In this document: one piece after another, positions 1 to 64,000 of the stretch
Numbering within the stretch: position 1 is the stretch's first letter
Layout: each line of letters opens with the position of its first letter
NCBI RefSeq assembly: GCF_006912135.1
Contig: NZ_VIRS01000015.1
Coordinates: 1 to 64,000, forward strand
DNA from: Cryptosporangium phraense
GTDB lineage: Bacteria; Actinomycetota; Actinomycetes; Mycobacteriales; Cryptosporangiaceae
DNA length: 64,000 nt
Direction of reading: 5' to 3'
Program-made: the position numbers and the translations under genes
The notes under the pieces: model-generated
What the model was told of the DNA's origin: nothing
The model's input: the letters and a program-made list of their open reading frames with translations, nothing else
Databases searched by the model: none

Positions 1-24
1 CCGCGCCCGGCGCGCGCCCCCACC

Positions 25-798
25 TCAGTGGCCCGCGAACGTCGGTTTCTGTTTGGTAAGGAACGCCTCCACGGCGGCGCGGTGATCCGACGAGACCCCC
101 AGCGCCGCCTGTTCCCTCGCCTCCGCAGCGAGAGCCGCCTCCAACCCGCCGGCGAACAGGCGCTTGGTGGCGGCATACGCAGCCGTCGGGCCGGCCGCCA
201 GTTCGGCGGCGAGCGCTCGGGCGGTCGCCTCGACGTCGGCTCGGGGCACGACCGTGCCCGAGACTCCCCAGGCGACCGCTTCCGCCGGGGTGAACGTCGA
301 ACCCCGAAGCACCAACTCTCGGGCTCTCGAGGCGCCGATCGCGGCGGCCAGGCTCGCGCTGAGGCCCGAGTCGCAGGTGAGCCCGATCGCCGAGAACGCG
401 GTGGCCAGCGTGGCGTCCTCGGCGAACACCCGCAGGTCGCAGGCCAGCGCGAGGGCGAGCCCGGCGCCGACGCACGTGCCGTTCACCCCGGCCACGACCG
501 GTTTGTCCATCGTGGCCAGTAGCCGGACGATCGGCGCGTAGTCGCGCTCGACCGTGTCGAACGCGTGCGCCGGGTCGGCGCGGAGGGCGTCGGCGTGCTC
601 GGCGAGATCCTGGCCCACACAGAAACCGTCTCCGGCGCCGGTGAGGAGCACAGCGCGCACCGACGCGTCGTCGGCCACGTCCTGAAGCCCGGCACGCAGC
701 TGGGCCTTGGTCGCGGCGTCGAGCGCGTTCCGTCGCTTCGGGCGGTTGAGCGTGACGACGGCGACCGCGCCGAGACGGTCGACCTCCACCTCGCTCAT
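25..798 (-). CDS. paaG: Enoyl-CoA hydratase/isomerase family protein, PaaG-like
   Basis: A 257-residue crotonase-fold protein. In the phenylacetate pathway PaaG isomerises ring-1,2-epoxyphenylacetyl-CoA to the oxepin form that PaaZ then opens. Family signs are the start TLNRPKRRNAL (16-26), the oxyanion-hole segments FCVGQDL (59-65) and GAGLALA (111-117), and CDSG (142-145), whose Asp lines up with the acidic residue of PaaG-type isomerases. The ATG at 798 overlaps the paaZ stop (ATGA), so the two are translationally coupled in one operon. The family and pathway context are strong. The choice of PaaG over PaaF or another crotonase is inferred from this pairing with paaZ. Confidence 0.85.
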   Translation of the reverse strand: MSEVEVDRLGAVAVVTLNRPKRRNALDAATKAQLRAGLQDVADDASVRAVLLTGAGDGFCVGQDLAEHADALRADPAHAFDTVERDYAPIVRLLATMDKPVVAGVNGTCVGAGLALALACDLRVFAEDATLATAFSAIGLTCDSGLSASLAAAIGASRARELVLRGSTFTPAEAVAWGVSGTVVPRADVEATARALAAELAAGPTAAYAATKRLFAGGLEAALAAEAREQAALGVSSDHRAAVEAFLTKQKPTFAGH

Positions 799-2807
799 GA
801 CGCGGGCCAGGTCTTGGCGACCAGCGTCAGCACGTCGTACGTCGCGACCGGGGCGCCGCCCTGGTTCGTCACGACCGCGTCCCAGCGCACCTCGCCGTAG
901 TCGGCGGTGGCGCGGGGCGAGATGTCCTTGACGGTCAGCGTGACCGCGATCGTGTCACCGGCCTTGACCGGCGTGAGAAAGCGCAGGTTGTCGACCCCGT
1001 AGTTGGCCAGCACCGGCCCGGGCGACGGCTCGACGAACAGCCCGGCGGCCAGCGACACGACGAGATAGCCGTGCGCGACGATGCCGCCGAACAGCGGGTT
1101 CTTCGCCGCGGCCGCGGCGTCCGTATGGGCATAGAACGTGTCACCGGTGAACTCGGCGAAGTGGTCGATGTCTTCGCGGGAGACGGTCCGCGCAGCGGAC
1201 CGGATCGTGTCGCCGACGCGCAGGTCGGCGAGGCTCTTGCGGAACGGGTGAACGGCGTCGACGCGCTGCGCGGCGCCGGTGGTCCAACGGCCGGTGATCG
1301 CGGTGAGCAGGTCGGGGGACGCCTGGACCGCGGTGCGCTGCAGGTGGTGCACGACCGCGCGGACGCCGCCGAGTTCCTCACCTCCCCCGGCCCGACCGGG
1401 GCCACCGTGGACGAGCACCGGCAGCGGGGAGCCGTGGCCGGTGGACTCCTTGGCGTCGTCGCGGTCGAGGACCAGCACCCGGCCGTGCCAGGGCGCGAGG
1501 CCGAGGACGACCTCGCGGGCGACGCGCGGATCGTGGGTGACGACGCTGGCGGCGAGGCTGCCCCGGCCCCGGGCGGCGAGCGCGACGGCCTCGGCCGTGC
1601 CGTCGTAGGTGAGGACGGTGCTGACCGGGCCGAACGGTTCGACGTCGTGCGGCTCGGCGGCGCCGGGATGGGCGCGCAGCACCAGCGGGGTCAGGAACGC
1701 GCCGCGCTCGGGCGCGGCGTCGGGATCGCCGATCACGAGATCGGAGGAGGCGCGCAGCGCCTCGACGGCCTTGCGGACCTCGTCGCGCTGGCCGAGGCTC
1801 GCGAGCGCGCCCATCCGGACGTCGGGGTCGCGCGGGTCACCGACGGTGATCGTGGCCAGCTTGTCGCGGAGACCCTCGATCACCGCGTCGGCCCGGTTCT
1901 CCGGGACGAGCACCCGCCGGATCGCGGTGCATTTCTGGCCGGCCTTGACGGTCATTTCGGTGACGACGCCCTCGAGGAACAGGTCGAACTCGGGGTCGTC
2001 GGGAGTGACGTCGGGGCCGAGGATCGAGCAGTTCAGCGAGTCGGCCTCGACGCCGAGCACCACTCCCCCGTCGACGACGTTGGGGTGGCGGCGGAGGATG
2101 CCCGCGGTGTGCGCGGAACCGGTGAACGCGACCGAATCCTGCACGCTCAGCTCGTCGAGGAGGCGGCCGGCGCTGCCCGCGATGAGCTGCAGCGAGCCCT
2201 CGGGCAGGAGTTGCGCCTCGATGATGCGGCGGACCGTCAGCTCGGTGAGGTACGCGGTCTGGCTCGCCGGCTTGACGATCGTCGGGAGCCCGGCCAGGAA
2301 CGCCGGCGCGAGCTTCTCGAGCATGCCCCAGACCGGGAAGTTGAACGCGTTGATCTGTACCGCGACGCCGGGCCGGGACGTGAAGAGGTGCTGGCCGACG
2401 AACGTGCCCCCCTTGCCCAGGCGCTCGGGTGCGCCGTCGAGGATCACGGTGTCGTTCGGGAGTTCGCGGGTGCCCTTGCTCGCGAAGCTGAACAGCGTGC
2501 CGATGCCGCCGTCGACGTCCACCGCCGTGTCGCGGGTGGTGGCGCCGGTGTGGAAGGACAGCGCGTAGAGCTCGTCCTTCTGCTCGGTGAGGTGCTTGGC
2601 GACGGCCTTGAGCAGGGCGGCGCGCTGGTGGAACGTGAGGGCTCGGACGGCCGGACCACCGACCTCGCGGGCGTACGTCGTCATCGCGCCAACGTCGAGA
2701 CCGCGGCCGGAGATGCGGGCGACCTCCTCGCCGGTGGCCGCGTCGAGCAGCGGCTCGCCCTCGTCCGAGGCGCGGAACCAGTGGCCGGCGGCGTAGCTCT
2801 CGAGCAT
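795..2807 (-). CDS. paaZ: Bifunctional oxepin-CoA hydrolase / 3-oxo-5,6-dehydrosuberyl-CoA semialdehyde dehydrogenase PaaZ
   Basis: A 670-residue fusion. The N-terminal aldehyde dehydrogenase domain (about 1-500) has the nucleophile in GQKCTAIRR and the general-base segment LGVEADSLN. The C-terminal MaoC/R-hydratase hotdog domain (about 535-665) has the D-x4-H dyad in GDTFYAH followed by FGGIVAHGYL. The hydratase part opens the oxepin-CoA ring and the dehydrogenase part oxidises the resulting semialdehyde. An upstream in-frame start at 2858 was rejected because ATG 2807 has a good ribosome site (AAGGAG) and gives the usual family N-terminus MLESYAAGHW. It is divergent from paaA and shares the 91 bp promoter region. 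Confidence 0.95.
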   Translation of the reverse strand: MLESYAAGHWFRASDEGEPLLDAATGEEVARISGRGLDVGAMTTYAREVGGPAVRALTFHQRAALLKAVAKHLTEQKDELYALSFHTGATTRDTAVDVDGGIGTLFSFASKGTRELPNDTVILDGAPERLGKGGTFVGQHLFTSRPGVAVQINAFNFPVWGMLEKLAPAFLAGLPTIVKPASQTAYLTELTVRRIIEAQLLPEGSLQLIAGSAGRLLDELSVQDSVAFTGSAHTAGILRRHPNVVDGGVVLGVEADSLNCSILGPDVTPDDPEFDLFLEGVVTEMTVKAGQKCTAIRRVLVPENRADAVIEGLRDKLATITVGDPRDPDVRMGALASLGQRDEVRKAVEALRASSDLVIGDPDAAPERGAFLTPLVLRAHPGAAEPHDVEPFGPVSTVLTYDGTAEAVALAARGRGSLAASVVTHDPRVAREVVLGLAPWHGRVLVLDRDDAKESTGHGSPLPVLVHGGPGRAGGGEELGGVRAVVHHLQRTAVQASPDLLTAITGRWTTGAAQRVDAVHPFRKSLADLRVGDTIRSAARTVSREDIDHFAEFTGDTFYAHTDAAAAAKNPLFGGIVAHGYLVVSLAAGLFVEPSPGPVLANYGVDNLRFLTPVKAGDTIAVTLTVKDISPRATADYGEVRWDAVVTNQGGAPVATYDVLTLVAKTWPAS

Positions 2808-2864
2808 GACGCTCCTTCTGTGGAAGGCGGGTTGCGCGAAGCAGCGGGCTCGTGCCACCGTAAT

Positions 2865-2882
2865 ACAGACCGATCGTTAAGT
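2865..2882. promoter_or_regulatory. Candidate TetR/PaaR-type operator in the paaZ-paaA divergent promoter
   Basis: An 18 bp imperfect palindrome ACAGACCGATCGTTAAGT, centred on GATC with 12 of 18 positions symmetric, lies in the only regulatory gap of the divergent paa units. It resembles TetR-family operators of the ACCG...CGGT type. The likely ligand-responsive repressor is the TetR protein encoded at 7887-8513. The link is inferred from position. The paaA ribosome site (GGAGGGG) follows directly. Confidence 0.45.
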
Positions 2883-2898
2883 AAATCCCGGAGGGGCC

Positions 2899-3822
2899 AT
2901 GACGCTCGACTTGCAGGAGAAGTTCGACGCCGTCATCGCGCACCACGACCGCATCGAGCCGCGCGACTGGATGCCCGAGGGCTACCGCAAGACGCTCGTG
3001 CGGCAGATCGCCCAGCACGCGCACTCCGAGATCATCGGCATGCAGCCCGAGGGCAACTGGATCGGCCGTGCTCCCTCGCTGCGCCGGAAGGCGATCCTGC
3101 TCGCCAAGGTGCAGGACGAGGCCGGCCACGGCCTGTACCTGTACGCCGCCTGCGAGACGCTGGGCGTCTCCCGCGACGAACTCGTCGAGATGCTGCTGAC
3201 CGGCAGACAGAAGTACTCCTCGATCTTCAACTACCCGACGTTGTCCTATGCCGACGTCGGGACGATCGGCTGGCTGGTCGACGGCGCGGCGATCTGCAAC
3301 CAGGTGCCGCTCTGCCGCACGTCGTACGGCCCGTACGGGCGGGCGATGATCCGCATCTGCAAGGAGGAGTCCTTCCATCAGCGGCAGGGCTACGAACTGC
3401 TCCGGACGATGATGGGCGGCACGGACGCGCAGCGACAGATGGTGCAGGAATCTGTGGATAGGTTCTGGTGGCCGTCGCTGATGATGTTCGGCCCGCCCGA
3501 CGAGGAGTCGCCGAACAGCGCGCGGTCGATCGCCTGGGGCATCAAACGCAACGGCAACGACGAGCTGCGCCAAAGGTTCGTCGACATGACCGTGCCGCAG
3601 GCCGAGGCGCTCGGCGTCACGCTGCCCGATCCGGAGCTGCGCTGGAACGACGAGCGCGGCCACTACGACTTCGGGGCGCCCGACTGGGCCGAGCTCGCCG
3701 CGGTGATCCGGGGTGACGGTCCCTGCAACGCCCAGCGCCTGGCCCACCGCCGGGCCGCGCACGACGACGGCGCCTGGGTGCGCGAGGCCGCGACCGCGTT
3801 CGCCGAGCGGAGCGCGCGGTGA
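2899..3822 (+). CDS. paaA: 1,2-phenylacetyl-CoA epoxidase, catalytic subunit PaaA
   Basis: A 307-residue diiron oxygenase subunit that epoxidises the ring of phenylacetyl-CoA within the PaaABC(D)E complex. Two carboxylate/His iron-binding segments are visible: [13 protein letters not shown] (about 70-82) and [13 protein letters not shown] (about 154-166). It starts [30 protein letters not shown], and its length matches the family. A GGAGGGG ribosome site lies just upstream of the ATG. It is the first gene of paaABCDE-paaI, and its stop overlaps the paaB start. Confidence 0.97.
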
Positions 3823-4106
3823 ACCGCCGGGACTGGCCCCTCTACGAGGTGTTCGTCCGCGGCAAACGCGGGTTGAACCACGTGCACGTCGGGTCGCTGC
3901 ACGCGCCCGACGACACGATGGCCCTGCGCCACGCCCGCGACGTCTACACCCGGCGCAACGAGGGCGTCAGCGTGTGGGTGGTGCGGGCCGACGCGATCAC
4001 CGCGTCCAGCCCGGACGAGAAGGACCCGCTGTTCGCCCCGAGCGGCGACAAGGTCTACCGCCACCCGACGTTCTACGAGATCCCCGCCGACGTTCCGCAC
4101 ATGTGA
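3819..4106 (+). CDS. paaB: 1,2-phenylacetyl-CoA epoxidase subunit PaaB
   Basis: A 95-residue protein of the PaaB family. It is a small non-catalytic subunit that bridges PaaAC units in the epoxidase complex. Typical sequence is [24 protein letters not shown] near the N-terminus and [18 protein letters not shown] near the C-terminus. The GTG start at 3819 overlaps the paaA stop (GTGA), which is the usual coupled arrangement. Confidence 0.95.
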
Positions 4107-4114
4107 GGTCTGAG

Positions 4115-4999
4115 ATGGACAGCGTGTACGACGGGCTCCTGGAAGGTGACTCCTCCCAGTGGGCGTTCGGTACCTCGTTCGAGGACCCGTTGGCCGGGGT
4201 CGACACGACGGTCCCGTCCGGCGTCGAGCCGGCCGAGCTCGCCGCTTACTGTCTGATGCTCGCGGACGACGCTCTGGTCGCGTCCGCCCGGCTCTCGGAA
4301 TGGTGCAGCCGGGCGCCGGAGCTCGAAGAAGACATCGCGCTGGCGAACATGGCGCTCGATCTGTTGGGCCAGGCGCGGTTGTTGCTGGCCCGAGCGGCGG
4401 CGGCCGATCCCGCGGTGGTGCCGCTGCTGCCCGCCGGTTCGCCGGTTCCCGCCGAGGATGCGCTCGCCTTCTTTCGGGACGTCGACGAGTTCCTGAACGT
4501 GCGGCTCGCGGAGGCGCCCAATGGGGACTTCGCGCACGTGGTGGTGCGGATTCTGCTGTTCTCGTCGGCTCGGTTGGCGGTGTTGCAGCGGTTGCGGGGG
4601 TGCGGTGACGCGGTGCTGGCGGCGGTGGCGGCCAAGGGGGTGAAGGAGCTGACGTATCACCGGGACTGGTCGGGGCGGTGGTTCTTGACGCTCGCGCGGG
4701 GCACTGACGAGTCTTCGCGGCGGTTGCGTGGGGCGCTGGATTCGCTGTGGCCGTTCTATCCGGAGTTGGTGGTGGAGCCGCCGGCGGTTTGTGGGGTATT
4801 GGGGGTCGACTTCGGTGGGCTGGGGGCGGAGGTCGATGGGGTGCTGGATCTGGTGTTCGAGGTGAGTGGGGTGGAACGGCCGCGGGGTGGGGGGTTGGCT
4901 GGGGCTGTTGGGCGGGATGGGGTTCATACGGAGGCGTTGAGTCGGTTGTTGGCGGAGATGCAGGTGGTGGCTCGGGCGCATCCGATGGGGTGTTGGTGA
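4115..4999 (+). CDS. paaC: 1,2-phenylacetyl-CoA epoxidase structural subunit PaaC
   Basis: A 294-residue ferritin-like partner of PaaA that lacks a working diiron site. Family segments include LAAYCLMLADDALVAS (about 45-60), LEEDIALANMALDLLGQAR (about 72-90) and VKELTYHRDWSGRWF (about 178-192). The ATG at 4115 follows a GAGG ribosome site 8 nt after the paaB stop. Base use changes within the gene: the first part favours C-ending codons, while the last 100 codons (from about 4700) become G- and T-rich, running into the low-complexity start of paaD. Confidence 0.93.
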   Translation: MDSVYDGLLEGDSSQWAFGTSFEDPLAGVDTTVPSGVEPAELAAYCLMLADDALVASARLSEWCSRAPELEEDIALANMALDLLGQARLLLARAAAADPAVVPLLPAGSPVPAEDALAFFRDVDEFLNVRLAEAPNGDFAHVVVRILLFSSARLAVLQRLRGCGDAVLAAVAAKGVKELTYHRDWSGRWFLTLARGTDESSRRLRGALDSLWPFYPELVVEPPAVCGVLGVDFGGLGAEVDGVLDLVFEVSGVERPRGGGLAGAVGRDGVHTEALSRLLAEMQVVARAHPMGCW

Positions 5000-5907
5000 C
5001 GGTGGGCGGGGTTGGGGTCGAGGGGAGTGCGGTCGGGGCGGCCGGAGCCCAGGCCGGCGGGGCCGGGGCTGGCGGGGCCGGGGCCGGGGCCGCCGGGGCC
5101 GGGGCCGGGGCCGCCCGGGGCGGGGGCGCCAGGGGCGGGCTAGCCGAGAACGGGCCGGCCGGGGCTGGGGTAGGCGGCGCTGAGGTCGGTGGGGCGGCTG
5201 GGGCCGGGTCTGTCGGGGCTGAGGTCGGTGGGGCTGGAGTTGATGGGGCGGAAGGCGTCGCCGAGGCTGCGGGTGGCGCGGCGATGGGCGTGGAGGGGCT
5301 GGCGGCTCGGGCGTGGGCGGTGGCGGGTGAGGTTCGAGATCCGGAGATGCCGATGCTGACGCTGGCTGATCTCGGTGTGCTGCGAGGGGTCCAGGTAGAG
5401 GGTGACGTCGTCATCACGTCGATCACGCCGACGTACTCGGGATGTCCGGCCATGGCGACCATGCGCGACGACCTGATTGATCGGCTCACCCACGCAGGGT
5501 TCGCACGGGTCGAGGTGAGGGTCGTGCTCGATCCGGCGTGGTCCAGCGACTGGATCTCCGATCGCGGCCGGGCCGCCCTGTCCGAGGCCGGACTCTCACC
5601 TCCCGCACTCTCGCGTTCCCGCCGCGCCGGACGGGATGGCGCGGGCCCGCGCGGCGGCGGGCCGGTGGCGCGGGGCGGCGGCCCGGCGGCGCGGGGCGGT
5701 GACGCGGGCGTGTGGGGTGGCGGCCCGGGAACGTGGGGCGGGGGGCCGGTGGCGCTGTCGCTCGGGCCGATCCGTCGCGCGCTGCGCTGTCCGCGCTGCG
5801 GCTCGGCGCACACCCAGCTCCTGTCGGAGTTCGGCGCCACCGCCTGCAAGGCGCTCTACCGCTGTACCGAGTGCCTCGAGCCGTTCGAACACGTGAAGGA
5901 GATCTGA
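4996..5907 (+). CDS. paaD: Phenylacetate degradation protein PaaD (DUF59/MIP18-type) with expanded N-terminus
   Basis: PaaD is an Fe-S assembly-type protein thought to support maturation of the epoxidase. The core MIP18-like domain begins at WAVAGEVRDPEMPMLTLADLGVL (about residue 107) with the Cys-containing PTYSGCPAM. The protein ends in a zinc-ribbon-like pair, CPRCGS and CTECLEPFEHV. GTG 4996 overlaps the paaC stop and gives 303 residues, against roughly 165 in the family. The excess is a Gly/Ala repeat tract (about residues 8-95) and a second Gly-rich insert (about 215-245) before the zinc ribbon. An ATG at 5284 would remove the first tract but leave a 288 bp gap. The coupled GTG start is preferred. 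Confidence 0.85.
   Translation: MTVGGVGVEGSAVGAAGAQAGGAGAGGAGAGAAGAGAGAARGGGARGGLAENGPAGAGVGGAEVGGAAGAGSVGAEVGGAGVDGAEGVAEAAGGAAMGVEGLAARAWAVAGEVRDPEMPMLTLADLGVLRGVQVEGDVVITSITPTYSGCPAMATMRDDLIDRLTHAGFARVEVRVVLDPAWSSDWISDRGRAALSEAGLSPPALSRSRRAGRDGAGPRGGGPVARGGGPAARGGDAGVWGGGPGTWGGGPVALSLGPIRRALRCPRCGSAHTQLLSEFGATACKALYRCTECLEPFEHVKEI
5055..5140 (+). repeat. GGGGCC-type simple repeat inside paaD
   Basis: Two blocks of three perfect GGGGCC hexamers (5074-5091 and 5095-5112), separated by GCC and flanked by degenerate copies, encode an Ala/Gly tract. The four or more G-runs with 2 nt loops on the coding strand fit a G-quadruplex-capable sequence. The frame stays open throughout. Confidence 0.85.
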
Positions 5908-5908
5908 G

Positions 5909-6988
5909 ATGACCGCCCCCGCGGTGTCCCATCGCGTCTCGGCGACCTTCCACCCGCTGACCGTCACCGCCGTCGAGCGGCTGTGCGACGACGCGGTCGC
6001 GGTCACATTCGCGGTCCCCGACGAGCTCCGGGAGGCCTACGCGTTCCGAGCCGGCCAGTCGCTCACGCTGCGCCGGACGATCGACGGCCGGGAGGAGCGC
6101 CGGTCGTACTCGATCTGCGCCGCGACCGGCCAGAACCCCCGCATCGGCGTCCGCGAGATCCCGACCGGCCTGTTCTCGTCCTGGCTGGTCCACGACGTCC
6201 GCCCGGGCACGACGATCGACGTCCAGACCCCGACCGGCACCTGGCACGCCGACCCGGCCCTGGGCGAACGACACCTGTGCATCGCCGCCGGGTCGGGCAT
6301 CACGCCGGTCATGTCGATCGCCTCGACCGTGCTCACCCACCCGTCCGCGCACGTGTCGCTGCTCTACGGCAACCGCACCAGCCGCACGGTGATGTTCGCC
6401 GACGAACTCGGCGACCTGAAGAACCGCTACGGCCCCCGCCTGCAGGTCACCCACGTCCTCTCCCGCGAGCCCCGCGACGTCGAGCTGTTCTCGGGCCGCC
6501 TCGACCGCGACCGGCTCCGCCGGCTCCTCACCGACGTGGTTCCGGTCGAGACGTACGACCACGTCTGGCTGTGCGGCCCGCTCGCGATGGTCGACGACGC
6601 GCGAGCCGTGCTGGCCGAGTGCGGCGTGCCCCCGCGTAGCGTCCACGTTGAGCTTTTCTATGTGGACGCTCCACCGCCGCGGCCGCGCCGGACGACGGAG
6701 GCGTCCGGAGTGACCACCGCACTCACGACGGTGCTCGACGGGCGCCGGGCGACCGCACCGGTGGCGCGGGACGTGTCGCTCCTGGAGGGAGCGCAGGCGA
6801 CCCGGGGCGACCTGCCGTTCGCCTGCAAGGGTGGGGTGTGCGGGACGTGCCGGGCGCTGGTCCGGGACGGCGAGACCGACATGCGGCGCAACTACGCGCT
6901 GGAACCGGCCGAGGTCGACAGCGGATTCGTGCTCACGTGTCAGACCTTTCCGGTCAGTGACCGCGTGACGGTGGATTTCGATGCCTGA
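5909..6988 (+). CDS. paaE: 1,2-phenylacetyl-CoA epoxidase reductase subunit PaaE
   Basis: A 359-residue electron-transfer subunit that passes NADPH electrons to PaaA. The ferredoxin-NADP reductase-type FAD/NAD part occupies about 1-250 (RSYSICA, GSGITPVMSI, CGPLAMVDD). A plant-type 2Fe-2S ferredoxin domain is at the C-terminus, with ligands in CKGGVCGTC (about 307-315) and the last Cys in LTCQTF (about 344-349). It starts 1 nt after the paaD stop and overlaps paaI by 8 bp. Confidence 0.96.
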   Translation: MTAPAVSHRVSATFHPLTVTAVERLCDDAVAVTFAVPDELREAYAFRAGQSLTLRRTIDGREERRSYSICAATGQNPRIGVREIPTGLFSSWLVHDVRPGTTIDVQTPTGTWHADPALGERHLCIAAGSGITPVMSIASTVLTHPSAHVSLLYGNRTSRTVMFADELGDLKNRYGPRLQVTHVLSREPRDVELFSGRLDRDRLRRLLTDVVPVETYDHVWLCGPLAMVDDARAVLAECGVPPRSVHVELFYVDAPPPRPRRTTEASGVTTALTTVLDGRRATAPVARDVSLLEGAQATRGDLPFACKGGVCGTCRALVRDGETDMRRNYALEPAEVDSGFVLTCQTFPVSDRVTVDFDA

Positions 6989-7472
6989 GGATGAGCGTGT
7001 TCCTCGTGCGGAGGGCGTGACCGTGGCGCCGGACGCCGATGCGATCGCGCGGCGCAGCGCCGAGGTGATGCTGGGCGCGGACACCGCGAGCCGGTCGCTC
7101 GGGATGCGGCTGGAGCGGGTCGGGCCGGGCACCGCGGAGGTGTCGATGGTGGTGCGGCCGGACATGACGAACGGGTGGGAGCTGTGCCACGGCGGCCTGA
7201 TCGCGACGCTGGCCGACAGCGCGTTCGCGGTGGCCTGCAATTCGTATGGCGAGGTCACGGTGGCGGCGGGGTTCGATGTGACGTTCCTGGAGTCGGGTCG
7301 GGCTGGTGACCGGCTGGTCGCGCGGGCCGAGGAGCGGGCTCGGCGGGGGCGGTCCGGGATCTATGACGTGACGGTGCTGCGGCTGGGGGTCGACGGTGTG
7401 CCTGACGCGATCGTCGCCGAGTTCCGTGGCCGGAGCCGGTCGCTCGGGCGGCCGATCCCGGGGGTCCCGTGA
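6981..7472 (+). CDS. paaI: Phenylacetyl-CoA-type thioesterase PaaI (hotdog fold)
   Basis: A 163-residue hotdog thioesterase. PaaI hydrolyses hydroxyphenylacetyl-CoA and similar dead-end CoA esters, releasing CoA when the pathway stalls. The family motif is visible: MTNGWELCHGGLIATLADSAFA (about 61-82), with the conserved His/Gly turn, then YDVTVL near the C-terminus. The ATG overlaps paaE by 8 bp, so it belongs to the same operon. It is the last gene before a repeat-filled gap. Confidence 0.93.
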   Translation: MPEDERVPRAEGVTVAPDADAIARRSAEVMLGADTASRSLGMRLERVGPGTAEVSMVVRPDMTNGWELCHGGLIATLADSAFAVACNSYGEVTVAAGFDVTFLESGRAGDRLVARAEERARRGRSGIYDVTVLRLGVDGVPDAIVAEFRGRSRSLGRPIPGVP

Positions 7473-7544
7473 GCCCGCCGCCCGCGCGAGAGGAGCGCCT
7501 GAGACGAGGGAGGCGAGACGGGGGTGTAAGACGAGGGCGGCCGA

Positions 7545-7656
7545 GGATCCGGGCGGCCAGGGATCCGGGCGGCCATGGATCCGGGCAGCTCGGGATCCGG
7601 GCAGCTCGGGATCCGGGCAGCTCGGGATCCGGGCAGCTCGGGATCCGGGCGGCCGG
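7545..7656. repeat. Seven-copy 16 bp tandem repeat
   Basis: Seven direct copies of GGATCCGGGCAGCTCG or close variants begin at 7545, 7561, 7577, 7593, 7609, 7625 and 7641, an exact 16 bp period. The outer copies carry GGCGGCC in place of GGCAGCT. A shorter roughly 15 bp repeat (GGAGCACAGCGG) follows at 7655-7700. The array fills most of the gap between paaI and the TetR gene. No convincing reading frame crosses it. Confidence 0.95.
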
Positions 7657-7825
7657 GAGCACAGCGGCTCGGAGCACAGCGGCCAGGAGCACAGCCGGAG
7701 CACGACGGTCGGTGCGTCGTTGCTGGGTGGTCGGGGACCGAGTTGCGAGAGGCGGTGCTGGCGTACGTCGGGGCGCGCGTCACCGACCGGCGACTGTTGG
7801 GCGGCCCGCGTCGCGGCGGTTTGAG

Positions 7826-7915
7826 GTCACGCGTCGTGCCGGGCGAAGGCGCGGGGTCACGCGTCGTGCCGGGCGAAGGCGGGGGGTCAGGCGTCGTGGC
7901 GGGTGAGGCCGTCGA
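7826..7915. repeat. Three-copy 30 bp repeat derived from the 3' end of the TetR gene
   Basis: Three units of exactly 30 bp (7826-7855, 7856-7885, 7886-7915) share the core GCGTCGTG(C/G)CGGG. The last unit contains the stop and final codons of the TetR gene (7887-8513, minus strand). The other two are near-copies placed beyond the stop, so the gene's 3' end appears to have been tandemly duplicated. Confidence 0.85.
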
Positions 7916-8513
7916 ACGCGATCGCGGCGAGGGAGTCGGCGACCGTCGACGCGTCGTACGAGCCGTCCGGGCGGTACCACTCGACCAGCGAGTTCACCAT
8001 CCCGAACAGCAGCCGGCTGACCAGATCCGGCGGGACGTCGTCCCGCAGCGCGCCCTCGGCGACCGCCCCCTGCACCAGGGCGGCGAGCCGGTCGTCGAGC
8101 CAGCGGCGGCGGCGCAGCGCGTCCAGCTCGACCGGCGTGTTGCCCCGCACGCGCAGCAGCAGCGTCACCGACGGCTGGTGCGCGACCAGCACCTCCACCG
8201 ACCGGTGCACGACGACGCGCAGTCGCTCGTAGGCGGTGTCGGTCGTGGGGCGGTCGGATGCCTCCCGCACCACCGTGGTCAGTTCGTCGAGCGCGTCGTC
8301 GAGCGCGAGCCGGAGCAGGTCTTCCTTGCTGGAGACGTGGTGGTAGATCGCCGGCTTGGTGACTCCGAGCTCTCTGGCCAGGTCGCCGATGCTGGTCGCG
8401 TCGTAGCCCTTGCGGTTCCACAGATCGATCGCGGCCCGCAGGACGGCCGCTTGGTCATGGCCCGGACGGCCGCGGCCGCGGCGGATCGGTGGGGTCGGAT
8501 CGACTGCGGTCAC
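7887..8513 (-). CDS. TetR/AcrR family regulator, probable paa repressor
   Basis: A 208-residue regulator. The N-terminal helix-turn-helix is typical (LRAAIDLWNRKGYDATSIGDLARELGVTK then PAIYHHVSSKEDLL, about 25-70). The C-terminal ligand domain is of the acyl-CoA/aromatic-responsive kind (MVNSLVEWYRPDG). Start is GTG 8513, with a GGAG just upstream. It sits downstream of paaI in opposite orientation. Phenylacetyl-CoA-responsive TetR repressors (PaaR) control paa genes in other actinobacteria. That role here is inferred from position and the palindrome at 2865-2882. Confidence 0.8.
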   Translation of the reverse strand: MTAVDPTPPIRRGRGRPGHDQAAVLRAAIDLWNRKGYDATSIGDLARELGVTKPAIYHHVSSKEDLLRLALDDALDELTTVVREASDRPTTDTAYERLRVVVHRSVEVLVAHQPSVTLLLRVRGNTPVELDALRRRRWLDDRLAALVQGAVAEGALRDDVPPDLVSRLLFGMVNSLVEWYRPDGSYDASTVADSLAAIAFDGLTRHDA

Positions 8514-8541
8514 TCCGAAAGCCTCTCACGGCGCGTGGGCC

Positions 8542-8561
8542 GACCCCTCTGTTCGGGGGTC
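8542..8561 (-). terminator. Short GC hairpin downstream of the 2-oxoacid dehydrogenase operon
   Basis: GACCCC (8542-8547) pairs with GGGGTC (8556-8561) around an 8 nt loop. It lies between the end of the E2 gene (8720) and the TetR start (8513), both on the minus strand. There is no T-run, so termination is only a possibility. The rest of 8514-8719 shows short repeats of CGCCGAGCGCCGG and no gene. Confidence 0.3.
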
Positions 8562-8719
8562 CGGACCCGCGGGTTCCGGCCATCCGGCCTCGCGCCGGCG
8601 GACGGATGCACAGGTGGTCGCCGTTTGAGACTACGGCGCCAGGCCTCGGCCAAGCGCTTGTCGCTCACCGCCGAGCGCCGGACGCCGAGCGCCGGGCGCC
8701 AGGCACTGGCCGAGCAGCC

Positions 8720-10345
8720 TCAGAGGCGGGCGACGGCTGCCGCTGGGTTCTCGATCGCGTCGGCGACTCGGCGGAGAAACGCGGCGGCCGTGGCGCCGTC
8801 GCAGACGCGGTGATCGAAGACGAGGCTCAGGCTGGCGATCTTGCGGGGGACGATCGCACCGTCGACGACCCATGGGCGATCGATGATGCGGCCCAGCGCG
8901 AGCATTCCTACCTGGGGCGGGACGAGGATCGGGGTGCTGCCGTCGATGTCGAACACGCCGTAGTTGTTGAGGGTGAAGGTGCCGTTGGCCGGGCCGGCGG
9001 TCCCCTCGCGGGCGGCTTCGGTGAGGCGGCGGATCTCGGTGTCGAGGTCGGTCGTGGTGAGGGATTCGGCGTTCTGCACCGCGGGGACGACCAAGCCCCG
9101 GCGGCCCTGGACGGCGAGCCCCAGATGGACGTGCGGGTGGTGGACGATTTCCCGGCGGTCGGGGTCGAATCGGGCGTTGAAGACCGGGAAGTCGCGGAGG
9201 GCGGAGACGGTGAAGCGGGCGAGGTAGGCGATCAGCCCCGGGCCGGGGCGTAGCTGTTCGCGCAGGTTGACGAGCGCCGTGGTGTCCACGTCGGCCCAGA
9301 TCGTGACGTCGGGGATCTCGCGCCGCGCCCGCTCGTACACCGCCGCCGCCGCGACGCCGGCCGCCGACAATGCCGACCGCCCCTTCAGGACCGTCGCCGC
9401 GCCGCCGGATGGTTCGCCGCCGGGCCCGTGGTTGAGCACTGCGCCGCCGGGCCCGTGGTCGCGCACTGCGCCGCCGGGCCCGTGGTCGCGCACTGCGCCG
9501 CCGGGCCCGTGGTCGCGCACTGCGCCGCCGGGCCCGTGGTTGAGCACTGCGCCGAGGTGGGTCGATGAGGCGTCGTCGGTCAGTTCCGGATCGTGATCGG
9601 TAGGCCACGCCTTGGTCGATCCGGCTCGCGCGGCCGGCAGCCGGCCCGGGGCGGCGATGCCCGCGGCGCGTTCGACGTCGCGGCGGAGGATCAGGCCTCC
9701 GTGGCCGGTGCCTCGGATCGCTAGGAGATCGACGCCGTGCTCGGCCGCGAGCTTCCGCACCAACGGCGAAACCACTCGAGGTCGCCCTTCGGCCTCCCCG
9801 ACCGAGCGCCCCGCCTCCCCGCCGGACCCAACTGCGCCGCCCGCACTCCCGCCGGAGCCGCCCCCGCCCGGAACACCCCCGCCCGGAACACCCCCGCCCG
9901 GAACGCCCCCGCCCGGAACGCCTACGCCGGGGACGCCTCCGCCGGGAGCGCCCCCGCCCGGAACGCCTCCGCCGGGAACGCCTCCGTCGGCGCGCGGCGC
10001 GTCGGAGCCGAACACCACCCCGGCCCGCTTCGCCCTCGGCCGCCGGCGCCTCCTCGCCCCCTCCGCTGCACCAGTCCCGTACCCGATCAAAACCGCCCCG
10101 GACCCCTCTTCCACCTCCGACACCGACAACAGCGGCCGCCCCACCCCGAGCGTCTCCCCCACCGCCGCATGCACCCCGGTCACCACCCCGGCGAACGGCG
10201 TCGGCACCTCCACGGTCGCCTTCGCGGTCTCCACCTCCACGACCGCCTGGTCGACCGCCACGGTCTCCCCCGGCGCCACCAGCCACCGCACGATCTCGGC
10301 CTCGGTCAGGCCCTCTCCGAGGTCCGGCAACACGAACGTGCTCAC
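8720..10345 (-). CDS. bkdC: Branched-chain 2-oxoacid dehydrogenase E2 (dihydrolipoyl acyltransferase)
   Basis: A 541-residue E2. The lipoyl domain is at 1-80, with the lipoyl-lysine K42 in VETAKATVEVP. A peripheral subunit-binding domain follows (VVSPLVRKLAAEHGVDL, about 185-220). The catalytic acyltransferase domain (about 320-541) ends with the active-site motif FDHRVCDG. Two repeat-made linkers are unusual: a GVPGG array (about 118-165) and five 9-residue copies with HGPGG (about 265-310). The GTG start at 10345 overlaps the E1beta stop (GTGA). The E1alpha-E1beta-E2 order opposite an Lrp-type regulator is typical of bkd operons. No E3 is present. Confidence 0.92.
   Translation of the reverse strand: MSTFVLPDLGEGLTEAEIVRWLVAPGETVAVDQAVVEVETAKATVEVPTPFAGVVTGVHAAVGETLGVGRPLLSVSEVEEGSGAVLIGYGTGAAEGARRRRRPRAKRAGVVFGSDAPRADGGVPGGGVPGGGAPGGGVPGVGVPGGGVPGGGVPGGGVPGGGGSGGSAGGAVGSGGEAGRSVGEAEGRPRVVSPLVRKLAAEHGVDLLAIRGTGHGGLILRRDVERAAGIAAPGRLPAARAGSTKAWPTDHDPELTDDASSTHLGAVLNHGPGGAVRDHGPGGAVRDHGPGGAVRDHGPGGAVLNHGPGGEPSGGAATVLKGRSALSAAGVAAAAVYERARREIPDVTIWADVDTTALVNLREQLRPGPGLIAYLARFTVSALRDFPVFNARFDPDRREIVHHPHVHLGLAVQGRRGLVVPAVQNAESLTTTDLDTEIRRLTEAAREGTAGPANGTFTLNNYGVFDIDGSTPILVPPQVGMLALGRIIDRPWVVDGAIVPRKIASLSLVFDHRVCDGATAAAFLRRVADAIENPAAAVARL
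9416..9550 (-). repeat. Five-copy 27 bp tandem repeat in the E2 gene
   Basis: Five units with an exact 27 bp period (9416, 9443, 9470, 9497, 9524) encode the 9-residue HGPGGAVRD/LN repeats of the second E2 linker. The first and last copies share TTGAG where the middle three have TCGCG. That pattern suggests internal copies were amplified after the flanking ones. Confidence 0.95.
9861..9990 (-). repeat. 15 bp tandem repeat encoding the GVPGG linker of E2
   Basis: About nine 15 bp units of the type CCCGCCCGGAACACC, with CGCCGGG variants towards 9990, encode repeated GGGVP on the minus strand. It is a second, independent in-frame expansion within the same gene. Confidence 0.9.
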
Positions 10346-11496
10346 GCGTCCTCCCACTGCAGGTCGTCCACGGCGTCGAGCACCCGGTCCACGCTCGGGA
10401 GGTGAAACGACTCGTACGCCGGCGGCGGGTACGGGATGTCGAACCCGGTCACCCTCCGCACCGGCGCGGCCAGCGCGGTGAAGCACCGCTCGCTCACCCG
10501 CGCGGCGATCTCCGCCGCGACCCCACCGAAGCCCGCCGCCTCCGCGACCACCACGGCCCGCCCGGTCCGCGCCACCGACGCGCACACGGTCTCGTCGTCG
10601 AACGGCACGAGTGTGCGCATGTCCACGACCTCCAGCGATCGCCCCTCCAGGAACGCGACCGAGGCCGCCGACAGACAAACCCCCACCGACGGCCCGTACG
10701 CGATCAGCGTCACGTCGGTCCCGGCCCGCCGCACGACCGCCCGCCCCGGCTCCGCCCCGGCCACCGACGCTCCCGCCACTGCCGCCCCCGCCACCGACGC
10801 CCCCGCCAACGGCGACGCCGCCACTGCCGCCCCCGCCACCGACGCCCCCGCCAACGGCGACGACGCCACCGCCGCCGCGGACGGCGACGAAGACAGCGCC
10901 GCCGCCGATGGCGACGACAACGATGACGACGACAACGACGAGAACGCCACCTCCTCCGACGTCCAATACAGCTTCTTGGGCTCGAGAAACACGACCGGAT
11001 CCGACCGCCGCAACGCGGCGCGCATCAGCTCGTACGCATCCGCCGCCGACGAAGGGGCATAGACCTCCAGGCCCGGCGTATGGGCGTAGTACGCCTCGGA
11101 AGAGTCGCAGTGGTGCTCGACTCCTCCGATCCCCCCGCCGTACGGAATCCGCAGCACGATCGGCAGCGTGACCGCGCCCGCGGTCCGGTTCCGCATCTTG
11201 GCGACATGGCTGACGATCTGCTCGAACGCCGGATACGCGAACGCGTCGAACTGCATCTCGACGACCGGCCGGAAGCCGTTCATCGCCATCCCGACCGCCA
11301 TCCCGACGATGCCCGACTCGGCCAGCGGCGTATCGAAGCACCGCTCCGATCCGAATTCCGCGGCCAGCCCGTCGGTCACCCGGAAGACCCCGCCGAGCGC
11401 GCCGACGTCCTCACCGAACACCACCACCGAGGAATCCACCGCCATCGCGTCACGCAACGCGCGGTTGATGGCCCCGGCCATCGTGACCTTCTCCAT
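10342..11496 (-). CDS. bkdB: Branched-chain 2-oxoacid dehydrogenase E1 beta subunit, with low-complexity insertion
   Basis: A 384-residue E1beta. Its pyrimidine-binding transketolase domain (VVVFGEDVGALGGVF about 24-38, PIVLRIPYGGGIGGVEHHCDS about 112-132) and C-terminal transketolase domain (VTLIAYGPSVGVCLSAA, VVVAEAAGFGG) are intact. Between them, at about 183-253, is a Ser/Ala/Gly-rich stretch of roughly 65 residues including SPLAGASVAGAAVAA repeats. The family is normally about 325-335 residues with a short hinge here. The ATG at 11496 overlaps the E1alpha stop (TGATG). E1beta pairs with E1alpha as a thiamin-diphosphate heterotetramer. Confidence 0.93.
   Translation of the reverse strand: MEKVTMAGAINRALRDAMAVDSSVVVFGEDVGALGGVFRVTDGLAAEFGSERCFDTPLAESGIVGMAVGMAMNGFRPVVEMQFDAFAYPAFEQIVSHVAKMRNRTAGAVTLPIVLRIPYGGGIGGVEHHCDSSEAYYAHTPGLEVYAPSSAADAYELMRAALRRSDPVVFLEPKKLYWTSEEVAFSSLSSSSLSSPSAAALSSSPSAAAVASSPLAGASVAGAAVAASPLAGASVAGAAVAGASVAGAEPGRAVVRRAGTDVTLIAYGPSVGVCLSAASVAFLEGRSLEVVDMRTLVPFDDETVCASVARTGRAVVVAEAAGFGGVAAEIAARVSERCFTALAAPVRRVTGFDIPYPPPAYESFHLPSVDRVLDAVDDLQWEDA
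10775..10864 (-). repeat. 45 bp tandem duplication within the E1beta insertion
   Basis: Two copies with a 45 bp period (from 10775 and 10820) encode the duplicated 15-residue SPLAGASVAGAAVAA segment. They are flanked by shorter GCC/GAC-rich repeats up to about 10950. Confidence 0.85.
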
Positions 11497-12578
11497 CAGA
11501 CCTCGACCTCCCGGCTCAGCTCGTCCCGCACCAGCGCGGCCTGCTCCCTCAGCTGCGGTGTCGGCTCGGCGAAGACGTGCGCGAACAGCCGGGCGGGGTC
11601 GGGCGCGGCCGGCGACGACGCCCGCAGCGCGGCCGCGACCCGCTCGGCCTCGGTGTCGAACGCGACCTGCGCCGCGTCGTCCAGCAGCCCGGAAGCGCGC
11701 AGGTAGGTCGCCAATCGCAGCAGCGGGTCCCGCGGAGCCCACGCGGAGACCTCGTCCGCCGACCGGTAGCGCCCGTCGTCGTCGGCGTTCGTGTGGGCCT
11801 GCACGCGGTAGGTGTGCGCCTCGACGAGCTGCGGCCCCTCCCCGGCCCGCGCCCGCGCGACCGCGTCGCCGAGCACGGTGAGCAGCGCGGCGACGTCGTT
11901 GCCGTCGACCCGCTGGCCCGGGATGCCGAACCCGATGCCCCGGTGGGCCAGTGACGGTGCCGCCGTCTGGCGGGATAGCGGCACCGAGATCGCGTACTCG
12001 TTGTTCTGCACGAAGAACACCACCGGAACCGCGAACACGGCGGCGAAGTTCAGCGCCTCGGCGAAGTCGCCCTCGCTGGTGGCGCCGTCGCCGCACATCG
12101 CCAGCGCCACGGTCGGCTCGGAGCGCAGTTTCGCCGCGAGAGCGACCCCGACCGCGTGCGGCAGCTGGGTCGCCAGCGGCGTCGCCTGGGTGGCGACCCG
12201 GTGCCGGTAGGGGTCGTACCCGCAGTGCCAGTCGCCGCGTAGCAGGGTCAGCGTCTCGACCGGGTCGACCCCGCGCGCCACCATAGCGACCGCGTCGCGG
12301 TAGGTCGGGAACAGCCAGTCCCCGTCGTCGAGCACGTGCGCCGCCGCGATCTGACACGCCTCCTGCCCCGTCGACGACGGGTAGACCGCCAGCCGGCCCT
12401 GCCGGACCAGCGCGTACGCCTGTTCGTTGAACCTCCGGCCGAGAACGAGCGCGCCGTAGGCGCGCACCAGGTCCGTCGCCTCCGGTATGCGGACGTCGTC
12501 CCGCACCCGCTTTCCTTCGACGTCGATGAGCTGGACGGGGTCGGCCGACGGCAACAAGTGAGCGGGATCACGTGTCAT
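11496..12578 (-). CDS. bkdA: Branched-chain 2-oxoacid dehydrogenase E1 alpha subunit
   Basis: A 360-residue thiamin-diphosphate-dependent subunit that decarboxylates 2-oxoacids from Val, Leu and Ile. Visible motifs are YPSSTGQEACQIA (about 66-78), the thiamin-diphosphate/Mg motif GDGATSEGDFAEALNFAAVF then VQNNEYAIS (about 163-195), and HTYRVQAHTNADDDGRYR. The ATG at 12578 is preferred over a TTG at 12593, because TTGGAG of that codon pair serves as the ribosome site. It is first in the operon, with an Lrp-type regulator divergent. Confidence 0.94.
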   Translation of the reverse strand: MTRDPAHLLPSADPVQLIDVEGKRVRDDVRIPEATDLVRAYGALVLGRRFNEQAYALVRQGRLAVYPSSTGQEACQIAAAHVLDDGDWLFPTYRDAVAMVARGVDPVETLTLLRGDWHCGYDPYRHRVATQATPLATQLPHAVGVALAAKLRSEPTVALAMCGDGATSEGDFAEALNFAAVFAVPVVFFVQNNEYAISVPLSRQTAAPSLAHRGIGFGIPGQRVDGNDVAALLTVLGDAVARARAGEGPQLVEAHTYRVQAHTNADDDGRYRSADEVSAWAPRDPLLRLATYLRASGLLDDAAQVAFDTEAERVAAALRASSPAAPDPARLFAHVFAEPTPQLREQAALVRDELSREVEV

Positions 12579-12611
12579 GACCAGATGCTCCAACCAGAGC
12601 CAATCGCCCGG

Positions 12612-12643
12612 GAAAATGCCGTCCGATACGAGAAAATGTCGTC
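12612..12643. promoter_or_regulatory. Paired GAAAATG(C/T)CGTC direct repeats in the bkd/Lrp promoter region
   Basis: Two 12 bp copies (12612-12623 and 12632-12643) differ at one base and lie 20 bp apart, about two helical turns. They sit in the 131 bp gap between E1alpha and the Lrp-type gene. Helically phased, AT-richer sites suit the oligomeric Lrp/BkdR family. Binding is inferred from position and spacing. Confidence 0.45.
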
Positions 12644-12709
12644 ACCGAGACGGCGATCGAGGGCCGATCGTCCTGGCCCGGCGAGCACGGGAGGAGGCCG
12701 GCGAGACAC

Positions 12710-13171
12710 ATGGCCATCCGTCTGGACGACGTCGACCGCCGCATCCTGGCCGAGCTGACCGCGGACGGCCGCCTGTCGATGCGCACGCTCGCCGAGCGGG
12801 TCCATATCTCGCGGGCGAACGCGTACGCCCGGGTCGACCGGCTGCGCGAGAACGGGGTGATCCGCGGCTTCCACGCCGACGTCGACCCGACCGCGCTCGG
12901 GCTCGGAACGACCGCCTACGTGACGCTGAACCTGAGCCAGCACGAGTGGCGGACGCTCCGGGCGCGGTTGCGGTCGCTCCCCGGCGTCGTGCAGATCGGG
13001 CTGGTCGGGGGCGAGTTCGACGTGATCCTGCTCGTCCGGACCCGGGACAACGCCGAGTTGCGCCGGTTGGTGCTGGACGAGATCCAGAGCATCGACGGGG
13101 TGTTGAGCACTCGGACGCTGCTGGTGTTCGAGGAGCTGGAACCGGTCGAGCCGGTCACTTGGGATGAATAG
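12710..13171 (+). CDS. bkdR: Lrp/AsnC family regulator, BkdR-like
   Basis: A 153-residue Lrp-family protein. The N-terminal winged helix (LDDVDRRILAELTADGRLSMRTLAERVHISRANAYARVDRL) is followed by a RAM ligand/oligomer domain (LPGVVQIGLVGGEFDVILLVR, about 95-118). BkdR proteins activate bkd operons in response to branched-chain amino acids, and this gene is divergent from bkdA-type E1alpha. A GGAGGAGG lies 13 nt before the ATG. The family call is firm. The target is inferred from the divergent arrangement. Confidence 0.88.
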   Translation: MAIRLDDVDRRILAELTADGRLSMRTLAERVHISRANAYARVDRLRENGVIRGFHADVDPTALGLGTTAYVTLNLSQHEWRTLRARLRSLPGVVQIGLVGGEFDVILLVRTRDNAELRRLVLDEIQSIDGVLSTRTLLVFEELEPVEPVTWDE

Positions 13172-13242
13172 GCGTTAAACGGGTATATAGCGTTCATCGA
13201 GTCTCGGTGGCGACGTTCGCCGTCCGACGAGGAGGTGGCCCG

Positions 13243-14274
13243 TTGACGGACCCGCCCAACGTTCCGCCGCACCACCCGTCCGGCTACGGCGACGAGCCGG
13301 GCTACTACGGGCACGACCAGCCGGATTACACCGGGCGCTCCGGCGGGGCCGGTTCCGGGCCGCCGGGGCACGGATCGCCGGCCTACGGATCGGCCGGCCA
13401 CGACCACCCCGCGCCCGGTTCCCCCGGGCACGGTTCCCCCGGGCACGGTTCCGCCGGGTACTCGGCCGGATCCGCGGCCGGTGGGCTGGCCGGGCTGGGG
13501 ATCGCCGGGATGGCCGGGGCCGAGTCCGCGGGCAAGAAGGCCGGCCGGTTCGGGCGGAGCCGTCGCACGACGGCCGATCGGCCCGGGCTGGGCACCTCCC
13601 CGTCGATCCCGGTGCTGGTCGGCGCCCGGCGCGACACCGCCGTGGTGGCCCTCGCGGCCGCGACCGCGCTGCTGATCGCGCTGGCCGTCGCGCTGAGCCT
13701 GCTGCTCTACCGGGCCCGCGCCGACGACACGCTGGCGACGGCCCGCTCCGCGGCGACGCCGCATCCCGCGGCCGCGGCCCGTCCGGGCGACGAGTCCCCG
13801 GCCGCGGCGGCCGTCGAGCCCGGGGCGTCGGCGCAGGCCCAGGAGACCGGAGCGGCCGAGCACGAGTCCACCGACGCGGCCGAGGAGACGACGGACCCGG
13901 ACGCGGCGGCGGCCGCGTCGGAATCGGCCAAGGCGTCGGCCGAGGCGAGCGCCGAGCCCTCCGCCGAGGCGACGGCCGACGACACGTCGACGCACGGCTC
14001 GGACGACATCGACGAGCTCGCGCTGACCGGGTCGGGGGCGCCGTGGGTGGCGAGCATGGGGCTGGCGTTGACGCTGTCGGGGTTCGCGCTGGTGCGGACG
14101 TTCCGGCGTCGCCTGCCGCTGTTCGCCGCCGACGTTCCGCTCACGATCGAGGAGATGGTGGCGTTCATCCGGCGCCGGGAACCGGTTCCGGACGACGAGC
14201 CGCCCGCCCGGCACCTCAGGCCGGCCAACCAGTCCGCCCGCCTCCGCCGGGTGGCGTCCCGAGCCGACCGCTGA
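13243..14274 (+). CDS. Two-pass membrane protein of unknown function with LAxTG-like motif
   Basis: No known function recognised. The 343-residue protein has a Gly/Pro/His/Tyr-rich N-terminal region (1-75) with short repeats (GSPGHGSPGHG), then TM1 at about 131-157. A long Ala/Ser/Glu stalk (about 160-250) leads to LALTG at 259-263, which is followed at once by TM2 (about 266-287), Arg residues and a 55-residue basic tail. LAxTG plus TM plus positive charge resembles a class E sortase signal. However, real sorting signals end soon after the charge. TTG 13243 is chosen because GGAGG precedes it by 7 nt; a GTG at 13207 has no ribosome site. It is convergent with the Ser/Thr kinase gene. Confidence 0.65.
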   Translation: MTDPPNVPPHHPSGYGDEPGYYGHDQPDYTGRSGGAGSGPPGHGSPAYGSAGHDHPAPGSPGHGSPGHGSAGYSAGSAAGGLAGLGIAGMAGAESAGKKAGRFGRSRRTTADRPGLGTSPSIPVLVGARRDTAVVALAAATALLIALAVALSLLLYRARADDTLATARSAATPHPAAAARPGDESPAAAAVEPGASAQAQETGAAEHESTDAAEETTDPDAAAAASESAKASAEASAEPSAEATADDTSTHGSDDIDELALTGSGAPWVASMGLALTLSGFALVRTFRRRLPLFAADVPLTIEEMVAFIRRREPVPDDEPPARHLRPANQSARLRRVASRADR

Positions 14275-14287
14275 CGGTCCCGGGCCG

Positions 14288-16090
14288 TCAGGTGGTGAAC
14301 GCGCTGCCCGAGCTGCCGTCCGTGTCCGGCGAGATCACCGCGGCGACGCACCGGTAGACGCGCGAACCGTCGGCGTAGGCGCGCTCGCTCGGCGGGAGGA
14401 CGTCGACCGACCACTCGGCGGTTGGGACCCGCTTGGCCGCGTCGGTGCGCCGGGTGGCGAGCATGACCGCGGACGTGCAGAGCTTGGTGACGTCGGGGTG
14501 TTCGCTGAGCGTCGTCTGGCTGGACGTGAGCGCGTCCCGCGGGAGCGGCGCGATCGCGAACGTCTCCCAGCGGTGGAGGTCGTCGCAGGGCTGGCGCTCG
14601 ATCGTGACCTGCCCGACGATGACGACCATCCCCGACCAGCACTCCGGCTCCACGACACAGCGGCCGCCGGCCTTCGCGGCCGGGCACGAGGCGGTCGTCG
14701 TCTCGACCCCGTAGTCGACGCCACCCGACGTCGTCGCCGGCCCGGACGACTCGGCCTTCGGCGCCGCGGTGGTACCGGGCTCGCCACCCCGATCCCGGAA
14801 CACGAAGAAACCGGCCCCGACCAGCGCGACCACCACCAGCGCCGCCGCGGCCCCGGCGAGCACGCCGGCCAGCCCGACCCCCCGCTTCCCGCCTCCCGCC
14901 GGCGACGACGGGTCGCCCCGGTGCGCGGGCGCCCAGGCGTACGGCGGCGCCCCGGCGCTCTCCGGCGCGGCCGCGTGCCGCCCCGACTCCCCGGCCGACG
15001 GCCCACTCGGAAAACTCGGATGCGATTGCCACGGCGGCTCGGACCCCGCCCGCGGCGCGCCCGCATCCCCGCCCGGCCGCGCCGGTCCGCTGACCGGCCC
15101 AGCCGCCTGCGGCGGCCCACTCGGAGCCGCCGCCTGCGGCGGCCCGCTCGGAAAACTCGGGTGCGGCGACGGCCCGGCGTCCGGTGGCCGGAGCGAAATA
15201 CTCGGGGCGGAGGTCGCACCCGCACCAGTCCCCACCGCGTACCCCGAGGCACTCACCGACGCCTGCGCCAGGGCCGCGTACATCGCCGCCCCGTCCGCGA
15301 ACCGCTCCGCCGGCGACGGCGCCATGGCCTGCGCGATCACCTGCATCAACGGCGGCGGCACCCAGGGCAGCCACGGCAGCGGCTCGTCGAGCATCCGGAC
15401 GATCGCCGCCAGGCTCGGCGACCCGGTGTCGGGAAACCGCGGCGGCCGCCCGTTCAACAGCGCGTAGAGCGTCGCCCCGAACGAATAGACGTCCCCCGTC
15501 GGCGCCGGCGGCGCCATCGAGAACGCCTCGGGCGGCGCGTAGGCGGGCGTCAGCGCCTCGAGCGTCACCGACTGCTCGACGTCGGCCGTGAGGATGGACG
15601 CGAGCCCGAAGTCGGCCAGGCCGACCATCCCGTAGCGGTTCACCAGGATGTTGGCCGGCTTGATGTCCCGGTGCAGCACCCCCAGCCGGTGCGCCGCACC
15701 GAGCGCGTCGGCCAGTCGCACGGCGAGGTCGTGCACCTCGGCGGCCGGCAACCCGCCGCGGGACTTGAGCACGTCGTTCAGCGACCCGCCGGTGCACAGC
15801 TCCATCACCAGATACGGACGCCCGTCGGCCAGCGTCCCGGCGTCGTACAGCCCGATCACGTGCGGATGGTCGGACAGCCGACCGGCCGCCTGCACCTCAC
15901 GGTAGAAGCGGCGTTGGTCACGCTCCGTGTTCAAGGTCCGGTTGTCGACCTTCACGGCGACGTCCCGTCCGACGACGATCTGGGTCGCCAGATAGACGGT
16001 CGCGCACCCACCGGACCCGAGCACGTCGCGGAGCTCGTAGCCGGGAACGTCGGGGAGCCGGTGCACGGGCGGAAGCGTAGACGACGGCAA
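14288..16090 (-). CDS. Transmembrane serine/threonine protein kinase
   Basis: A 600-residue Hanks-type kinase. The cytoplasmic kinase domain (about 18-285) has the glycine loop LGSGGCATVYLA, AVKV lysine, HRDIKPANIL catalytic loop and ADFGLAS. A Pro/Ala/Gly linker with repeated HPSFPSGP and GPPQAA follows, then one TM segment (about 404-430). The external domain of about 165 residues has at least six Cys (SCPA, RCVVEPECW, QPCDDLHRWE, LC, YRC). Its CDDLHRWE pattern recalls the small extracellular septum-formation-type domain of actinobacteria. No PASTA repeats are seen. The start is TTG at 16090, or GTG at 16066. The ligand and substrates are unknown. Confidence 0.88.
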   Translation of the reverse strand: MPSSTLPPVHRLPDVPGYELRDVLGSGGCATVYLATQIVVGRDVAVKVDNRTLNTERDQRRFYREVQAAGRLSDHPHVIGLYDAGTLADGRPYLVMELCTGGSLNDVLKSRGGLPAAEVHDLAVRLADALGAAHRLGVLHRDIKPANILVNRYGMVGLADFGLASILTADVEQSVTLEALTPAYAPPEAFSMAPPAPTGDVYSFGATLYALLNGRPPRFPDTGSPSLAAIVRMLDEPLPWLPWVPPPLMQVIAQAMAPSPAERFADGAAMYAALAQASVSASGYAVGTGAGATSAPSISLRPPDAGPSPHPSFPSGPPQAAAPSGPPQAAGPVSGPARPGGDAGAPRAGSEPPWQSHPSFPSGPSAGESGRHAAAPESAGAPPYAWAPAHRGDPSSPAGGGKRGVGLAGVLAGAAAALVVVALVGAGFFVFRDRGGEPGTTAAPKAESSGPATTSGGVDYGVETTTASCPAAKAGGRCVVEPECWSGMVVIVGQVTIERQPCDDLHRWETFAIAPLPRDALTSSQTTLSEHPDVTKLCTSAVMLATRRTDAAKRVPTAEWSVDVLPPSERAYADGSRVYRCVAAVISPDTDGSSGSAFTT

Positions 16091-16187
16091 AACCCCTGTG
16101 ACAAGGGCGCCTTCTTGATCGATACCCCTTCGTAGGTCAGTGCGCTACCGTGCACAACGGATCGGGAAGTATCGGTGAGGACGAACA

Positions 16188-17504
16188 GTGCAACTGAGTG
16201 ACTTGCAGGCCATTACCCACGAAGACCTGTTGATCACCCGGCTAGGGCAACGCACCGTGGACACCCCGTTACAGGATCTGCTCGGGAACCGTCAGGAGTC
16301 GGTGCACTACGTCACCGAGACCGACCGCGTTCTCGTCGACGACACGCTAGGTATCGCCAAGAACCGGGTCACACACACCGCCGATCTGCCGGCGTTCAAC
16401 CCGGGCGGCCCGCGGGCGAAGCTCTTCTTCGACCCTTCCGAGGTGACCGCGGCGATCGTCACGTGCGGTGGTCTCTGCCCCGGCCTGAACAACGTGATCC
16501 GCGCGCTGGTGCTGCACCTGAAGCACGCCTACGGCTGCCGGGACGTCCTCGGGTTCAAGAACGGCTACCAGGGCCTGGCCGACGGGTCCGACCCGGTGCG
16601 GCTCACGCCCGACCTGGTCCGCGACATCCACAACCGGGGCGGCACGATCCTCGGCACGTCCCGGGGCAACCAGGACCCGGCGACGATGATCGACACGCTG
16701 GTCCGGCACAAGGTCGACATGCTGTTCGTCGTCGGCGGCGACGGGACGCTCCGCGGCGCGGCCCGGCTGGCGGCCGAGGCGAACCGGCGCGGGCTCCCGA
16801 TCGCGGTCGTGGGCGTCCCGAAGACGATCGACAACGACATCCCGTGGATCGACCACAGCTTCGGGTTCCAGACCGCGTACGCCCGGGCGGCCGAGTCGAT
16901 CACCGCCGCGCACGTCGAGGCCAGCTCCGGCGTCAACGGGATCGGGCTGGTCAAGCTGATGGGCCGGCACTCCGGCTTCATCGCCGCGCACGCGACGCTG
17001 GTCGCGCAGGGCGTCGACTTCACGCTGATTCCCGAGGTGCCGTTCACGCTCGACGGCCTGCTGGCCGGCGTCCGCAAGAAGCTGGCCGACCAGGGGCACG
17101 CGGTCGTGGTCGTCGCCGAAGGCGCGGGGCAGAACCTGCTGCCGGCCTCGACCGCGACCGACCCGAGCGGGAACCGGAAGCTCGGGGACGTCGGGGCGTT
17201 CCTCCGGGGCGCGCTGACCGACGGGCTCTCCGACCTGCCGTTCTCGCTGCGGTACATCGACCCGGGCTACGCGATCCGGTCGGTGCCGGCGAACGCGTTC
17301 GACGCGGTCTACTGCACGCGGCTGGCCCAGGCCGCGACGCACGCGGCGATGGCCGGGTTCACGTCGATGATGGTCGGCAGCCGCCGCGGCCGGTTCATCA
17401 ACATGCCGATCAAGCTGGCCACCGCGACGAGCAACCACGTCGACCCGTACGGCGACCTCTGGATGGCCGTCCTCGAGACGACGGGCCAGCCCCTCACGCT
17501 GTGA
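16188..17504 (+). CDS. ATP-dependent 6-phosphofructokinase, long form
   Basis: A 438-residue PFK that phosphorylates fructose 6-phosphate. Motifs are GGLCPGLNNVIR (about 92-103), VVGGDGTLRGA, VPKTIDND and LMGRHSGF. It is longer than E. coli PfkA (320) and resembles the plant/spirochaete long clade. The residue matching E. coli G104 is Gly (GGDGT), which favours ATP. The residue matching G124 is Lys (PKTIDND), as in pyrophosphate enzymes. This Gly/Lys pair is known from the ATP-using long clade. The GTG start has GAGGA 7 nt upstream. Transcription ends at the strong hairpin just downstream. Confidence 0.93.
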   Translation: MQLSDLQAITHEDLLITRLGQRTVDTPLQDLLGNRQESVHYVTETDRVLVDDTLGIAKNRVTHTADLPAFNPGGPRAKLFFDPSEVTAAIVTCGGLCPGLNNVIRALVLHLKHAYGCRDVLGFKNGYQGLADGSDPVRLTPDLVRDIHNRGGTILGTSRGNQDPATMIDTLVRHKVDMLFVVGGDGTLRGAARLAAEANRRGLPIAVVGVPKTIDNDIPWIDHSFGFQTAYARAAESITAAHVEASSGVNGIGLVKLMGRHSGFIAAHATLVAQGVDFTLIPEVPFTLDGLLAGVRKKLADQGHAVVVVAEGAGQNLLPASTATDPSGNRKLGDVGAFLRGALTDGLSDLPFSLRYIDPGYAIRSVPANAFDAVYCTRLAQAATHAAMAGFTSMMVGSRRGRFINMPIKLATATSNHVDPYGDLWMAVLETTGQPLTL

Positions 17505-17507
17505 CGG

Positions 17508-17545
17508 GAAACCGGGGTTCTGAGCGGCCTCAGAACCCCGGTTTC
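17508..17545. terminator. Strong bidirectional hairpin terminator
   Basis: A perfect 17 bp stem (17508-17524 with 17529-17545) closes a 4 nt CGGC loop between the convergent PFK and TetR genes. It starts 4 nt after the PFK stop and contains the last codons and stop of the TetR gene, so it can end both transcripts. Confidence 0.9.
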
Positions 17546-18105
17546 GCGTCAATTCCCGCCAGGCGGAGGTACACGGCGACCAGGTCGTCGGCGAGTGCTC
17601 CGGCCTCGGCCGGGTGGTCGGCGAGACGCTCCGCGCTGCGGGCGACGAGGCCGGTCACCGCGCGGGAGAGCGCGGCCGGAGCGATCACCGGCGACGCCAC
17701 CCCCGCCACCACCAGACGCTCCAGGAACCGGGTGTTCCGGCGCTCGACCCGGGCCACGATCTCATCCCGCAGGGTTCGCATCGACGGGTCGGCCAGGGCC
17801 TGGTGGGCGATCACGGTCAGCACGCCGTAGTGCCGGGTGTAGGCGTCGAGGAACGCGGTCAGCGCCGCCCGCGCGGTGGCCGCGGGCGACGACGTGTCGA
17901 CGCCCTCCTGCAGCGCGAGGAACTCCGTGCGCACCCGGTCGGCCAGCGCCCGGAACACGTCGTCCTTGGACGGGAAGTACGCGTAGACCGTCGGCCGGGT
18001 GACGCGGGCGGCCGACGCGAGCTCCCCGATCGTCGTGCGCGCGTAGCCGAGGCGGCAGAACACGCCCTCGGCGACGTCCAGCAATCGCTCTCGGGTACTT
18101 GACAC
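17530..18105 (-). CDS. TetR family regulator of the adjacent acyl-CoA synthetase/carboxylase unit
   Basis: A 191-residue TetR protein. Its helix-turn-helix (RLLDVAEGVFCRLGYARTTIGELASAARVTRPTVYAYFPSKDDVF, about 5-50) is clear and the ligand domain is of the generic acyl-CoA type. Start GTG 18105 (SSTRERLL) is chosen. An upstream in-frame ATG at 18126 would overlap the divergent gene. The start codon lies inside the palindrome at 18097-18116, which suggests autorepression together with control of the divergent operon. Its 3' end forms part of the shared terminator. Confidence 0.88.
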   Translation of the reverse strand: MSSTRERLLDVAEGVFCRLGYARTTIGELASAARVTRPTVYAYFPSKDDVFRALADRVRTEFLALQEGVDTSSPAATARAALTAFLDAYTRHYGVLTVIAHQALADPSMRTLRDEIVARVERRNTRFLERLVVAGVASPVIAPAALSRAVTGLVARSAERLADHPAEAGALADDLVAVYLRLAGIDAKPGF

Positions 18106-18116
18106 GAATGTAAAGT
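18097..18116. promoter_or_regulatory. TetR operator overlapping a leaderless promoter
   Basis: ACTTGACACGAATGTAAAGT has perfect ACTT/AAGT and ACA/TGT arms around a 4 nt centre. Its right half supplies the -10 TAAAGT (18111-18116), 8 nt before ATG 18125, so the acyl-CoA synthetase mRNA is probably leaderless. The left half covers the TetR GTG start. A bound repressor would block both directions. Confidence 0.7.
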
Positions 18117-18124
18117 ATCGCAGC

Positions 18125-19705
18125 ATGGCGGGGTTACCGAAGGTTCCTGAGCGGACGCTGCGCGCGGCCTACGACCGGGTGCTCGACGAGCGGCCCGACG
18201 ACGTCACCCAGATCGGTCCGGACGGCCGGTACACCACGGCGGAGCACCACGAGCGCTCGCTGCGGATCGCCGCCGGCCTCACCGCACTGGGGGCGAAACG
18301 TCAGGAACCGGTCGCGCTGCTGCTCGACAACTCGCTCGACGCGGTGCACGCCTGGACCGGCGCCGCGCTCGGCGGGCTGGTCGAGGTGCCGATCAACTCG
18401 GCCTACAAGGGGTCGTTCCTCACCCACGTGCTCAACGACTCCGGGGCCGAGACGCTGATCGTCGACGCGCCGTACGTCGAGCGCGTCGCCCGGGTGGCGG
18501 CCGACCTGACGTCGCTGCGCCGGCTCGTGGTCCGCGGCCCGGCCGAGGCCGTCCCCGGCCTGGACCTGGTCGATTTCGACGAGCTCACCGCGGCCGATCC
18601 GGCTCCCCCGCAGCCGCTCGACGCCGCCGACCTGATGGCGTACATGTACACCTCGGGGACGACCGGCCGTTCCAAAGGCGTCCTGATCTCGCACGCCCAG
18701 GCCTACACGTACGCGTCCCGCGAGGACCAGGAACGCCCGGTTCCGACCGACCGCATCCTGGTGACGCTGCCGCTCTTCCACCTGGCCGGGCAGTGGTACG
18801 GCGTCTACCAGGCGCTGATCCACCGGGCGGTGTGCGTCCTCGAGCCGTCGTTCTCGGTGAGCCGGTTCTGGCCGACCGTCCGCGAGCACGGGATCACGAC
18901 CACCGTGATGCTCGGCGCGATGGCCGAGCTGCTCCAGCAGGCCGCCCCGCTGCCGTCCGATTCGGACAACCCGCTCGAGCTGGCCGTGATGGCCCCGCTG
19001 GCCAGCGACGTCGACGGATTCCGGCGGCGGTTCGGGATCGAGCTCGCCGCCGTGTACGGGATGAGCGAGATCGGCGCGGTGCTGAACGGCCCGCCCGGCA
19101 CTATCGTCGGCGGCGAGTGCGGGTTCGCCCGGGACGAGTACGAGCTCAAGCTCGTCGATGCGTCCGGGAACAGCGCGACCGCCGGCGAGCTCCACGTGCG
19201 CCCGGTAGACCCGCTGCTGGTGATGCGCGGCTACCACAACCTGCCCGAGAAGACCGCGGAGACGCTGGTCGACGGCTGGGTCCACACCGGCGACGCGTTC
19301 CGCGTCGACGACGAGGGCCGCTACTACTTCTCCGACCGGATGAAGGACGCCCTGCGGCGTCGCGGGGAGAACATCTCCAGCTTCGAGGTCGAGCGCATCG
19401 TCAACGAGCATCCCGACGTCTACGAGAGCGCGGTCGTCGCGGTGCCGTCCGCGCTGACCGAGGACGAGATCAAGGCCGTCGTCGTGCCGCGCGAGGGCCG
19501 CACGATCGACCCGGCCGAGCTGACCCGGTTCCTGATCGACCGGTTGCCGTACTTCATGGTGCCGCGGTACGTCGAGTTCGCGGCCGAGTTGCCGAAGACT
19601 CCGACGCAGAAGGTGTCGAAGCATCTCCTGCGGGAGACCGGGTCCGGAGGCGCGGTGTGGGATCGGGAAGCGGCGGGGATCGTGCTGCGCCGGGGCGACT
19701 CGTGA
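18125..19705 (+). CDS. AMP-forming acyl-CoA synthetase
   Basis: A 526-residue ANL-superfamily ligase that activates a carboxylic acid to its acyl-CoA via an acyl-adenylate. Motifs are MYTSGTTGRSKGVLISH (about 176-192), YGMSEIGAV, the hinge region GWVHTGDAFRVDDEGRYYFSDRMKDALRRRGENIS, and the C-terminal catalytic Lys in TPTQKVSK. It resembles the CaiC / fatty-acid-CoA ligase group. The substrate is not evident. The GTGA overlap couples it to the downstream carboxylase, so the product acyl-CoA is probably carboxylated next. Confidence 0.92.
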   Translation: MAGLPKVPERTLRAAYDRVLDERPDDVTQIGPDGRYTTAEHHERSLRIAAGLTALGAKRQEPVALLLDNSLDAVHAWTGAALGGLVEVPINSAYKGSFLTHVLNDSGAETLIVDAPYVERVARVAADLTSLRRLVVRGPAEAVPGLDLVDFDELTAADPAPPQPLDAADLMAYMYTSGTTGRSKGVLISHAQAYTYASREDQERPVPTDRILVTLPLFHLAGQWYGVYQALIHRAVCVLEPSFSVSRFWPTVREHGITTTVMLGAMAELLQQAAPLPSDSDNPLELAVMAPLASDVDGFRRRFGIELAAVYGMSEIGAVLNGPPGTIVGGECGFARDEYELKLVDASGNSATAGELHVRPVDPLLVMRGYHNLPEKTAETLVDGWVHTGDAFRVDDEGRYYFSDRMKDALRRRGENISSFEVERIVNEHPDVYESAVVAVPSALTEDEIKAVVVPREGRTIDPAELTRFLIDRLPYFMVPRYVEFAAELPKTPTQKVSKHLLRETGSGGAVWDREAAGIVLRRGDS

Positions 19706-22700
19706 AGCTGCTGGTCGCAAACCGGGCCGAGATCGCGGTCCGGGTCCTGTCGACCGCGGCCACGCTCGGGATCCCGACCGTGGCCGTCGCCCCCGCCGAC
19801 GACGCCTCGTGCGCCCACGTCGGCCGGGCCGACGAATGGGTCGAGCTGCCCGGGGCCGGGGCGGCCGCGTACCTGGACGTCGACGCGATCGTGGACGCGG
19901 CGGTGCGCGCCGGCTGCGACGCGCTGCACCCCGGCTACGGGTTCCTGGCCGAGAGCCCGGTGCTGGCCCGGGCCTGCGCCGCGCACGGGATCACGTTCGT
20001 CGGGCCCTCCCCCGAGGATCTGGCCCTGTTCGGCGACAAGGCCGCGGCCCGGGCCCGGGCCGTCGAGCTCGGCATCCCGGTGCTGGACGGGACCACCGGG
20101 CCGGAGGACGCCCACGAGTTCCTGGCCTCCCTCGGCCCGGGCGGTGCGGTGATGGTGAAGGCCACGGCCGGGGGCGGTGGCCGGGGCATGCGTCCGGTGT
20201 TCCGCCCCGAGGACCTCGCCGACGCGGTGGACCGGTGCGCCTCCGAGGCCCGCGCCGCCTTCGGCGACGGCTCCGTCTACGTCGAACGGCTCCTGGTGGA
20301 CGCCCGGCACGTCGAGGTTCAGATCCTGGGCGACGGGGTGGACGCCGTCGTGCTGGGCGATCGGGACTGCTCGGCCCAGCGGCGTCGGCAGAAGCTCGTG
20401 GAGGTGGCGCCGGCGCCCGGTCTTGCCGTCGCACTTCGGGCGGAGTTGCACTCGGCGGCGGTTCGGTTGGTCGGGGCCTATTCGGGGTTGGCCACGGTGG
20501 AGTTCCTGGTGTCGGGGGGCTCGTTCGCGTTTCTGGAGGTGAACCCGCGGATCCAGGTCGAGCACACGGTGACCGAGGAGGTGACCGGGCTGGATCTCGT
20601 GGAGTTGGGGTTGCGGGTGGCCGGGGGTTCTCGGCTGGCGTCTCTTGGTGTTCGTGAACCACCGCGGGCGCTGGGGGCGGCGGTGCAGGCTCGGGTGAAC
20701 ACCGAGACGTCGTCGTTCGCGCCGGCCACCGGGGTGCTGGGGGTGTTTCTGCCGCCGACCGGGCGTGGGGTGCGGGTGGACACGCACGGGTATCCGGGGT
20801 GGGTCGTCGGTCCTCGGTACGACTCGTTGCTGGCGAAGGTGATCGGGAGCGGGAGCTCGCTGCCGGCGGCGATCGCGCGGACGGATCGGGCGTTGGGTGA
20901 GTTCGTCGTCGACGGCGTCGAGGTGAACGTGGCGTTGTTGCGGGCGCTCCTGGGTCGGCCGGAGCTGGCGGCCGGTGCGCTCACCACGACGTTCGTCGAC
21001 GACCACCTCGACGAGCTGGCGGCCGCGTCCGTCGGCGCTCCGGCCGCTCGCGACGCGGCCGCGGGCGCGGGCGCGGGCGCGGCCGCCGGCGGGGGCGCGG
21101 GCGTGGGCGTTGGTCGGGGGGCTGACCAGGTTGCGCCTTTCGCCGGTTCGGAGCCGGTGGCGAGTCCGCTCGTCGGCGTCGTCGTTGGGGTGTCGGTGTC
21201 GGAGGGGGACGTCGTCGCGGGGGGCGGCGAGCTCGTCGTCGTCGAATCGATGAAGATGGAGCACGTGGTGCAGGCGCCGCACTCCGGCGTGGTGGACGCG
21301 GTCGCGGTGAAGGTCGGGGACACGGTCGCGGCCGGGACGCCGGTCGTTTACCTGAGCCCGGCCGGGGACGCGGAGGCCGCGGCCGTCGCCGACGAGGCGG
21401 CGGACCCGGACCGGATCCGGGCCGACCTGGCCGAGACCCGCGAGCGGCACCGCGTCGGGCTCGACGAGGCCCGGGCCGACGCGGTCGGCAAGCGTCACGC
21501 GGCCGGGCGCCGCACGGCCCGGGAGAACCTCGACGACCTGCTCGACCCGGGCTCGTTCGTCGAGTACGGCGCGCTGACGATCGCGGCCCAGCGCCGGCGG
21601 CGCAGCCTCGAGGACCTGATCGCGAGGACGCCTGCCGACGGGCTGATCACCGGAACCGGGACGGTCGGAGGGCTTCCGGTCGCGGTGATGTCGTACGACT
21701 ACACGGTGCTGGCCGGCACCCAGGGGATCCACAACCACCGGAAGACCGACCGGCTGTTCACGCTGGCCGCGGAGTTCCGGTTGCCGCTGGTGATGTTCGC
21801 CGAGGGCGGCGGGGGGCGGCCCGGGGACACCGACACGTCGGCGGTGGCGCAGCTGGACGTGGGGACGTTCCGGCTGATGGCGCAGTTGCGCGGGCGGGTG
21901 CCGACGCTGGCGATCGTGTCCGGATACTGCTTCGCCGGTAATGCGGCGCTGGCCGGGAGCTGCGACACGATCATCGCCACCGAGGGGAGCAGCCTCGGGA
22001 TGGGCGGCCCGGCGATGATCGAGGGGGGCGGGCTCGGGGTCGTCGCTCCGGGGGACGTGGGGCCGATGGACGTGCAGTGGGCGAACGGTGTCGTTGATCG
22101 CGTGGTTGCCGACGACGAGGCCGCGGTTGCCGAAGCGAAGCAGTACCTGTCGTACTTCGGAGCCCGCCCGCCGGCGGGCGGGGCGGCCGCGGCCGCCGGC
22201 GGCGCGGGGGCGGCCGGGGACGCGGGCGCGGGCCGCGCGGGGGCGGGTGGGGATCAGCGGGTTTTGCGGGGGGTGGTTCCGGAGAATCGGTTGCGGGCGT
22301 ACCGGGTGCGGCCGGTTCTCGACACGCTGTTCGACGGCGGGTCGGTGCTCGAGCTCCGAGGCGGGTTCGGAGCAGGCATGATCACCGCGCTGGCCCGGCT
22401 CGACGGGCGGCCGGTCGGCGTGCTCGCCAACAACCCCGAGCACCTCGGCGGCGCGATCGACGCCGAAGCCGCCGACAAGGCCACCGCGTTCCTCGAGCTC
22501 TGCGAGTCCCACCGCCTCCCGGTGGTCTCCCTCTGCGACACCCCGGGCTTCATGGTCGGCCCGGACGCCGAGCGCGCGGCCACGGTCCGGCGCTTCAGCG
22601 CGATGTTCGTCGCCGGCGCGCGACTCACCGTGCCGCTGGTGACGGTCGTGCTGCGCAAGGCCTACGGGCTCGGCGCCATGGCGATGGCCGGGGGTTCTCT

Positions 22701-22965
22701 GCACGCGCCGCTGTACACCGCGTCCTGGCCCACCGGTGAGTTCGGAGGCATGGGCCTGGAGGGCGCGGTCCGTCTCGGCTACCGCAAGGAACTGGACGCG
22801 ATCGCCGACCCGGCAGCCCGCCGCGACCGCTACGACGAGCTCGTGGCCGAGTACTACGAACGCGGAAAGGCCCTCTCGGTAGCCGCCGTCTACGAAATCG
22901 ACGACGTCATCGACCCAGCCGATACCCGAACGATCCTGATCCGAGCACTAGCCCGAGCCGAGTAG
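19702..22965 (+). CDS. Single-chain biotin-dependent acyl-CoA carboxylase (BC-BCCP-CT fusion)
   Basis: A 1087-residue protein holding all three activities. Biotin carboxylase occupies about 1-450 (HPGYGFLAE, ATAGGGGRGMR, EVNPRIQVEHTVTEE). A biotin carrier domain has VVESMKMEHVV, with biotinyl-lysine K518. The carboxyltransferase occupies about 575-1087 (N-half SGYCFAGNAALAG, C-half NNPEHLGGAIDAEAADKATAFLEL and FGGMGLEGAVRLGYRKEL). This order matches the homohexameric long-chain acyl-CoA carboxylases described in mycobacteria and other bacteria. Low-complexity Ala/Gly linkers lie before the BCCP (about 453-475) and between the two CT halves (about 827-852). GTG 19702 overlaps the synthetase stop. 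Confidence 0.93.
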   Translation: MKLLVANRAEIAVRVLSTAATLGIPTVAVAPADDASCAHVGRADEWVELPGAGAAAYLDVDAIVDAAVRAGCDALHPGYGFLAESPVLARACAAHGITFVGPSPEDLALFGDKAAARARAVELGIPVLDGTTGPEDAHEFLASLGPGGAVMVKATAGGGGRGMRPVFRPEDLADAVDRCASEARAAFGDGSVYVERLLVDARHVEVQILGDGVDAVVLGDRDCSAQRRRQKLVEVAPAPGLAVALRAELHSAAVRLVGAYSGLATVEFLVSGGSFAFLEVNPRIQVEHTVTEEVTGLDLVELGLRVAGGSRLASLGVREPPRALGAAVQARVNTETSSFAPATGVLGVFLPPTGRGVRVDTHGYPGWVVGPRYDSLLAKVIGSGSSLPAAIARTDRALGEFVVDGVEVNVALLRALLGRPELAAGALTTTFVDDHLDELAAASVGAPAARDAAAGAGAGAAAGGGAGVGVGRGADQVAPFAGSEPVASPLVGVVVGVSVSEGDVVAGGGELVVVESMKMEHVVQAPHSGVVDAVAVKVGDTVAAGTPVVYLSPAGDAEAAAVADEAADPDRIRADLAETRERHRVGLDEARADAVGKRHAAGRRTARENLDDLLDPGSFVEYGALTIAAQRRRRSLEDLIARTPADGLITGTGTVGGLPVAVMSYDYTVLAGTQGIHNHRKTDRLFTLAAEFRLPLVMFAEGGGGRPGDTDTSAVAQLDVGTFRLMAQLRGRVPTLAIVSGYCFAGNAALAGSCDTIIATEGSSLGMGGPAMIEGGGLGVVAPGDVGPMDVQWANGVVDRVVADDEAAVAEAKQYLSYFGARPPAGGAAAAAGGAGAAGDAGAGRAGAGGDQRVLRGVVPENRLRAYRVRPVLDTLFDGGSVLELRGGFGAGMITALARLDGRPVGVLANNPEHLGGAIDAEAADKATAFLELCESHRLPVVSLCDTPGFMVGPDAERAATVRRFSAMFVAGARLTVPLVTVVLRKAYGLGAMAMAGGSLHAPLYTASWPTGEFGGMGLEGAVRLGYRKELDAIADPAARRDRYDELVAEYYERGKALSVAAVYEIDDVIDPADTRTILIRALARAE

Positions 22966-23796
22966 CCCGCCTGGGCGCACTGGTCCGACGGTGTGAGGAG
23001 TCCGGTGCGCGCCCGCCGGCATCCCGCGGCCGAGGCGGCCGAACTCCGCAAAGGGCTCCACGGGTTGCCTCCTCCACATCGGACCCTAATCCACCGTTCT
23101 CAGCGTTCCGTCGGGAGTTCTCGCCGCGCTCTACGCCACCGCCGCGGTGGCGAAGTTGCATCCACTGGCGATTCGCGGTCAGCCAGAGCCCAGGCTGCGG
23201 CTGCTGTTCCTCGGCGCCACCGCGCTCCGGGGTGGGTTCGATCGGCGGGCGAGCCGCCCGACCGGTGCGGAAATCGCCACCCGGCATCGGGCCGAGGCGC
23301 CCGGGCTGACGGTCCGCCACCACACCGGGGCCACTCTCCCGATCGTTCGGCCGACGGGACTCGCCCGGGCGGACCGGAACGCCTTCGGCCGGCGCCGCGC
23401 CGAATCGCGCTCTTCCGCATTTCGAGAACCGGAAGCGACTCACCCACCTGCTCCGGGGCGGTCTCCGTCGGTGGGGTCCCTTGCACCTGCTGCGCGCTGT
23501 GGAGTCGGTCGGATGGCGAGATATTCGTCCGCCACCCGCCACGGCGGCGACATCGCCGAGACGTCCGTCGACTCCCGATCAGCGGGTCACGAGCTGGGCT
23601 ATCCGCAGGGGAAATCCGGCCGGCCCGGCCGCGAACAACAGCCAGATGGCCGCGGGTCGCGAACTCCACGGCCACGCTGATCGCCGCCGGCAGAGCACGC
23701 AATCTCGGCCGATGGTGCCCCACCAGCCGTAACCGAGCGATAACATCCAACCCCTAGTGTCAGGTCATCAGACCACCGGGCCACCAGGAGACCGAC
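22966..23796. other. 831 bp gap without a recognisable gene
   Basis: Frames here are open mainly because of high GC. Their translations are rich in Arg, Pro and His without any family signature, and no ribosome site precedes the longer frames. Nothing was recognised apart from a weak GCCC/GGGC hairpin just after the carboxylase stop and the promoter/operator of the next operon near 23755. It could hold decayed sequence or an untranslated RNA. Confidence 0.6.
23755..23774 (+). promoter_or_regulatory. Promoter -10 and FadR-type operator of the glutamine synthetase/nitrilase operon
   Basis: TAGTGT (about 23755-23760) can serve as a -10 element. Directly downstream, GGTCATCAGACC (23763-23774) is a GGTC/GACC palindrome like the T-GGTC-N-GACC-A sites of FadR-group GntR repressors. 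The operon's last gene encodes such a regulator. An AGGAG ribosome site precedes ATG 23797. Confidence 0.5.
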
Positions 23797-25212
23797 ATGG
23801 CCGAGGGATTCATCGCCCGCCACCAGCTCTGGACGGCAGAACAAACCGAAGCAGCCGAACGCTTACTCCACCTGGACCTCCGCCAAGTCCGAATCGCCTG
23901 GTGCGACCAACACGGCATTCTCCGCGGTAAGACCCTCGAATCAAGCCACTTCGCCACCGTCCTCAAGCAGGGCAAAGACTTCCAGACCGCCACGCTGATC
24001 TTCGACACCACGAACAACCCGGTCGTCCCGCCGTTCTCCTACGCGGCCCTCGGCGACCCGCGCATGACCGGCCTCCCGGACGGCGTCCTGGTGCCCGACC
24101 CGCTCACGTTCCGGATGCTCCCCTGGCTCGACGGAACCGGCTGGATCCTCTCCGAGATGCACTACCGCACCGGCGAGCGCGTCCCGTTCGACACCCGGGG
24201 CGTGCTGGCCGACCAGCTCGGACGGCTGAGCGCCGAGGGCTACGAGTACGTCTCCGGCGCGGAACTGGAGTTCTACCTGACCCGGATGGAAGACCCGATG
24301 CTGGGCTTCGAGGACTCCGGCTACCCGCCCGCTCCCCCGCGCGTCACCGCGGTCGGGCACGGCTTCCAGTACCTCACCGAGTCGCGCGGCGACGAGATCG
24401 AGCCGATCCTCTCGATCCTCCGTGACAACCTGGTCCAGCTCGGCCTCCCCCTGGCCACCGTCGAGGACGAGTGGGGCCCGGGCCAGACCGAGTTCACGTT
24501 CGACCCGCTCCCCGGCCTGGCCACGGCCGACGCGGTCGTGCTCGCCCGCACCGCGATCAAGCAGCTCGCCCGCCGCAACGGCTACCACGCGACGTTCATG
24601 GCCCGGCCCGCGCTGCCGAACGCGTTCTCGTCCGGCTGGCACCTGCACCAGTCGCTGCGCTCGGACGAGTCCGAGAACGTCTTCGCGGGCGGAGAGCTCC
24701 TCAGCGAGACCGGCCTGCACTTCATGGGCGGCCTGCTCAAGCACGCGCTGGCCTGCTCGGTGCTCACCACCCCGACGATCAACGGCTACAAGCGCTACCG
24801 TCCGGATTCGTTCGCACCGGACCGCATCGCCTGGGCCGAGGAGAACCGCGGCGCGCTCATCCGCGTCACCGGAGGACGCGGGGACGCGAACACGCACCTG
24901 GAGAACCGGGTCGGAGACCCGGCGGCGAACCCCTACCTGTACCTGGCGTCGCAGGTCGCGGCCGGCCGCGACGGACTCGCGCAGAAGCTCGACCCGGGCC
25001 CGTCGGCCGACGAGCCGTACGCGGCCGACGCGGAGTCGCTCCCGGCCACCCTCTCCGACGCGATCGGCCATTTCGAGACCAGCGACCTGCTGCGGAAGGA
25101 GTTCGGCGACCCGTTCGTCGACTACCTGACGATGATCAAGAAGCACGAGGTCGCCCGGTTCAACGCCGCGGTCACCGACTGGGAGCAGCGTGAGTACTTC
25201 GAGGTCTACTGA
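23797..25212 (+). CDS. Glutamine synthetase-like ligase (gamma-glutamyl-amine ligase group)
   Basis: A 471-residue member of the GlnA fold. The catalytic half has the Glu-containing SGAELEFYL (about 153-161), EDEWGPGQTEFTF (about 223-235), the ATP-site GWHLHQSL (about 284-291), the NGYKRYRPDSFAP loop and RVTGGRGDANTHLENRV. The N-terminal part lacks the standard GlnA beginning and instead resembles PuuA/FluG-type ligases that join glutamate to amines. True ammonia-assimilating activity is less likely, given the single copy in a catabolic operon. The downstream amidohydrolase and FadR-type regulator support an amine or amide role. The actual substrate cannot be read. Confidence 0.85.
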   Translation: MAEGFIARHQLWTAEQTEAAERLLHLDLRQVRIAWCDQHGILRGKTLESSHFATVLKQGKDFQTATLIFDTTNNPVVPPFSYAALGDPRMTGLPDGVLVPDPLTFRMLPWLDGTGWILSEMHYRTGERVPFDTRGVLADQLGRLSAEGYEYVSGAELEFYLTRMEDPMLGFEDSGYPPAPPRVTAVGHGFQYLTESRGDEIEPILSILRDNLVQLGLPLATVEDEWGPGQTEFTFDPLPGLATADAVVLARTAIKQLARRNGYHATFMARPALPNAFSSGWHLHQSLRSDESENVFAGGELLSETGLHFMGGLLKHALACSVLTTPTINGYKRYRPDSFAPDRIAWAEENRGALIRVTGGRGDANTHLENRVGDPAANPYLYLASQVAAGRDGLAQKLDPGPSADEPYAADAESLPATLSDAIGHFETSDLLRKEFGDPFVDYLTMIKKHEVARFNAAVTDWEQREYFEVY

Positions 25213-26188
25213 GAACCTGGAGCTCCTGGTCCGGGTCGAGACCGGCTCCGACGACCGGCTCGTCGTCGCCGCGGCCCAGCTCGGAGGCCCGTGGCTGGAC
25301 GTGGCCGCGCGGCTGGCCCGGGCGGTCGAGGCCGCCGAGCTGGCCGCGCGCCACGGTGCGGAGGTCCTCGCGTTCCCCGAGACCTACCTGTCGGGCTACC
25401 CGTACTGGCTCTCCCGCACCAACGGCGCCGCCTTCGGCGACCCCCTCCAGAAGGAGGCTTACGCCTACTACCTGCGCACCGCCGTCGAGATCGACGGTCC
25501 CGAGGTGCGCATGCTGACCCGCGTCGCCGCGGACCTCGACCTCACGCTCGTCGTCGGCGTCACCGAGCGCGCCGGTGGCTCCACCTACTGCACCCTGCTG
25601 ACGTTGGGCGGGCGGCGCGGTCTCGTCGGGCACCACCGGAAGCTGGTCCCGACCTACGACGAGCGGCTGGTCTGGGCCTACGGCGACGGCGCGGGCCTGC
25701 GCACCCACCCGGTGGGCACCGCGCGGATCGGCAGCCTCAACTGCTGGGAGAACTGGATGCCCCAGGCCCGGCACGCGCTCTACGGCGGCGGCGAAGACGT
25801 CCACATCGGTGTGTGGCCGGGGTCCGTCGGACTGACGTCCGACATCACGCGGTTCACGGCCCTGGAGGGCCGTGTCTTCAGCGTCGCGGCCGGAGGCCTC
25901 CTCCTTCGGGACGACGTCCCGGACGACTTCCCGCTGGCGGCCGAGTTGCGCGCCGACCTCGAACGGATGCCGTTCGACGGAGGCTCCGCCATCGCCGGGC
26001 CGGACGGAGAATGGCTCGTCCCTCCCCTTTCCGGACGGGAGGGAGTGATCGTCGCGGAGCTGGACCTGCGGCGGGTCGCGCAGGAGCGGCTGACGTTCGA
26101 CCCGACCGGCCACTACAGCCGTCCCGACGTCTTCACGGCGACGGTCGACCGGGGCCGTCGCGGCGCCGTGCGGTTCGTCGATGACTAG
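25190..26188 (+). CDS. Nitrilase-superfamily carbon-nitrogen hydrolase
   Basis: A 332-residue enzyme with the full catalytic triad: Glu64 (FPETYLSGYPYWL), Lys151 (HHRKLVPTYDE) and Cys185 (NCWENWMP). CWENWMP and the FPETYLSGYP-type start are close to true nitrilases (branch 1), which hydrolyse nitriles to acids, rather than to amidases, which usually have CxD/Y after the Cys. The GTG start overlaps the upstream ligase gene by 23 bp and has GGGAG before it. Acting together with the ligase it could release ammonia or an acid from a nitrile or amide. That pairing is inferred from the operon. Confidence 0.87.
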   Translation: MSTSRSTENLELLVRVETGSDDRLVVAAAQLGGPWLDVAARLARAVEAAELAARHGAEVLAFPETYLSGYPYWLSRTNGAAFGDPLQKEAYAYYLRTAVEIDGPEVRMLTRVAADLDLTLVVGVTERAGGSTYCTLLTLGGRRGLVGHHRKLVPTYDERLVWAYGDGAGLRTHPVGTARIGSLNCWENWMPQARHALYGGGEDVHIGVWPGSVGLTSDITRFTALEGRVFSVAAGGLLLRDDVPDDFPLAAELRADLERMPFDGGSAIAGPDGEWLVPPLSGREGVIVAELDLRRVAQERLTFDPTGHYSRPDVFTATVDRGRRGAVRFVDD

Positions 26189-26921
26189 GGTTCACGGGGT
26201 GAAGCCGATGCGACCCGTGACCCGGAAGCCGGTGTACGAGCAGGTCGCCGATCGGCTGCGCGAGTTCATCGACGACAACGGGCTCCAGCCCGGCGACAAG
26301 CTGATGACCGAGCGGGAGCTGGCCGCCGAACTCGGCGTCGGCCGGTCGACGATCCGCGAGGCGATCACCGCGCTACGCGCGCAGGGAATAGTCGAGGTCC
26401 GCCACGGCGAGGGCATCTACCTGCTGAACCGGTCCGAGGATCTGATCAGTTCGCTGGCCCAGGAGCTGGTCGCGACCCACGTCGATCATCCGTACATCTG
26501 GGAGGCCAGGCAGGCGATCGAGGTGCAGTGTGCCCGCCTGGCCGCGAGCCGGGCCACCGAGGCGGATCTGGCGTCGATCGCCGCGGCCCTGGATCGGATG
26601 AAAGAGGAGATCGCCGCCGGCGAGCCGGCCCTGGACGGCGACCGGCGGTTTCACCTGGGCGTGGTGGCGGCGTCGCACAATCCGATCTTGATCCAGTTGG
26701 TGGGCGGGATTCGGGAGTCGTTCGACAAGACCTCGGAGACGTCGCTGACCAGGGCCGGCCAGCCGGCCAGGTCGTTGGCCGAGCATCGCTGGATCTATGA
26801 GGCGATTGCCGCGGGCGACCCCGCGCTGGCCGCCGAGCGGATGCTGTCTCATTTGGTCGGGACGTGCGATGACTTGCTGGATGGGGGCGCGAAGAGTCCG
26901 CGCCCGGCGGGGCGCGAGTAG
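26181..26921 (+). CDS. GntR-family regulator, FadR/FCD subgroup
   Basis: A 246-residue protein. The N-terminal winged helix (PVYEQVADRLREFIDDNGLQPGDKLMTERELAAELGVGRSTIREAITAL, about 17-65) is followed by an FCD ligand domain with metal-type residues in DRRFHLGVVAASHNPILIQLV and LAEHRWIYEAIAAGD. It overlaps the nitrilase gene by 8 bp, so it is co-transcribed and probably represses its own operon through the GGTC/GACC palindrome at 23763-23774. The last residues are a basic tail ahead of a gene-free region. Confidence 0.9.
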   Translation: MTRVHGVKPMRPVTRKPVYEQVADRLREFIDDNGLQPGDKLMTERELAAELGVGRSTIREAITALRAQGIVEVRHGEGIYLLNRSEDLISSLAQELVATHVDHPYIWEARQAIEVQCARLAASRATEADLASIAAALDRMKEEIAAGEPALDGDRRFHLGVVAASHNPILIQLVGGIRESFDKTSETSLTRAGQPARSLAEHRWIYEAIAAGDPALAAERMLSHLVGTCDDLLDGGAKSPRPAGRE

Positions 26922-28067
26922 CGCGGGGGTTCTTGGTTGGTTGGGGTGCCGGGTCGCGGAGAGCGGATTCACGAGTTACCGGGCTCTCCAGGCACCGGGA
27001 GACCCCGGAAGGTCGGCACAGCGTGAACCCTTCATGGCGGTATGGGGTCGGTGGCACCGTAGGGATCCGGCACGCCACCTGTCCCAACAGCCGCTGCTCG
27101 TGTCGCGCGACCGACCCACCCGCCGAGAAAGCGACCCACCGATCACTCGCCGGCTCCCCCGACGCCCCGCCGATCCGAACACGCCACTCGCCGACCCGCT
27201 GTCCACCGATTCGCGGCCGGGGAGTCGCTACTGCACCGCCGCCGACGTGCAGCACGGAGGAGCTGGTCTGGCGCGGACCCCACCTCCGAAGCCCGCCATC
27301 TCCCCGGCCGTCCGCCGATCCGCTGCCCGCCTAAGCGCTGCCGCCGACCGCCTTCGCGCTGCCACTGACCGCCGAAGCGCTGCCGCTGACCGGTGGCGGC
27401 TCCGCTTCCGGCACCCGATCGCGTTACGGCGTTCCGGTCCGACTGCGATCCGACAGAAGTGCCGCCGCTGCTCGGCCCGCCCTCAGCGCCTGCCGTCGTC
27501 GGGCTGCCCGGGCACCCGCCGACCCGAATCGGCCGACCCGCACCCCGCAGGGCCACTCCAGCCACCCACCGACCCCAGGCCGGCCCACCTACCAACTCCC
27601 GCCCGGCTGGCCGACCCCCTCCGACTAGCTAAACCGACTCCCGCCGACCCGCTTGCTGACCCGATTGCGCACAGGACCTCCACCCGACGACCCCTAGCCC
27701 ACCCACCGACAGCCCTCCCGCCGGCCCACCCACCAACAGCGCGCCCGCCGGCCCACCCACCAACAAGCGCGCCCACCACCAGGCACCCCGCGCCCTAACA
27801 GCTCTCCCACAACCGCTCACTGCCGCCAGCTCACCCCAGCTCATCGACGCGCCGCGACTCCCCGGCCTACGCCCCAGCCGCCTGACCGGTGAGCCGGTCC
27901 CCCGCAAATCCCCCGGCACCAACCGCCATCGACACAACCACGCCACACCGCGCCGTCACCCGGCCAGCCCCGCCGCACCCGAGCACACCCAACCGGCCAG
28001 ACCCCACCGACCAGCCGATCCCCGTCGCCCACACCCGAGCCGCAGCACAAGCGAAAACCCACAACCC
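26922..28067. other. 1.15 kb gap, strongly strand-asymmetric, no recognisable gene
   Basis: No frame gives a recognisable protein. The plus strand becomes extremely C-rich and G-poor towards 28067, which is G-rich on the strand of the LacI-type gene that ends there. Three roughly 24 bp repeats containing GCGCTGCC(G/A) lie at about 27332-27395, and a three-copy 27 bp repeat at 27697-27778. No terminator with a T-run was seen. Confidence 0.6.
27697..27778. repeat. Three-copy 27 bp tandem repeat
   Basis: Units start at 27697, 27724 and 27751. Each begins GCCCACCCACC(A/G)ACA and ends in GCCCGCCG-like sequence. They lie about 300-370 bp beyond the stop of the LacI-type gene. Confidence 0.85.
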
Positions 28068-29072
28068 CTACGGCAAATTGTGCGGCGTAACCACCTGAAT
28101 CGTCGACGGCCGCGCACGAATCGGACCCGGCAACGCCCCATGCGCCTGCAGCAAACAATGACAAGCCCGCCGCATGTCCTGACGCAAATCATGGTGCAGC
28201 ACCGCCGATATCCGACCCTCCCGCAGCAACCGCGTGTTGTCCGCATCGAGATCATGCGCCACGAACACCCGGCAAGACCGCCCCCGCCCAGCGAACGCCT
28301 CCAGAATCGCGGTATTGGCGCCCCCCACGGAATACACCCCCGCAACGTCCAGATGAGCGTCCAGAACCGACGCAACCCGGCCGCGCATCGTCGCGTCCAG
28401 ACCGTCCGTATCGTCGACCTCGACGACGGCGCGCCCGGGCAGCGCGGACCGGAAGCCGGCGACGCGTTCCTCCTCGCCGCGGAACCATCCGCGGCTCAGC
28501 GTCACCAGGACCGACCCGGGCCGGTCCGACAGCCACTGGTCGATCAGGTAGGCCGCGGTCGCGCCGGCGGCGCGGTTGTCGATCCCGACGTAGGCGATCC
28601 GACCCTCGACGCTGAGGTCCGTGACCAGGGTCAGCACCGGAACGCCGGCGCGGACCAGGTCGTCGGCGGCCGCCACCACCTCCGGGGTGTCCGGCGCCTT
28701 CAGGACGACGCCGTGCGAGCCGCGCCGCCGGATCCGCCCCAGCACGTCGACCAGCGAAGCCGCCGGACCACTCTCCCGGAAGTGGAACCGGGCCCGGATC
28801 GCCGCCGGCCGCAGGAACGGTAACTCGGCCTCGAGCGCCGCCCGCACCGCCGACGAGAACCGCTCCGGCGTCTGCATCACGACGTCGATCAGGAACGTGC
28901 GCCCGGCCAGCCGGAGCTGCGTGCGTTGGCGCTGCAGGTCCTCGATCGCCCGGTGCACCTCACGGACCGTGTCCGCGCGCACGCCGCCGCGCTCGTGCAG
29001 CACGCGGTCGACGGTCGCCTCGCTCAGCCCGGCCTGCCGCGAAATCTCGCGGATGCGGAAGGGATGACCCAT
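28068..29072 (-). CDS. LacI-family transcriptional regulator
   Basis: A 334-residue LacI/GalR protein. The DNA-binding head is at about 4-50 (IREISRQAGLSEATVDRVLHERGGVRADTVREVHRAIEDL). It is followed by a periplasmic-binding-protein-like sugar-sensing core (VLKAPDTPEVVAAADDLVRAGVPVLTLVTDL, AYVGIDNRAAGATAAYLIDQWL, GVYSVGGANTAILEAF). The ATVDRVLHERGG head is the variant seen in regulators of inositol and sugar-acid catabolism. It is divergent from the PhyH-type dioxygenase gene across a 98 bp promoter region and probably represses it. Confidence 0.9.
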   Translation of the reverse strand: MGHPFRIREISRQAGLSEATVDRVLHERGGVRADTVREVHRAIEDLQRQRTQLRLAGRTFLIDVVMQTPERFSSAVRAALEAELPFLRPAAIRARFHFRESGPAASLVDVLGRIRRRGSHGVVLKAPDTPEVVAAADDLVRAGVPVLTLVTDLSVEGRIAYVGIDNRAAGATAAYLIDQWLSDRPGSVLVTLSRGWFRGEEERVAGFRSALPGRAVVEVDDTDGLDATMRGRVASVLDAHLDVAGVYSVGGANTAILEAFAGRGRSCRVFVAHDLDADNTRLLREGRISAVLHHDLRQDMRRACHCLLQAHGALPGPIRARPSTIQVVTPHNLP

Positions 29073-29112
29073 GGTGACCGTCCGTTGAGGGGTTTTTGAG
29101 GGCTGCCGACGC

Positions 29113-29140
29113 TTGATTATCGCCTCAGCTTTTTTACGCT
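29113..29140 (+). promoter_or_regulatory. Candidate promoter of the dioxygenase/dehydrogenase operon
   Basis: TTGATT (29113-29118) and TACGCT (29135-29140) are separated by 16 nt and lie about 30 nt before ATG 29171. This AT-rich island contrasts with its surroundings. A LacI-type operator was not identified with confidence. Confidence 0.4.
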
Positions 29141-29150
29141 GTCACTACGC

Positions 29151-29170
29151 CCCTTCCGAAGGGAATTCCC
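29151..29170 (+). promoter_or_regulatory. Overlapping palindromes covering the ribosome-binding site
   Basis: CCCTTCCGAAGGG (29151-29163, 6+1+6) and GGGAATTCCC (29161-29170) overlap and abut ATG 29171. GAAGGG within them is the ribosome-binding site. Alternative pairing could hide or free this site, or the region may be a repressor site. Confidence 0.5.
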
Positions 29171-30292
29171 ATGCCCGCGATTGAAACGCGCCGGCCTGCG
29201 GCCTGGCTCTCCGCCAATGATTGCGACGTTTCCGACCTCGCCCCCTCCCTCACCAATGTGGACGATTATCCGCTGGCTGATTCGGTGCTCGACGACGTGC
29301 TCGTCTATTCCGGCGAGAAGCTGGCCGACGATCGCCGGGAGCTCATGGCCGAGTGGGCGCGGGCGTTTCTCGACGGGCCGGGCATCGTCGTGATCCGGCG
29401 CGCGTTCCCGGAGGCCGCGGTGGTCGACCGGGTGTCGGCGGCGTTCGACGCGATGATCGCCGAGCAGCCGGCCGGCGGGGACCATTTCGCCCGGCCGGGC
29501 GCCAACGACCGGGTGTGGAACGCGCTGGAGAAACTCGCGCTGCGCGACCCGGAGGCGTTCGCGGCCTACTACGCCAACGACGTCATCGCGCTGGCCGCCA
29601 CCGCCTGGCTCGGTCCGGCCTACCAGGTGACGTCGCAGGTCAACGTCGTGAACCCGGGCGGCGCGGCGCAGACCGGACACCGGGACTACCACCTGGGCTT
29701 CATGTCCGCGGAGCAGGCCGAGCGGTATCCGGCGCTGGTGCACCGGCTGTCCCCGGCGCTGACGCTGCAGGGCGCGGTCGCGCACTGCGACATGCCGGTC
29801 GAGAGCGGCCCGACCATGTACCTGCCCCATTCGCAGAAATACCCGCTCGGCTATCTGGCGACGAGCCGGCCGGAATTCCAGGAGCATTTCGCGGCTCACC
29901 ACGTGCAATTGCCGTTGGAAAAGGGCGACGCGGTGTTCTTCAATCCGGCGCTGATTCACGCGGCCGGACACAACCGGTCGGCCGACATCCGGCGAATGGC
30001 GAACCTGTTGCAGATCTCGTCGGCGTTCGGGCGGGCGATGGAAAGCGTCGACCGGGAGCGGATGTGCCTTGCGCTGTACCCGGTGCTCCGGGAACTCGCC
30101 GACCCGGAGAACGTCATCGCGGCCTCGGCCGAGGGGTACGCGTTCCCGACCGACCTCGACGTCGACCAGCCGGTCGACGGCCTCGCGCCGCCGAGCCAGG
30201 CCGACGTCGTACGCCGGGCGCTGGCCGAGGGCTGGGACCTGGACACCGTGCGCGGCGCGCTCGCCGCCCACTCGAGCCGACGGGGGAACTGA
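29171..30292 (+). CDS. Phytanoyl-CoA dioxygenase (PhyH) family Fe(II)/2-oxoglutarate oxygenase
   Basis: A 373-residue non-heme iron dioxygenase. The iron-binding HxD is in TGHRDYHLGF (about 168-177), and the distal His is in NPALIHAAGHNRS (about 258-270) followed by Arg residues for 2-oxoglutarate. CDMPVESGPTMYLPHSQKYPLGY is the usual PhyH core. The family hydroxylates many small molecules. The substrate here is unknown, but it is co-transcribed with a Gfo/Idh/MocA dehydrogenase 1 nt downstream and faces a LacI-type regulator. A role in polyol or sugar-derivative breakdown is inferred. Confidence 0.88.
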   Translation: MPAIETRRPAAWLSANDCDVSDLAPSLTNVDDYPLADSVLDDVLVYSGEKLADDRRELMAEWARAFLDGPGIVVIRRAFPEAAVVDRVSAAFDAMIAEQPAGGDHFARPGANDRVWNALEKLALRDPEAFAAYYANDVIALAATAWLGPAYQVTSQVNVVNPGGAAQTGHRDYHLGFMSAEQAERYPALVHRLSPALTLQGAVAHCDMPVESGPTMYLPHSQKYPLGYLATSRPEFQEHFAAHHVQLPLEKGDAVFFNPALIHAAGHNRSADIRRMANLLQISSAFGRAMESVDRERMCLALYPVLRELADPENVIAASAEGYAFPTDLDVDQPVDGLAPPSQADVVRRALAEGWDLDTVRGALAAHSSRRGN

Positions 30293-30293
30293 C

Positions 30294-31295
30294 ATGCGTC
30301 TCGGACTCATCGGGCTGGGCCGGATCGGGCAACGCCACGCCGGCATCCTCGCCGGGCTGCCGGGCGTCGACTCGCTCGTCGTCACCGACGCCGTCCCGGC
30401 CGTCGTCAAACAGGTGGCCGAGCAGCTGGGCGCGGAGGCCGTGGACACGCCGCAGGCGTTGCTGGAGGCCGGCGTCGACGGGGTGGTGATCGCGGCCTCG
30501 ACCGAGTCGCACCCGGCGCTGCTGACCGCGGCCGTCGAGGCCGGGGTGCCGGTCTTCTGCGAGAAGCCCCTGGCCACGACCGCGTTCGACGCGGCCGCGC
30601 TGGTGCAGCGGCTCGACGGCGCGGACGTCCCGGTGCAGATCGGGTTCCAGCGGCGGTTCGACCCGGGCGTGGCCGCGGTCCACGCGGCCGTGCGGAGCGG
30701 GGAGCTGGGGTGGCTGCACACGGTTCGGTCGACGACGCTCGACCCGGCGCCGCCGCCGCGCGCGTACATCGCCGCCTCGGGCGGCATGTTCCGGGACTGC
30801 GGTGTGCACGATTTCGACGTGGTCCGGTGGGTCACCGGGCGGGAGGTCGTCGAGGTGTACGCGACCGGCAGCAACAAGGGCGAGCCGTGGTTCGCCGAGG
30901 TCGGTGACGTCGACACGTCGGCGGTCGTGCTCACGTTCGACGACGGGACGCTCGGGCTCGTGTCGAACACCCGCTACAACGCGCGCGGGTACGACGTCCG
31001 CCTGGAGGCGCACGGGTCCGCGGACAGCGTCGCGGCCGGGCTCGACGACCGGTTGCCGTTGCGGTCGGTGGATCCGGGGGTGCGGTTCCCGGCCGGGGTG
31101 CCGTACCCGTTCTTCATGGACCGGTTCGCGAGCGCGTACCGGGCCGAGTTCGAGGCGTTCCTGGAGGTCGCGGCCGGTAGCCGGCCGTCGCCGTGCACGA
31201 TGGCCGACGCGCTGGCGGCCGACTGGATCGCCGAGGCCTGCGGCCTCTCGCTGCGCGAACACCGCCCGGTCCGGGTCGACGAGGTGCGCGGCTGA
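30294..31295 (+). CDS. Gfo/Idh/MocA-family NAD(P)-dependent dehydrogenase
   Basis: A 333-residue oxidoreductase. The N-terminal Rossmann domain has GLIGLGRIGQRHAGIL (about 4-19). The family signature EKP is in VFCEKPLATT (about 83-92). The C-terminal domain includes GGMFRDCGVHDFDVVRWVTG (about 163-182), with the catalytic Asp/His. It is closest in pattern to inositol 2-dehydrogenases. ATG 30294 is 1 nt after the dioxygenase stop, with GGGGAA before it. The two probably act in sequence on one substrate. Confidence 0.92.
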   Translation: MRLGLIGLGRIGQRHAGILAGLPGVDSLVVTDAVPAVVKQVAEQLGAEAVDTPQALLEAGVDGVVIAASTESHPALLTAAVEAGVPVFCEKPLATTAFDAAALVQRLDGADVPVQIGFQRRFDPGVAAVHAAVRSGELGWLHTVRSTTLDPAPPPRAYIAASGGMFRDCGVHDFDVVRWVTGREVVEVYATGSNKGEPWFAEVGDVDTSAVVLTFDDGTLGLVSNTRYNARGYDVRLEAHGSADSVAAGLDDRLPLRSVDPGVRFPAGVPYPFFMDRFASAYRAEFEAFLEVAAGSRPSPCTMADALAADWIAEACGLSLREHRPVRVDEVRG

Positions 31296-31379
31296 CTGTC
31301 GCGATTGGCCCCCGACTGGCCACTTCCGCTCCGCTGCGCCGCGTAACACGATTCGGACACCGAGTAGTGGGGGGTCGTC

Positions 31380-31565
31380 GTGGGCTGTGCCAGTTTCCTG
31401 TTCTTCGATCTGCCGAGCATGACCGTGATGGCGATCCATCGGGCGTTCCTCGGGGCGACCGGCCGCGAGGTCCGGCCGTGGAACATCTGGGCCTACCGAG
31501 GGCTGGGCCTGCTCCTGCTGGGCGTCGTGGTGATCGTGGTGGCGACGGTCGCGGCGGGCGGGTGA
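31380..31565 (+). CDS. Small membrane protein, unknown
   Basis: A possible 61-residue protein with one C-terminal TM helix (GLGLLLLGVVVIVVATVAAGG) and an amphipathic middle (WNIWAYRG). GTG 31380 follows a GGGGGG tract at ribosome-site distance. The hydrophobic composition is unlike random frames in this GC-rich DNA, which supports real coding. No family recognised. Confidence 0.5.
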   Translation: MGCASFLFFDLPSMTVMAIHRAFLGATGREVRPWNIWAYRGLGLLLLGVVVIVVATVAAGG

Positions 31566-31595
31566 AGTGTCGTAGGGGGTGGATAGCCTGCCCGT

Positions 31596-31940
31596 ATGGC
31601 TGACGCCGACGACGTGCGCCGGGTGGCGCTGGGGTTGCCGCAGGTCGAGGAGATCGAGAGCGCCGGGTTCGATTTCCGGGTCGGCGGCAAGGGGTTCGTG
31701 TGGTCGTATCCGGAGCGGCTTCCTGGCCAGCCGCGGCGGATCCGGACGGATGTGGCGGTGCTGTTCGTGGGCGACGAGGCGGAGAAGCAGGCTCTGCTGT
31801 TGGGGGAGCCGGAGTTGTTCTTCACGGCGCCGGGGTATGGGGATTTGCCGTTGGTGATGGTGCGGTTGGCTGAAGTGGGGGTTGGGCGGCTGACTGAGCT
31901 GATCACGGATGCGTGGCAGATGCGGGGGCCGGCAGACTGA
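31596..31940 (+). CDS. MmcQ/YjbR family protein
   Basis: A 114-residue protein of the MmcQ/YjbR (DUF419) fold, a double-wing DNA-binding-like family of unclear function. Typical sequence is VRRVALGLPQVEEIESAGFDFRVGGKGFVW near the start and ELLFFTAPGYGDLPLVMVRLAEV-type residues later. A -10-like TAGCCT (31584-31589) lies 6 nt before the ATG, so the mRNA is probably leaderless. The last codons turn G-rich and merge into the downstream repeat island. Confidence 0.85.
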   Translation: MADADDVRRVALGLPQVEEIESAGFDFRVGGKGFVWSYPERLPGQPRRIRTDVAVLFVGDEAEKQALLLGEPELFFTAPGYGDLPLVMVRLAEVGVGRLTELITDAWQMRGPAD

Positions 31941-31960
31941 CCGCCACGCGCCGGAGGGGC

Positions 31961-32070
31961 GGGGCCGGTCCGGGGCTCGGGGCCGGTCCGGGGCTCGGGG
32001 CCGGTCCGGGGCTCGGGGCCGGGCCGCAGGCCGGGGGCCGGGCCGCAGGCCGGGGGCCGGGCCGCAGGCC
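31961..32070. repeat. 18-19 bp tandem repeats, two related families
   Basis: Three exact 18 bp units GGGGCCGGTCCGGGGCTC (31961, 31979, 31997) are followed by units carrying GGGCCGCAGGCC with 18-19 bp spacing (32015, 32033, 32052). G-runs of four or five on the plus strand make quadruplex folding possible. Confidence 0.95.
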
Positions 32071-32549
32071 GGGCCAGGCGGCTGGCGGGCCGGGGGCTTA
32101 GGGCTGGGGGTCGGGGCCGGGTAGGTGGGCGGCGGTGGCTGCTCGGTGGGCGGTGCTGGTCCGTGGGGCGGTGGTGGCGTGCGTGTAGCGGTGATAGGTC
32201 CCGGATCGTCGTGGGCGGGTTGCTCTCGGGGTTGAGCTCGCACTGGTGGTCGGGCTCTGTTCGGGCGGCACTGCGCTCGACGACGGCTCCGGCCGGATGT
32301 TCAGCATCGAGATCGGCCAAGCCGCCCGCGACGCAGCGCCGGCGGTGCCCCGCGTCTGGCCGCGCCCGAGCGAGAGGCGAGGGGCTCAGCTCGGGCCGCG
32401 CTCCTCACCGGCTGCAGTTGCTCCCGATCGCGGTCCCCGTCCCGCTTCAGTGGTGGCCATGGACACGGTCGCGGCGGCGGTGGCGATCCGGGCCACGGTA
32501 GCGAGCCGGACCGCGGTGGCGTGGCGGTGGCACACGGGTCCCGGTCCCG

Positions 32550-32986
32550 GCGGCGGTCCCGGTCGCCGTCACGATGGCGGTCGTGGCCCCAGTCGCGGCG
32601 GCGAGCCTAGTGGTCGCCGTCATGAGGCACGGTCGCCGTGGCGGTCATGGGCCCAGGGGCGTTCCCGGCCACGGTCGCGGCCCCAGGTCGTTACTGCGGT
32701 CATGGAGAACGGTCGCCGTAGCGTCATAGGCCCAGGGGCGATCCGGGCCACGGTGGCCGCCCGCGGTCACTTGCCGTCAGGACGAACGGTCGCCATGACG
32801 GTCATAGCCCCAGCGCCGACCCCGGCCACGATGGCCGCCCGCGGTCACTTGCCGTCAGGACGAACGGTCGCCATGACGGTCATGGGCCCAGCGGCGACCC
32901 CGGCCACGGTCGCGGCCACGGTCGCTGTTGCCGTCTTGGGGCACGGTCGGCGTGGCGGTCATGGTTCCAGTGGCGACCTCGGCCGA
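32550..32986. repeat. Degenerate roughly 78 bp tandem repeat
   Basis: Units share ACGGTCGCC(A/G)TG(A/G)CGGTCAT, then a CCCAG...GGCCACGGT stretch. Two adjacent units (from about 32754 and 32832) match closely at a 78 bp period. More divergent copies begin near 32627, 32710 and 32943. Confidence 0.8.
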
Positions 32987-33106
32987 GGTCCCGGTCGCCG
33001 TGGCGCTCAAGGTCCCGGTCGCCGTGGCGCTCAAGGTCCCGGTCGCCGTGGCGCTCAAGGTCCCGGTCGCCGTGGCGCTCAAGGTCCCGGTCGCCGTGGG
33101 GGTCAA
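32987..33106. repeat. Five-copy 24 bp tandem repeat
   Basis: Units start at 32987, 33011, 33035, 33059 and 33083, each with GGTCCCGGTCGCCGTGGCGC plus TCAA. The first four are identical and the fifth has GGGG in place of GCGC. The 24 bp period keeps all frames open. The plus frame would read VPVAVALK repeats. Confidence 0.95.
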
Positions 33107-33597
33107 CGTCCCGGTGTCGGGTGGGGGGCCGGTCGCCGTCGCGATGGCGGTCCCGGTCCCAGTTGCGGTGGCAATCCCGGCCACGGTGGCGATCCCGGCC
33201 ACGATCCCGGCCACGGGTGGCCGTCTTGGTCGGGGGTAGGCGGCGGGCGGCTACCGGGGGACGGTGCTGCGGCTGGGCGTGGTGTGGATCGTCCGGTGGC
33301 GCGGCGATTCCTCGGGCGGTTGTTGGTGCGGGTGCCAGCGGCATGCTCCCCGCGCCCGGCGCGCCCGGCTCACTGCGGGCCACATCCCTCGCTTGTCGGT
33401 GTCCTCTTTCGATCAGACCCGGACTTGGACGGCTTCCGTCGGCGCCCTGGGCGGCGGCGAGGGGCGCTCGGAATGGCGGCGGCCCTCGCGATCGGAGCAG
33501 GACCACGATCCCCGCGTTCGCAAACGACTGCGCTCGCCTCGGCTGATCACTCACCCGAAGACGCACACCCGCCGGAACGGCGCCCACAAACCCACCG

Positions 33598-34743
33598 TCA
33601 CAGACGACCCCGCGCCAGCGCGTCGCCCAGCTTGGAGCGGGCGTATCGGACCTCGTGCGCCCGGCGGCTGGACGTCACCAGGCCGGCATCGCGGAGGATC
33701 GCCAAATGGGCGGACACCGTCGATAGCGCCAAGCCGTGCCTGGCCGCCAGCACAGATGTCGACGCCGGAGTGTCCAGACTCCACAGCAGCGCGGCCCGGT
33801 TCGGGCCCAGCAACCGGGCCAGCGCGACTCCTGGGCGCTGCGCGGCCGGCTCCCAGGCTCGGGCCATACCCCTGGCCGGATAGATCACGGTCGGCTGCCA
33901 GCGCGGGGCGAAGCCGCTCACGGTGTCGGGCCAGACGAAAACGCTCGGCATCAGTAGCAGACCCCGCCCGCTCAGGTCCTGTTCGCCCAGCGGCGTGGAG
34001 CCTCGGCGCAGCAGTAGGGTGTCACCGGTCCAGGTCACGTCCGGGTGCAGGTCGGCGAACAGCGCCTGCAAGCCGCCGGACGTGAGACGCCTCGACCGCT
34101 CGGCGATGTCCGCTTCGAGGACCTCGCGCAGCCTCGGCCAGTCCGGCGCGACCAGCGCTTCCCAGGCCCGCTCGGTCGCGTCCGCCAGTGCGCGCACGGC
34201 CGCCGCCGGGTCGTCCAGCAACGCCCGCGCCGCCGGCTCCTCCCCACGACCCCGCCCCGCCGGTCCGCCCCTCCGCGCCCGCCCCGCCGGGCCATCCCGC
34301 GAAACCCGCCCCGCCAGGCCGTCCCGCGAAACCCGCGCCGCCGGCTCGTCCCACCGACCCCACCCCGCCAACCCCCTACTCGAGAACGATTCGCGAAGCT
34401 CCTCGTACGCCAGCCCCGGATCGGTCGCGCGCAGGCGCGCCAACTCCTCGGCGAACTCGACGACCCGGCCGAGCGGAGCCTCCGGCGGCGGACCCAGGAA
34501 ATCCGGCGTGTACCCCCGCACCGGCATCACCAGCGGCAACGGCCCCAGATCGAGACCCTCACCCCGCGCTAGCCAGCTCCGATGAAACCCGTGCCGCGCC
34601 GGACGCAGCAACGTCCGCACCGCCTCGTGCGTCTCACACAGCGGCGACACCGCGAACCGGCACCGCAGCAGGTCCGACCCCGCGAACCGCAACCGCAGCG
34701 GCACCCGCACCCACCCCCGGACTTTCGGCTCCACCCGAAACAC
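33598..34743 (-). CDS. ArsR-type winged-helix transcriptional regulator with large N-terminal domain
   Basis: A 381-residue protein. The C-terminal winged helix (about 315-375: LLWSLDTPASTSVLAARHGLALSTVSAHLAILRDAGLVTSSRRAHEVRYARS) follows an N-terminal domain of the DUF5937 type found with ArsR heads in actinobacteria (LRLRFAGSDLLRCRFAVSPLCETHEAVRTL). A repetitive Arg/Gly/Pro stretch at about 133-170 (VSRDGLAGRVSRDGPAGRA) exceeds the usual family length. It is divergent from an MFS transporter by 37 bp, a pairing typical for control of drug export. The start may be GTG 34743 or a later GTG near VRVPLRL. Confidence 0.85.
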   Translation of the reverse strand: MFRVEPKVRGWVRVPLRLRFAGSDLLRCRFAVSPLCETHEAVRTLLRPARHGFHRSWLARGEGLDLGPLPLVMPVRGYTPDFLGPPPEAPLGRVVEFAEELARLRATDPGLAYEELRESFSSRGLAGWGRWDEPAARVSRDGLAGRVSRDGPAGRARRGGPAGRGRGEEPAARALLDDPAAAVRALADATERAWEALVAPDWPRLREVLEADIAERSRRLTSGGLQALFADLHPDVTWTGDTLLLRRGSTPLGEQDLSGRGLLLMPSVFVWPDTVSGFAPRWQPTVIYPARGMARAWEPAAQRPGVALARLLGPNRAALLWSLDTPASTSVLAARHGLALSTVSAHLAILRDAGLVTSSRRAHEVRYARSKLGDALARGRL

Positions 34744-34780
34744 TAGAAGGAACGCCGAAACCCACGGACGCTCGACTCCC

Positions 34781-35995
34781 GTGTCCTACCGATCCGTGCT
34801 CGCGGTCCCCGACTTCCGCGCCGTCTTCGCCGCCCACCTCCTCTCCACGCTCGGCGTCGTCGTGGGCGAGATCGCGCTGTCCGTCCTGGTCTTCCGCCGG
34901 ACCGGATCGCCGCTTCTCACGGCTCTGACGTTCGCGCTCGGGCTGCTTCCCTATGTCGTCGGCGGCACCGTGCTCTCCGCGGTCGCGGACCGGCTGCCGG
35001 CCCGCCGGGTGATGGTCGTCTGCGACCTGATCTGCGCCTGCGCCGCGGCCGGCCTCGTCGTACCGGGGATGCCGATCGCCGGGTTGCTGCTCCTGCGCTG
35101 CCTGCTGGCCGCGGTCGCGCCGGTCTTCGCCGGCACCCGCGCCGCCGCCCTGGCCGACGTCCTGCCCGCCGACGTCTTCCCGCTCGGCAATTCGCTGCTG
35201 CGCGTGGTCAACCAGACCGCGCAGCTCACCGGGTTCGGCGCGGGCGGGCTGCTCCTCGCCGCCCTCGAACCGCGCACCGTACTCGCCGTCACGGTCCTCA
35301 CGTTCCTCGCCTCCGCCACCCTCATCCGCTCCGCCCTCCCCGCCCGTCCACCCCGCGTCGCCGCCGCGAACGCCACCCGCACCCGCCTGCTGACGGCCTC
35401 CCTCTCCGGCGCCACCCACCTGGCCCGGATCCCCCGTCTCCGCGCCCTCTACCTCCTCGCTTGGATCCCGCCGATGTTCGTCGTCGTCTCCGAAGCCCTG
35501 CTCACCCCGTACTCCGCCACCCTCCGCACCACGCCGGCCGGCCTCGGCCTCCTCCTCACCGGCATGCCGATCGGCGCGGTCGGCGCCTCCCTCCTGGCCG
35601 GCACCTTCCTCAGCCCCTCGGCCCGCACCCGCCTCTCGGCCCCGATCGTCCTGCTCGCCACGCTCCCCCCGCTCGCCTACGTGACGCACCCGTCCCTCCC
35701 CTGGGCCTTGCTGATCCAGATCGGCATCGGCGCCGGCGTCGTCTACACCTTCGGCCTCGACCACTGGTTCCTCGACGCGGTCCCCGAGCCCCTCCGCGGC
35801 CGGGCGCTGACCCTCCTCACCGCCGGCGCGATGACCTCCCAGGGCCTGGGCATGACCCTCGCCGGCACCGCCGCCGAGTTCGCCCCCGTCCACCTGGTCA
35901 TCGCCACCGGCGGCGCCGCCGCCCTACTGACCAACGCGCTGGTCCTCCGCTACGTCGCGAGGACCCGCCAGCGGCCCGGACCCGTCACTCCTTGA
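34781..35995 (+). CDS. Major facilitator superfamily exporter
   Basis: A 404-residue membrane protein with about 11-12 hydrophobic segments. It begins VLAVPDFRAVFAAHLLSTLGVVVGEIALSVLVFRRTGS and contains the loop motif VADRLPARRVMVV, as in the small-molecule/drug exporters of the MFS-3 type. GTG 34781 starts it, divergent from the ArsR-type regulator. Its 3' end overlaps the convergent ABC permease gene by 11 bp. The substrate is unknown. Confidence 0.9.
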   Translation: MSYRSVLAVPDFRAVFAAHLLSTLGVVVGEIALSVLVFRRTGSPLLTALTFALGLLPYVVGGTVLSAVADRLPARRVMVVCDLICACAAAGLVVPGMPIAGLLLLRCLLAAVAPVFAGTRAAALADVLPADVFPLGNSLLRVVNQTAQLTGFGAGGLLLAALEPRTVLAVTVLTFLASATLIRSALPARPPRVAAANATRTRLLTASLSGATHLARIPRLRALYLLAWIPPMFVVVSEALLTPYSATLRTTPAGLGLLLTGMPIGAVGASLLAGTFLSPSARTRLSAPIVLLATLPPLAYVTHPSLPWALLIQIGIGAGVVYTFGLDHWFLDAVPEPLRGRALTLLTAGAMTSQGLGMTLAGTAAEFAPVHLVIATGGAAALLTNALVLRYVARTRQRPGPVTP

Positions 35996-38462
35996 CCCCC
36001 ATCTGCTCCACCGGAGGCGTCCGCAGCAGCTGACCGATCGGCAGCACGGTCGTCGCCAGCGCCAGCACCGCCGCCCCGACGACGACCACCACCCCACCGA
36101 CCACCGGCACGTACGGCACCGGGCTCCCGGTCAGCGCGTTCACCGCCGCCACCAGCGTCCCGGCCGCGATCGTCCCGCCGATCACCAGCGCCACCCCCAG
36201 CAGCCCGGCCTGCTCCGCGTGCACCATCCGCTTCACCTGACGGCTCGTCAGCCCGACCAGCCGCAGCACCGCCAGCTCCCGCCGCCGGGCCAGCGCGGCC
36301 ACCACCATCGTGTTCGCCGCGGCCAGCGCCGCGAACCCGACCAGCACCCCGATCAGCAGCTTGTTCGCCCACCCGCTCACCGCGAGGTCCGTCGCCAGCC
36401 CGGCGCTCAGCTCGTCCCGGGCGACCACCGACGCCCCCGGGTGCCGGGAGACCACATCCGCCAGCCCCGGAACCGAAGCGCCCCGCACGAGCACGGAATC
36501 CGCCAGCCCGGTCGGCGTGTGCCCGGCCACCGTCGACGACGCGAGCGTGAAGTCCCCGAACCCCAGCCCCCGCCGGTAGATCGCGATCACCTTCAACTTC
36601 ACCGGGGTCCCGTCGGCGAGCGTCACCGCCGCCGTGTCCCCGACCTTCCACCCCGACCCGGACGCCCGGAGGTCCGAGACCGCCACCGTGTCCTTCCCCA
36701 GCCGGTCCAGCGATCCGTCGGTCACCGCCAGGTCCAGGGTGGACCCGACCGTCGCCGGGTCCACGGCCTGCGCCCCGGCCGTCTCCAGCCCGTCGAACAC
36801 CGGCGCCACGACGGTCGTCTGCCGCACCGCCGTCACCATGCGGACGCCCGGCAGCCGCCGGATCTCGTCGACCGCCGACGCCGGAAGCCCGGTGGGAGAC
36901 ACCACCGCCTGCTCGGCCAGCGTCCCGTCCCGGCGCTGGTCGACGGTCGTCCGCTGCAGATTGTCCTGGAGGAACCAGACCGAGCCGCCCAGCCCGACGG
37001 CCAGCACCAGCGCGGTCAGCACGGTCGCGCCGCCGCGGGCGTTGGCTCGCAGGTTCGCCGCCGCCAGGTAGCCGCTCGACCGCCACACCGCCGACAGCAC
37101 CGGCGCGAGCACCCGGGCGGCGAACGCGTTGATCTCCGGCGCCAGCAGCCCGACCCCGAGCACGAACAGGTAGAGCATCCCGGTCGCCGAGGCCACCGCG
37201 ACCACCCCGCCGGTACTGATCGCGGCCGGTGCCGCCGCGACCGCCCCGACCAGGATCACCAGCCCGGCGATCCGCCGGACCCGGCCCCCGCCGGACGGTT
37301 CCACGGCCACCTCGCCGAGCGCCTCGGTCGGCCGGATCTTCGCGACCCGACGCGCGGCGGCCAGCGCCGCCAGCACCGCGACCAGCGACGTCACGAGCAC
37401 CGCGGTCGGAGCAGCCAGGACGCCGGGCAGGATCGGCAGCGAGTCCGGCACGAACCCGCGATCCACCAGCTGGCCGTGCACCCACCGGGTCGCCAGCACA
37501 CCGAGCGGCAGCCCGATCACGCCGCCGAGAACGCTCAGCAACATTGCCTCGGCCACGATCATCCGGCGCACCTGCCCCGGGGTCGCCGCGATCGCCCGGA
37601 GCAGGGCCAGGTCCCGCCGCCGGTGCCGCACCGACAATCCGACGGTCCCGGCCACCACGAACCCGATCAGCAGCACGACGTACCCGCCGAACGAGCCGCC
37701 GAGCAGAATCAGCAGGTCGCGCCCGTCCAGGTCCGCGCTCGGCTCGGCCAGCCCCCGGTCGTCGCCGGTGTAGACCTGAGCCCCGTCCGCGACCGCGGAC
37801 ACCGCCTTGGCCAGCGCCGCGGTGTCCACTCCGTGCTCGGCCCGTACCAGCACCGCCGCCGCCCGGCCCGGACTCGGGTTCAATGCGCCGGCCCGCGCGT
37901 CAGTCAGAAACACCGCGACCGGCGAAGCGTCCGCATGAACGAGACCGGTGACCGTGAAGCGGTGCACCGTACCGCCGACCAGCAGGTCGACCGGCGCGCC
38001 GGTCGCAAGCCCGAGGCGGGTGTCGGCGACGACCTCGTCGTCGGTCCGCGGGGCCGAGCCGGACGTCAGCGGCGACCGGCCGAAGGCCGCGCTGCTCCAC
38101 CCGTGCCCGACGGCGCGGACCGGCCCGGCCGTCACCGGAACCGCCACGTCGGCCACGGCCGACTCGACCCCGGCCAGCGTCCGGACGCGGTCCGCGACCG
38201 CGATCGGAACGGTCCCGCCCGGCAGGCGGACCATGCTGGTCGTGACGTCGCCGTCGAACTCCTTCGTCCGCCGGACGACCTCTTGCCGGGCGACGACGAC
38301 GTCGGCGCGGGCGTACCGCTCGGCCGACGGGTGGAAGAACACCGCCGACTCGACGAGCGTGCCCATGCTCATCAGGATCATCACGCCGGTGGCCAGCGCG
38401 ACCAGCGTCGCGACCGCGCTGCCCCAGCGGTGCCGGATCATCCGGAACGCGAGATCGATCAT
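35985..38462 (-). CDS. ABC transporter permease, FtsX/MacB type
   Basis: An 825-residue permease. One N-terminal TM (about 15-38) leads to an extracellular domain. The first FtsX core (about 255-375: VVLLIGFVVAGTVGLSVRHRRRDLALLRAIAATPGQVRRMIVAEAML) is followed by more TM segments, a second extracellular domain, and the last FtsX core (about 695-815: LAALAAANTMVVAALARRRELAVLRLVGLTSRQVKRMV). This two-core layout is typical of actinobacterial lipoprotein/antimicrobial-peptide-type exporters. The ATG overlaps the ATPase gene stop (ATGA). Confidence 0.92.
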   Translation of the reverse strand: MIDLAFRMIRHRWGSAVATLVALATGVMILMSMGTLVESAVFFHPSAERYARADVVVARQEVVRRTKEFDGDVTTSMVRLPGGTVPIAVADRVRTLAGVESAVADVAVPVTAGPVRAVGHGWSSAAFGRSPLTSGSAPRTDDEVVADTRLGLATGAPVDLLVGGTVHRFTVTGLVHADASPVAVFLTDARAGALNPSPGRAAAVLVRAEHGVDTAALAKAVSAVADGAQVYTGDDRGLAEPSADLDGRDLLILLGGSFGGYVVLLIGFVVAGTVGLSVRHRRRDLALLRAIAATPGQVRRMIVAEAMLLSVLGGVIGLPLGVLATRWVHGQLVDRGFVPDSLPILPGVLAAPTAVLVTSLVAVLAALAAARRVAKIRPTEALGEVAVEPSGGGRVRRIAGLVILVGAVAAAPAAISTGGVVAVASATGMLYLFVLGVGLLAPEINAFAARVLAPVLSAVWRSSGYLAAANLRANARGGATVLTALVLAVGLGGSVWFLQDNLQRTTVDQRRDGTLAEQAVVSPTGLPASAVDEIRRLPGVRMVTAVRQTTVVAPVFDGLETAGAQAVDPATVGSTLDLAVTDGSLDRLGKDTVAVSDLRASGSGWKVGDTAAVTLADGTPVKLKVIAIYRRGLGFGDFTLASSTVAGHTPTGLADSVLVRGASVPGLADVVSRHPGASVVARDELSAGLATDLAVSGWANKLLIGVLVGFAALAAANTMVVAALARRRELAVLRLVGLTSRQVKRMVHAEQAGLLGVALVIGGTIAAGTLVAAVNALTGSPVPYVPVVGGVVVVVGAAVLALATTVLPIGQLLRTPPVEQMGVKE

Positions 38463-39208
38463 GACCGCACCCGCGAACGACCCAGCGTGGCCAGAACCTC
38501 GGCGATCCGCGTGGCGCCGGGCTGCGGGAGGTCCAGCACCAGGCGGCCGTCGGCGAGCACCAGGACCCGGTCGGCGTAGGAGGCCGCGACCGGGTCGTGG
38601 GTCACCATGACGACGGTCTGGCCGTGGGTGTCGACGAGCATCCGCAGCAGCGTGAGCACGTCGGCGGCGGTGGCCGTGTCGAGCGCGCCGGTCGGCTCGT
38701 CGCAGAAGATCACCTCGGGCCGGGTGACCAGCGCGCGGGCGATCGCGACCCGCTGCTGCTGACCGCCGGAGAGCTCCGACGGGCGGTGCGTCAGCCGATC
38801 GTCGAGCCCGACGCGCTGCACGACCTCGGCGAGCCAGCCGCGGTCGACGCGCACCCCGGCGAGCCGGGACGGCAGCACGATGTTCTCCTCGACGGTGAGC
38901 GCGCCGAGCAGGTTGAACGCCTGGAAGACGAAGCCGATCCGGTCGCGGCGCAGCTTCGTCAGCTGGGTCTCCGACAGGCCCGACAGCTCGGTGTCGCCCA
39001 GCCGGACCCGCCCGGACGTCGGCCGGTCGAGCCCGGCCGCGGTCTGCAGGAGCGTGCTCTTGCCCGACCCGGAGGGTCCCATCACCGCGGTGAACGTGCC
39101 GCGGACGAACACCGCGTCGACGCCGGCCAGCGCCGTGACCGGCTGCTGGTCGGTGCCGTAGACGCGGGTGAGCTGTTCCACCCGGACGGCTTCAGTGTGG
39201 ACGGACAT
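38459..39208 (-). CDS. ABC transporter ATP-binding protein, MacB/LolD type
   Basis: A 249-residue ATPase with Walker [13 protein letters not shown] (about 42-53), signature [15 protein letters not shown] (about 145-159), Walker [13 protein letters not shown] and a switch His in VTHDP. A GGAGAGG ribosome site precedes ATG 39208. It forms an operon with the FtsX-type permease. No two-component system or substrate gene lies next to it, so the cargo is unknown. Confidence 0.95.
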
Positions 39209-39289
39209 CGGTTCGCCTCTCCGTGTTTGTGCACTACGGAGACGCTATTTCCGGGCCGTCGCGGCGACGATGAAGCCTACGGGCGAACC

Positions 39290-39311
39290 GGGGTACAGCC
39301 TGCGCTACCCC
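39290..39311 (-). terminator. Hairpin at the 3' end of the LodA-like gene
   Basis: GGGGTA (39290-39295) and TACCCC (39306-39311), extended by AGC/GCT, form a near-perfect stem with a short CTGC loop overlapping the stop at 39305. No T-run follows on the minus strand. It may limit read-through into the ABC transporter promoter. Confidence 0.4.
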
Positions 39312-42300
39312 TCGGGCGGTACCGGGGTGTCGGCGGTCCAGCAGGCCGCGGTGACGAGCTTCTCGCGGGTGAACGGCTGGCCGTTCCGGGCCCTCCCCTG
39401 GGCGGTGACGCGGACCCGATAGGTGCCGGGTTCGGTGACCGTGAACGTGCCCTGGTAGCCGGCGTCGTCCTCGATCGGGGTCAGGGTCTGGATCTGGGTC
39501 CGGCCGGTCGGCCGGAGGATCTCGGCGACGACGGCCGCGCCGTCGATCGGGAACCCGGCCTCGTTCAGGAACGCGGTGACGGTGACCGTCGAGCCGGCGG
39601 CGACGTCGTCCTGCTCGGCGTCGGCGGTGAGCTGGACGCTCGACCAGGCGTGCACCCGGAGCCGGTATGGCGTGCCGGCCGGGACCGGAGCCGGGGCCAC
39701 GGCCGCGCGGAACCGCGAGACGGGTGAGTTGACGACCGCGAACGCCCGCTCCCGCTCCGACCGCCACTGCGCCTCGGCCGCGTTCGCCGCACCGGCCGCG
39801 TTCGCCGCACCGCCCGCGGCCGGCGCTTCCGCGGCGGCGCGGAACGCGGCGGCGGCGACGCGGCGGCGGGCGGCGGGGGCGATGCCTCGGAGGATCGAGA
39901 GGTCGGCGCCGGCGCCCGGGCCGTGCGCCTCTCCGGCGGCCCCGCCGACCGGCTCCAGGCGCGGCTCCCCCGGCGTCACCACGACGTGCCAGATCCCGCC
40001 CTGCTCGAACCGCCCGGCCGCGAGCTGCACGGGCAGCGCGATCCGGTACCAGGCCAGGCCGTTGCCCGACCCGTACCGCATGGCCGCCTCCTGCCGGGCC
40101 CGCCACGGCTCGAGCAGCAGCCCGTTCGGCGTCTGCAGCCGGAAGTCGACCTCGTCCGGCGCCTCGACCTGCAGCACGACGTCGATACCGCCGTCGGCGT
40201 CGGCCAGCGTGAACGGGATCCGCTCGACCGCGCCCGCGGTCAGGCTCCCGGCCGCGGTGGTCACGACCTCGGCCCCGCTCACGTCGGCCAGGACCTGCAG
40301 CACGGTGTCGTCCACGTCGGCCTCACTGCTGGTCAGCTGGTACCCGCCGAACGCACCGGCCAGCTGCTTCAGCGCGGCCCCGATCGAGTGCGGCGGCCCG
40401 ACCTCGACCGCGTACGGACGGACCAGGACCTCGGCGGCCAGATCGTCGTCCACCGCCCGGGGCGCGTTCGCCAGCCCGTCGGTGAGGACGACGACCACCT
40501 GGTCACCGAACCCGCCCGGATCGGCCTGGACGAGCGCCTGGCCGGCCAGGATCCCGTCGCCGACCGACGTCTTCCCGCGCGGGTCGAGGCGGTCGCCGTC
40601 CAGGATCGCCACGGTCGCGGCCAGCGCGTCGGCGTCGTCGGCGAGCGGTTGGACGGCGCGCAGCGCCTCGGCGTCCGTATCGAAACCGACGAGGCCGAGG
40701 CCGTCACCCTCGAGCAGGAGGGTCGCGAACTTGGCGGCCGCGCGCCGGACGGCCGCGCCGCGGCCGTCGGCGCCCATGCTGGCCGAGCGATCCACGACGA
40801 GCGCGATCGCGGTCCCGGGGCGGGCCACCGTGTTCGCGTCGACCTGGACCGGCCACTGAAGACCGGTGGCGGGCTCACGCACGATGAGGGTCTGGGTCGG
40901 GAGCGCCGACGGCGCGACCCCGGTCCGGTAGGCGACGAGGAACTCGGCCGACGGGTCCGCCGCCGGGTCGACCGTGACGCTCGACGTGAGCGCGGTGAGC
41001 TGGGGATGGTCGGGCGGGAGCAGCTCGAGCGTGGTCGCGGAGTGGACCGTGAGCTGGATCGGCAGCACCGCCTCCCGCACCATGCCCAGCGGGCCCTGGG
41101 CCACGTTCACGAAGTCGAGCCGGCGGGTGGTCAGCGTGATCGGCGGCGGGGTGAGGTGCTCGGTCTCGACGTGCCGGACCGTCCCGTCCGGCGCCTGCTG
41201 CGCGACGACGAACCCGAGGTCGTGCCAGTGCGCGACCATCTCGTCCATGCTGCCGATGTCCCGGTCCCAGACGACGGCGGTGGTCGCGGTGACGTTCTCG
41301 AAGACGTCGTTGGGGCGCGGGACCGGCCACCAGTTCTGGCCGCAGGCCTGGAAGTCGGCCTGCCAGGGCAGCGCCATCGCGGCCGTGACGTGGCCCGGGG
41401 CGACCTGGGCGTGGTCGAGCCGGAACGCCGACGTGTAGGCGGACTCCAGGATCGGCCGGTCGCCCTCGGCGCGTCCACCGGCCTCGATGCCGGGGAAGAA
41501 CGCGCCGCCGACGCAGGCCTCGAGCGCGGCCCGGTCTAGGCCGTCCGGGGTGAGGCCGGGGTCGGGGGCGGGTTCGCCGGCCCAGTCCTTGGTGTAGGTG
41601 CCGGCCTTCCAGCGGGCCAGGTGCCCGGCCTGCACCTTGGTCAGGACCGCGTCCTCGCCGTTGAGGTCGGGCATGTTGCCGGTCGGGCGGAGCTTCTTCA
41701 CGATCCGGTCGACCGTGCGCTGGTCGGTGACCGGGTGGGCCCAGGAGTGGACCCGGCCCACGTCCCGGACCCAGCGCGTGTCGGCCGCGCGGCGCAGGAT
41801 CGGGTAGACGTCCCGGGTGTAGGAGGTCGCGGTGGGGGCTTTCGCCAGGTTGCGCGCCACCATCACGTCGAGGAGCCGGTCGTAGAGCGTGATGACGTTC
41901 TGCTGGTGCGGCGCGAACTTCGGCGGGGCGACCAGCACCCAGGCGCCCTCCACCGGCGGGGTGGAGCCGTCGGGCAGCGTCAGCTGGGCGGTGACCGGGC
42001 CGTCGGCGGTGTCGTCGTACCAGCCGGCGTTGCCCCAGAAGTCGCCGATCCCGTTGCCGGCCGGCGAGTCGGACGTCCCGGCGCCGCCGAGGACCAGCAG
42101 CCGGCCGTTCTCGTCGGTGCGGATCTCGCCCAGGGGCACGGAGGTGGCGACCTGGCCGTCGAACGTGATCGTGCCGGAGTCGAACACGGCCGACTGGCCG
42201 GGGCCGGTGAGCGTGCGCGGGCCGGGGTCGATCGTCAGGTCGGCGGCGGGCTCGTCGTTGCCCCGGTCGGGGTGCGCGGCTTTCGCGTTGGCCAGGTGGA

Positions 42301-42526
42301 CGGTCCAGGTGATCGGGCCCGTCACCTCCTCGGCCGTGCCGTCGTCGTGGTGGGCGAAGACGCGGAACCGGGCGGCCTGGCGTTTGACCCGGAGCTGGTC
42401 GTCCTTGAACCCGTCGGCCGGGAGCGGATGCTCGTCCGGATGCTCGGGGCCGAGGAAGAACTCGTCCGGGCTGTTGCCCACGCGGGCGACGCCGATTGCC
42501 GGGTGAACCTTGTAGACCGTCGTCAC
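39305..42526 (-). CDS. LodA/GoxA-like (CTQ-type) quinoprotein region fused to a von Willebrand A domain
   Basis: A 1073-residue protein. The N-terminal 500 residues look like the LodA/GoxA amino-acid oxidase family: VYKVHPAIGVARVGNSPDEFFLGPE at the start, then CVGGAFFPGIEA (Cys338), ALPWQADFQACGQNWWPVPRP (Cys395, Trp399-400) and MVAHWHDLGFV (Trp434). The family makes a cysteine tryptophylquinone from one Cys and one Trp; the pair used here cannot be fixed by eye. At about 572-745 is a vWA domain with the metal-site motif DRSAS (Asp579) and VVVLTDG. The rest holds beta-sandwich-like segments. No signal peptide is seen, and no LodB-type flavoprotein lies nearby. GTG 42526 is preferred to TTG 42553 because it gives the family N-terminus. 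Confidence 0.8.
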   Translation of the reverse strand: MTTVYKVHPAIGVARVGNSPDEFFLGPEHPDEHPLPADGFKDDQLRVKRQAARFRVFAHHDDGTAEEVTGPITWTVHLANAKAAHPDRGNDEPAADLTIDPGPRTLTGPGQSAVFDSGTITFDGQVATSVPLGEIRTDENGRLLVLGGAGTSDSPAGNGIGDFWGNAGWYDDTADGPVTAQLTLPDGSTPPVEGAWVLVAPPKFAPHQQNVITLYDRLLDVMVARNLAKAPTATSYTRDVYPILRRAADTRWVRDVGRVHSWAHPVTDQRTVDRIVKKLRPTGNMPDLNGEDAVLTKVQAGHLARWKAGTYTKDWAGEPAPDPGLTPDGLDRAALEACVGGAFFPGIEAGGRAEGDRPILESAYTSAFRLDHAQVAPGHVTAAMALPWQADFQACGQNWWPVPRPNDVFENVTATTAVVWDRDIGSMDEMVAHWHDLGFVVAQQAPDGTVRHVETEHLTPPPITLTTRRLDFVNVAQGPLGMVREAVLPIQLTVHSATTLELLPPDHPQLTALTSSVTVDPAADPSAEFLVAYRTGVAPSALPTQTLIVREPATGLQWPVQVDANTVARPGTAIALVVDRSASMGADGRGAAVRRAAAKFATLLLEGDGLGLVGFDTDAEALRAVQPLADDADALAATVAILDGDRLDPRGKTSVGDGILAGQALVQADPGGFGDQVVVVLTDGLANAPRAVDDDLAAEVLVRPYAVEVGPPHSIGAALKQLAGAFGGYQLTSSEADVDDTVLQVLADVSGAEVVTTAAGSLTAGAVERIPFTLADADGGIDVVLQVEAPDEVDFRLQTPNGLLLEPWRARQEAAMRYGSGNGLAWYRIALPVQLAAGRFEQGGIWHVVVTPGEPRLEPVGGAAGEAHGPGAGADLSILRGIAPAARRRVAAAAFRAAAEAPAAGGAANAAGAANAAEAQWRSERERAFAVVNSPVSRFRAAVAPAPVPAGTPYRLRVHAWSSVQLTADAEQDDVAAGSTVTVTAFLNEAGFPIDGAAVVAEILRPTGRTQIQTLTPIEDDAGYQGTFTVTEPGTYRVRVTAQGRARNGQPFTREKLVTAACWTADTPVPPEG

Positions 42527-42564
42527 GGCGGCGATCCTAGGCTCCCTGAGCAAACTCCCAGAAA

Positions 42565-42578
42565 TAGAACGTGTTCTG
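42565..42578 (+). promoter_or_regulatory. KstR-like operator with downstream leaderless -10 element
   Basis: TAGAACGTGTTCTG matches the KstR sterol-repressor pattern TnnAACnnGTTnnA at all but the last base, with perfect AGAAC/GTTCT arms. A -10 TAACGT (42590-42595) lies 8 nt before the GTG start at 42604, placing the palindrome near -35. The gap also serves the divergent LodA-like gene. Confidence 0.55.
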
Positions 42579-42603
42579 GTTTTCTGGCGTAACGTGCGAG
42601 GGC

Positions 42604-43479
42604 GTGAAATGGACCCTGGCTGCCGCCCTGCTGCCTGCCGACCGGCTCCTCGACGTCGCCCGCACGGCCGAGGAGGCCGGGTACTCGTCGGTGGCGATGC
42701 CCGACTCGGTGTTCTTCCCGGAGAAGGTCTCGGCCAAGTACCCCTACACCAAGGACGGCAGCCGGTTCTGGTCCCCGGAGACCGAGTTCATCGACCCGTT
42801 CGTCGCGATCCCGGCGATGGCCGCGGTCACCACCCGCCTGATGTTCCACACGAACGTCTACAAGCTCCCGCTGCGCGATCCGCTGCTGACCGCCAAGCAC
42901 GTCGCCTCGATCGCGGTGATGTCCGGCAACCGCTTCGCCTTCGGCGTCGGTCTGTCGTGGATCCCGGAGGAATTCAGCTTCACCCGCACCGACATGCGGA
43001 CGCGCGGCGCGCGGACGGACGAGGCCATCGACATCCTCAAGCTGGTCTGCGCCGGGAACGGACCGGAGTGGGTGGAGTACCACGGGACGCACTACGACTT
43101 CGACCGGCTGATGATCTCGCCCGCGCCCGACCGGCCGGTGCCGATCTACGTCGGCGGCCACAGCGAGCCCGCTCTCCGGCGGACGGCCCGGGTCGGTGAC
43201 GGGTGGATCTCGGTGAACACGACGCCGGATAAGATCGTCGCCGCGTGCGAGCGGCTGCACGAATTGCGGGCGTCCTATGGGCGCGCGGACGAGCCGTTCG
43301 ACATCATCGCCGGACCGGTCGGGAACGTGAGCCGGGACGACTACCGGCGGCTGGAGGAGGCCGGGGTCACCGAGTGCCAGGCGGCGCCGTGGTGGCAGTA
43401 CGGTGCGGACTTCCGGGACCCGGCCGCGCTCCGGGACGCGACGCTCCGCTTCGCCGACGAGGTGATCGCCCAGTATTGA
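42604..43479 (+). CDS. Luciferase-like, probably F420-dependent oxidoreductase
   Basis: A 291-residue TIM-barrel enzyme of the bacterial luciferase family. Signs are RTAEEAGYSSVAMPDSVFFP near the start, RLMFHTNVYKLPLRDPLLTAKHVASIAVMSGNRFAFGVGLSWIPEEF in the middle and PVPIYVGGHSEPALRRTARVGDGWI in the coenzyme region. Actinobacterial members mostly use F420. GTG 42604 gives the usual family N-terminus (KWTLAAALLPADRLL); an earlier GTG at 42571 overlaps the operator. A role in sterol or related lipid oxidation is suggested only by the KstR-like palindrome. Confidence 0.88.
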   Translation: MKWTLAAALLPADRLLDVARTAEEAGYSSVAMPDSVFFPEKVSAKYPYTKDGSRFWSPETEFIDPFVAIPAMAAVTTRLMFHTNVYKLPLRDPLLTAKHVASIAVMSGNRFAFGVGLSWIPEEFSFTRTDMRTRGARTDEAIDILKLVCAGNGPEWVEYHGTHYDFDRLMISPAPDRPVPIYVGGHSEPALRRTARVGDGWISVNTTPDKIVAACERLHELRASYGRADEPFDIIAGPVGNVSRDDYRRLEEAGVTECQAAPWWQYGADFRDPAALRDATLRFADEVIAQY

Positions 43480-43483
43480 GGCC

Positions 43484-44061
43484 ATGGAACCGCTCACGAT
43501 CGTCGACGAGGGCTGGCAGCGGGCGCTCGCGATCGTCGCGCACCCCGAGGACCTGGAGTTGGGCTCCGCGGCCGCGATCGCCCGCTGGACCGGGCAGGGC
43601 AAGGACGTCGTCTACACGCTGCTGACCAGCGGCGAGGCCAGGATCGACGCCCGGACCCGGCATCCGCGGGGCCTGCGCGCGAGTAGGAGCAGCGAGAGTC
43701 GGCGCGAATCGTCGGAGTGTCGGAGGTGGAGTCCCTCGGGCTGCCGGACGGGAGACTGGAGTACGGCCCCCCGCTGCGGCGCGACCCCGCCTGGGTGATC
43801 CGGCAGCACCGACCGGACATCGACATCACGAACAACATCCGCGAGGGCTGGGACCCCGAGGGCGCGTCGCTGAACGTGTCCCACCATGTCGTCACCGAGC
43901 GGGCCGTGCTCGACGCCGGGAACCGGTGGGTCTCCCGCGACCAGATCGAGGGCGAGGGGCTCGACCGTTGCACCGGCCACTTCGACGCCGAGGAGTCCTG
44001 GAGGTCGCCTAAGGCGCGTTTCGGGGCCGCGTTCGAGGCGCTGTCGCTGGGTCTGTTGTAG
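43484..44061 (+). pseudogene. Decayed PIG-L/LmbE-family deacetylase
   Basis: The first 65 codons read ALAIVAHPEDLELGSAAAIARWTGQGKDVVYTLLTSGEARID, clearly the start of a GlcNAc deacetylase-like protein. The zinc motif AHPDD is changed to AHPED. After about 43650 the match continues in another frame (GPARE, stop, EQRESARIVGVSEVESLGLPDGRLEYG), so a frameshift and an in-frame TAG at 43684 are present. The remainder to 44061 keeps patches such as ERAVLDAGNRWV but is shortened. The family includes mycothiol-pathway deacetylases. Confidence 0.85.
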
Positions 44062-44118
44062 GCGTTTCGTGCCCGAGTCGGAGGTGGCCGTGGAGCTCGA
44101 GGAGCAACTGTTCGCGCT

Positions 44119-44340
44119 GTGGCGTCGGCGCCCGGCAAGCTCGCGGTCGCGTTCCGGCACCGCGCGACCCACAGCGGCGTGTGGGCGACCCCGCTGGGCG
44201 AGTTGGCGGCGACCGGCCGCACCGTGGAGGGCCTGGGCATCGACGTACTCACCCTCGACAGCGACGGCCGCATCACCGAGATCTGGGTACTGGCCGACGA
44301 ACTACAACGCATCCTCCAGGTCCACGCCCCGACGACGTAG
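44119..44340 (+). pseudogene. C-terminal remnant of a SnoaL-like (NTF2-fold) protein
   Basis: About 73 codons read KLAVAFRHRATHSGVW...GRTVEGLGIDVLTLDSDGRITEIWVLADELQRIL, which matches the second half of SnoaL-like polyketide-cyclase-fold proteins. The first half is missing and no proper start or ribosome site is seen. It lies right after the decayed deacetylase, so the stretch 43484-44340 is a zone of gene loss. Confidence 0.7.
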
Positions 44341-44819
44341 GCCGACTGAGCGCCGGCCTGACCGCCCAGCCGAGGAGGAGGGTCCGCTTCGACCGACCCC
44401 GGCGGCGCCGATCGCCAGAACGCACGGCTGCGATGCGGGCGGCGCGATCGCGGTAGGCCGGACGACATGACGCTGGCGGGTCCGACCCCCCGGCGGGTCT
44501 ACCGGTGGACCACGCAGGCTCTCGGCCCAGCGGCGTTGCGCTTCGCGGCGGTCGGGCTACTCGCGGATACGGGCCCCGGTCAGCGCGGCCAGTGCGGCCA
44601 GCGCCTCCCGAGATTCGCGCAGCGGGGCCCTCACCCCGCTCACCGCAACCCGAAAACCCCGGCGCCGGAGCCCACACCACCGCAAGATTCGGTCGCTGTG
44701 CCCACGCAGGCCGCAGACCCGCGGCACCCGTGCCACGAACCCACTGCCGGCCGCCACGGCCGCTTCCCGACCGCCGCAACCCGCCGCCCCGCGGCGGTCG
44801 CCGGCCAAAGAAAAAGCGA
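44341..44819. other. 479 bp gap with a decayed duplicate of the MpaB gene 3' end
   Basis: Between 44601 and about 44770 the sequence aligns with 44921-45115 inside the MpaB-type gene. On the minus strand the translation CGLRRRGFRVAVSGVRAPLRES parallels VGLRRRVLKAAVNGVQVPLREF of the gene. Indels break the frame. The rest of the gap shows no gene. Confidence 0.7.
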
Positions 44820-45803
44820 TTAGAGGGCCGCCTCGACTTCCTCGCGGGTGCGGGTCGGGTCGGGCGCGGTCGGTGCGGTCGTGGCGACCGGCGCGGTCGA
44901 ACCGGCCGCGACCCGCGCCTGCGCCGCGCGAAACTCCCGCAGCGGCACCTGCACCCCGTTCACCGCCGCCTTCAAAACCCGACGCCGAAGCCCCACTACC
45001 ACCGCGCTCGGCCGCTGGTACAGCGCCAGTTTCTGCGCCCACTCGGGCAGCAGATCCCGAGCCGCCCAGTCCATGAACTCACTCCCCGGCTGCCACGGCC
45101 GCACGCCGTTCCCGCGCAGATTCGGCCCGGTCCCGAACGCCTTGATCGGGGTGACCGCCAGCTTCGGCAGGTACGACTCCAGGCAGTCCAGCGTCTCCTG
45201 CTTGGTCGTCGGCAGACCGGTACCCCCCAACGCCTCGCCGACCCGGACGAACTCGCCGTAATAGCGGTCGATGTCGGGCAGCGGCGACGCGTGGTAGCGC
45301 TCGTGCGCGGTCGCCAGCCCCCACACGACCGTCGCGTAGTTCCAGCGCAACCAGTCCGGGTCGTCGGCGTCGTAGCGCACGCCGTCCGGGCGGACGCCCT
45401 TCACCGTGTGGTGCATCGCCCGGACCGTGCGGGCCAGCTTCTCCGCGGTCTCGGTCGTGCCGTACGCGGTGCCGATGAAGAACGAGACCGAGTGCCCGAG
45501 CCGCACCGCCCCGCCCTCCGGGTCGATCGCCCCGGTCGGCACGCCGTCGGCATCCCGGGCGACCAGCCGCGAGTGGTCGTACCCCATCCAGCTGATGCTC
45601 GGGTCGAGCCCCTCGATGTAGGCCGCGGCGACCAGCCCGAGGATCAGCGCCGGCGTGTGCGAGTGCACGTACCAGACCGCGCTGCCGGGCCCGAACCAGC
45701 CCGGGTCGCCGGCCGGCTCGCGGAACTCGAGGTTGCGGAAGAACTTCGTGCGGATGTCGGCGTCGAAGCCCTGCTCGAAGCGCGTCGCGAGGAAGTTCGC
45801 CAT
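44820..45803 (-). CDS. MpaB-type oxygenase (DUF2236)
   Basis: A 327-residue member of the latex-clearing-protein/MpaB heme-oxygenase-like family. Typical parts are WYVHSHTPALILGLVAAAYIEGLDPSISWMGYDHSRL (about 43-80), RLGHSVSFFIGTAYGTTETAEKLARTVRAMHHTVKG (about 100-135, with the conserved His pair) and WNYATVVWGLATAHERY. The ATG at 45803 has GGAGG 6 nt before it. It is divergent from a TetR gene across two matching 20 bp palindromes. Members oxidise hydrophobic substrates. The substrate here is unknown. Confidence 0.87.
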   Translation of the reverse strand: MANFLATRFEQGFDADIRTKFFRNLEFREPAGDPGWFGPGSAVWYVHSHTPALILGLVAAAYIEGLDPSISWMGYDHSRLVARDADGVPTGAIDPEGGAVRLGHSVSFFIGTAYGTTETAEKLARTVRAMHHTVKGVRPDGVRYDADDPDWLRWNYATVVWGLATAHERYHASPLPDIDRYYGEFVRVGEALGGTGLPTTKQETLDCLESYLPKLAVTPIKAFGTGPNLRGNGVRPWQPGSEFMDWAARDLLPEWAQKLALYQRPSAVVVGLRRRVLKAAVNGVQVPLREFRAAQARVAAGSTAPVATTAPTAPDPTRTREEVEAAL

Positions 45804-45822
45804 CGGAGGCCTCCGGAGGATT

Positions 45823-45842
45823 CTGGATACGGCCGTAGCCAG
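45823..45842. promoter_or_regulatory. TetR operator copy 1 (MpaB side)
   Basis: CTGGATACGGCCGTAGCCAG is a 20 bp palindrome with one mismatched pair, centred on ACGGCCGT. It starts 20 bp before the MpaB ribosome site region and repeats at 45852. Confidence 0.8.
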
Positions 45843-45851
45843 AGTAAGCAC

Positions 45852-45871
45852 CTGGCTACGGCCGTGTCCAG
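45852..45871. promoter_or_regulatory. TetR operator copy 2 with leaderless promoter of the TetR gene
   Basis: CTGGCTACGGCCGTGTCCAG repeats the palindrome of copy 1, 29 bp centre to centre. It lies just upstream of a -10 element TAGGCT (45878-45883) that is 7 nt before ATG 45891, so the TetR mRNA is probably leaderless and autorepressed. Confidence 0.8.
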
Positions 45872-45890
45872 ACTTGATAGGCTCCCGGAC

Positions 45891-46484
45891 ATGACCCGAT
45901 GGGCAGGCGTCCCCGCTGACCAGCGGAAGGACGGCCGGCGCGAGATGCTGGTCGGAGCCGGGTACCGGCTGTTCGGCGACGAGGGCGAGTCCGCGCTCAC
46001 CGTCCGCGCCGTGTGCCGCGAGGCCCACCTGCACACCCGGTACTTCTACGAGAGCTTCGCCGACACCGCCCAGCTGCTCGGCGCCGTCTACGACGAACAG
46101 GCGGTCGCCCTCGGCGACGTCCTCGCGCGGGCGGTCGAGACCGCCGAGGTGAGCGCGCGTACGCGCGCGGGCGTCCGCGGGGTGCTGAGGTTCATCAGCG
46201 ACGATCCCCGTCGCGGCCGGGTCCTTTTCGCGGACGCTCCGTCGCTGGCCGCTCGTCGCCGGGCCGCGGAGCAGAGCCTGTTGGACGGCCTGATCGCGAT
46301 GAGCGGCCGCCCGCGCCTGGGGGTCCTGGTCGCGGCGACGATGTTCACCGGGGCGATGACGCAACTGGCCCAGCAGTGGGCCGACGGCCGCCTCGGCACC
46401 GACCTGGACGCCGTCGTCGACACCGCCGTCGACCTCGCCCTGGCCCTCCAGACCAGAGCGACTCAGCCGAACGTGAACGCGTAG
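45891..46484 (+). CDS. TetR family regulator of the MpaB-type oxygenase
   Basis: A 197-residue TetR protein. The helix-turn-helix is REMLVGAGYRLFGDEGESALTVRAVCREAHLHTRYFYESFADTAQLL (about 14-62), with the ligand domain to 197. It is divergent from the oxygenase gene with two identical-core 20 bp operators in the 87 bp gap. Its 3' end overlaps the convergent redoxin gene by 22 bp. Confidence 0.9.
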   Translation: MTRWAGVPADQRKDGRREMLVGAGYRLFGDEGESALTVRAVCREAHLHTRYFYESFADTAQLLGAVYDEQAVALGDVLARAVETAEVSARTRAGVRGVLRFISDDPRRGRVLFADAPSLAARRRAAEQSLLDGLIAMSGRPRLGVLVAATMFTGAMTQLAQQWADGRLGTDLDAVVDTAVDLALALQTRATQPNVNA

Positions 46485-47410
46485 GCCTCGGCGCCGGCCG
46501 CCTCGAACGTGATCTCCAGCGTGCGCTCCCGAACTTTCCCCGCCGACCGGGTCAGCTGGTACAGCCGCCCCTCGCGCAGCACCCCGGACCCGTCGGCGTC
46601 CACGTCGGCCCCGGCCGCCGGCCCCGGCGGCGCGCCGTCGATCGTCACCCGGAAACCGATCGGCTCACCGGTCCCGGCCAGCACCGCGTGCGCGTCCCGG
46701 GCCGAGAACCGGAACGCGATCCCGCCACCCGGCCGGACCAGCGCGACCCGCTCGGGCCCGAACGTCCACTCCCCCGACAGCGCCCAGTGGTTCCCGCCGA
46801 GCACGGTCGGAAGCCGATACACGGCCGGCTCCGGCCCGGCGTCCTCGGGCGACGCGAACCGCTCGCCGCGGGCGTACCCGAGGTACGTCTCGGGGGTCTT
46901 CAGCTGACGCCAGTCGGCCGCCGCCTCGACCCCGGCCCCCTGCACGCCCGGCGCGACCGGCGGCCGGTTGACGTGCAGGAGCCGCTGGAGGACCCGCTCG
47001 GACTGTTCGTACCGCCCCTCGCCGAAGTGCTCGTCGTGGATGACCCCGTCGCGGCCGGCGAAGTACAGCGCGGGCCAGTACCGATTCCCGAACGCCTTCC
47101 AGACCGCGTAGTCGTTGTCGACCGCGACCGGGTAGTCGATCCCCCGCTCCGCGACCGCGCGCCGGACCCCGTCGATCTCGTGTTCGAAAGAGAACTCGGG
47201 CGTGTGCACGCCGAGGACGACGAGCCCGTCGTCGCGGTAGGCCCGCGCCCAGGCGCGGACCCAGGGCTCCTGCCGGAGCCAGTTGATACAGGTCAGCGTC
47301 CAGAAATTGACCAGGACGACGTGGTGGCGCAGGTCGGCGGGCGTCAGCGGCTCGGTGTTCACCCAGGCCGACGCCCCGGCGAGTGAGGGTAACGGCACGC
47401 GTTCCGACAT
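46463..47410 (-). CDS. Redoxin (thioredoxin-fold) protein with C-terminal beta domain
   Basis: A 315-residue soluble protein. The N-terminal thioredoxin-like/AhpC domain (about 1-150) has LVNFWTLTCINWLRQEPWVRAWA, where the second Cys of a CxxC is Trp, and GVHTPEFSFE. A C-terminal beta-rich domain (about 185-315) resembles the extra domain of DipZ-type proteins. Single-Cys TCINWLR is common in this actinobacterial subfamily, so it is not a lesion. It probably acts by a one-Cys mechanism. The partner is unknown. Confidence 0.82.
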   Translation of the reverse strand: MSERVPLPSLAGASAWVNTEPLTPADLRHHVVLVNFWTLTCINWLRQEPWVRAWARAYRDDGLVVLGVHTPEFSFEHEIDGVRRAVAERGIDYPVAVDNDYAVWKAFGNRYWPALYFAGRDGVIHDEHFGEGRYEQSERVLQRLLHVNRPPVAPGVQGAGVEAAADWRQLKTPETYLGYARGERFASPEDAGPEPAVYRLPTVLGGNHWALSGEWTFGPERVALVRPGGGIAFRFSARDAHAVLAGTGEPIGFRVTIDGAPPGPAAGADVDADGSGVLREGRLYQLTRSAGKVRERTLEITFEAAGAEAYAFTFG

Positions 47411-47467
47411 TGCCTCACGGTAGCGAACCGGGGCTCATCCGGGCGATCGCTGCGCCGATAGAGAGGC

Positions 47468-49705
47468 ATGAGGGGACGACGGTCGGTCGTGGCGCTGATC
47501 GTGGTCACGCTGGCCGGCCAGGTCGCCGGCCTGGTCGACCACGATCTGCACGACGTGACGTTCGGCGTGTCCCTGCTCGTCCTCGACGGGCTCGGGCTGG
47601 CCTACAGCATCCGGGCGGCCCGGCGGTCGGCGACCCCGCGGATCTGGGCGCTCGCGGCGGCCGGGCGGGGCCTCTCGCTGCTGACCACGGTGCTGTTCGC
47701 CGTCGACGCGGTCACACCCGGACTCGGCTGGTGGTACCTCGCCGTCTGCACCGGGCTGGCGATGTTCGCGACGCTGAGCGCCGCGAGCCTGGCCGTGACG
47801 ACCGAGCGGCTCGACCGGCGGCACCGCTGGGCGTTCATCGCCGAGGCGGCCACGGTGCTGAGCAGCGCGTTCATCGTGGCCTGGTACTTCGTGCTGGACC
47901 CGGCGCTGAGCGACAGCCCGTCGCGGCACTGGCTGTTCGACCTCGGCTACCCGTTCGGGAACCTGGTGTTGCTGGCCGCCGTGTTCGCGGTGCTGCTCCG
48001 AGGCGTGATCGCCCGGCTCACGCCGTCGGTCGCGGTGCTGCTCGGCGGCATGCTGCTCTACGCGGTCGGCGACATCGCGTTCTCGGCCGTCCGGATCCAC
48101 GGGCAGCAGGCCAGCGACAACGTGCTCGCCGCGGCCGCGCTGGTGGTCGCGTCGCTGCTGATGACGATCGGCGCGATGGAGGAGCGGTCCCGGGCGGCCC
48201 GGGGCCGGGCCACCACGCTGTCCCGGATGCCGGCCTGGTCGACCCACCTGCCCTACGTCGCGGTGGCCGTCGGGAACCTGATGATGCTGGTCGCGACGAT
48301 CCGCGAGAACGACTTCCAGCTCTGGGGCGGGCTGGTGATCGGCCAGACCGTGATGACCAGCGCGCTCGCCGTCCGGCAGCTGATCAGCCTGCGCGAGAGC
48401 AGCGAGCGCAACGTCACCGACCCGCTGACCGGGCTGGCCAACCTCACCGGGCTGAGCGAGGCCACCCGGCGGGCCGTGCAGCGCCGCGAGCCGATCGCGC
48501 TGCTCCTGCTCGACCTCGACGGGTTCAAGCAGATCAACGACCACTACGGCCACGAGGTCGGCAACGCCGTGCTGGTCGAGTTCGCCCGGACGCTGCGCAC
48601 CGCGATCCGCAGCGACGACACCGCGGCCCGCGTCGGCGGGGACGAGTTCGTCATCCTGCAGACCGGCGTCACGACCGAGAGCCAGGCCGTCGCCCTGGCC
48701 GAACGGGTGCTGTCCGCGCTCGCGGACACCCGGGTCCGGGAGGGCGACGACCTGATCGCGATCCGGACCAGCATCGGGCTGGCCGTCCGCGAGTCCGACG
48801 ACAGCCCGCAGGACCTGCAGCACAAGGCCGACCTGGCGATGTACGAGTCGAAGCGGGCCGGGTCACACGGCTGGAGGGCCTACGACGCGTCGATGACCGA
48901 CCGGCGCAACCGGGACGCTCTGCTCGCCGCCGAGCTCGAGCACGCCTGCGCGTCCGGGGAACTCTCGGTGCTCTACCAGCCGATCGTGGACCTCACCACA
49001 GGCGACGCGGTCGCGGTCGAGACGCTGCTGCGCTGGCACAGCCCGGCGCTCGGGGCGGTGCCGCCGACCGAGTTCATCCCGGTCGCCGAACGCAGCGGGG
49101 CGATCCACGAGATCGGGCGGTGGATCCTCGGGCAGGCCTGCCGCCAGGTCCGGCGCTGGGCCGACGCCAGCGGCGGGCAGATCGTCTACGTCACGGTGAA
49201 CGTGTCACCGCGCCAGCTCGAGGATCCGACGTTCATCGACGACGTCATGGCGATCGTCGAGGGCAGCGGGTTGCCGCCGGACAAGCTCGTCCTGGAGATC
49301 ACCGAGACCGCGATCGTCGACCAGCGGACCGCGATCCCGGTGCTCACCACGCTGCGCAAACGCGGGGTTCGGATCGCGATCGACGACTTCGGCACCGGCT
49401 ACTCGGCGCTGCACTATCTGACCCGCCTGCCGGTCGACGTCCTCAAGATCGACCGGACGTTCGTCGGGCAGCTCAACGGGACCCGGCAGGGGGCCGCGGT
49501 GACCGAGGCGATCATCCGGCTCGGCCAGATCCTCGGGCTGACGATCGTGGCCGAAGGCATCGAGACGTCCGCGCAGGCGACCGAGCTGCAGGCCCTGGGG
49601 TGCGCGCTGGGCCAGGGCTACCTGTTCTCGCGCCCGGCCGACGCGGCGGACCTGGACGCGATGATCACGTCCGCGCCGCGCCGGGAGTCACCCGCCCGGG
49701 CGTGA
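47468..49705 (+). CDS. Membrane-bound GGDEF-EAL cyclic-di-GMP protein
   Basis: A 745-residue protein. About nine hydrophobic segments occupy 5-300. The GGDEF domain is at about 310-475, with an intact GGDEF at 390-394, so diguanylate cyclase activity is possible. The EAL domain is at about 490-740. Its signature Glu is retained in VAVETLLRW (ETL for EAL), with NVSPRQL, LEITETAI, DDFGTGYSAL, LKIDRTFV, VAEGIET and GCALGQGYLFSRP all present, so phosphodiesterase activity is also possible. No PAS domain was recognised. The tail overlaps the small convergent gene by 18 bp. Confidence 0.94.
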   Translation: MRGRRSVVALIVVTLAGQVAGLVDHDLHDVTFGVSLLVLDGLGLAYSIRAARRSATPRIWALAAAGRGLSLLTTVLFAVDAVTPGLGWWYLAVCTGLAMFATLSAASLAVTTERLDRRHRWAFIAEAATVLSSAFIVAWYFVLDPALSDSPSRHWLFDLGYPFGNLVLLAAVFAVLLRGVIARLTPSVAVLLGGMLLYAVGDIAFSAVRIHGQQASDNVLAAAALVVASLLMTIGAMEERSRAARGRATTLSRMPAWSTHLPYVAVAVGNLMMLVATIRENDFQLWGGLVIGQTVMTSALAVRQLISLRESSERNVTDPLTGLANLTGLSEATRRAVQRREPIALLLLDLDGFKQINDHYGHEVGNAVLVEFARTLRTAIRSDDTAARVGGDEFVILQTGVTTESQAVALAERVLSALADTRVREGDDLIAIRTSIGLAVRESDDSPQDLQHKADLAMYESKRAGSHGWRAYDASMTDRRNRDALLAAELEHACASGELSVLYQPIVDLTTGDAVAVETLLRWHSPALGAVPPTEFIPVAERSGAIHEIGRWILGQACRQVRRWADASGGQIVYVTVNVSPRQLEDPTFIDDVMAIVEGSGLPPDKLVLEITETAIVDQRTAIPVLTTLRKRGVRIAIDDFGTGYSALHYLTRLPVDVLKIDRTFVGQLNGTRQGAAVTEAIIRLGQILGLTIVAEGIETSAQATELQALGCALGQGYLFSRPADAADLDAMITSAPRRESPARA

Positions 49706-49987
49706 CTCGACGTGGATCCGGATGCCGCCGGCCCCGTCGACCCAGCCCTTGGCGGTGGCGTAGGCGATCATCTGGTCGAAGCCGGCCCGCCAGCCGGTCT
49801 CGGACGCGACCGGCCCAGCCATCGTGGCCAGCGTCTCGGCCGGGACGACGAGGTGGTCGCGGTCGATCCACCGGCCCACCCGCGCGGCCGAACTCTCCGC
49901 GCCGGGATCTTCGAGGATCAGCGAGAGGGTCGTGAAGTCGCGGGGAGCATCCAGCGATACACCCGCCGATGAGGCGCGAACGAGCAC
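49688..49987 (-). CDS. Small conserved-looking protein of unknown function
   Basis: A 99-residue soluble protein (SSAGVSLDAPRDFTTLSLILED..., ending GWRAGFDQMIAYATAKGWVDGAGGIRIHVES). The even, protein-like composition and an AAGG ribosome site 7 nt before GTG 49987 support real coding. No family recognised. It lies between the AEC transporter gene and the convergent GGDEF-EAL gene. A small TCCGC/GCGGA hairpin sits in the 50 bp upstream gap. Confidence 0.65.
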   Translation of the reverse strand: MLVRASSAGVSLDAPRDFTTLSLILEDPGAESSAARVGRWIDRDHLVVPAETLATMAGPVASETGWRAGFDQMIAYATAKGWVDGAGGIRIHVESRPGG

Positions 49988-50037
49988 AGGGCACCTTCTT
50001 TCCGCAATGAGCGGATGAAGTATGCCAGGGCGGGAAA

Positions 50038-50925
50038 TCACCGGAGGAGCGCAGTGGCCACGAGAATGACCACCGGCGCGAGAAACGTCGTGATCAGCAC
50101 GGTCTCCCGGGCCAGCCGGGCCGCGACGCCGTAGTGCGCGGCCCAGACCGCGACGTTCTGCGCGGCCGGCAGCGCGGCCAGCACGACCGCGGCGTAGACG
50201 GTCGACTCCGGCTGCCCGAGCGTGAGCAGCCAGGCCAGCACCGGCCGGGCCAGGGACACGCCGACGATCAGCGCCAGCGGTCCCCGATCGCCGTCCCGGC
50301 CCGGCCACGAACTCCCGACCAGCGACATTCCGAACGCCAGCAGCACGGCCGGCACCGCGACCCCACCCAGGATCCGCACCGGCTCGGCGACGACGAACGG
50401 CACCGGCACCCCGGTCGCCGCGACCACCAGCGCGAGCACGGTCGCGACCAGCACCGGGTTCGTGACGATCGACCGGACCCGGTTCGCCCCCCGCAGCTCC
50501 AGCACCGAGAGCGCCACCGGTGACTGCACCGCCAGCTGGACCAGGATCAGCGGCGCCACCAGGGCCGCGTTCCCCAGCACGTAGGACGCCACCGGGATGC
50601 CGAGGTTGCCGAGGTTCGGAAAGCCGCTGGCGATCGTCCCCATGACCCGGACCTCGCCGCGCCACCGGCGCACGACCGCCACCACGACGAACACCGCCAT
50701 CGCGGCCAGGCAGGTGACCAGCGGAACGACCGCGGTCGGCGCGGTGAGCAACGACGGGTCGGCATGGGTGACGGTCGTGAACAGCAGGCACGGGGTCGCC
50801 ACCGAGACCGCGAGCCGGGCGAGCACCGGTTGCGCGGACGAACCGAGCGTTCCGCGCCACCCGAGGACGTAGCCGACCGCGATCAGCACCCCGATCGCGG
50901 CGAACCCGGAGAGGGCGCCGCTCAC
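50038..50925 (-). CDS. AEC (auxin efflux carrier) family transporter
   Basis: A 295-residue membrane protein with about ten TM segments. Family markers are LARLAVSVATPCLLFTTV (about 35-52), the FPNLGNLGIPVASYVLG segment (about 101-117), GVAVPAVLLAFGMSLVG and LPAAQNVAVWAAHYG. AEC carriers export or import small organic acids. The substrate cannot be told here. It starts ATG 50925 and is divergent from the P450 gene. Confidence 0.9.
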   Translation of the reverse strand: MSGALSGFAAIGVLIAVGYVLGWRGTLGSSAQPVLARLAVSVATPCLLFTTVTHADPSLLTAPTAVVPLVTCLAAMAVFVVVAVVRRWRGEVRVMGTIASGFPNLGNLGIPVASYVLGNAALVAPLILVQLAVQSPVALSVLELRGANRVRSIVTNPVLVATVLALVVAATGVPVPFVVAEPVRILGGVAVPAVLLAFGMSLVGSSWPGRDGDRGPLALIVGVSLARPVLAWLLTLGQPESTVYAAVVLAALPAAQNVAVWAAHYGVAARLARETVLITTFLAPVVILVATALLR

Positions 50926-50995
50926 CGCAAGTTCACACCGGGGACGTTAACCGGCAAATCGCGAGAGTCCTCGCCCGAGAGACCGACTTCACGAC

Positions 50996-51009
50996 ACCAA
51001 GCGCTTGCT
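50996..51009 (+). promoter_or_regulatory. KstR2-type operator within a leaderless promoter
   Basis: ACCAAGCGCTTGCT matches the KstR2 motif AnCAAGnnCTTGnT at every fixed position. It abuts the -10 element TAGGCT (51009-51014), which is 7 nt before ATG 51022. A bound repressor would cover the promoter spacer of the P450 gene. Confidence 0.7.
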
Positions 51010-51021
51010 AGGCTCACAGCC

Positions 51022-52206
51022 ATGAACCCCGAGCTGACCAGTGGGGAGTTCTGGGGCACCGACCCGCACCCGGCGCTGACCTGGTTACGCGAGAACGACC
51101 CGGTGTACTGGGACGCCTCCGGCGGGGTCTGGGGACTGACCCGCTACGCGGACGTCCGCGAGGCCTCCCTGCACCCGGAGCTGTTCTCGAACGCCGGAGG
51201 GATCCGGCCCGAGTCCCCGGCGACGCCGATGATGATCGACTCGGACGACCCCCAGCACGCGTTGCGCCGCCGGCTGATCAGCAAGGGGTTCACGCCCCGG
51301 CGGGTCGCCGACCTGCGTCCACGGATCGACGAGGTGGCGCACGCGCTGCTCGACCGGGTGTGCGGGCGCGGCGAGTGCGAGTTCGTGAGCGCGGTCGCGG
51401 CCCGACTGCCGCTGATCGTCATCGGCGACCAGCTGGGCGTCGCCCCGGAGGACTACGACGACCTGCTGCGCTGGTCGGACGACATGATGGCGGTGCAGGG
51501 CCAGCGCGCGGATCCGGCGCGGGCCGCGAAAATGGTCACCGCGATGGCCGAGTCCCGCGCGTACTTCGGCGACGTCTTCGCCGACCGCCGGGCCAACGGC
51601 GGCGACGACCTGATCGGCGTGCTCGTGCGAGCGGAGGTGGACGGACACCGCCTGGACGACGAGACGCTGTACTTCGACTCGCTGCTGCTGCTGATCGGCG
51701 GCGACGAGACGACCCGGCACGTGATCACCGGCGGCCTCTACCAGCTGCTACGGAACCGCGACCAGTGGGAACGGCTCCGCGACGACCGGTCACTGCTCCC
51801 GGGCGCGATCGAGGAGGCGCTGCGCTGGGTCACGCCGATCCGGAACATGGCCCGGACCGTGACGCACGACCTCACGGTTCGAGGAAAACACCTGAAGCGG
51901 GGCCAGAAGGTGCTCCTCCTCTACCCCAGCGCCAACCGCGATTCCCAGGTCTTCGACGACCCGTTCACGTTCGACATCACCCGCGCTCCGAACCCGCACC
52001 TGGCCTTCGGCCTCGGCACCCACTTCTGCCTGGGCAGCTCGCTCGCCCGGCTGGAACTGACGTCGATTTTGACCGCGCTGCTCGACCGCTTCCCCGACCT
52101 TCACCTGCGCGACGAGACCGAGCCCGCCCTGCGTCCGGCGATCTTCGTCAGCGGCTACGAGGAACTGCCCGTCCGCTTCACGCCGACCGCCCCGGCGCGC
52201 GCCTGA
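51022..52206 (+). CDS. Cytochrome P450, CYP142-like
   Basis: A 394-residue P450. Visible parts are HPELFSNAGGIRPESPATPMMIDSDDP (about 51-77), the I-helix GGDETTRH (about 231-238), ExxR in EEALRW, and the heme loop FGLGTHFCLGSSLARLE (about 333-349) with the Cys ligand. The N-terminal third matches the CYP142 pattern (FSNAGGIRP, MMID, DDP), a family that oxidises the cholesterol side chain at C26/C27. The KstR2-type operator upstream agrees with a sterol role. Its end overlaps the convergent TetR gene by 29 bp. Confidence 0.92.
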   Translation: MNPELTSGEFWGTDPHPALTWLRENDPVYWDASGGVWGLTRYADVREASLHPELFSNAGGIRPESPATPMMIDSDDPQHALRRRLISKGFTPRRVADLRPRIDEVAHALLDRVCGRGECEFVSAVAARLPLIVIGDQLGVAPEDYDDLLRWSDDMMAVQGQRADPARAAKMVTAMAESRAYFGDVFADRRANGGDDLIGVLVRAEVDGHRLDDETLYFDSLLLLIGGDETTRHVITGGLYQLLRNRDQWERLRDDRSLLPGAIEEALRWVTPIRNMARTVTHDLTVRGKHLKRGQKVLLLYPSANRDSQVFDDPFTFDITRAPNPHLAFGLGTHFCLGSSLARLELTSILTALLDRFPDLHLRDETEPALRPAIFVSGYEELPVRFTPTAPARA

Positions 52207-52828
52207 CCGTCTCGATAGCCGACGCGATCCGGACACTCAATTCGCCGTCGTCGGCGCGCACGAGCCCGGCGAGGACGTTCACGGCGAAACGGCTCGCGAT
52301 CTCCTCGACCGACTGCGGGCCGTCGGGCCGGTACCAGGTCCAGGCGTAGTTGCACATGCCGAAGATCTGCAGCGCCGACATCCGGGCATCCGCGGTGTGC
52401 AGTACCCCCCGCTGCACACCGTCGCGCAGTATCCCGACGACGATCTCGGTGTACCCGGTGCGCTGCTGCCGGACGTAGTCGTTCAGCTCGCCGTCGAAGT
52501 ACCGGACCAGCTCGCGCAGGCAGGCCAGGCTGGCCGCCCGGTCGTCCCGGTGCGCGGCGAGCAGCGCGTAGATCATCGCGACCAGCCGTTCGACCGGGTC
52601 GCTCAGCTCGGCCAGCACGAACTCGGCCTCGGCGAACCGCCGCCCGAAGTACGCGACGTGCACCTCCCCGAGCAGCGCCTCCTTGCTGCGGAAGTGGTGC
52701 ACGATCGTGCCTTTGCTCAGCCCGAGTTCGGCCGCGACGTCGCCCAGGCTCGTGTCCGCGTACCCGCGCGCGGCCACGTGCTCGGCGAAGACCTGCAGGA
52801 TCGCGTCGCGCGAGTTCTTCCGGGCCAT
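52178..52828 (-). CDS. TetR family regulator of the methylcrotonyl-CoA carboxylase operon
   Basis: A 216-residue TetR protein. The helix-turn-helix is [47 protein letters not shown] (about 6-52). The ligand domain contains [21 protein letters not shown], as in regulators of acyl-CoA metabolism. ATG 52828 is preferred to an upstream start at 52837. It diverges from the carboxylase operon across a palindrome at 52852-52871. Confidence 0.9.
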
Positions 52829-52851
52829 GCGACACATCCTACGGCCCCTTG

Positions 52852-52871
52852 CTGACCGTACGGGCGGTCAG
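52852..52871. promoter_or_regulatory. TetR operator upstream of the carboxylase operon
   Basis: CTGACCGTACGGGCGGTCAG has perfect 7 bp arms around a 6 nt centre. It abuts a -10 element TACGGT (52873-52878) located 6 nt before the GTG start at 52885, so the operon mRNA is probably leaderless and directly repressible. Confidence 0.8.
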
Positions 52872-52884
52872 TTACGGTCCGAGG

Positions 52885-54444
52885 GTGACGACACTCGGCA
52901 CGAGAATCGACGCGGGCAGTGACCAGTTCGCCCGCAACGCCGAGGGACATCGGGCACTCGTCGCCGATCTGAACGCCCAGCTGGCGACGGCCCGGCTCGG
53001 TGGCCCGGAGAAGTCCCGGATCCGGCACGTGGAGCGCGGCAAGCTGCTCCCCCGCGACCGCATCGACACGCTCGTCGACCCGTCGTCGCCGTTCCTGGAG
53101 CTCTCGCCGCTGGCCGCGCACGACCTGTACGGCGGCGACGCTCCGGCGGCCGGGATCGTCACCGGCGTCGGCCGGGTCTCCGGCCGGGAGTGCGTGATCG
53201 TCGCGAACGACGCCACGGTCAAAGGCGGCACCTACTACCCGATGACCGTGAAGAAGCACCTCCGCGCCCAGGAGGTCGCCCTGCACAACCGGCTGCCGTG
53301 CCTCTACCTGGTGGATTCCGGGGGCGCGTTCCTGCCGAGACAGGACGAGGTGTTCCCCGACCGCGACCACTTCGGCCGGATCTTCTACAACCAGGCCCAG
53401 CTCTCGTCGAAGGGCATTCCGCAGATCGCCGCCGTGCTCGGCTCCTGCACGGCCGGCGGGGCCTACGTCCCCGCGATGTCCGACGAGGCGGTCATCGTCC
53501 GCAATCAGGGGACGATCTTCCTGGGTGGGCCGCCGTTGGTGAAGGCGGCCACCGGTGAGGTGGTGACCGCCGAGGAACTCGGCGGTGGTGACCTGCACGC
53601 GCGCACCTCCGGCGTCGTCGACCACCTGGCCGACGACGACGCGGACGCGCTGCGCACCGTGCGCTCGATAGTGTCGACGTTCGGGCCGCGGGTCTCGCCG
53701 CCCTGGGAACGGATTCCGGTCGAAGAACCGGTCGTCGACCCGGCCGAGCTCTACGGCGCGGTCCCGACCGACCCGCGGATCCCCTACGACGTCCGGGAGG
53801 TCGTCGCCCGGGTCGTGGACGGCTCCCGGTTCGAGGAGTTCAAGCCGGACTACGGGTCGACGCTGGTCACCGGGTTCGCGCACGTCTTCGGGCACCCGGT
53901 CGGGATCGTCGCGAACAACGGCGTGCTGTTCTCCGAGTCGGCGATGAAGGGGGCCCACTTCATCGAGCTGTGCGACCAGCGCGGGATCCCGCTGGTGTTC
54001 CTGCAGAACATCACCGGGTTCATGGTCGGGCGGGAGTACGAGGCCGGGGGCATCGCCAAGCACGGCGCGAAGATGGTGACCGCGGTGGCGACGACCCGGG
54101 TGCCCAAGCTCACGGTCGTGATCGGCGGGTCGTTCGGCGCCGGGAACTACGCGATGTGCGGCCGGGCCTACGCGCCCCGATTCCTGTTCATGTGGCCGAA
54201 CGCGCGGATCTCGGTGATGGGCGGCGAGCAGGCCGCGACCGTGCTCGGCACCGTGGGGTCCGCCGACCCGGCGGCGATCCGGGAGCAGTACGAGACCCAG
54301 GGGCACCCGTACTACTCGACCGCCCGGCTCTGGGACGACGGGGTCATCGATCCGGCCGACACCCGCATGGTGCTGGGCCTCTCGTTGTCGGTCGCCGCCA
54401 ACGCGCCGCTGGCGGACCCCGCCTTCGGCGTCTTCCGGATGTGA
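52885..54444 (+). CDS. Methylcrotonyl-CoA carboxylase carboxyltransferase (beta) subunit
   Basis: A 519-residue carboxyltransferase. It contains [93 protein letters not shown] and [20 protein letters not shown]. This block is characteristic of MCC beta rather than propionyl- or acetyl-CoA carboxylases. It carboxylates 3-methylcrotonyl-CoA in leucine breakdown using biotin carried by the alpha subunit. It is first in the operon behind the TetR operator. Confidence 0.93.
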
Positions 54445-54452
54445 GGGGCCCG

Positions 54453-56432
54453 ATGTTCTCCACGGTGCTCGTGGCCAACCGAGGTGAGATCGCCGTGCGC
54501 GTGCTGCGCACGCTCCGGCGGTCGGGGATCCGCTCGGTCGCGGTCTACTCCGACGCCGATCTCGACGCTCCCCATGTGGACGCCGCTGACGTGGCCGTTC
54601 GTCTGGGGCCGGCACCGGCGGCCGAGTCGTACCTGTCGATTCCCGCCTTGATCGCGGCGGCCCGGAGTACCGGAGCGGACGCGATCCACCCGGGGTACGG
54701 CTTCCTGTCCGAGAACACCGAGTTCGCGGCCGCGTGCGAGGCGGCCGGGATCGTGTTCATCGGGCCGCCGGCGTCGGCGATCGAGGCCATGGGCGACAAG
54801 ATCCGGGCCAAGCAGACCGTGTCGAAGGCGGGCGTCCCGGTGGTGCCGGGGTCGGACGGCTCCGGGCTGTCCGACGCGGAGCTGGCGTCGGCGGTGGAGT
54901 CGATCGGTTATCCGGTGCTGCTCAAGCCGTCGGCCGGTGGCGGCGGCAAGGGCATGCGCGAGGTGCACCGGGCGGCCGATCTGGCCGGCGCGCTCGCGAG
55001 TGCCCGGCGCGAGGCGACGAGCTCCTTCGGAGACGACACGCTGCTGGTCGAGCGGCTGGTGACGACCCCCCGGCACATCGAGATTCAGGTGCTGGCCGAC
55101 CGGCACGGCAACGTGGTCCACCTGGGCGAGCGGGAATGCTCGCTGCAGCGGCGGCACCAGAAGATCGTCGAGGAGGCGCCGTCGCCGTTGCTGTCGGCCT
55201 CCCAGCGCAAAGCCATGGGCGCGGCCGCCTGCGACGCGGCCCGGTCGTGCGGGTACGTCGGCGCGGGCACGGTGGAGTTCATCGTCGCCGGAGACCGGCC
55301 CGACAACTGGTTCTTCATGGAGATGAACACCCGCCTCCAGGTCGAGCACCCGGTGACCGAGGAGGTCTACGGCGTCGACCTGGTCGAACTGCAGCTGCGG
55401 ATCGCGGCCGGCGAGCCGTCGCCCTGGCCCGCGGTTCTCGAGCCGCGGGGGCACGCGGTCGAGGTGCGGGTGTACGCCGAGGACCCGTCGGCCGGGTTCC
55501 TGCCGACCGGCGGACGCGTGCTCGCTCTGCGATCGCCGGCCGGCGTCCGGGTGGACTCGGGGATCGCCGCGGGCAGCGTGGTGGGGTCGGACTACGACCC
55601 GATGCTGGCGAAGATCATCGCGTCCGGGTCGTCGCGGGCCGAGGCGCTGCGACGCCTGGACGCGGCCCTGGCCGACACCGTGCTGCTCGGCCTGGGCACG
55701 AACGTCGGGTTCCTGCGGGCGCTGCTGGCCGATCCGGACGTGCGGGCCGGAAACCTCGACACGGGCCTGGTGGGGAGGCGTCTCACCGAGCTGACCGCGG
55801 TGAGCGTCCCGGAGGACGTCCTCGGAGTCGTCACCGGGGTGGCGCTGCTCGACCTGGAGCCGGACGATCGCGCGGCGGCCGACCCGTTCGACCTGCCGGG
55901 CGGCTGGCGTCTGGGCGACCGCGCCTGGGCCACCCGCCGCCTCACCGCGTCCGGCGCCGATCCGGTCGAGGTCCGCTACCGGGGCCGTGCGTCGGACGCC
56001 GAACTGGTCCTCGACGGCGGCCGTCCGACCCGGACGAACACGGTCGCGGGCGCCGAGGGGCGGGTGCGGCACACGCAGGACGGGGTGACCCGGTCGTACG
56101 TGGTCGCGCGGGACGACGCCGGGGTGCTGTGGGTCAGCCGCGACGGGTACGCCTGGGCCGTCCGCGACCGCGAGGCGCTCGACGCGGATGCCGCCGCGAC
56201 GGCCGGATCCGGCGGCCCGGTGCTCTCGCCGATGCCCGGCACCGTGACCGTGGTGGCGGTCAGCGAGGGTGAGCGGGTCACCGCCGGCCAGACGCTCGCG
56301 GTGGTCGAGGCGATGAAGATGGAGCACGTCCTGACCGCCCCGGTCGACGGCGTCGTGGTCGACCTCCGGGCCCGCCCGGGCGCGACGGTAGCGAAGGACG
56401 CCCCGCTGCTCACTCTGGAGACGTCGGCCTAG
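54453..56432 (+). CDS. Methylcrotonyl-CoA carboxylase biotin carboxylase/carrier (alpha) subunit
   Basis: A 659-residue protein. Biotin carboxylase occupies about 1-445 ([80 protein letters not shown]). A middle domain that contacts the beta subunit follows. The C-terminal biotin carrier domain has [11 protein letters not shown], with biotinyl-lysine K622. It starts 8 nt after the beta subunit with GAGGGG before the ATG. Confidence 0.95.
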
Positions 56433-57082
56433 AACAGGTCGGCGAGGCGGACGTCGGCCAGGGTCGGGAGTCGCAGGTCGGCGTCGGCGAAGTCGTGACC
56501 GACGGTCACCGGGCCGGGGACCGCGACGCAGCGGAGGCCGGCCGCGCGAGCGGCGGCGACGCCGGTCGCGGAGTCCTCGATCGCGACCGTCGCGTCCGGG
56601 GACACGCGCAGGCGGGCCAGCGCGGTCAGGTACAGGTCGGGGGCGGGTTTCTTCCGCTCGGCGTCGTCGCGGGAGACGATGGTGGCGAACGAGTCCAGGA
56701 GCCCGGCTCGCCGCAGGTGCGGCCGCACCCAGTCGGCGCTCGCGCTCGACGCGACCGCGGTGGGGACGCCGGCCTCGGCCGCCTCGGCCAGCAGTTCGCG
56801 CACGCCCGGCAGCACCGGGAGCTCCGCACTGGACTCGCGCAGCCGGGCCCGGACCCGCACCGCGAACTCGCCGGGGTGGACGGCGGGCCCGAGGAGGGCC
56901 AGGACCCGCTCGGGGGCGAGGCTCGTCGAGCCGACCGCGGCCGCGAACGCGACCTCGTCGAACGGGAGCCGGAGGGCACCGCACTCGTCACGCCAGGCCC
57001 GGACGACCGCGGACTCGGTGTCCATGATGACGCCGTCGAAATCGAAGATCACTGCACGCTTCGGCACGCCTACCGGCTGCAT
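56429..57082 (-). CDS. HAD-superfamily phosphatase, beta-phosphoglucomutase-like subgroup
   Basis: A 217-residue hydrolase with all four HAD motifs: [11 protein letters not shown] (about 11-21), the SSAS segment, the Lys in [10 protein letters not shown], and [16 protein letters not shown]. An alpha-helical cap lies between motifs I and II. It probably removes phosphate from a sugar phosphate. The ATG at 57082 has AGG 6 nt upstream. It overlaps the carboxylase alpha gene end by 4 bp (convergent) and diverges from the 6-phosphogluconate dehydrogenase gene. Confidence 0.9.
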
Positions 57083-57186
57083 ATGAACCTGTCGCAATCC
57101 CGCCGCAATGTCGTCAACGAACCGTATTCTACGCAACGGTCGCGAAACAGAGTTCGCGACTTGATCGACGAGCAAGGAGAACGGGG

Positions 57187-58098
57187 ATGGACATCGGCCT
57201 GGTCGGATTAGGAAGAATGGGCGGCGGCATCGCACGCCACTGGCTCCGGAACGGACACCGCGTCGTCGGATACGACCTCACCCCCTCGATCGTGGCGTCC
57301 CTCGTGGACGACGGTCTGGAGGCGGCGGACGATCTGACCGATCTCGTGTCGCGTCTCGACGGCCGGCGCGTGATCTGGACGATGCTGCCGGCCGGGCAAC
57401 CCACCCGGGAGGTCACCGCGTTCTTCGAGGACGCCCTCGCGGCCGGTGACGTGCTGATCGACGGCGGCAACACGAACTACCACGAGACCGTGGCCCGGGC
57501 CGAGCGGTGCGCTGCCCGCGAGGTGCGTTTCCTGGACGTCGGGACGTCGTCGGGGCTGCTCGGGCGGGATCTCGGCTACTGCCTGATGGTCGGCGGTGAC
57601 CGCGACCTGGCGCTCGAGTTCCTGCCGCTGCTGGAGCAGATCGCGCCCGACGGCGGCTGCCGGTACGTCGGGCCGTCCGGGTCCGGGCACTACGTCAAGA
57701 TGGTCCACAACGGGATCGAGTACGGGCTTCTCGAGGCATACGCGGAGGGCTTCGAGGTGCTGCGGGCGAGCGATTTCGACCTGGACCTGGCCGAGATCGC
57801 CGAGTTGTGGCGGCACAACAGCCTGGTCACGTCCCGGCTGCTGGATCTGCTGTCGACGAAGCTGAGCGCGGATCCGGAGCTGTCGAAGTTCGGGGACTAC
57901 GTGGAGGATCTGGGCACCGGGCGGTGGACGGTCCTCGAAGCCATCGCGCGGGACGTCCCGGCGCCGGCGATCACGGCCGCGCTGCTGACGCGGATCCGGT
58001 CCCGGCAGGACAAGTCGTTCGGCGGCCAGGTGCTCTCGGCGCTGCGGGAGGAGTTCGGCGGTCACGTCGTGACCCGCCCGGGCGGCCCGATCGCCTGA
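57187..58098 (+). CDS. gnd: 6-phosphogluconate dehydrogenase, decarboxylating (short Gnd type)
   Basis: A 303-residue member of the short, usually NAD-linked, Gnd family. Signs are the Rossmann start MDIGLVGLGRMGGGIARHWLRNGH, LIDGGNTNYHETVARAE (about 90-106), FLDVGTSSGLLGRDLGYCLMVGG, SGSGHYVKMVHNGIEYGLLEAYAEGFE (catalytic Lys/Asn) and RSRQDKSFGGQVLSALR near the end. It converts 6-phosphogluconate to ribulose 5-phosphate. An AAGGAG ribosome site precedes the ATG by 8 nt. A strong hairpin follows the stop. Confidence 0.92.
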   Translation: MDIGLVGLGRMGGGIARHWLRNGHRVVGYDLTPSIVASLVDDGLEAADDLTDLVSRLDGRRVIWTMLPAGQPTREVTAFFEDALAAGDVLIDGGNTNYHETVARAERCAAREVRFLDVGTSSGLLGRDLGYCLMVGGDRDLALEFLPLLEQIAPDGGCRYVGPSGSGHYVKMVHNGIEYGLLEAYAEGFEVLRASDFDLDLAEIAELWRHNSLVTSRLLDLLSTKLSADPELSKFGDYVEDLGTGRWTVLEAIARDVPAPAITAALLTRIRSRQDKSFGGQVLSALREEFGGHVVTRPGGPIA

Positions 58099-58103
58099 CC
58101 GAC

Positions 58104-58133
58104 CGGTGCGCCCCGCTGCGTCGGGGCGCACCG
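58104..58133 (+). terminator. Hairpin after gnd
   Basis: A perfect 12 bp GC stem (58104-58115 with 58122-58133) around a 6 nt loop begins 5 nt after the gnd stop. Only a short GCCGTCTT follows, so it is a U-poor actinobacterial-type terminator. The next gene starts 25 nt later. Confidence 0.65.
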
Positions 58134-58157
58134 CCGTCTTCCGAGGAGTGTTCCGTG

Positions 58158-59069
58158 ATGTCGTTGATCAGGCCACCGCGGCTTCAGCCCGGCGACCGGG
58201 TCGGGGTGATCGCCACCAGCAACGCGGTCGCCCTGGGGCGGCTCGAACGAGGCTGCGAGCGGCTGCGGGCGGCCGGGCTGGACGTCGTCCTCGGCGAGCA
58301 CGTGCTCGCGCAGCACGGCCCGTACGCGGGCACCGACGAGCAGCGGGCCGCCGACCTCACCGCGGCCTGGTGCGACGACAGTATCCGGGCGGTGTTCTGC
58401 GCCCGCGGCGGCTACGGCGCCCTCCGGTTCCTCGACCGGCTGGATCCGGCGGTGTTCGCCGGAGCCCGGCCGAAACCGCTGGTCGGGTTCAGCGACATCA
58501 CGGCCGTGCAGCGCTGGCTGGCCCGGCACGCGAACGTCGTCACGTTCTACGGGCCGATGGTGGCGAGCGAGACGTTCGTCTCCGCGGCCGGCGCGCCGTG
58601 GGCGGACGCGATGCTCCGGACGCTTTTCGCGCCCGGCGAGGCTCTGGAGTTGGGCTCCCCCGGTGCTCGCGCGCTCGTGGCCGGCGCGGCGACCGGCCCG
58701 GTCGTCGGCGGCAACCTCAACCTGCTGGCGTCGCTGCTCGGCACCCCCGAGGGCGGATCGGCGGCCGGGGCGATCGTGCTGCTGGAGGACGTCAACAAGG
58801 AGTCGCACCGGCTGGATCGGCTGTTCACCCAGCTCCTGCGGGCCGGCTGGTTCGACGGGGCGCTCGGCGTCGTCGTCGGGACCTGGGAGGGCTGCGACCC
58901 GGACGCCGACGACGTCCTGCGGGAACGGCTGGGCCCGCTGGGCGTCCCGATCCTGACCGGGTTCGACGTCGGTCACGGCGCCCGTCAGCTCACGGTGCCG
59001 CTCGGCGTGACGGCGACGCTCGACACCGCGGCCCGGACGCTCACCTACACGGAGCCGGCGCTGGCGTGA
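58158..59069 (+). CDS. S66-family peptidase (LD-carboxypeptidase/MccF type)
   Basis: A 303-residue serine peptidase. The nucleophile Ser is in VGFSDITAVQ (about 112-121). Catalytic Glu is in LLEDVNKESHRLDRLF (about 207-222), and His is in DVGHGARQLTVPLGV near the C-terminus. ARGGYGALR is the usual family turn. The family trims the tetrapeptide of cell-wall precursors, and its MccF branch cleaves toxic peptide-nucleotides as self-immunity. ATG 58158 or GTG 58155 follows GAGGAG. It is convergent with the NRPS gene, overlapping by 29 bp. Confidence 0.9.
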   Translation: MSLIRPPRLQPGDRVGVIATSNAVALGRLERGCERLRAAGLDVVLGEHVLAQHGPYAGTDEQRAADLTAAWCDDSIRAVFCARGGYGALRFLDRLDPAVFAGARPKPLVGFSDITAVQRWLARHANVVTFYGPMVASETFVSAAGAPWADAMLRTLFAPGEALELGSPGARALVAGAATGPVVGGNLNLLASLLGTPEGGSAAGAIVLLEDVNKESHRLDRLFTQLLRAGWFDGALGVVVGTWEGCDPDADDVLRERLGPLGVPILTGFDVGHGARQLTVPLGVTATLDTAARTLTYTEPALA

Positions 59070-61938
59070 CCTCCTGCTGCACGGCGTCGAGCACGCGCTG
59101 GGCCTCGTCGGTGGAGACGACGGCCGGATCCCAGGTCAGGCGCAGCGTGAACCGTCCGGCGGTGTGCCGGACGTCGAGGGTCAGGTCGAACTTGGCCTGC
59201 CCCGGCGGCAGGTCGACCTCGCGCGCGCCGGCCAGGCCGAGGACGTAGCCCTCGTCGGCGGCGTAGTAAAGGCTCGGGAACGACTCCGGAACCTCCCGGA
59301 CGCGCCGGAGCCGCCGGACGAGCGCGGGCAGCGGCACGAGCGGCCGATCGAGGGCCTCCGGGAGCGGGTCGTCCGAGATCAGGAGCCGGGTGTCGACCAG
59401 GTACCCGGCGACCGCGCCGGCGTCGACGGCCCGGGCCCGGCCGTCGGCACAGCCGAGGACGAACGACGTCAGCCCGAACGTCCGGGCGAGCGCGCTCCGG
59501 TAGGCGTCGAGCAGGCGGACGAACGGCGACGCGCCACCCGGGGTGCGCAGCGCGGCCGACGCGGCCCGGCTGAGCTCGGCCCGGAGGTACCCGGCGGTCG
59601 CGGCCCGGAGGTGGCCGGCGTCGGCGGGCCGGGAGCGGTCGCGGTCGGACCGCAGGCCGAGCGTGATACCGCCGGAAGCCAAGCGGGCGACCAGGCTCTC
59701 GACGGCGTCCACGGACTGCTCGGTGCCGGCCCGCGCGGTCGCCCGGACGGTGGCGTCGCAGATCGTCGAGGCGGCGGGGGCGGGGCGGTAGTCCGGGTCG
59801 GCGTAGGCGCGGGCCAGGTCGGTGAGGAAGAGACGGAGCGACCAGCCGTCGATGACCAGGTGGTGCCAGACCAGGACGAGGAGCCCGTGATCGGGCGGAT
59901 AGGTGATCCAGGCCGTGCGCAGGAGCGGGCCGGCCGCGAGGTCCATCGGACGGCGGGCCGGCACCGTGGCGGCCTCGATCGCCGCCTGCCGGTCGGGCAC
60001 GGAGTAGCGCTCGTCGAGCCCGCCCGACGCGCCCGGGGGCGGGAGGCTCAGGACCACCTCGTCGCCGGTGTCGTGCACGGTGGCCCGGAAGGCCGGGTGG
60101 GCGCCGGTGGCTCGAGCGAGAGCGGCGGCGAGGCGGTCGGGGTCGGCGCCGGGGAGGTCGACGCAGTACGTCTCCAGATAGCGGGTCGAGCCCGGATCCA
60201 GCTGGTCGTGCATCCAGACGCCGAGCTGCGCCGGGGTGAGCGGGGCCTCGGTGCGGCCGGTGATCCCGTCGTCGCCGGGCTCGGTGGCGGGCGGGTAGGT
60301 GCTCAGCGCGTCGGCCAGGTCGCCCAGCGTCCGGGCGGTGAGGAGCTCGTGGGCCGTCACCGCCCGGCCCGACGCCTGGCTGAGGGCGACCGCGGCCGAC
60401 ACGGCGGTGAGCGAGGTGCCGCCGGATTCCAGGAACCCGTGGGCCGGGTCCGGGAAGTCGCCGAGCGCGCCCCCGACGGCCGCGTTCACCGCGCGCCAGG
60501 CGTCGTCGGTGCGGGTGTGGACGGTGGGCGGGGCCGGCGCCGCGAGCCGGGCCAGCGCGGTGTGGTCGGTCTTGCCGTTCGCGGTCTGGGGCAGCGCCTC
60601 GAGCGCGACGATCACCGAGGGAACGGCGGCCGCCGGCAGGACGCCGAGGAGCGCCCGCCGCACGCCCACCGGATCGACGACGTCGCCGCGGGCCGGGACC
60701 AGGTACGCGGCCAGCGCGCCGTCTCGCGGGGCCACGACGACCTCACGGACCGGCACGGCCTCCCGGATCGCGGCCTCGACCTCGCCCGCCTCGATGCGGA
60801 CGCCCCGGATCTTGAGCTGGCGATCCCGGCGCCCCTCGAAGACCAGCGTGCCGTCGGGGAGAACACGGGCCAGGTCGCCGGTGCGGTAGGCCCGGCGTCC
60901 GTCGGGGAGGGGCCGGAAGCGGCCGTCCGGGTCGCCGCCCAGATAGCCGCGGCCGACGTTGACGCCCGCGACGACGATCTCCCCGGACCCCGTCCCGTTC
61001 TCGTCGTCGAGGTGGAGCGTGACGCCTCGGGTGGCCGTGCCGATCGGCGTGCGGTCGGACGGATGCCCGCCGGTGCGGGGCACGAGGTAGCGCGCGCAGT
61101 AGATCGTCGCCTCGGCCGGGCCGTAGCCGTTGACGATCCGGAGCCCGTCGCGCAGCCGCAGCAGCTCCTGCAGGAGGCCGAGCGGGATCGGCTCGACCCC
61201 GACCAGCAGCCGGGCCAGGCCCGGCACCAGGCCCGGGTCGGCGGCCAGCGCGTCGCGGAACCCGGTCAGGAGCCCGGGCGGAACGTAGGCACTGTGGACG
61301 CCCCGGGCGTGCAGGAACCCGGCGAAGCTCGCCGCGTCGATACGGGCCTCCGGCGGGACGATCGCCACCGTGCCGCCGCGCCGGAGCGGTGACCAGCACT
61401 CCCACAGCGAGACGTCGAACGTCGGGCTGGTCCACCAGGACCCGGTGTAGGGGATTTCGACCGGTGCGAGTTCGTCGAGGTCTTCCAGAACGTTCAGCAG
61501 GCTCCGGTGCTCGATCTCGACCGCCTTCGGGGTGCCGGTCGAGCCCGAGGTGCTGATCACGTAGGCGACGTCGTCCAGCGCCGGCCGGTCGAACTCCGGG
61601 GCGCCGGTGGCCTCGACGGCGGCCGTCACGGTCGTGCGGGGCGCGCAGGCGTCGAGGATCTGGTCGATGCGGCGCGGCGGCAGCGCCGGGTCGATCGGGA
61701 CGTACGCGGCCCGGCGGCCGAACGCGGCCAGCGCCGCCGCGACCAGATCCGCGCCGGGCGGCAGGACGACCCCCACCCGATCGCCGGGCCGCACGCCCCG
61801 GCGGCGGAAGTCGTCGGCGAAGCCCGCGGCCGCGGCGACCAGGGCGCCGTAGGTGGTCGACCGGGCGGGCTCGACGACCGCCACCCGGCCCGGCTCGGCC
61901 CGGGCGGTCGCCAGCACCGCGGCGAGGAGCTCAGACAC
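59041..61938 (-). CDS. Non-ribosomal peptide synthetase, A-T-C module without thioesterase
   Basis: A 965-residue NRPS. The adenylation domain occupies about 15-495 (A3 STSGSTGTPKAV, A4 FDVSLWE, A5 NGYGPAEATIY, A7 YRTGDLA, A8 RRDRQLKIRGVRIEAGE, A10 NGKTD). The carrier domain has phosphopantetheine Ser in ESGGTSLTAVS (about 530). The condensation domain (about 585-960) has HHLVIDG (about 690). The Asp of FDVS fits an alpha-amino acid substrate; the exact amino acid is not claimed. It ends in C with no thioesterase or reductase. GTG 61938 overlaps the upstream NRPS stop by 8 bp. Confidence 0.93.
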   Translation of the reverse strand: MSELLAAVLATARAEPGRVAVVEPARSTTYGALVAAAAGFADDFRRRGVRPGDRVGVVLPPGADLVAAALAAFGRRAAYVPIDPALPPRRIDQILDACAPRTTVTAAVEATGAPEFDRPALDDVAYVISTSGSTGTPKAVEIEHRSLLNVLEDLDELAPVEIPYTGSWWTSPTFDVSLWECWSPLRRGGTVAIVPPEARIDAASFAGFLHARGVHSAYVPPGLLTGFRDALAADPGLVPGLARLLVGVEPIPLGLLQELLRLRDGLRIVNGYGPAEATIYCARYLVPRTGGHPSDRTPIGTATRGVTLHLDDENGTGSGEIVVAGVNVGRGYLGGDPDGRFRPLPDGRRAYRTGDLARVLPDGTLVFEGRRDRQLKIRGVRIEAGEVEAAIREAVPVREVVVAPRDGALAAYLVPARGDVVDPVGVRRALLGVLPAAAVPSVIVALEALPQTANGKTDHTALARLAAPAPPTVHTRTDDAWRAVNAAVGGALGDFPDPAHGFLESGGTSLTAVSAAVALSQASGRAVTAHELLTARTLGDLADALSTYPPATEPGDDGITGRTEAPLTPAQLGVWMHDQLDPGSTRYLETYCVDLPGADPDRLAAALARATGAHPAFRATVHDTGDEVVLSLPPPGASGGLDERYSVPDRQAAIEAATVPARRPMDLAAGPLLRTAWITYPPDHGLLVLVWHHLVIDGWSLRLFLTDLARAYADPDYRPAPAASTICDATVRATARAGTEQSVDAVESLVARLASGGITLGLRSDRDRSRPADAGHLRAATAGYLRAELSRAASAALRTPGGASPFVRLLDAYRSALARTFGLTSFVLGCADGRARAVDAGAVAGYLVDTRLLISDDPLPEALDRPLVPLPALVRRLRRVREVPESFPSLYYAADEGYVLGLAGAREVDLPPGQAKFDLTLDVRHTAGRFTLRLTWDPAVVSTDEAQRVLDAVQQEVTPAPAPCR

Positions 61939-64000
61939 CGTGCACGGCTCCGGACAGCGCATGCAGACCGCGGACGATCTCATTCGCGACGCGCTCGATC
62001 GTCTCCCGGCGGTAGAGCTCGGTGCGGTACGTCAGCACGCATCGCACCGACGGCCCGGCGTCCCAGACGTCGAGGCGCACGTCCCGGTTGCTGTGCCGCT
62101 CACCGCCCGGCACCGGCAGCAGGGTCGCGTCCAGGCCGTCGAAGCGGAGCTCGGTCTCCCGGGCCGCGTTGATCGAGAACCTCAGCCCGAACCCCTGGTC
62201 GGACCGCAGCTCGGGCAGCAGAGCCTTGTAGTGGATGCCGGAGTACTCCTCGACCACCGGGAAGTCGCGGGCCACCCCGAGGCACACCTCGGCGACGCTG
62301 CGCGGCGCGCGCAGGTCGAACCGGAGCGGCGCGGTGTGGGTCAGCTCGCCGACGACCGACTCCAGCCGGACGGTGCTGCGCTGCCCCACCGACACCCCGA
62401 CCAGCAGGTCGTCCACCCCGGACACCTCGGCCAGGGCCAGCGCGAACACGCTCACCAGCACCGCGAACCGGGTGACGCGATGCTCGTCGGTGAACGCGGT
62501 CAGCAGCGCGGACGCGTTCTTCGGCAGGCTGAACGGCACCGCGGCGGCGTCGTAGGTCGGCGACTCCGGCCGCGGCCGCTCGGCCGGGAGCTCCCGGAAC
62601 GGGTAGCCGCGCAGGTACCCACGCCAGAACGCGAGGTGCTCGGCCGTCGCGGCCGGGGTCTTGCGGGCCTCCTCCTGGGCGACGTACTCGCGGTACGGCA
62701 CCGGCGGCGGCACCTCGCGGCCGGAGTAGGCCGCGGCCAGGTCGTGCAGCAGCACCGGCCCGGACTGGCCGTCGAAGAACAGGTGGTGGGTGACGATCGC
62801 CAGCACGCTCTCGTCGGGGCCGAGACGGTGGAGCGCGACCCGGAACGGCCGCTCCCGGGTGACGTCGAACGGGCGCAGCTCGGCGGTGTTCGGCACGTCG
62901 TCGAGCGACCGGACGTCGACGACCGGCAGGTCGACCGGCGCGGGCGGATGGACCAGCTGCGCGTCGGGGCCGATCGTGCTCCGCAGCGCCTCGTGGCGCG
63001 CGGCCACCGTCGTGGCCGCGTTACGCAGCGCGGCGACGACCACCGGGCCGCGCAGGTGGACGAGCTGGAGCATCTCGGCGTCGGCCCCGCCGTCCTCGAG
63101 GATCGCCAGCAGGCTCCGCTGGGCGTCCGACAGCGGGACGGTCGTCGTCTCCGGCACGGCGATCGGCGGCGCTGCGCCGGACGCCGTGAGCGAGGCCGCG
63201 AACTCGTGCAGCACCGGGGTGGCCAGCAGCGTCCGCAGCGACGTCGAGTACCCGTGGACGTCCCGGAGCCGGGCGACGATCCGGGTGCCGCTGAGCGAGT
63301 CGCCGCCCTCGGCGAAGAAGTCGGTGTCCCGGCCGACCGGGGTCTTTAGCACCGCGGCCCACACCTCGGCGACCGTGCGTTCCCGGGCGTCCCGGGGTTC
63401 CTCGCCGGTCGGCAGGGCCGCGCGGTCGATCTTCCCGTTCACGGTGAGCGGGATCGCCGGCACGACGTCGACGCGGCCCGGCACCATCGCCGCGGGCAGC
63501 ACGCCGGCCAGCTGCTCCCGCACCGACTCGGCCGCCCCGACCACGTAGGCCACGAGACGCCCGTCGTGCAGCGCGACCGCGGCCTGCCGGACGCCGGGCA
63601 GCGCCAGCAGGGCGCGTTCGATCTCCGCGAGCTCGATCCGGTGGCCCCGGATCTTCACCTGACGATCGAGGCGGCCGAGGAAGTGCAGCTCGCCGCCGTC
63701 GTCCCAGGCCGCGCGGTCTCCGCTCCGGTACCACCGGCCGGGCTCGCCCCAGGGCGCCGGCCCGAACCCCGGCTGGTCGCCCAGGTAGCCGCGGGCGACG
63801 CCGGGCCCGCCGATCCACAGCTCACCGGCCACACCCGGGGACGCGACGACCCGTCCGTCGTCGTCGACCACGCGCAGCAGTGCCCCGGCGGCCGGCCGGC
63901 CGATCGGCGGTAAGCCGTCACGGGCGTACGACCGGAGGTCACCGGTGGCCGTGACCAGCACCGTCGCCTCCGAGGGCCCGTACGCGTTGACGACCGCGGC
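61931..64000 (-). CDS. Non-ribosomal peptide synthetase, 3' part (continues beyond the window)
   Basis: At least 689 codons. At the right edge the frame runs through the A5 core NAYGPSEATV and the second half of an adenylation domain (GELWIGGPGVARGYLGD, YRSGDRAAW, LGRLDRQVKIRGHRIELAEIE, NGKIDRAAL). A carrier domain (FFAEGGDSLSGTRIVA) and a complete condensation domain with THHLFFDG follow. Its stop overlaps the start of the next NRPS gene, so the two subunits are made together and probably work in sequence. The start lies outside the window. Confidence 0.93.
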   Translation of the reverse strand, partial: AAVVNAYGPSEATVLVTATGDLRSYARDGLPPIGRPAAGALLRVVDDDGRVVASPGVAGELWIGGPGVARGYLGDQPGFGPAPWGEPGRWYRSGDRAAWDDGGELHFLGRLDRQVKIRGHRIELAEIERALLALPGVRQAAVALHDGRLVAYVVGAAESVREQLAGVLPAAMVPGRVDVVPAIPLTVNGKIDRAALPTGEEPRDARERTVAEVWAAVLKTPVGRDTDFFAEGGDSLSGTRIVARLRDVHGYSTSLRTLLATPVLHEFAASLTASGAAPPIAVPETTTVPLSDAQRSLLAILEDGGADAEMLQLVHLRGPVVVAALRNAATTVAARHEALRSTIGPDAQLVHPPAPVDLPVVDVRSLDDVPNTAELRPFDVTRERPFRVALHRLGPDESVLAIVTHHLFFDGQSGPVLLHDLAAAYSGREVPPPVPYREYVAQEEARKTPAATAEHLAFWRGYLRGYPFRELPAERPRPESPTYDAAAVPFSLPKNASALLTAFTDEHRVTRFAVLVSVFALALAEVSGVDDLLVGVSVGQRSTVRLESVVGELTHTAPLRFDLRAPRSVAEVCLGVARDFPVVEEYSGIHYKALLPELRSDQGFGLRFSINAARETELRFDGLDATLLPVPGGERHSNRDVRLDVWDAGPSVRCVLTYRTELYRRETIERVANEIVRGLHALSGAVHGV

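Follow-up and report, generated by a model that had tools for sequence, protein, structure and literature searches.

The window, a 64,000-nucleotide stretch of DNA from Cryptosporangium phraense (genome G000), contains on its reverse strand an open reading frame for a LodA-like protein that is fused to a von Willebrand factor type A (vWA) domain. The frame starts with GTG preceded by AGGA, stays open over 1073 residues and has a third-position GC of 0.96, while an in-frame TTG upstream at 42553 would give a product of 1082 residues. The LodA hallmark motifs quoted in the first-pass annotation were found in the translation, and the frame is confirmed as a real gene. The features of the locus are as follows.

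38459-39208, reverse strand: ABC transporter ATPase gene, adjoining lodA
39305-42526, reverse strand: vWA-fused LodA-like protein, 1073 residues, GTG start
41162-42526, reverse strand: LodA domain, approximately residues 1-455 (Pfam LodA_N 8-199, LodA_C 291-406)
41327-41356, reverse strand: predicted cysteine tryptophylquinone (CTQ) site, with Asp391, Cys395 and Trp399-Trp400
40829-41161, reverse strand: beta-rich linker at the start of the C-terminal cassette, approximately residues 456-566, with matches in a subtilisin fusion (G439) and a tyrosinase fusion (G092)
40247-40828, reverse strand: vWA domain, approximately residues 567-760, with MIDAS residues D579, S581, S583, T653 and D683
39308-40234, reverse strand: beta-rich C-terminal part, residues 765-1073, with filamin/YtkA-like matches
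42571-43479, forward strand: F420-dependent LLM-class oxidoreductase gene on the other flank of lodA, 86% identical in genome G002

The protein is a member of the LodA/GoxA family (LodA-like quinoproteins), as had been proposed from the sequence. Pfam LodA_N (1.2e-58; 199.1 bits against a gathering score of 26.3) and LodA_C (5.7e-20; 72 bits against 25) both matched. An AlphaFold2 model of residues 1-485 (mean pLDDT 87.5, pTM 0.89) shows the LodA/GoxA fold, and among the 50 PDB matches listed, all were LodA or GoxA chains, e.g., LodA of Marinomonas mediterranea (2ymw, 3weu; Foldseek E 4e-30, TMq 0.76) and GoxA of Pseudoalteromonas luteoviolacea (6byw; E 3e-24). A full-length model built from 13 rows was poor in its LodA part (mean pLDDT 55), so that the fold was taken from the shorter model only; Foldseek with the full-length model gave mainly vWA-containing structures and LodA. 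The scores against the equivalogs for the L-lysine 6-oxidase LodA (NF038172; 168 bits, cut-off 600) and the glycine oxidase GoxA (NF038173; 212 bits, cut-off 750) were below threshold.

By alignment, Asp391, Cys395 and Trp399-Trp400 correspond to D512, C516 and W580-W581 of M. mediterranea LodA, and the predicted cofactor pair is Cys395-Trp400, equivalent to C516 and W581. The Cys and Trp at these positions are described as conserved across all members of a 2015 survey (PMC4417212); among 47 LodA domains aligned here, Trp400 was kept in all 47, and Cys395 and Asp391 in 46. The concern that the quinone site may be lost is therefore not borne out. Of the residues put forward earlier for the pair, Cys395 and Trp400 stood, while Cys338 and Trp434 fell away: their aligned counterparts in LodA, Cys442 and Trp626, do not belong to the cofactor. 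The pLDDT at residues 391-410 was only about 68-73. The Cys-to-Trp spacing is four residues, as compared to 64 in M. mediterranea LodA, and the protein further differs from that enzyme by an extra C-terminal part of about 620 residues and by the lack of an adjacent lodB. Phe163 takes the place of LodA Tyr211 and equals GoxA Phe316, and Phe344 takes that of LodA Cys448 and GoxA His583. The single LodA of the 47 without the Cys and Asp is L060 (L061 being the same DNA); its locus has no lodB nearby, and its two metagenome-assembled genomes (MAGs), which share one contig, gave weak LodB-profile matches (8.7e-11 and 8e-6), of a kind also seen in 8 of 14 control genomes. In L071, by contrast, the Cys is kept and lodB is unlinked, with a LodB match (3.5e-52) elsewhere in its MAG, on a separate contig.

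The vWA metal-site motif DRSAS was correctly placed at Asp579 (residues 579-583). VWA_2 (7.1e-8) and VWA (1.3e-5) were above the Pfam cut-off, and the complete MIDAS set of the DxSxS motif, T653 and D683 is present and common to all four Cryptosporangium rows. In alignment A5, 11 rows extend to the position of D683; 10 have Asp there, and L054 has Gly. The beta-rich part that follows carries an Ala-rich insert at approximately residues 885-920. Profile searches found the same C-terminal vWA/beta cassette fused to two tyrosinases, in Kribbella sp. VKM Ac-2568 (L133:8024-11119) and in G092 (L113:5518-9321), whose catalytic domain is PF00264 instead of LodA, and to one subtilisin in G439. As judged from profiles and the moderately confident C-terminal part of the full-length model, the cassette is a portable module, and the vWA part can thus be studied apart from LodA, since the module is common to several enzyme types. 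The CTQ oxidase, tyrosinase and subtilisin bearing it are apparently without signal peptides, as judged by eye. Searching the phylum with the cassette alone (E<=1e-20) retrieved it in one of 396 genomes, the window's own, and a PDB profile search produced no more than weak matches, to vWA, PilB and filamin. In the open-licence literature, nothing was found on a tyrosinase with a von Willebrand factor type domain.

The combination of LodA and vWA was regarded in the first-pass annotation as an undescribed enzyme architecture, but this novelty is ruled out by the 2015 survey, which reports vWA-fused LodA proteins of 1026 residues in Cryptosporangium arvum and 1114 residues in Amycolatopsis vancoresmycina (CryarDRAFT_3973 and H480_25957 in Table 3 of PMC4417212, the same fusion of LodA and pfam13519). 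C. arvum is given there as the only genome in which, as in the window, no lodB was found nearby. G002 is probably that genome, as its ORF has the printed length of 1026 codons when read from a TTG. The passages of PMC4417212 on C. arvum report no unlinked lodB and no reason for the missing partner, and those on the vWA part draw no link to other enzymes, on which the cassette was found here. Open-licence searches for LodA or cysteine tryptophylquinone with vWA, for a Cryptosporangium quinoprotein, and for C. arvum with von Willebrand each found this paper alone.

LodB is stated to be necessary for active LodA (PMC4417212). A profile built from three LodB proteins found no match at E<=1e-4 among all ORFs of at least 80 residues in the 64 kb window, in agreement with the earlier remark that no LodB-like gene lies beside the vWA-lodA gene. 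The partner is, however, not missing from the genome: a lodB-like maturase gene is present at positions 294772-295812 of contig C1 (5.6e-60; next best match 7.6e-8), with an open reading frame, a GxGxxG motif, and 68% and 65% identity to the LodB of G001 in two segments. It scores under the strict NCBIfam LodB cut-off, as do the linked LodB proteins of G001, G003 and G023; PF01494 is too broad for singling out LodB. Its neighbourhood is that of G001 and G003, where vWA-lodA directly precedes lodB, and no lodA was found there in the window species or in G002. Adjacency is usual, though neither universal nor defining, and the window gene departs from it with lodB present at genome level: lodB was present in 45 of 54 scanned loci, in six of the other nine the contig breaks off within lodA, and the 10 vWA-LodA genes among these loci that are complete are each followed directly by lodB in the same orientation.

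In G002, the ABC transporter ATPase gene and the luciferase-like (LLM-class) gene are direct neighbours, and the site taken by lodA in the window is empty. In the reverse direction, the neighbour of the G002 lodA had no match at 1e-30 in G000 that would mark an empty site there. G001 and G003 are uninformative on the insertion site because in both the luciferase-like gene is on a different contig from the ABC gene.

The vWA-LodA proteins of G000 and G002 share 62% identity (70% in the LodA domain versus 55% in the cassette, the fast evolution of which may reflect relaxed constraint), and both LodA have long branches. A single Cryptosporangium LodA clade was rejected with the full-length protein (p-AU 1.9e-61), the LodA domain (p-AU 2.4e-5) and the cassette (p-AU 7e-4). 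The latter two tests comprised 12 rows; of the three, only the full-length test included L051 and L053, and L044 and L052 were dropped from all as near-duplicates. Support for placing the orphan LodA with Kribbella was only moderate (92/97 at full length, 83/84 with the LodA domain alone, 82/93 in a wider tree). In contrast, the four Cryptosporangium LodB group together (100/99), and a clade uniting G000 and G002 LodB with Kribbella was rejected (p-AU 2.3e-11; 11 rows, leaving out the long-branched Brocadia and Lysobacter rows, which are in earlier, wider trees, and near-identical Kribbella rows). By these trees, the window LodA and the former partner of the left-behind lodB are of different lineages, so that oxidase and maturase look re-paired.

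The reading favoured here, and a reasonably probable one, is that the window gene encodes a LodA-family oxidase with a C-terminal vWA/beta cassette that is matured in trans. The unlinked LodB flavoprotein, whose ancestor was partnered with a LodA of a different lineage, would build the Cys395-Trp400 quinone; the mature enzyme would oxidise a primary amine or amino acid, releasing ammonia and H2O2, and the cassette may dock it to a partner or assembly via the vWA metal site. As to its history, the likeliest course would be loss or replacement of the operonic lodA in the lineage or lineages leading to the window species and to G002, with a solitary Kribbella-like lodA taking over the resident LodB. 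A swapped pair of this kind runs counter to published work (PMC4417212, after its ref. 17), by which a LodB may be specific for the LodA it is partnered with. The original pair would be intact if the window LodA were the native operonic gene that moved and then evolved fast, with the tree conflict as an artefact. Long branches can indeed be misplaced, and the empty site in G002 indicates that lodA changes place; yet the single clade was rejected with all three data sets and the four LodB rows are free of the conflict, which makes this account unlikely.

It is less probable still that the orphan LodA no longer forms a quinone and works as a vWA-cassette binding protein, with LodB as a relic or a modifier of something else. 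Such a loss would fit the lack of a neighbouring lodB and the state of L060, but Cys395, Asp391 and Trp400 are intact in G000 and G002 despite their low overall identity, and lodB is without inner stops in both. LodB-independent quinone formation, either autocatalytic or carried out by another FAD monooxygenase of the genome, appears improbable: the genome has FAD_binding_3 matches at 65 places, and autocatalysis is presumed for the first hydroxylation step in LodA (PMC7876137), but both the prevalence of lodB at the scanned loci and its stated necessity argue against it. Maturation in trans may also be part of a wider picture, put forward only tentatively, in which LodB changed clients after loss of its own LodA and now matures a far-encoded LodA of another lineage, and in which the cassette is a portable module on unrelated enzymes, possibly for a shared, undescribed export or assembly route.

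New in this study are the unlinked lodB on C1 in a lodA-lodB neighbourhood, the lineage mismatch and the portable cassette. The unlinked lodB offers an explanation for the single unexplained exception in the published lodA-lodB linkage survey, namely, that the maturase gene stayed behind and was not lost. One genus supplies natural LodA/LodB pairs that are linked or unlinked and of the same or different lineages, making maturase specificity directly testable. As a separate observation, the wider LodB tree sets the Brocadia LodB apart from the other vWA-LodA partners, even though its gene adjoins a vWA-lodA; this long-branch placement may be an artefact or a second partner exchange.

The gene at window positions 39305-42526 (- strand) is a genuine open reading frame of 1073 aa, the length given by the first-pass annotation, and the LodA-vWA fusion proposed there was recovered by Pfam, with LodA_N at residues 8-199, LodA_C at residues 291-406 and vWA at about residues 574-713, followed by filamin- and YtkA-like C-terminal matches, both below cut-offs. 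It is the sole LodA_N gene found in its own genome, G000 (two matched segments, one gene). Because its NCBIfam scores fall far under the strict cut-offs for LodA (168 bits, cut-off 600) and GoxA (212 bits, cut-off 750), it is neither a LodA nor a GoxA enzyme by that measure. An AlphaFold2 model of residues 1-485 from a 47-row alignment (pLDDT 87.5, pTM 0.89; residues 391-410 less certain, about 68-73) has the LodA/GoxA fold: the 50 PDB matches listed are LodA or GoxA throughout, the best among them being 2ymw (E 4e-30, TMq 0.76). When a profile from five LodA domains was aligned to the LodA crystal sequence, Cys395, Asp391 and Trp400 (the second Trp of the WWP motif) fell on LodA Cys516, Asp512 and Trp581, residue numbers that were counted off the alignment and agree with C516/W581 in PMC4417212. 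The suspicion that the quinone site may be lost is thus contradicted, and Cys395 and Trp400 are the pair, among those proposed earlier, that aligns.

The 47 LodA domains of the model's alignment come from the window and from 46 of the 54 scanned loci, after removal of near-duplicate and partial sequences. Trp400 is conserved in all of them and Cys395 and Asp391 in 46 each, with a Cys-Trp spacing of 4 residues in 23 and of 15 to 24 in the remaining 24; LodA itself has 64. The sole domain with a changed quinone Cys (to Arg) and Asp (to Ser) belongs to a LodA-like protein at locus L060 (9986-11785), without lodB nearby and with only weak LodB matches in its MAGs (8.7e-11, 8e-6), which by its sequence is a candidate for a natural quinone-less LodA.

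Active LodA requires LodB (PMC4417212), and the LodB/GoxB target is described in PMC7876137 as mono-hydroxylated Trp, which then gains its second oxygen and the crosslink to Cys. The claim that the window LodA has no LodB partner stands for the genes adjoining lodA, but the search for an unlinked lodB found one elsewhere in G000. The following window genes, assigned by Pfam, include no obvious LodA partner:

44820-46364 (-): MPAB/Lcp-type oxygenase
46463-47410 (-): redoxin with a thioredoxin-like C-terminal domain
47468-49705 (+): GGDEF-EAL protein
50764-52206 (+): cytochrome P450

Beside the luciferase-like gene, a pair of small ORFs that overlap out of frame with each other (43484-44061, +) resembles, on visual reading, a single PIG-L-type deacetylase gene interrupted by a frameshift.

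In two of the three congeners, G001 and G003, vWA-lodA is immediately followed by a LodB gene (best NCBIfam family NF038171, 2.2e-61 and 1.5e-58, both under its strict cut-off), and G002, like G000, has no LodB adjoining lodA. The unlinked genes are:

G000 C1:294772-295812: lodB (LodB-profile match)
G002 C1:6319986-6321266: lodB (LodB match)

The G000 protein has an open reading frame and the FAD motif, and matches the LodB profile at 5.6e-60 (next-best in the genome 7.6e-8), a profile that also matches 8 of 14 control genomes at E<=0.001, none above cut-off. Identity to the G001 LodB in the first and second segments is 68% and 65% for G000 and 72% and 55% for G002, in which about 2 Mb of a single contig separates lodA from lodB. 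The second-best LodB-profile gene of G001 (L042 9701-11107, on contig C22) encodes a tryptophan-halogenase-like flavoprotein, perhaps of secondary metabolism given the adjoining AMP-binding enzyme.

The gene order at the G000/G002 lodB locus (glycosyltransferase, DUF4331, TPR, NicO-like, lodB, unnamed gene, CoxE-like) is shared with the lodA-lodB pair of G001/G003, and in G000/G002 passes from the NicO-like gene to lodB without lodA between. Among the four, only G000 and G002 have a metallo-beta-lactamase-fold gene after lodB, and the G001 locus has two additional genes. The genes flanking the window lodA (luciferase-like, ABC transporter) are adjacent in G002 without lodA, and DNA immediately downstream of the window lodA aligns to this empty site. 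From both comparisons, lodA and lodB were separated and lodA was placed differently in G000 and G002. That the operon was ancestral at this locus rests on linkage in other organisms; the neighbourhood itself was not found around lodA-lodB outside the genus (L043-L054: LodA and LodB matches alone). For seven shared proteins around the old locus, identity is 76% in the G000-G002 comparison and 87% in that of G001 with G003, and lodA may have been lost there once or twice (four taxa, without outgroup).

Of 61 genomes searched, G000 together with 60 relatives, five have a LodA match, namely G000-G003 and G023, the last without vWA. A single contig scan, not exhaustive because it used two peptide patterns, gave the 54 loci. 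The complete LodA-vWA-C-terminus gene is present at 10 of these (five Kribbella, Virgisporangium, Sinosporangium, Lysobacter, a Deltaproteobacteria MAG and a Brocadia MAG), each time with lodB as the next gene downstream in the same orientation. Overall, lodB (E<1e-15) accompanies 45 of 54 loci; six of the other nine stop inside lodA at a contig end, leaving L060, L061 (DNA identical to L060, under another MAG) and L071, which keeps the Cys and has a LodB match (3.5e-52) on another contig. The architecture is not undescribed as first claimed: vWA-fused LodA-like proteins are tabulated for Amycolatopsis vancoresmycina and Cryptosporangium arvum in PMC4417212, which singles out C. arvum as the one genome lacking lodB close by, and G002 is probably C. 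arvum, as its ORF from TTG has the printed length of 1026 codons. A vWA-LodA gene interrupted at a contig end (L051) clusters with actinobacterial copies, and its 6-kb contig, assigned to a Nitrososphaerales archaeon, is probably mis-binned; that 2015 survey found no archaeal LodA.

The LodA of G000 and G002 cluster with Kribbella (support 92/97), and the G001 and G003 proteins with the Virgisporangium and Sinosporangium copies (95/93). A single clade of the four was rejected for the whole protein (p-AU 1.9e-61), the LodA domain (2.4e-5) and the cassette, i.e., beta-rich linker, vWA and C-terminus (7e-4), and placement of the G000/G002 LodB with Kribbella was likewise rejected (2.3e-11, 11 rows); the AU tests were devised after the first tree had been seen, and their p-values serve only for guidance. 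All four LodB fall in a single clade (100/99) adjacent to Virgisporangium (92/89) with the long-branched Brocadia and Lysobacter omitted (11 rows), and still do with both included (100/100). From this conflict, the remaining G000/G002 LodB is kin of the other LodA lineage's partner; the orphan lodA may stem from transfer or from an old duplicate. A LodB from another lineage would mature the window LodA in trans, and the window protein is a predicted oxidase of some amine or amino acid. The long-branched LodB beside the Brocadia vWA-lodA (L047, 7006-8409, +) falls outside the group of other vWA-LodA partners, either as an artefact or through a further partner exchange.

In a class search of 394 genomes, 12 match the family profile at E<=1e-10, full-length only in G000, and in four the match is confined to the part after the LodA domain. 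It spans linker, vWA and C-terminus behind a tyrosinase in G092 (PF00264, 2.7e-25) and a subtilisin in G439 (PF00082, 1.3e-23); weaker and less clear are vWA and C-terminal matches after Ig-like repeats (G196) and a vWA match alone after a trypsin-like domain (G059). The cassette is present in 14 of 15 genomes (12 behind L043-L054, and G001-G003), not being found in Actinophytocola. In Kribbella sp. VKM Ac-2568 a tyrosinase (PF00264, 5.4e-36) encoded some 50 kb away from the vWA-LodA carries the cassette a second time. The occurrence of the cassette on other enzymes marks it as an independent module, whose likeliest role would be docking or assembly via the vWA metal site; it would dock the window LodA. 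By eye, no signal peptide was seen in the window protein or in the Kribbella tyrosinase fusion and the subtilisin fusion (the last two with provisional starts). A Cys-bearing tail of about 40-50 aa (C..L.CL ... LRKCL or similar), absent from the window protein and the three congeners, ends every complete vWA-LodA relative among the 10 except L054 (nine in all, L043-L050 and L052) and also the G092 tyrosinase fusion (L113).
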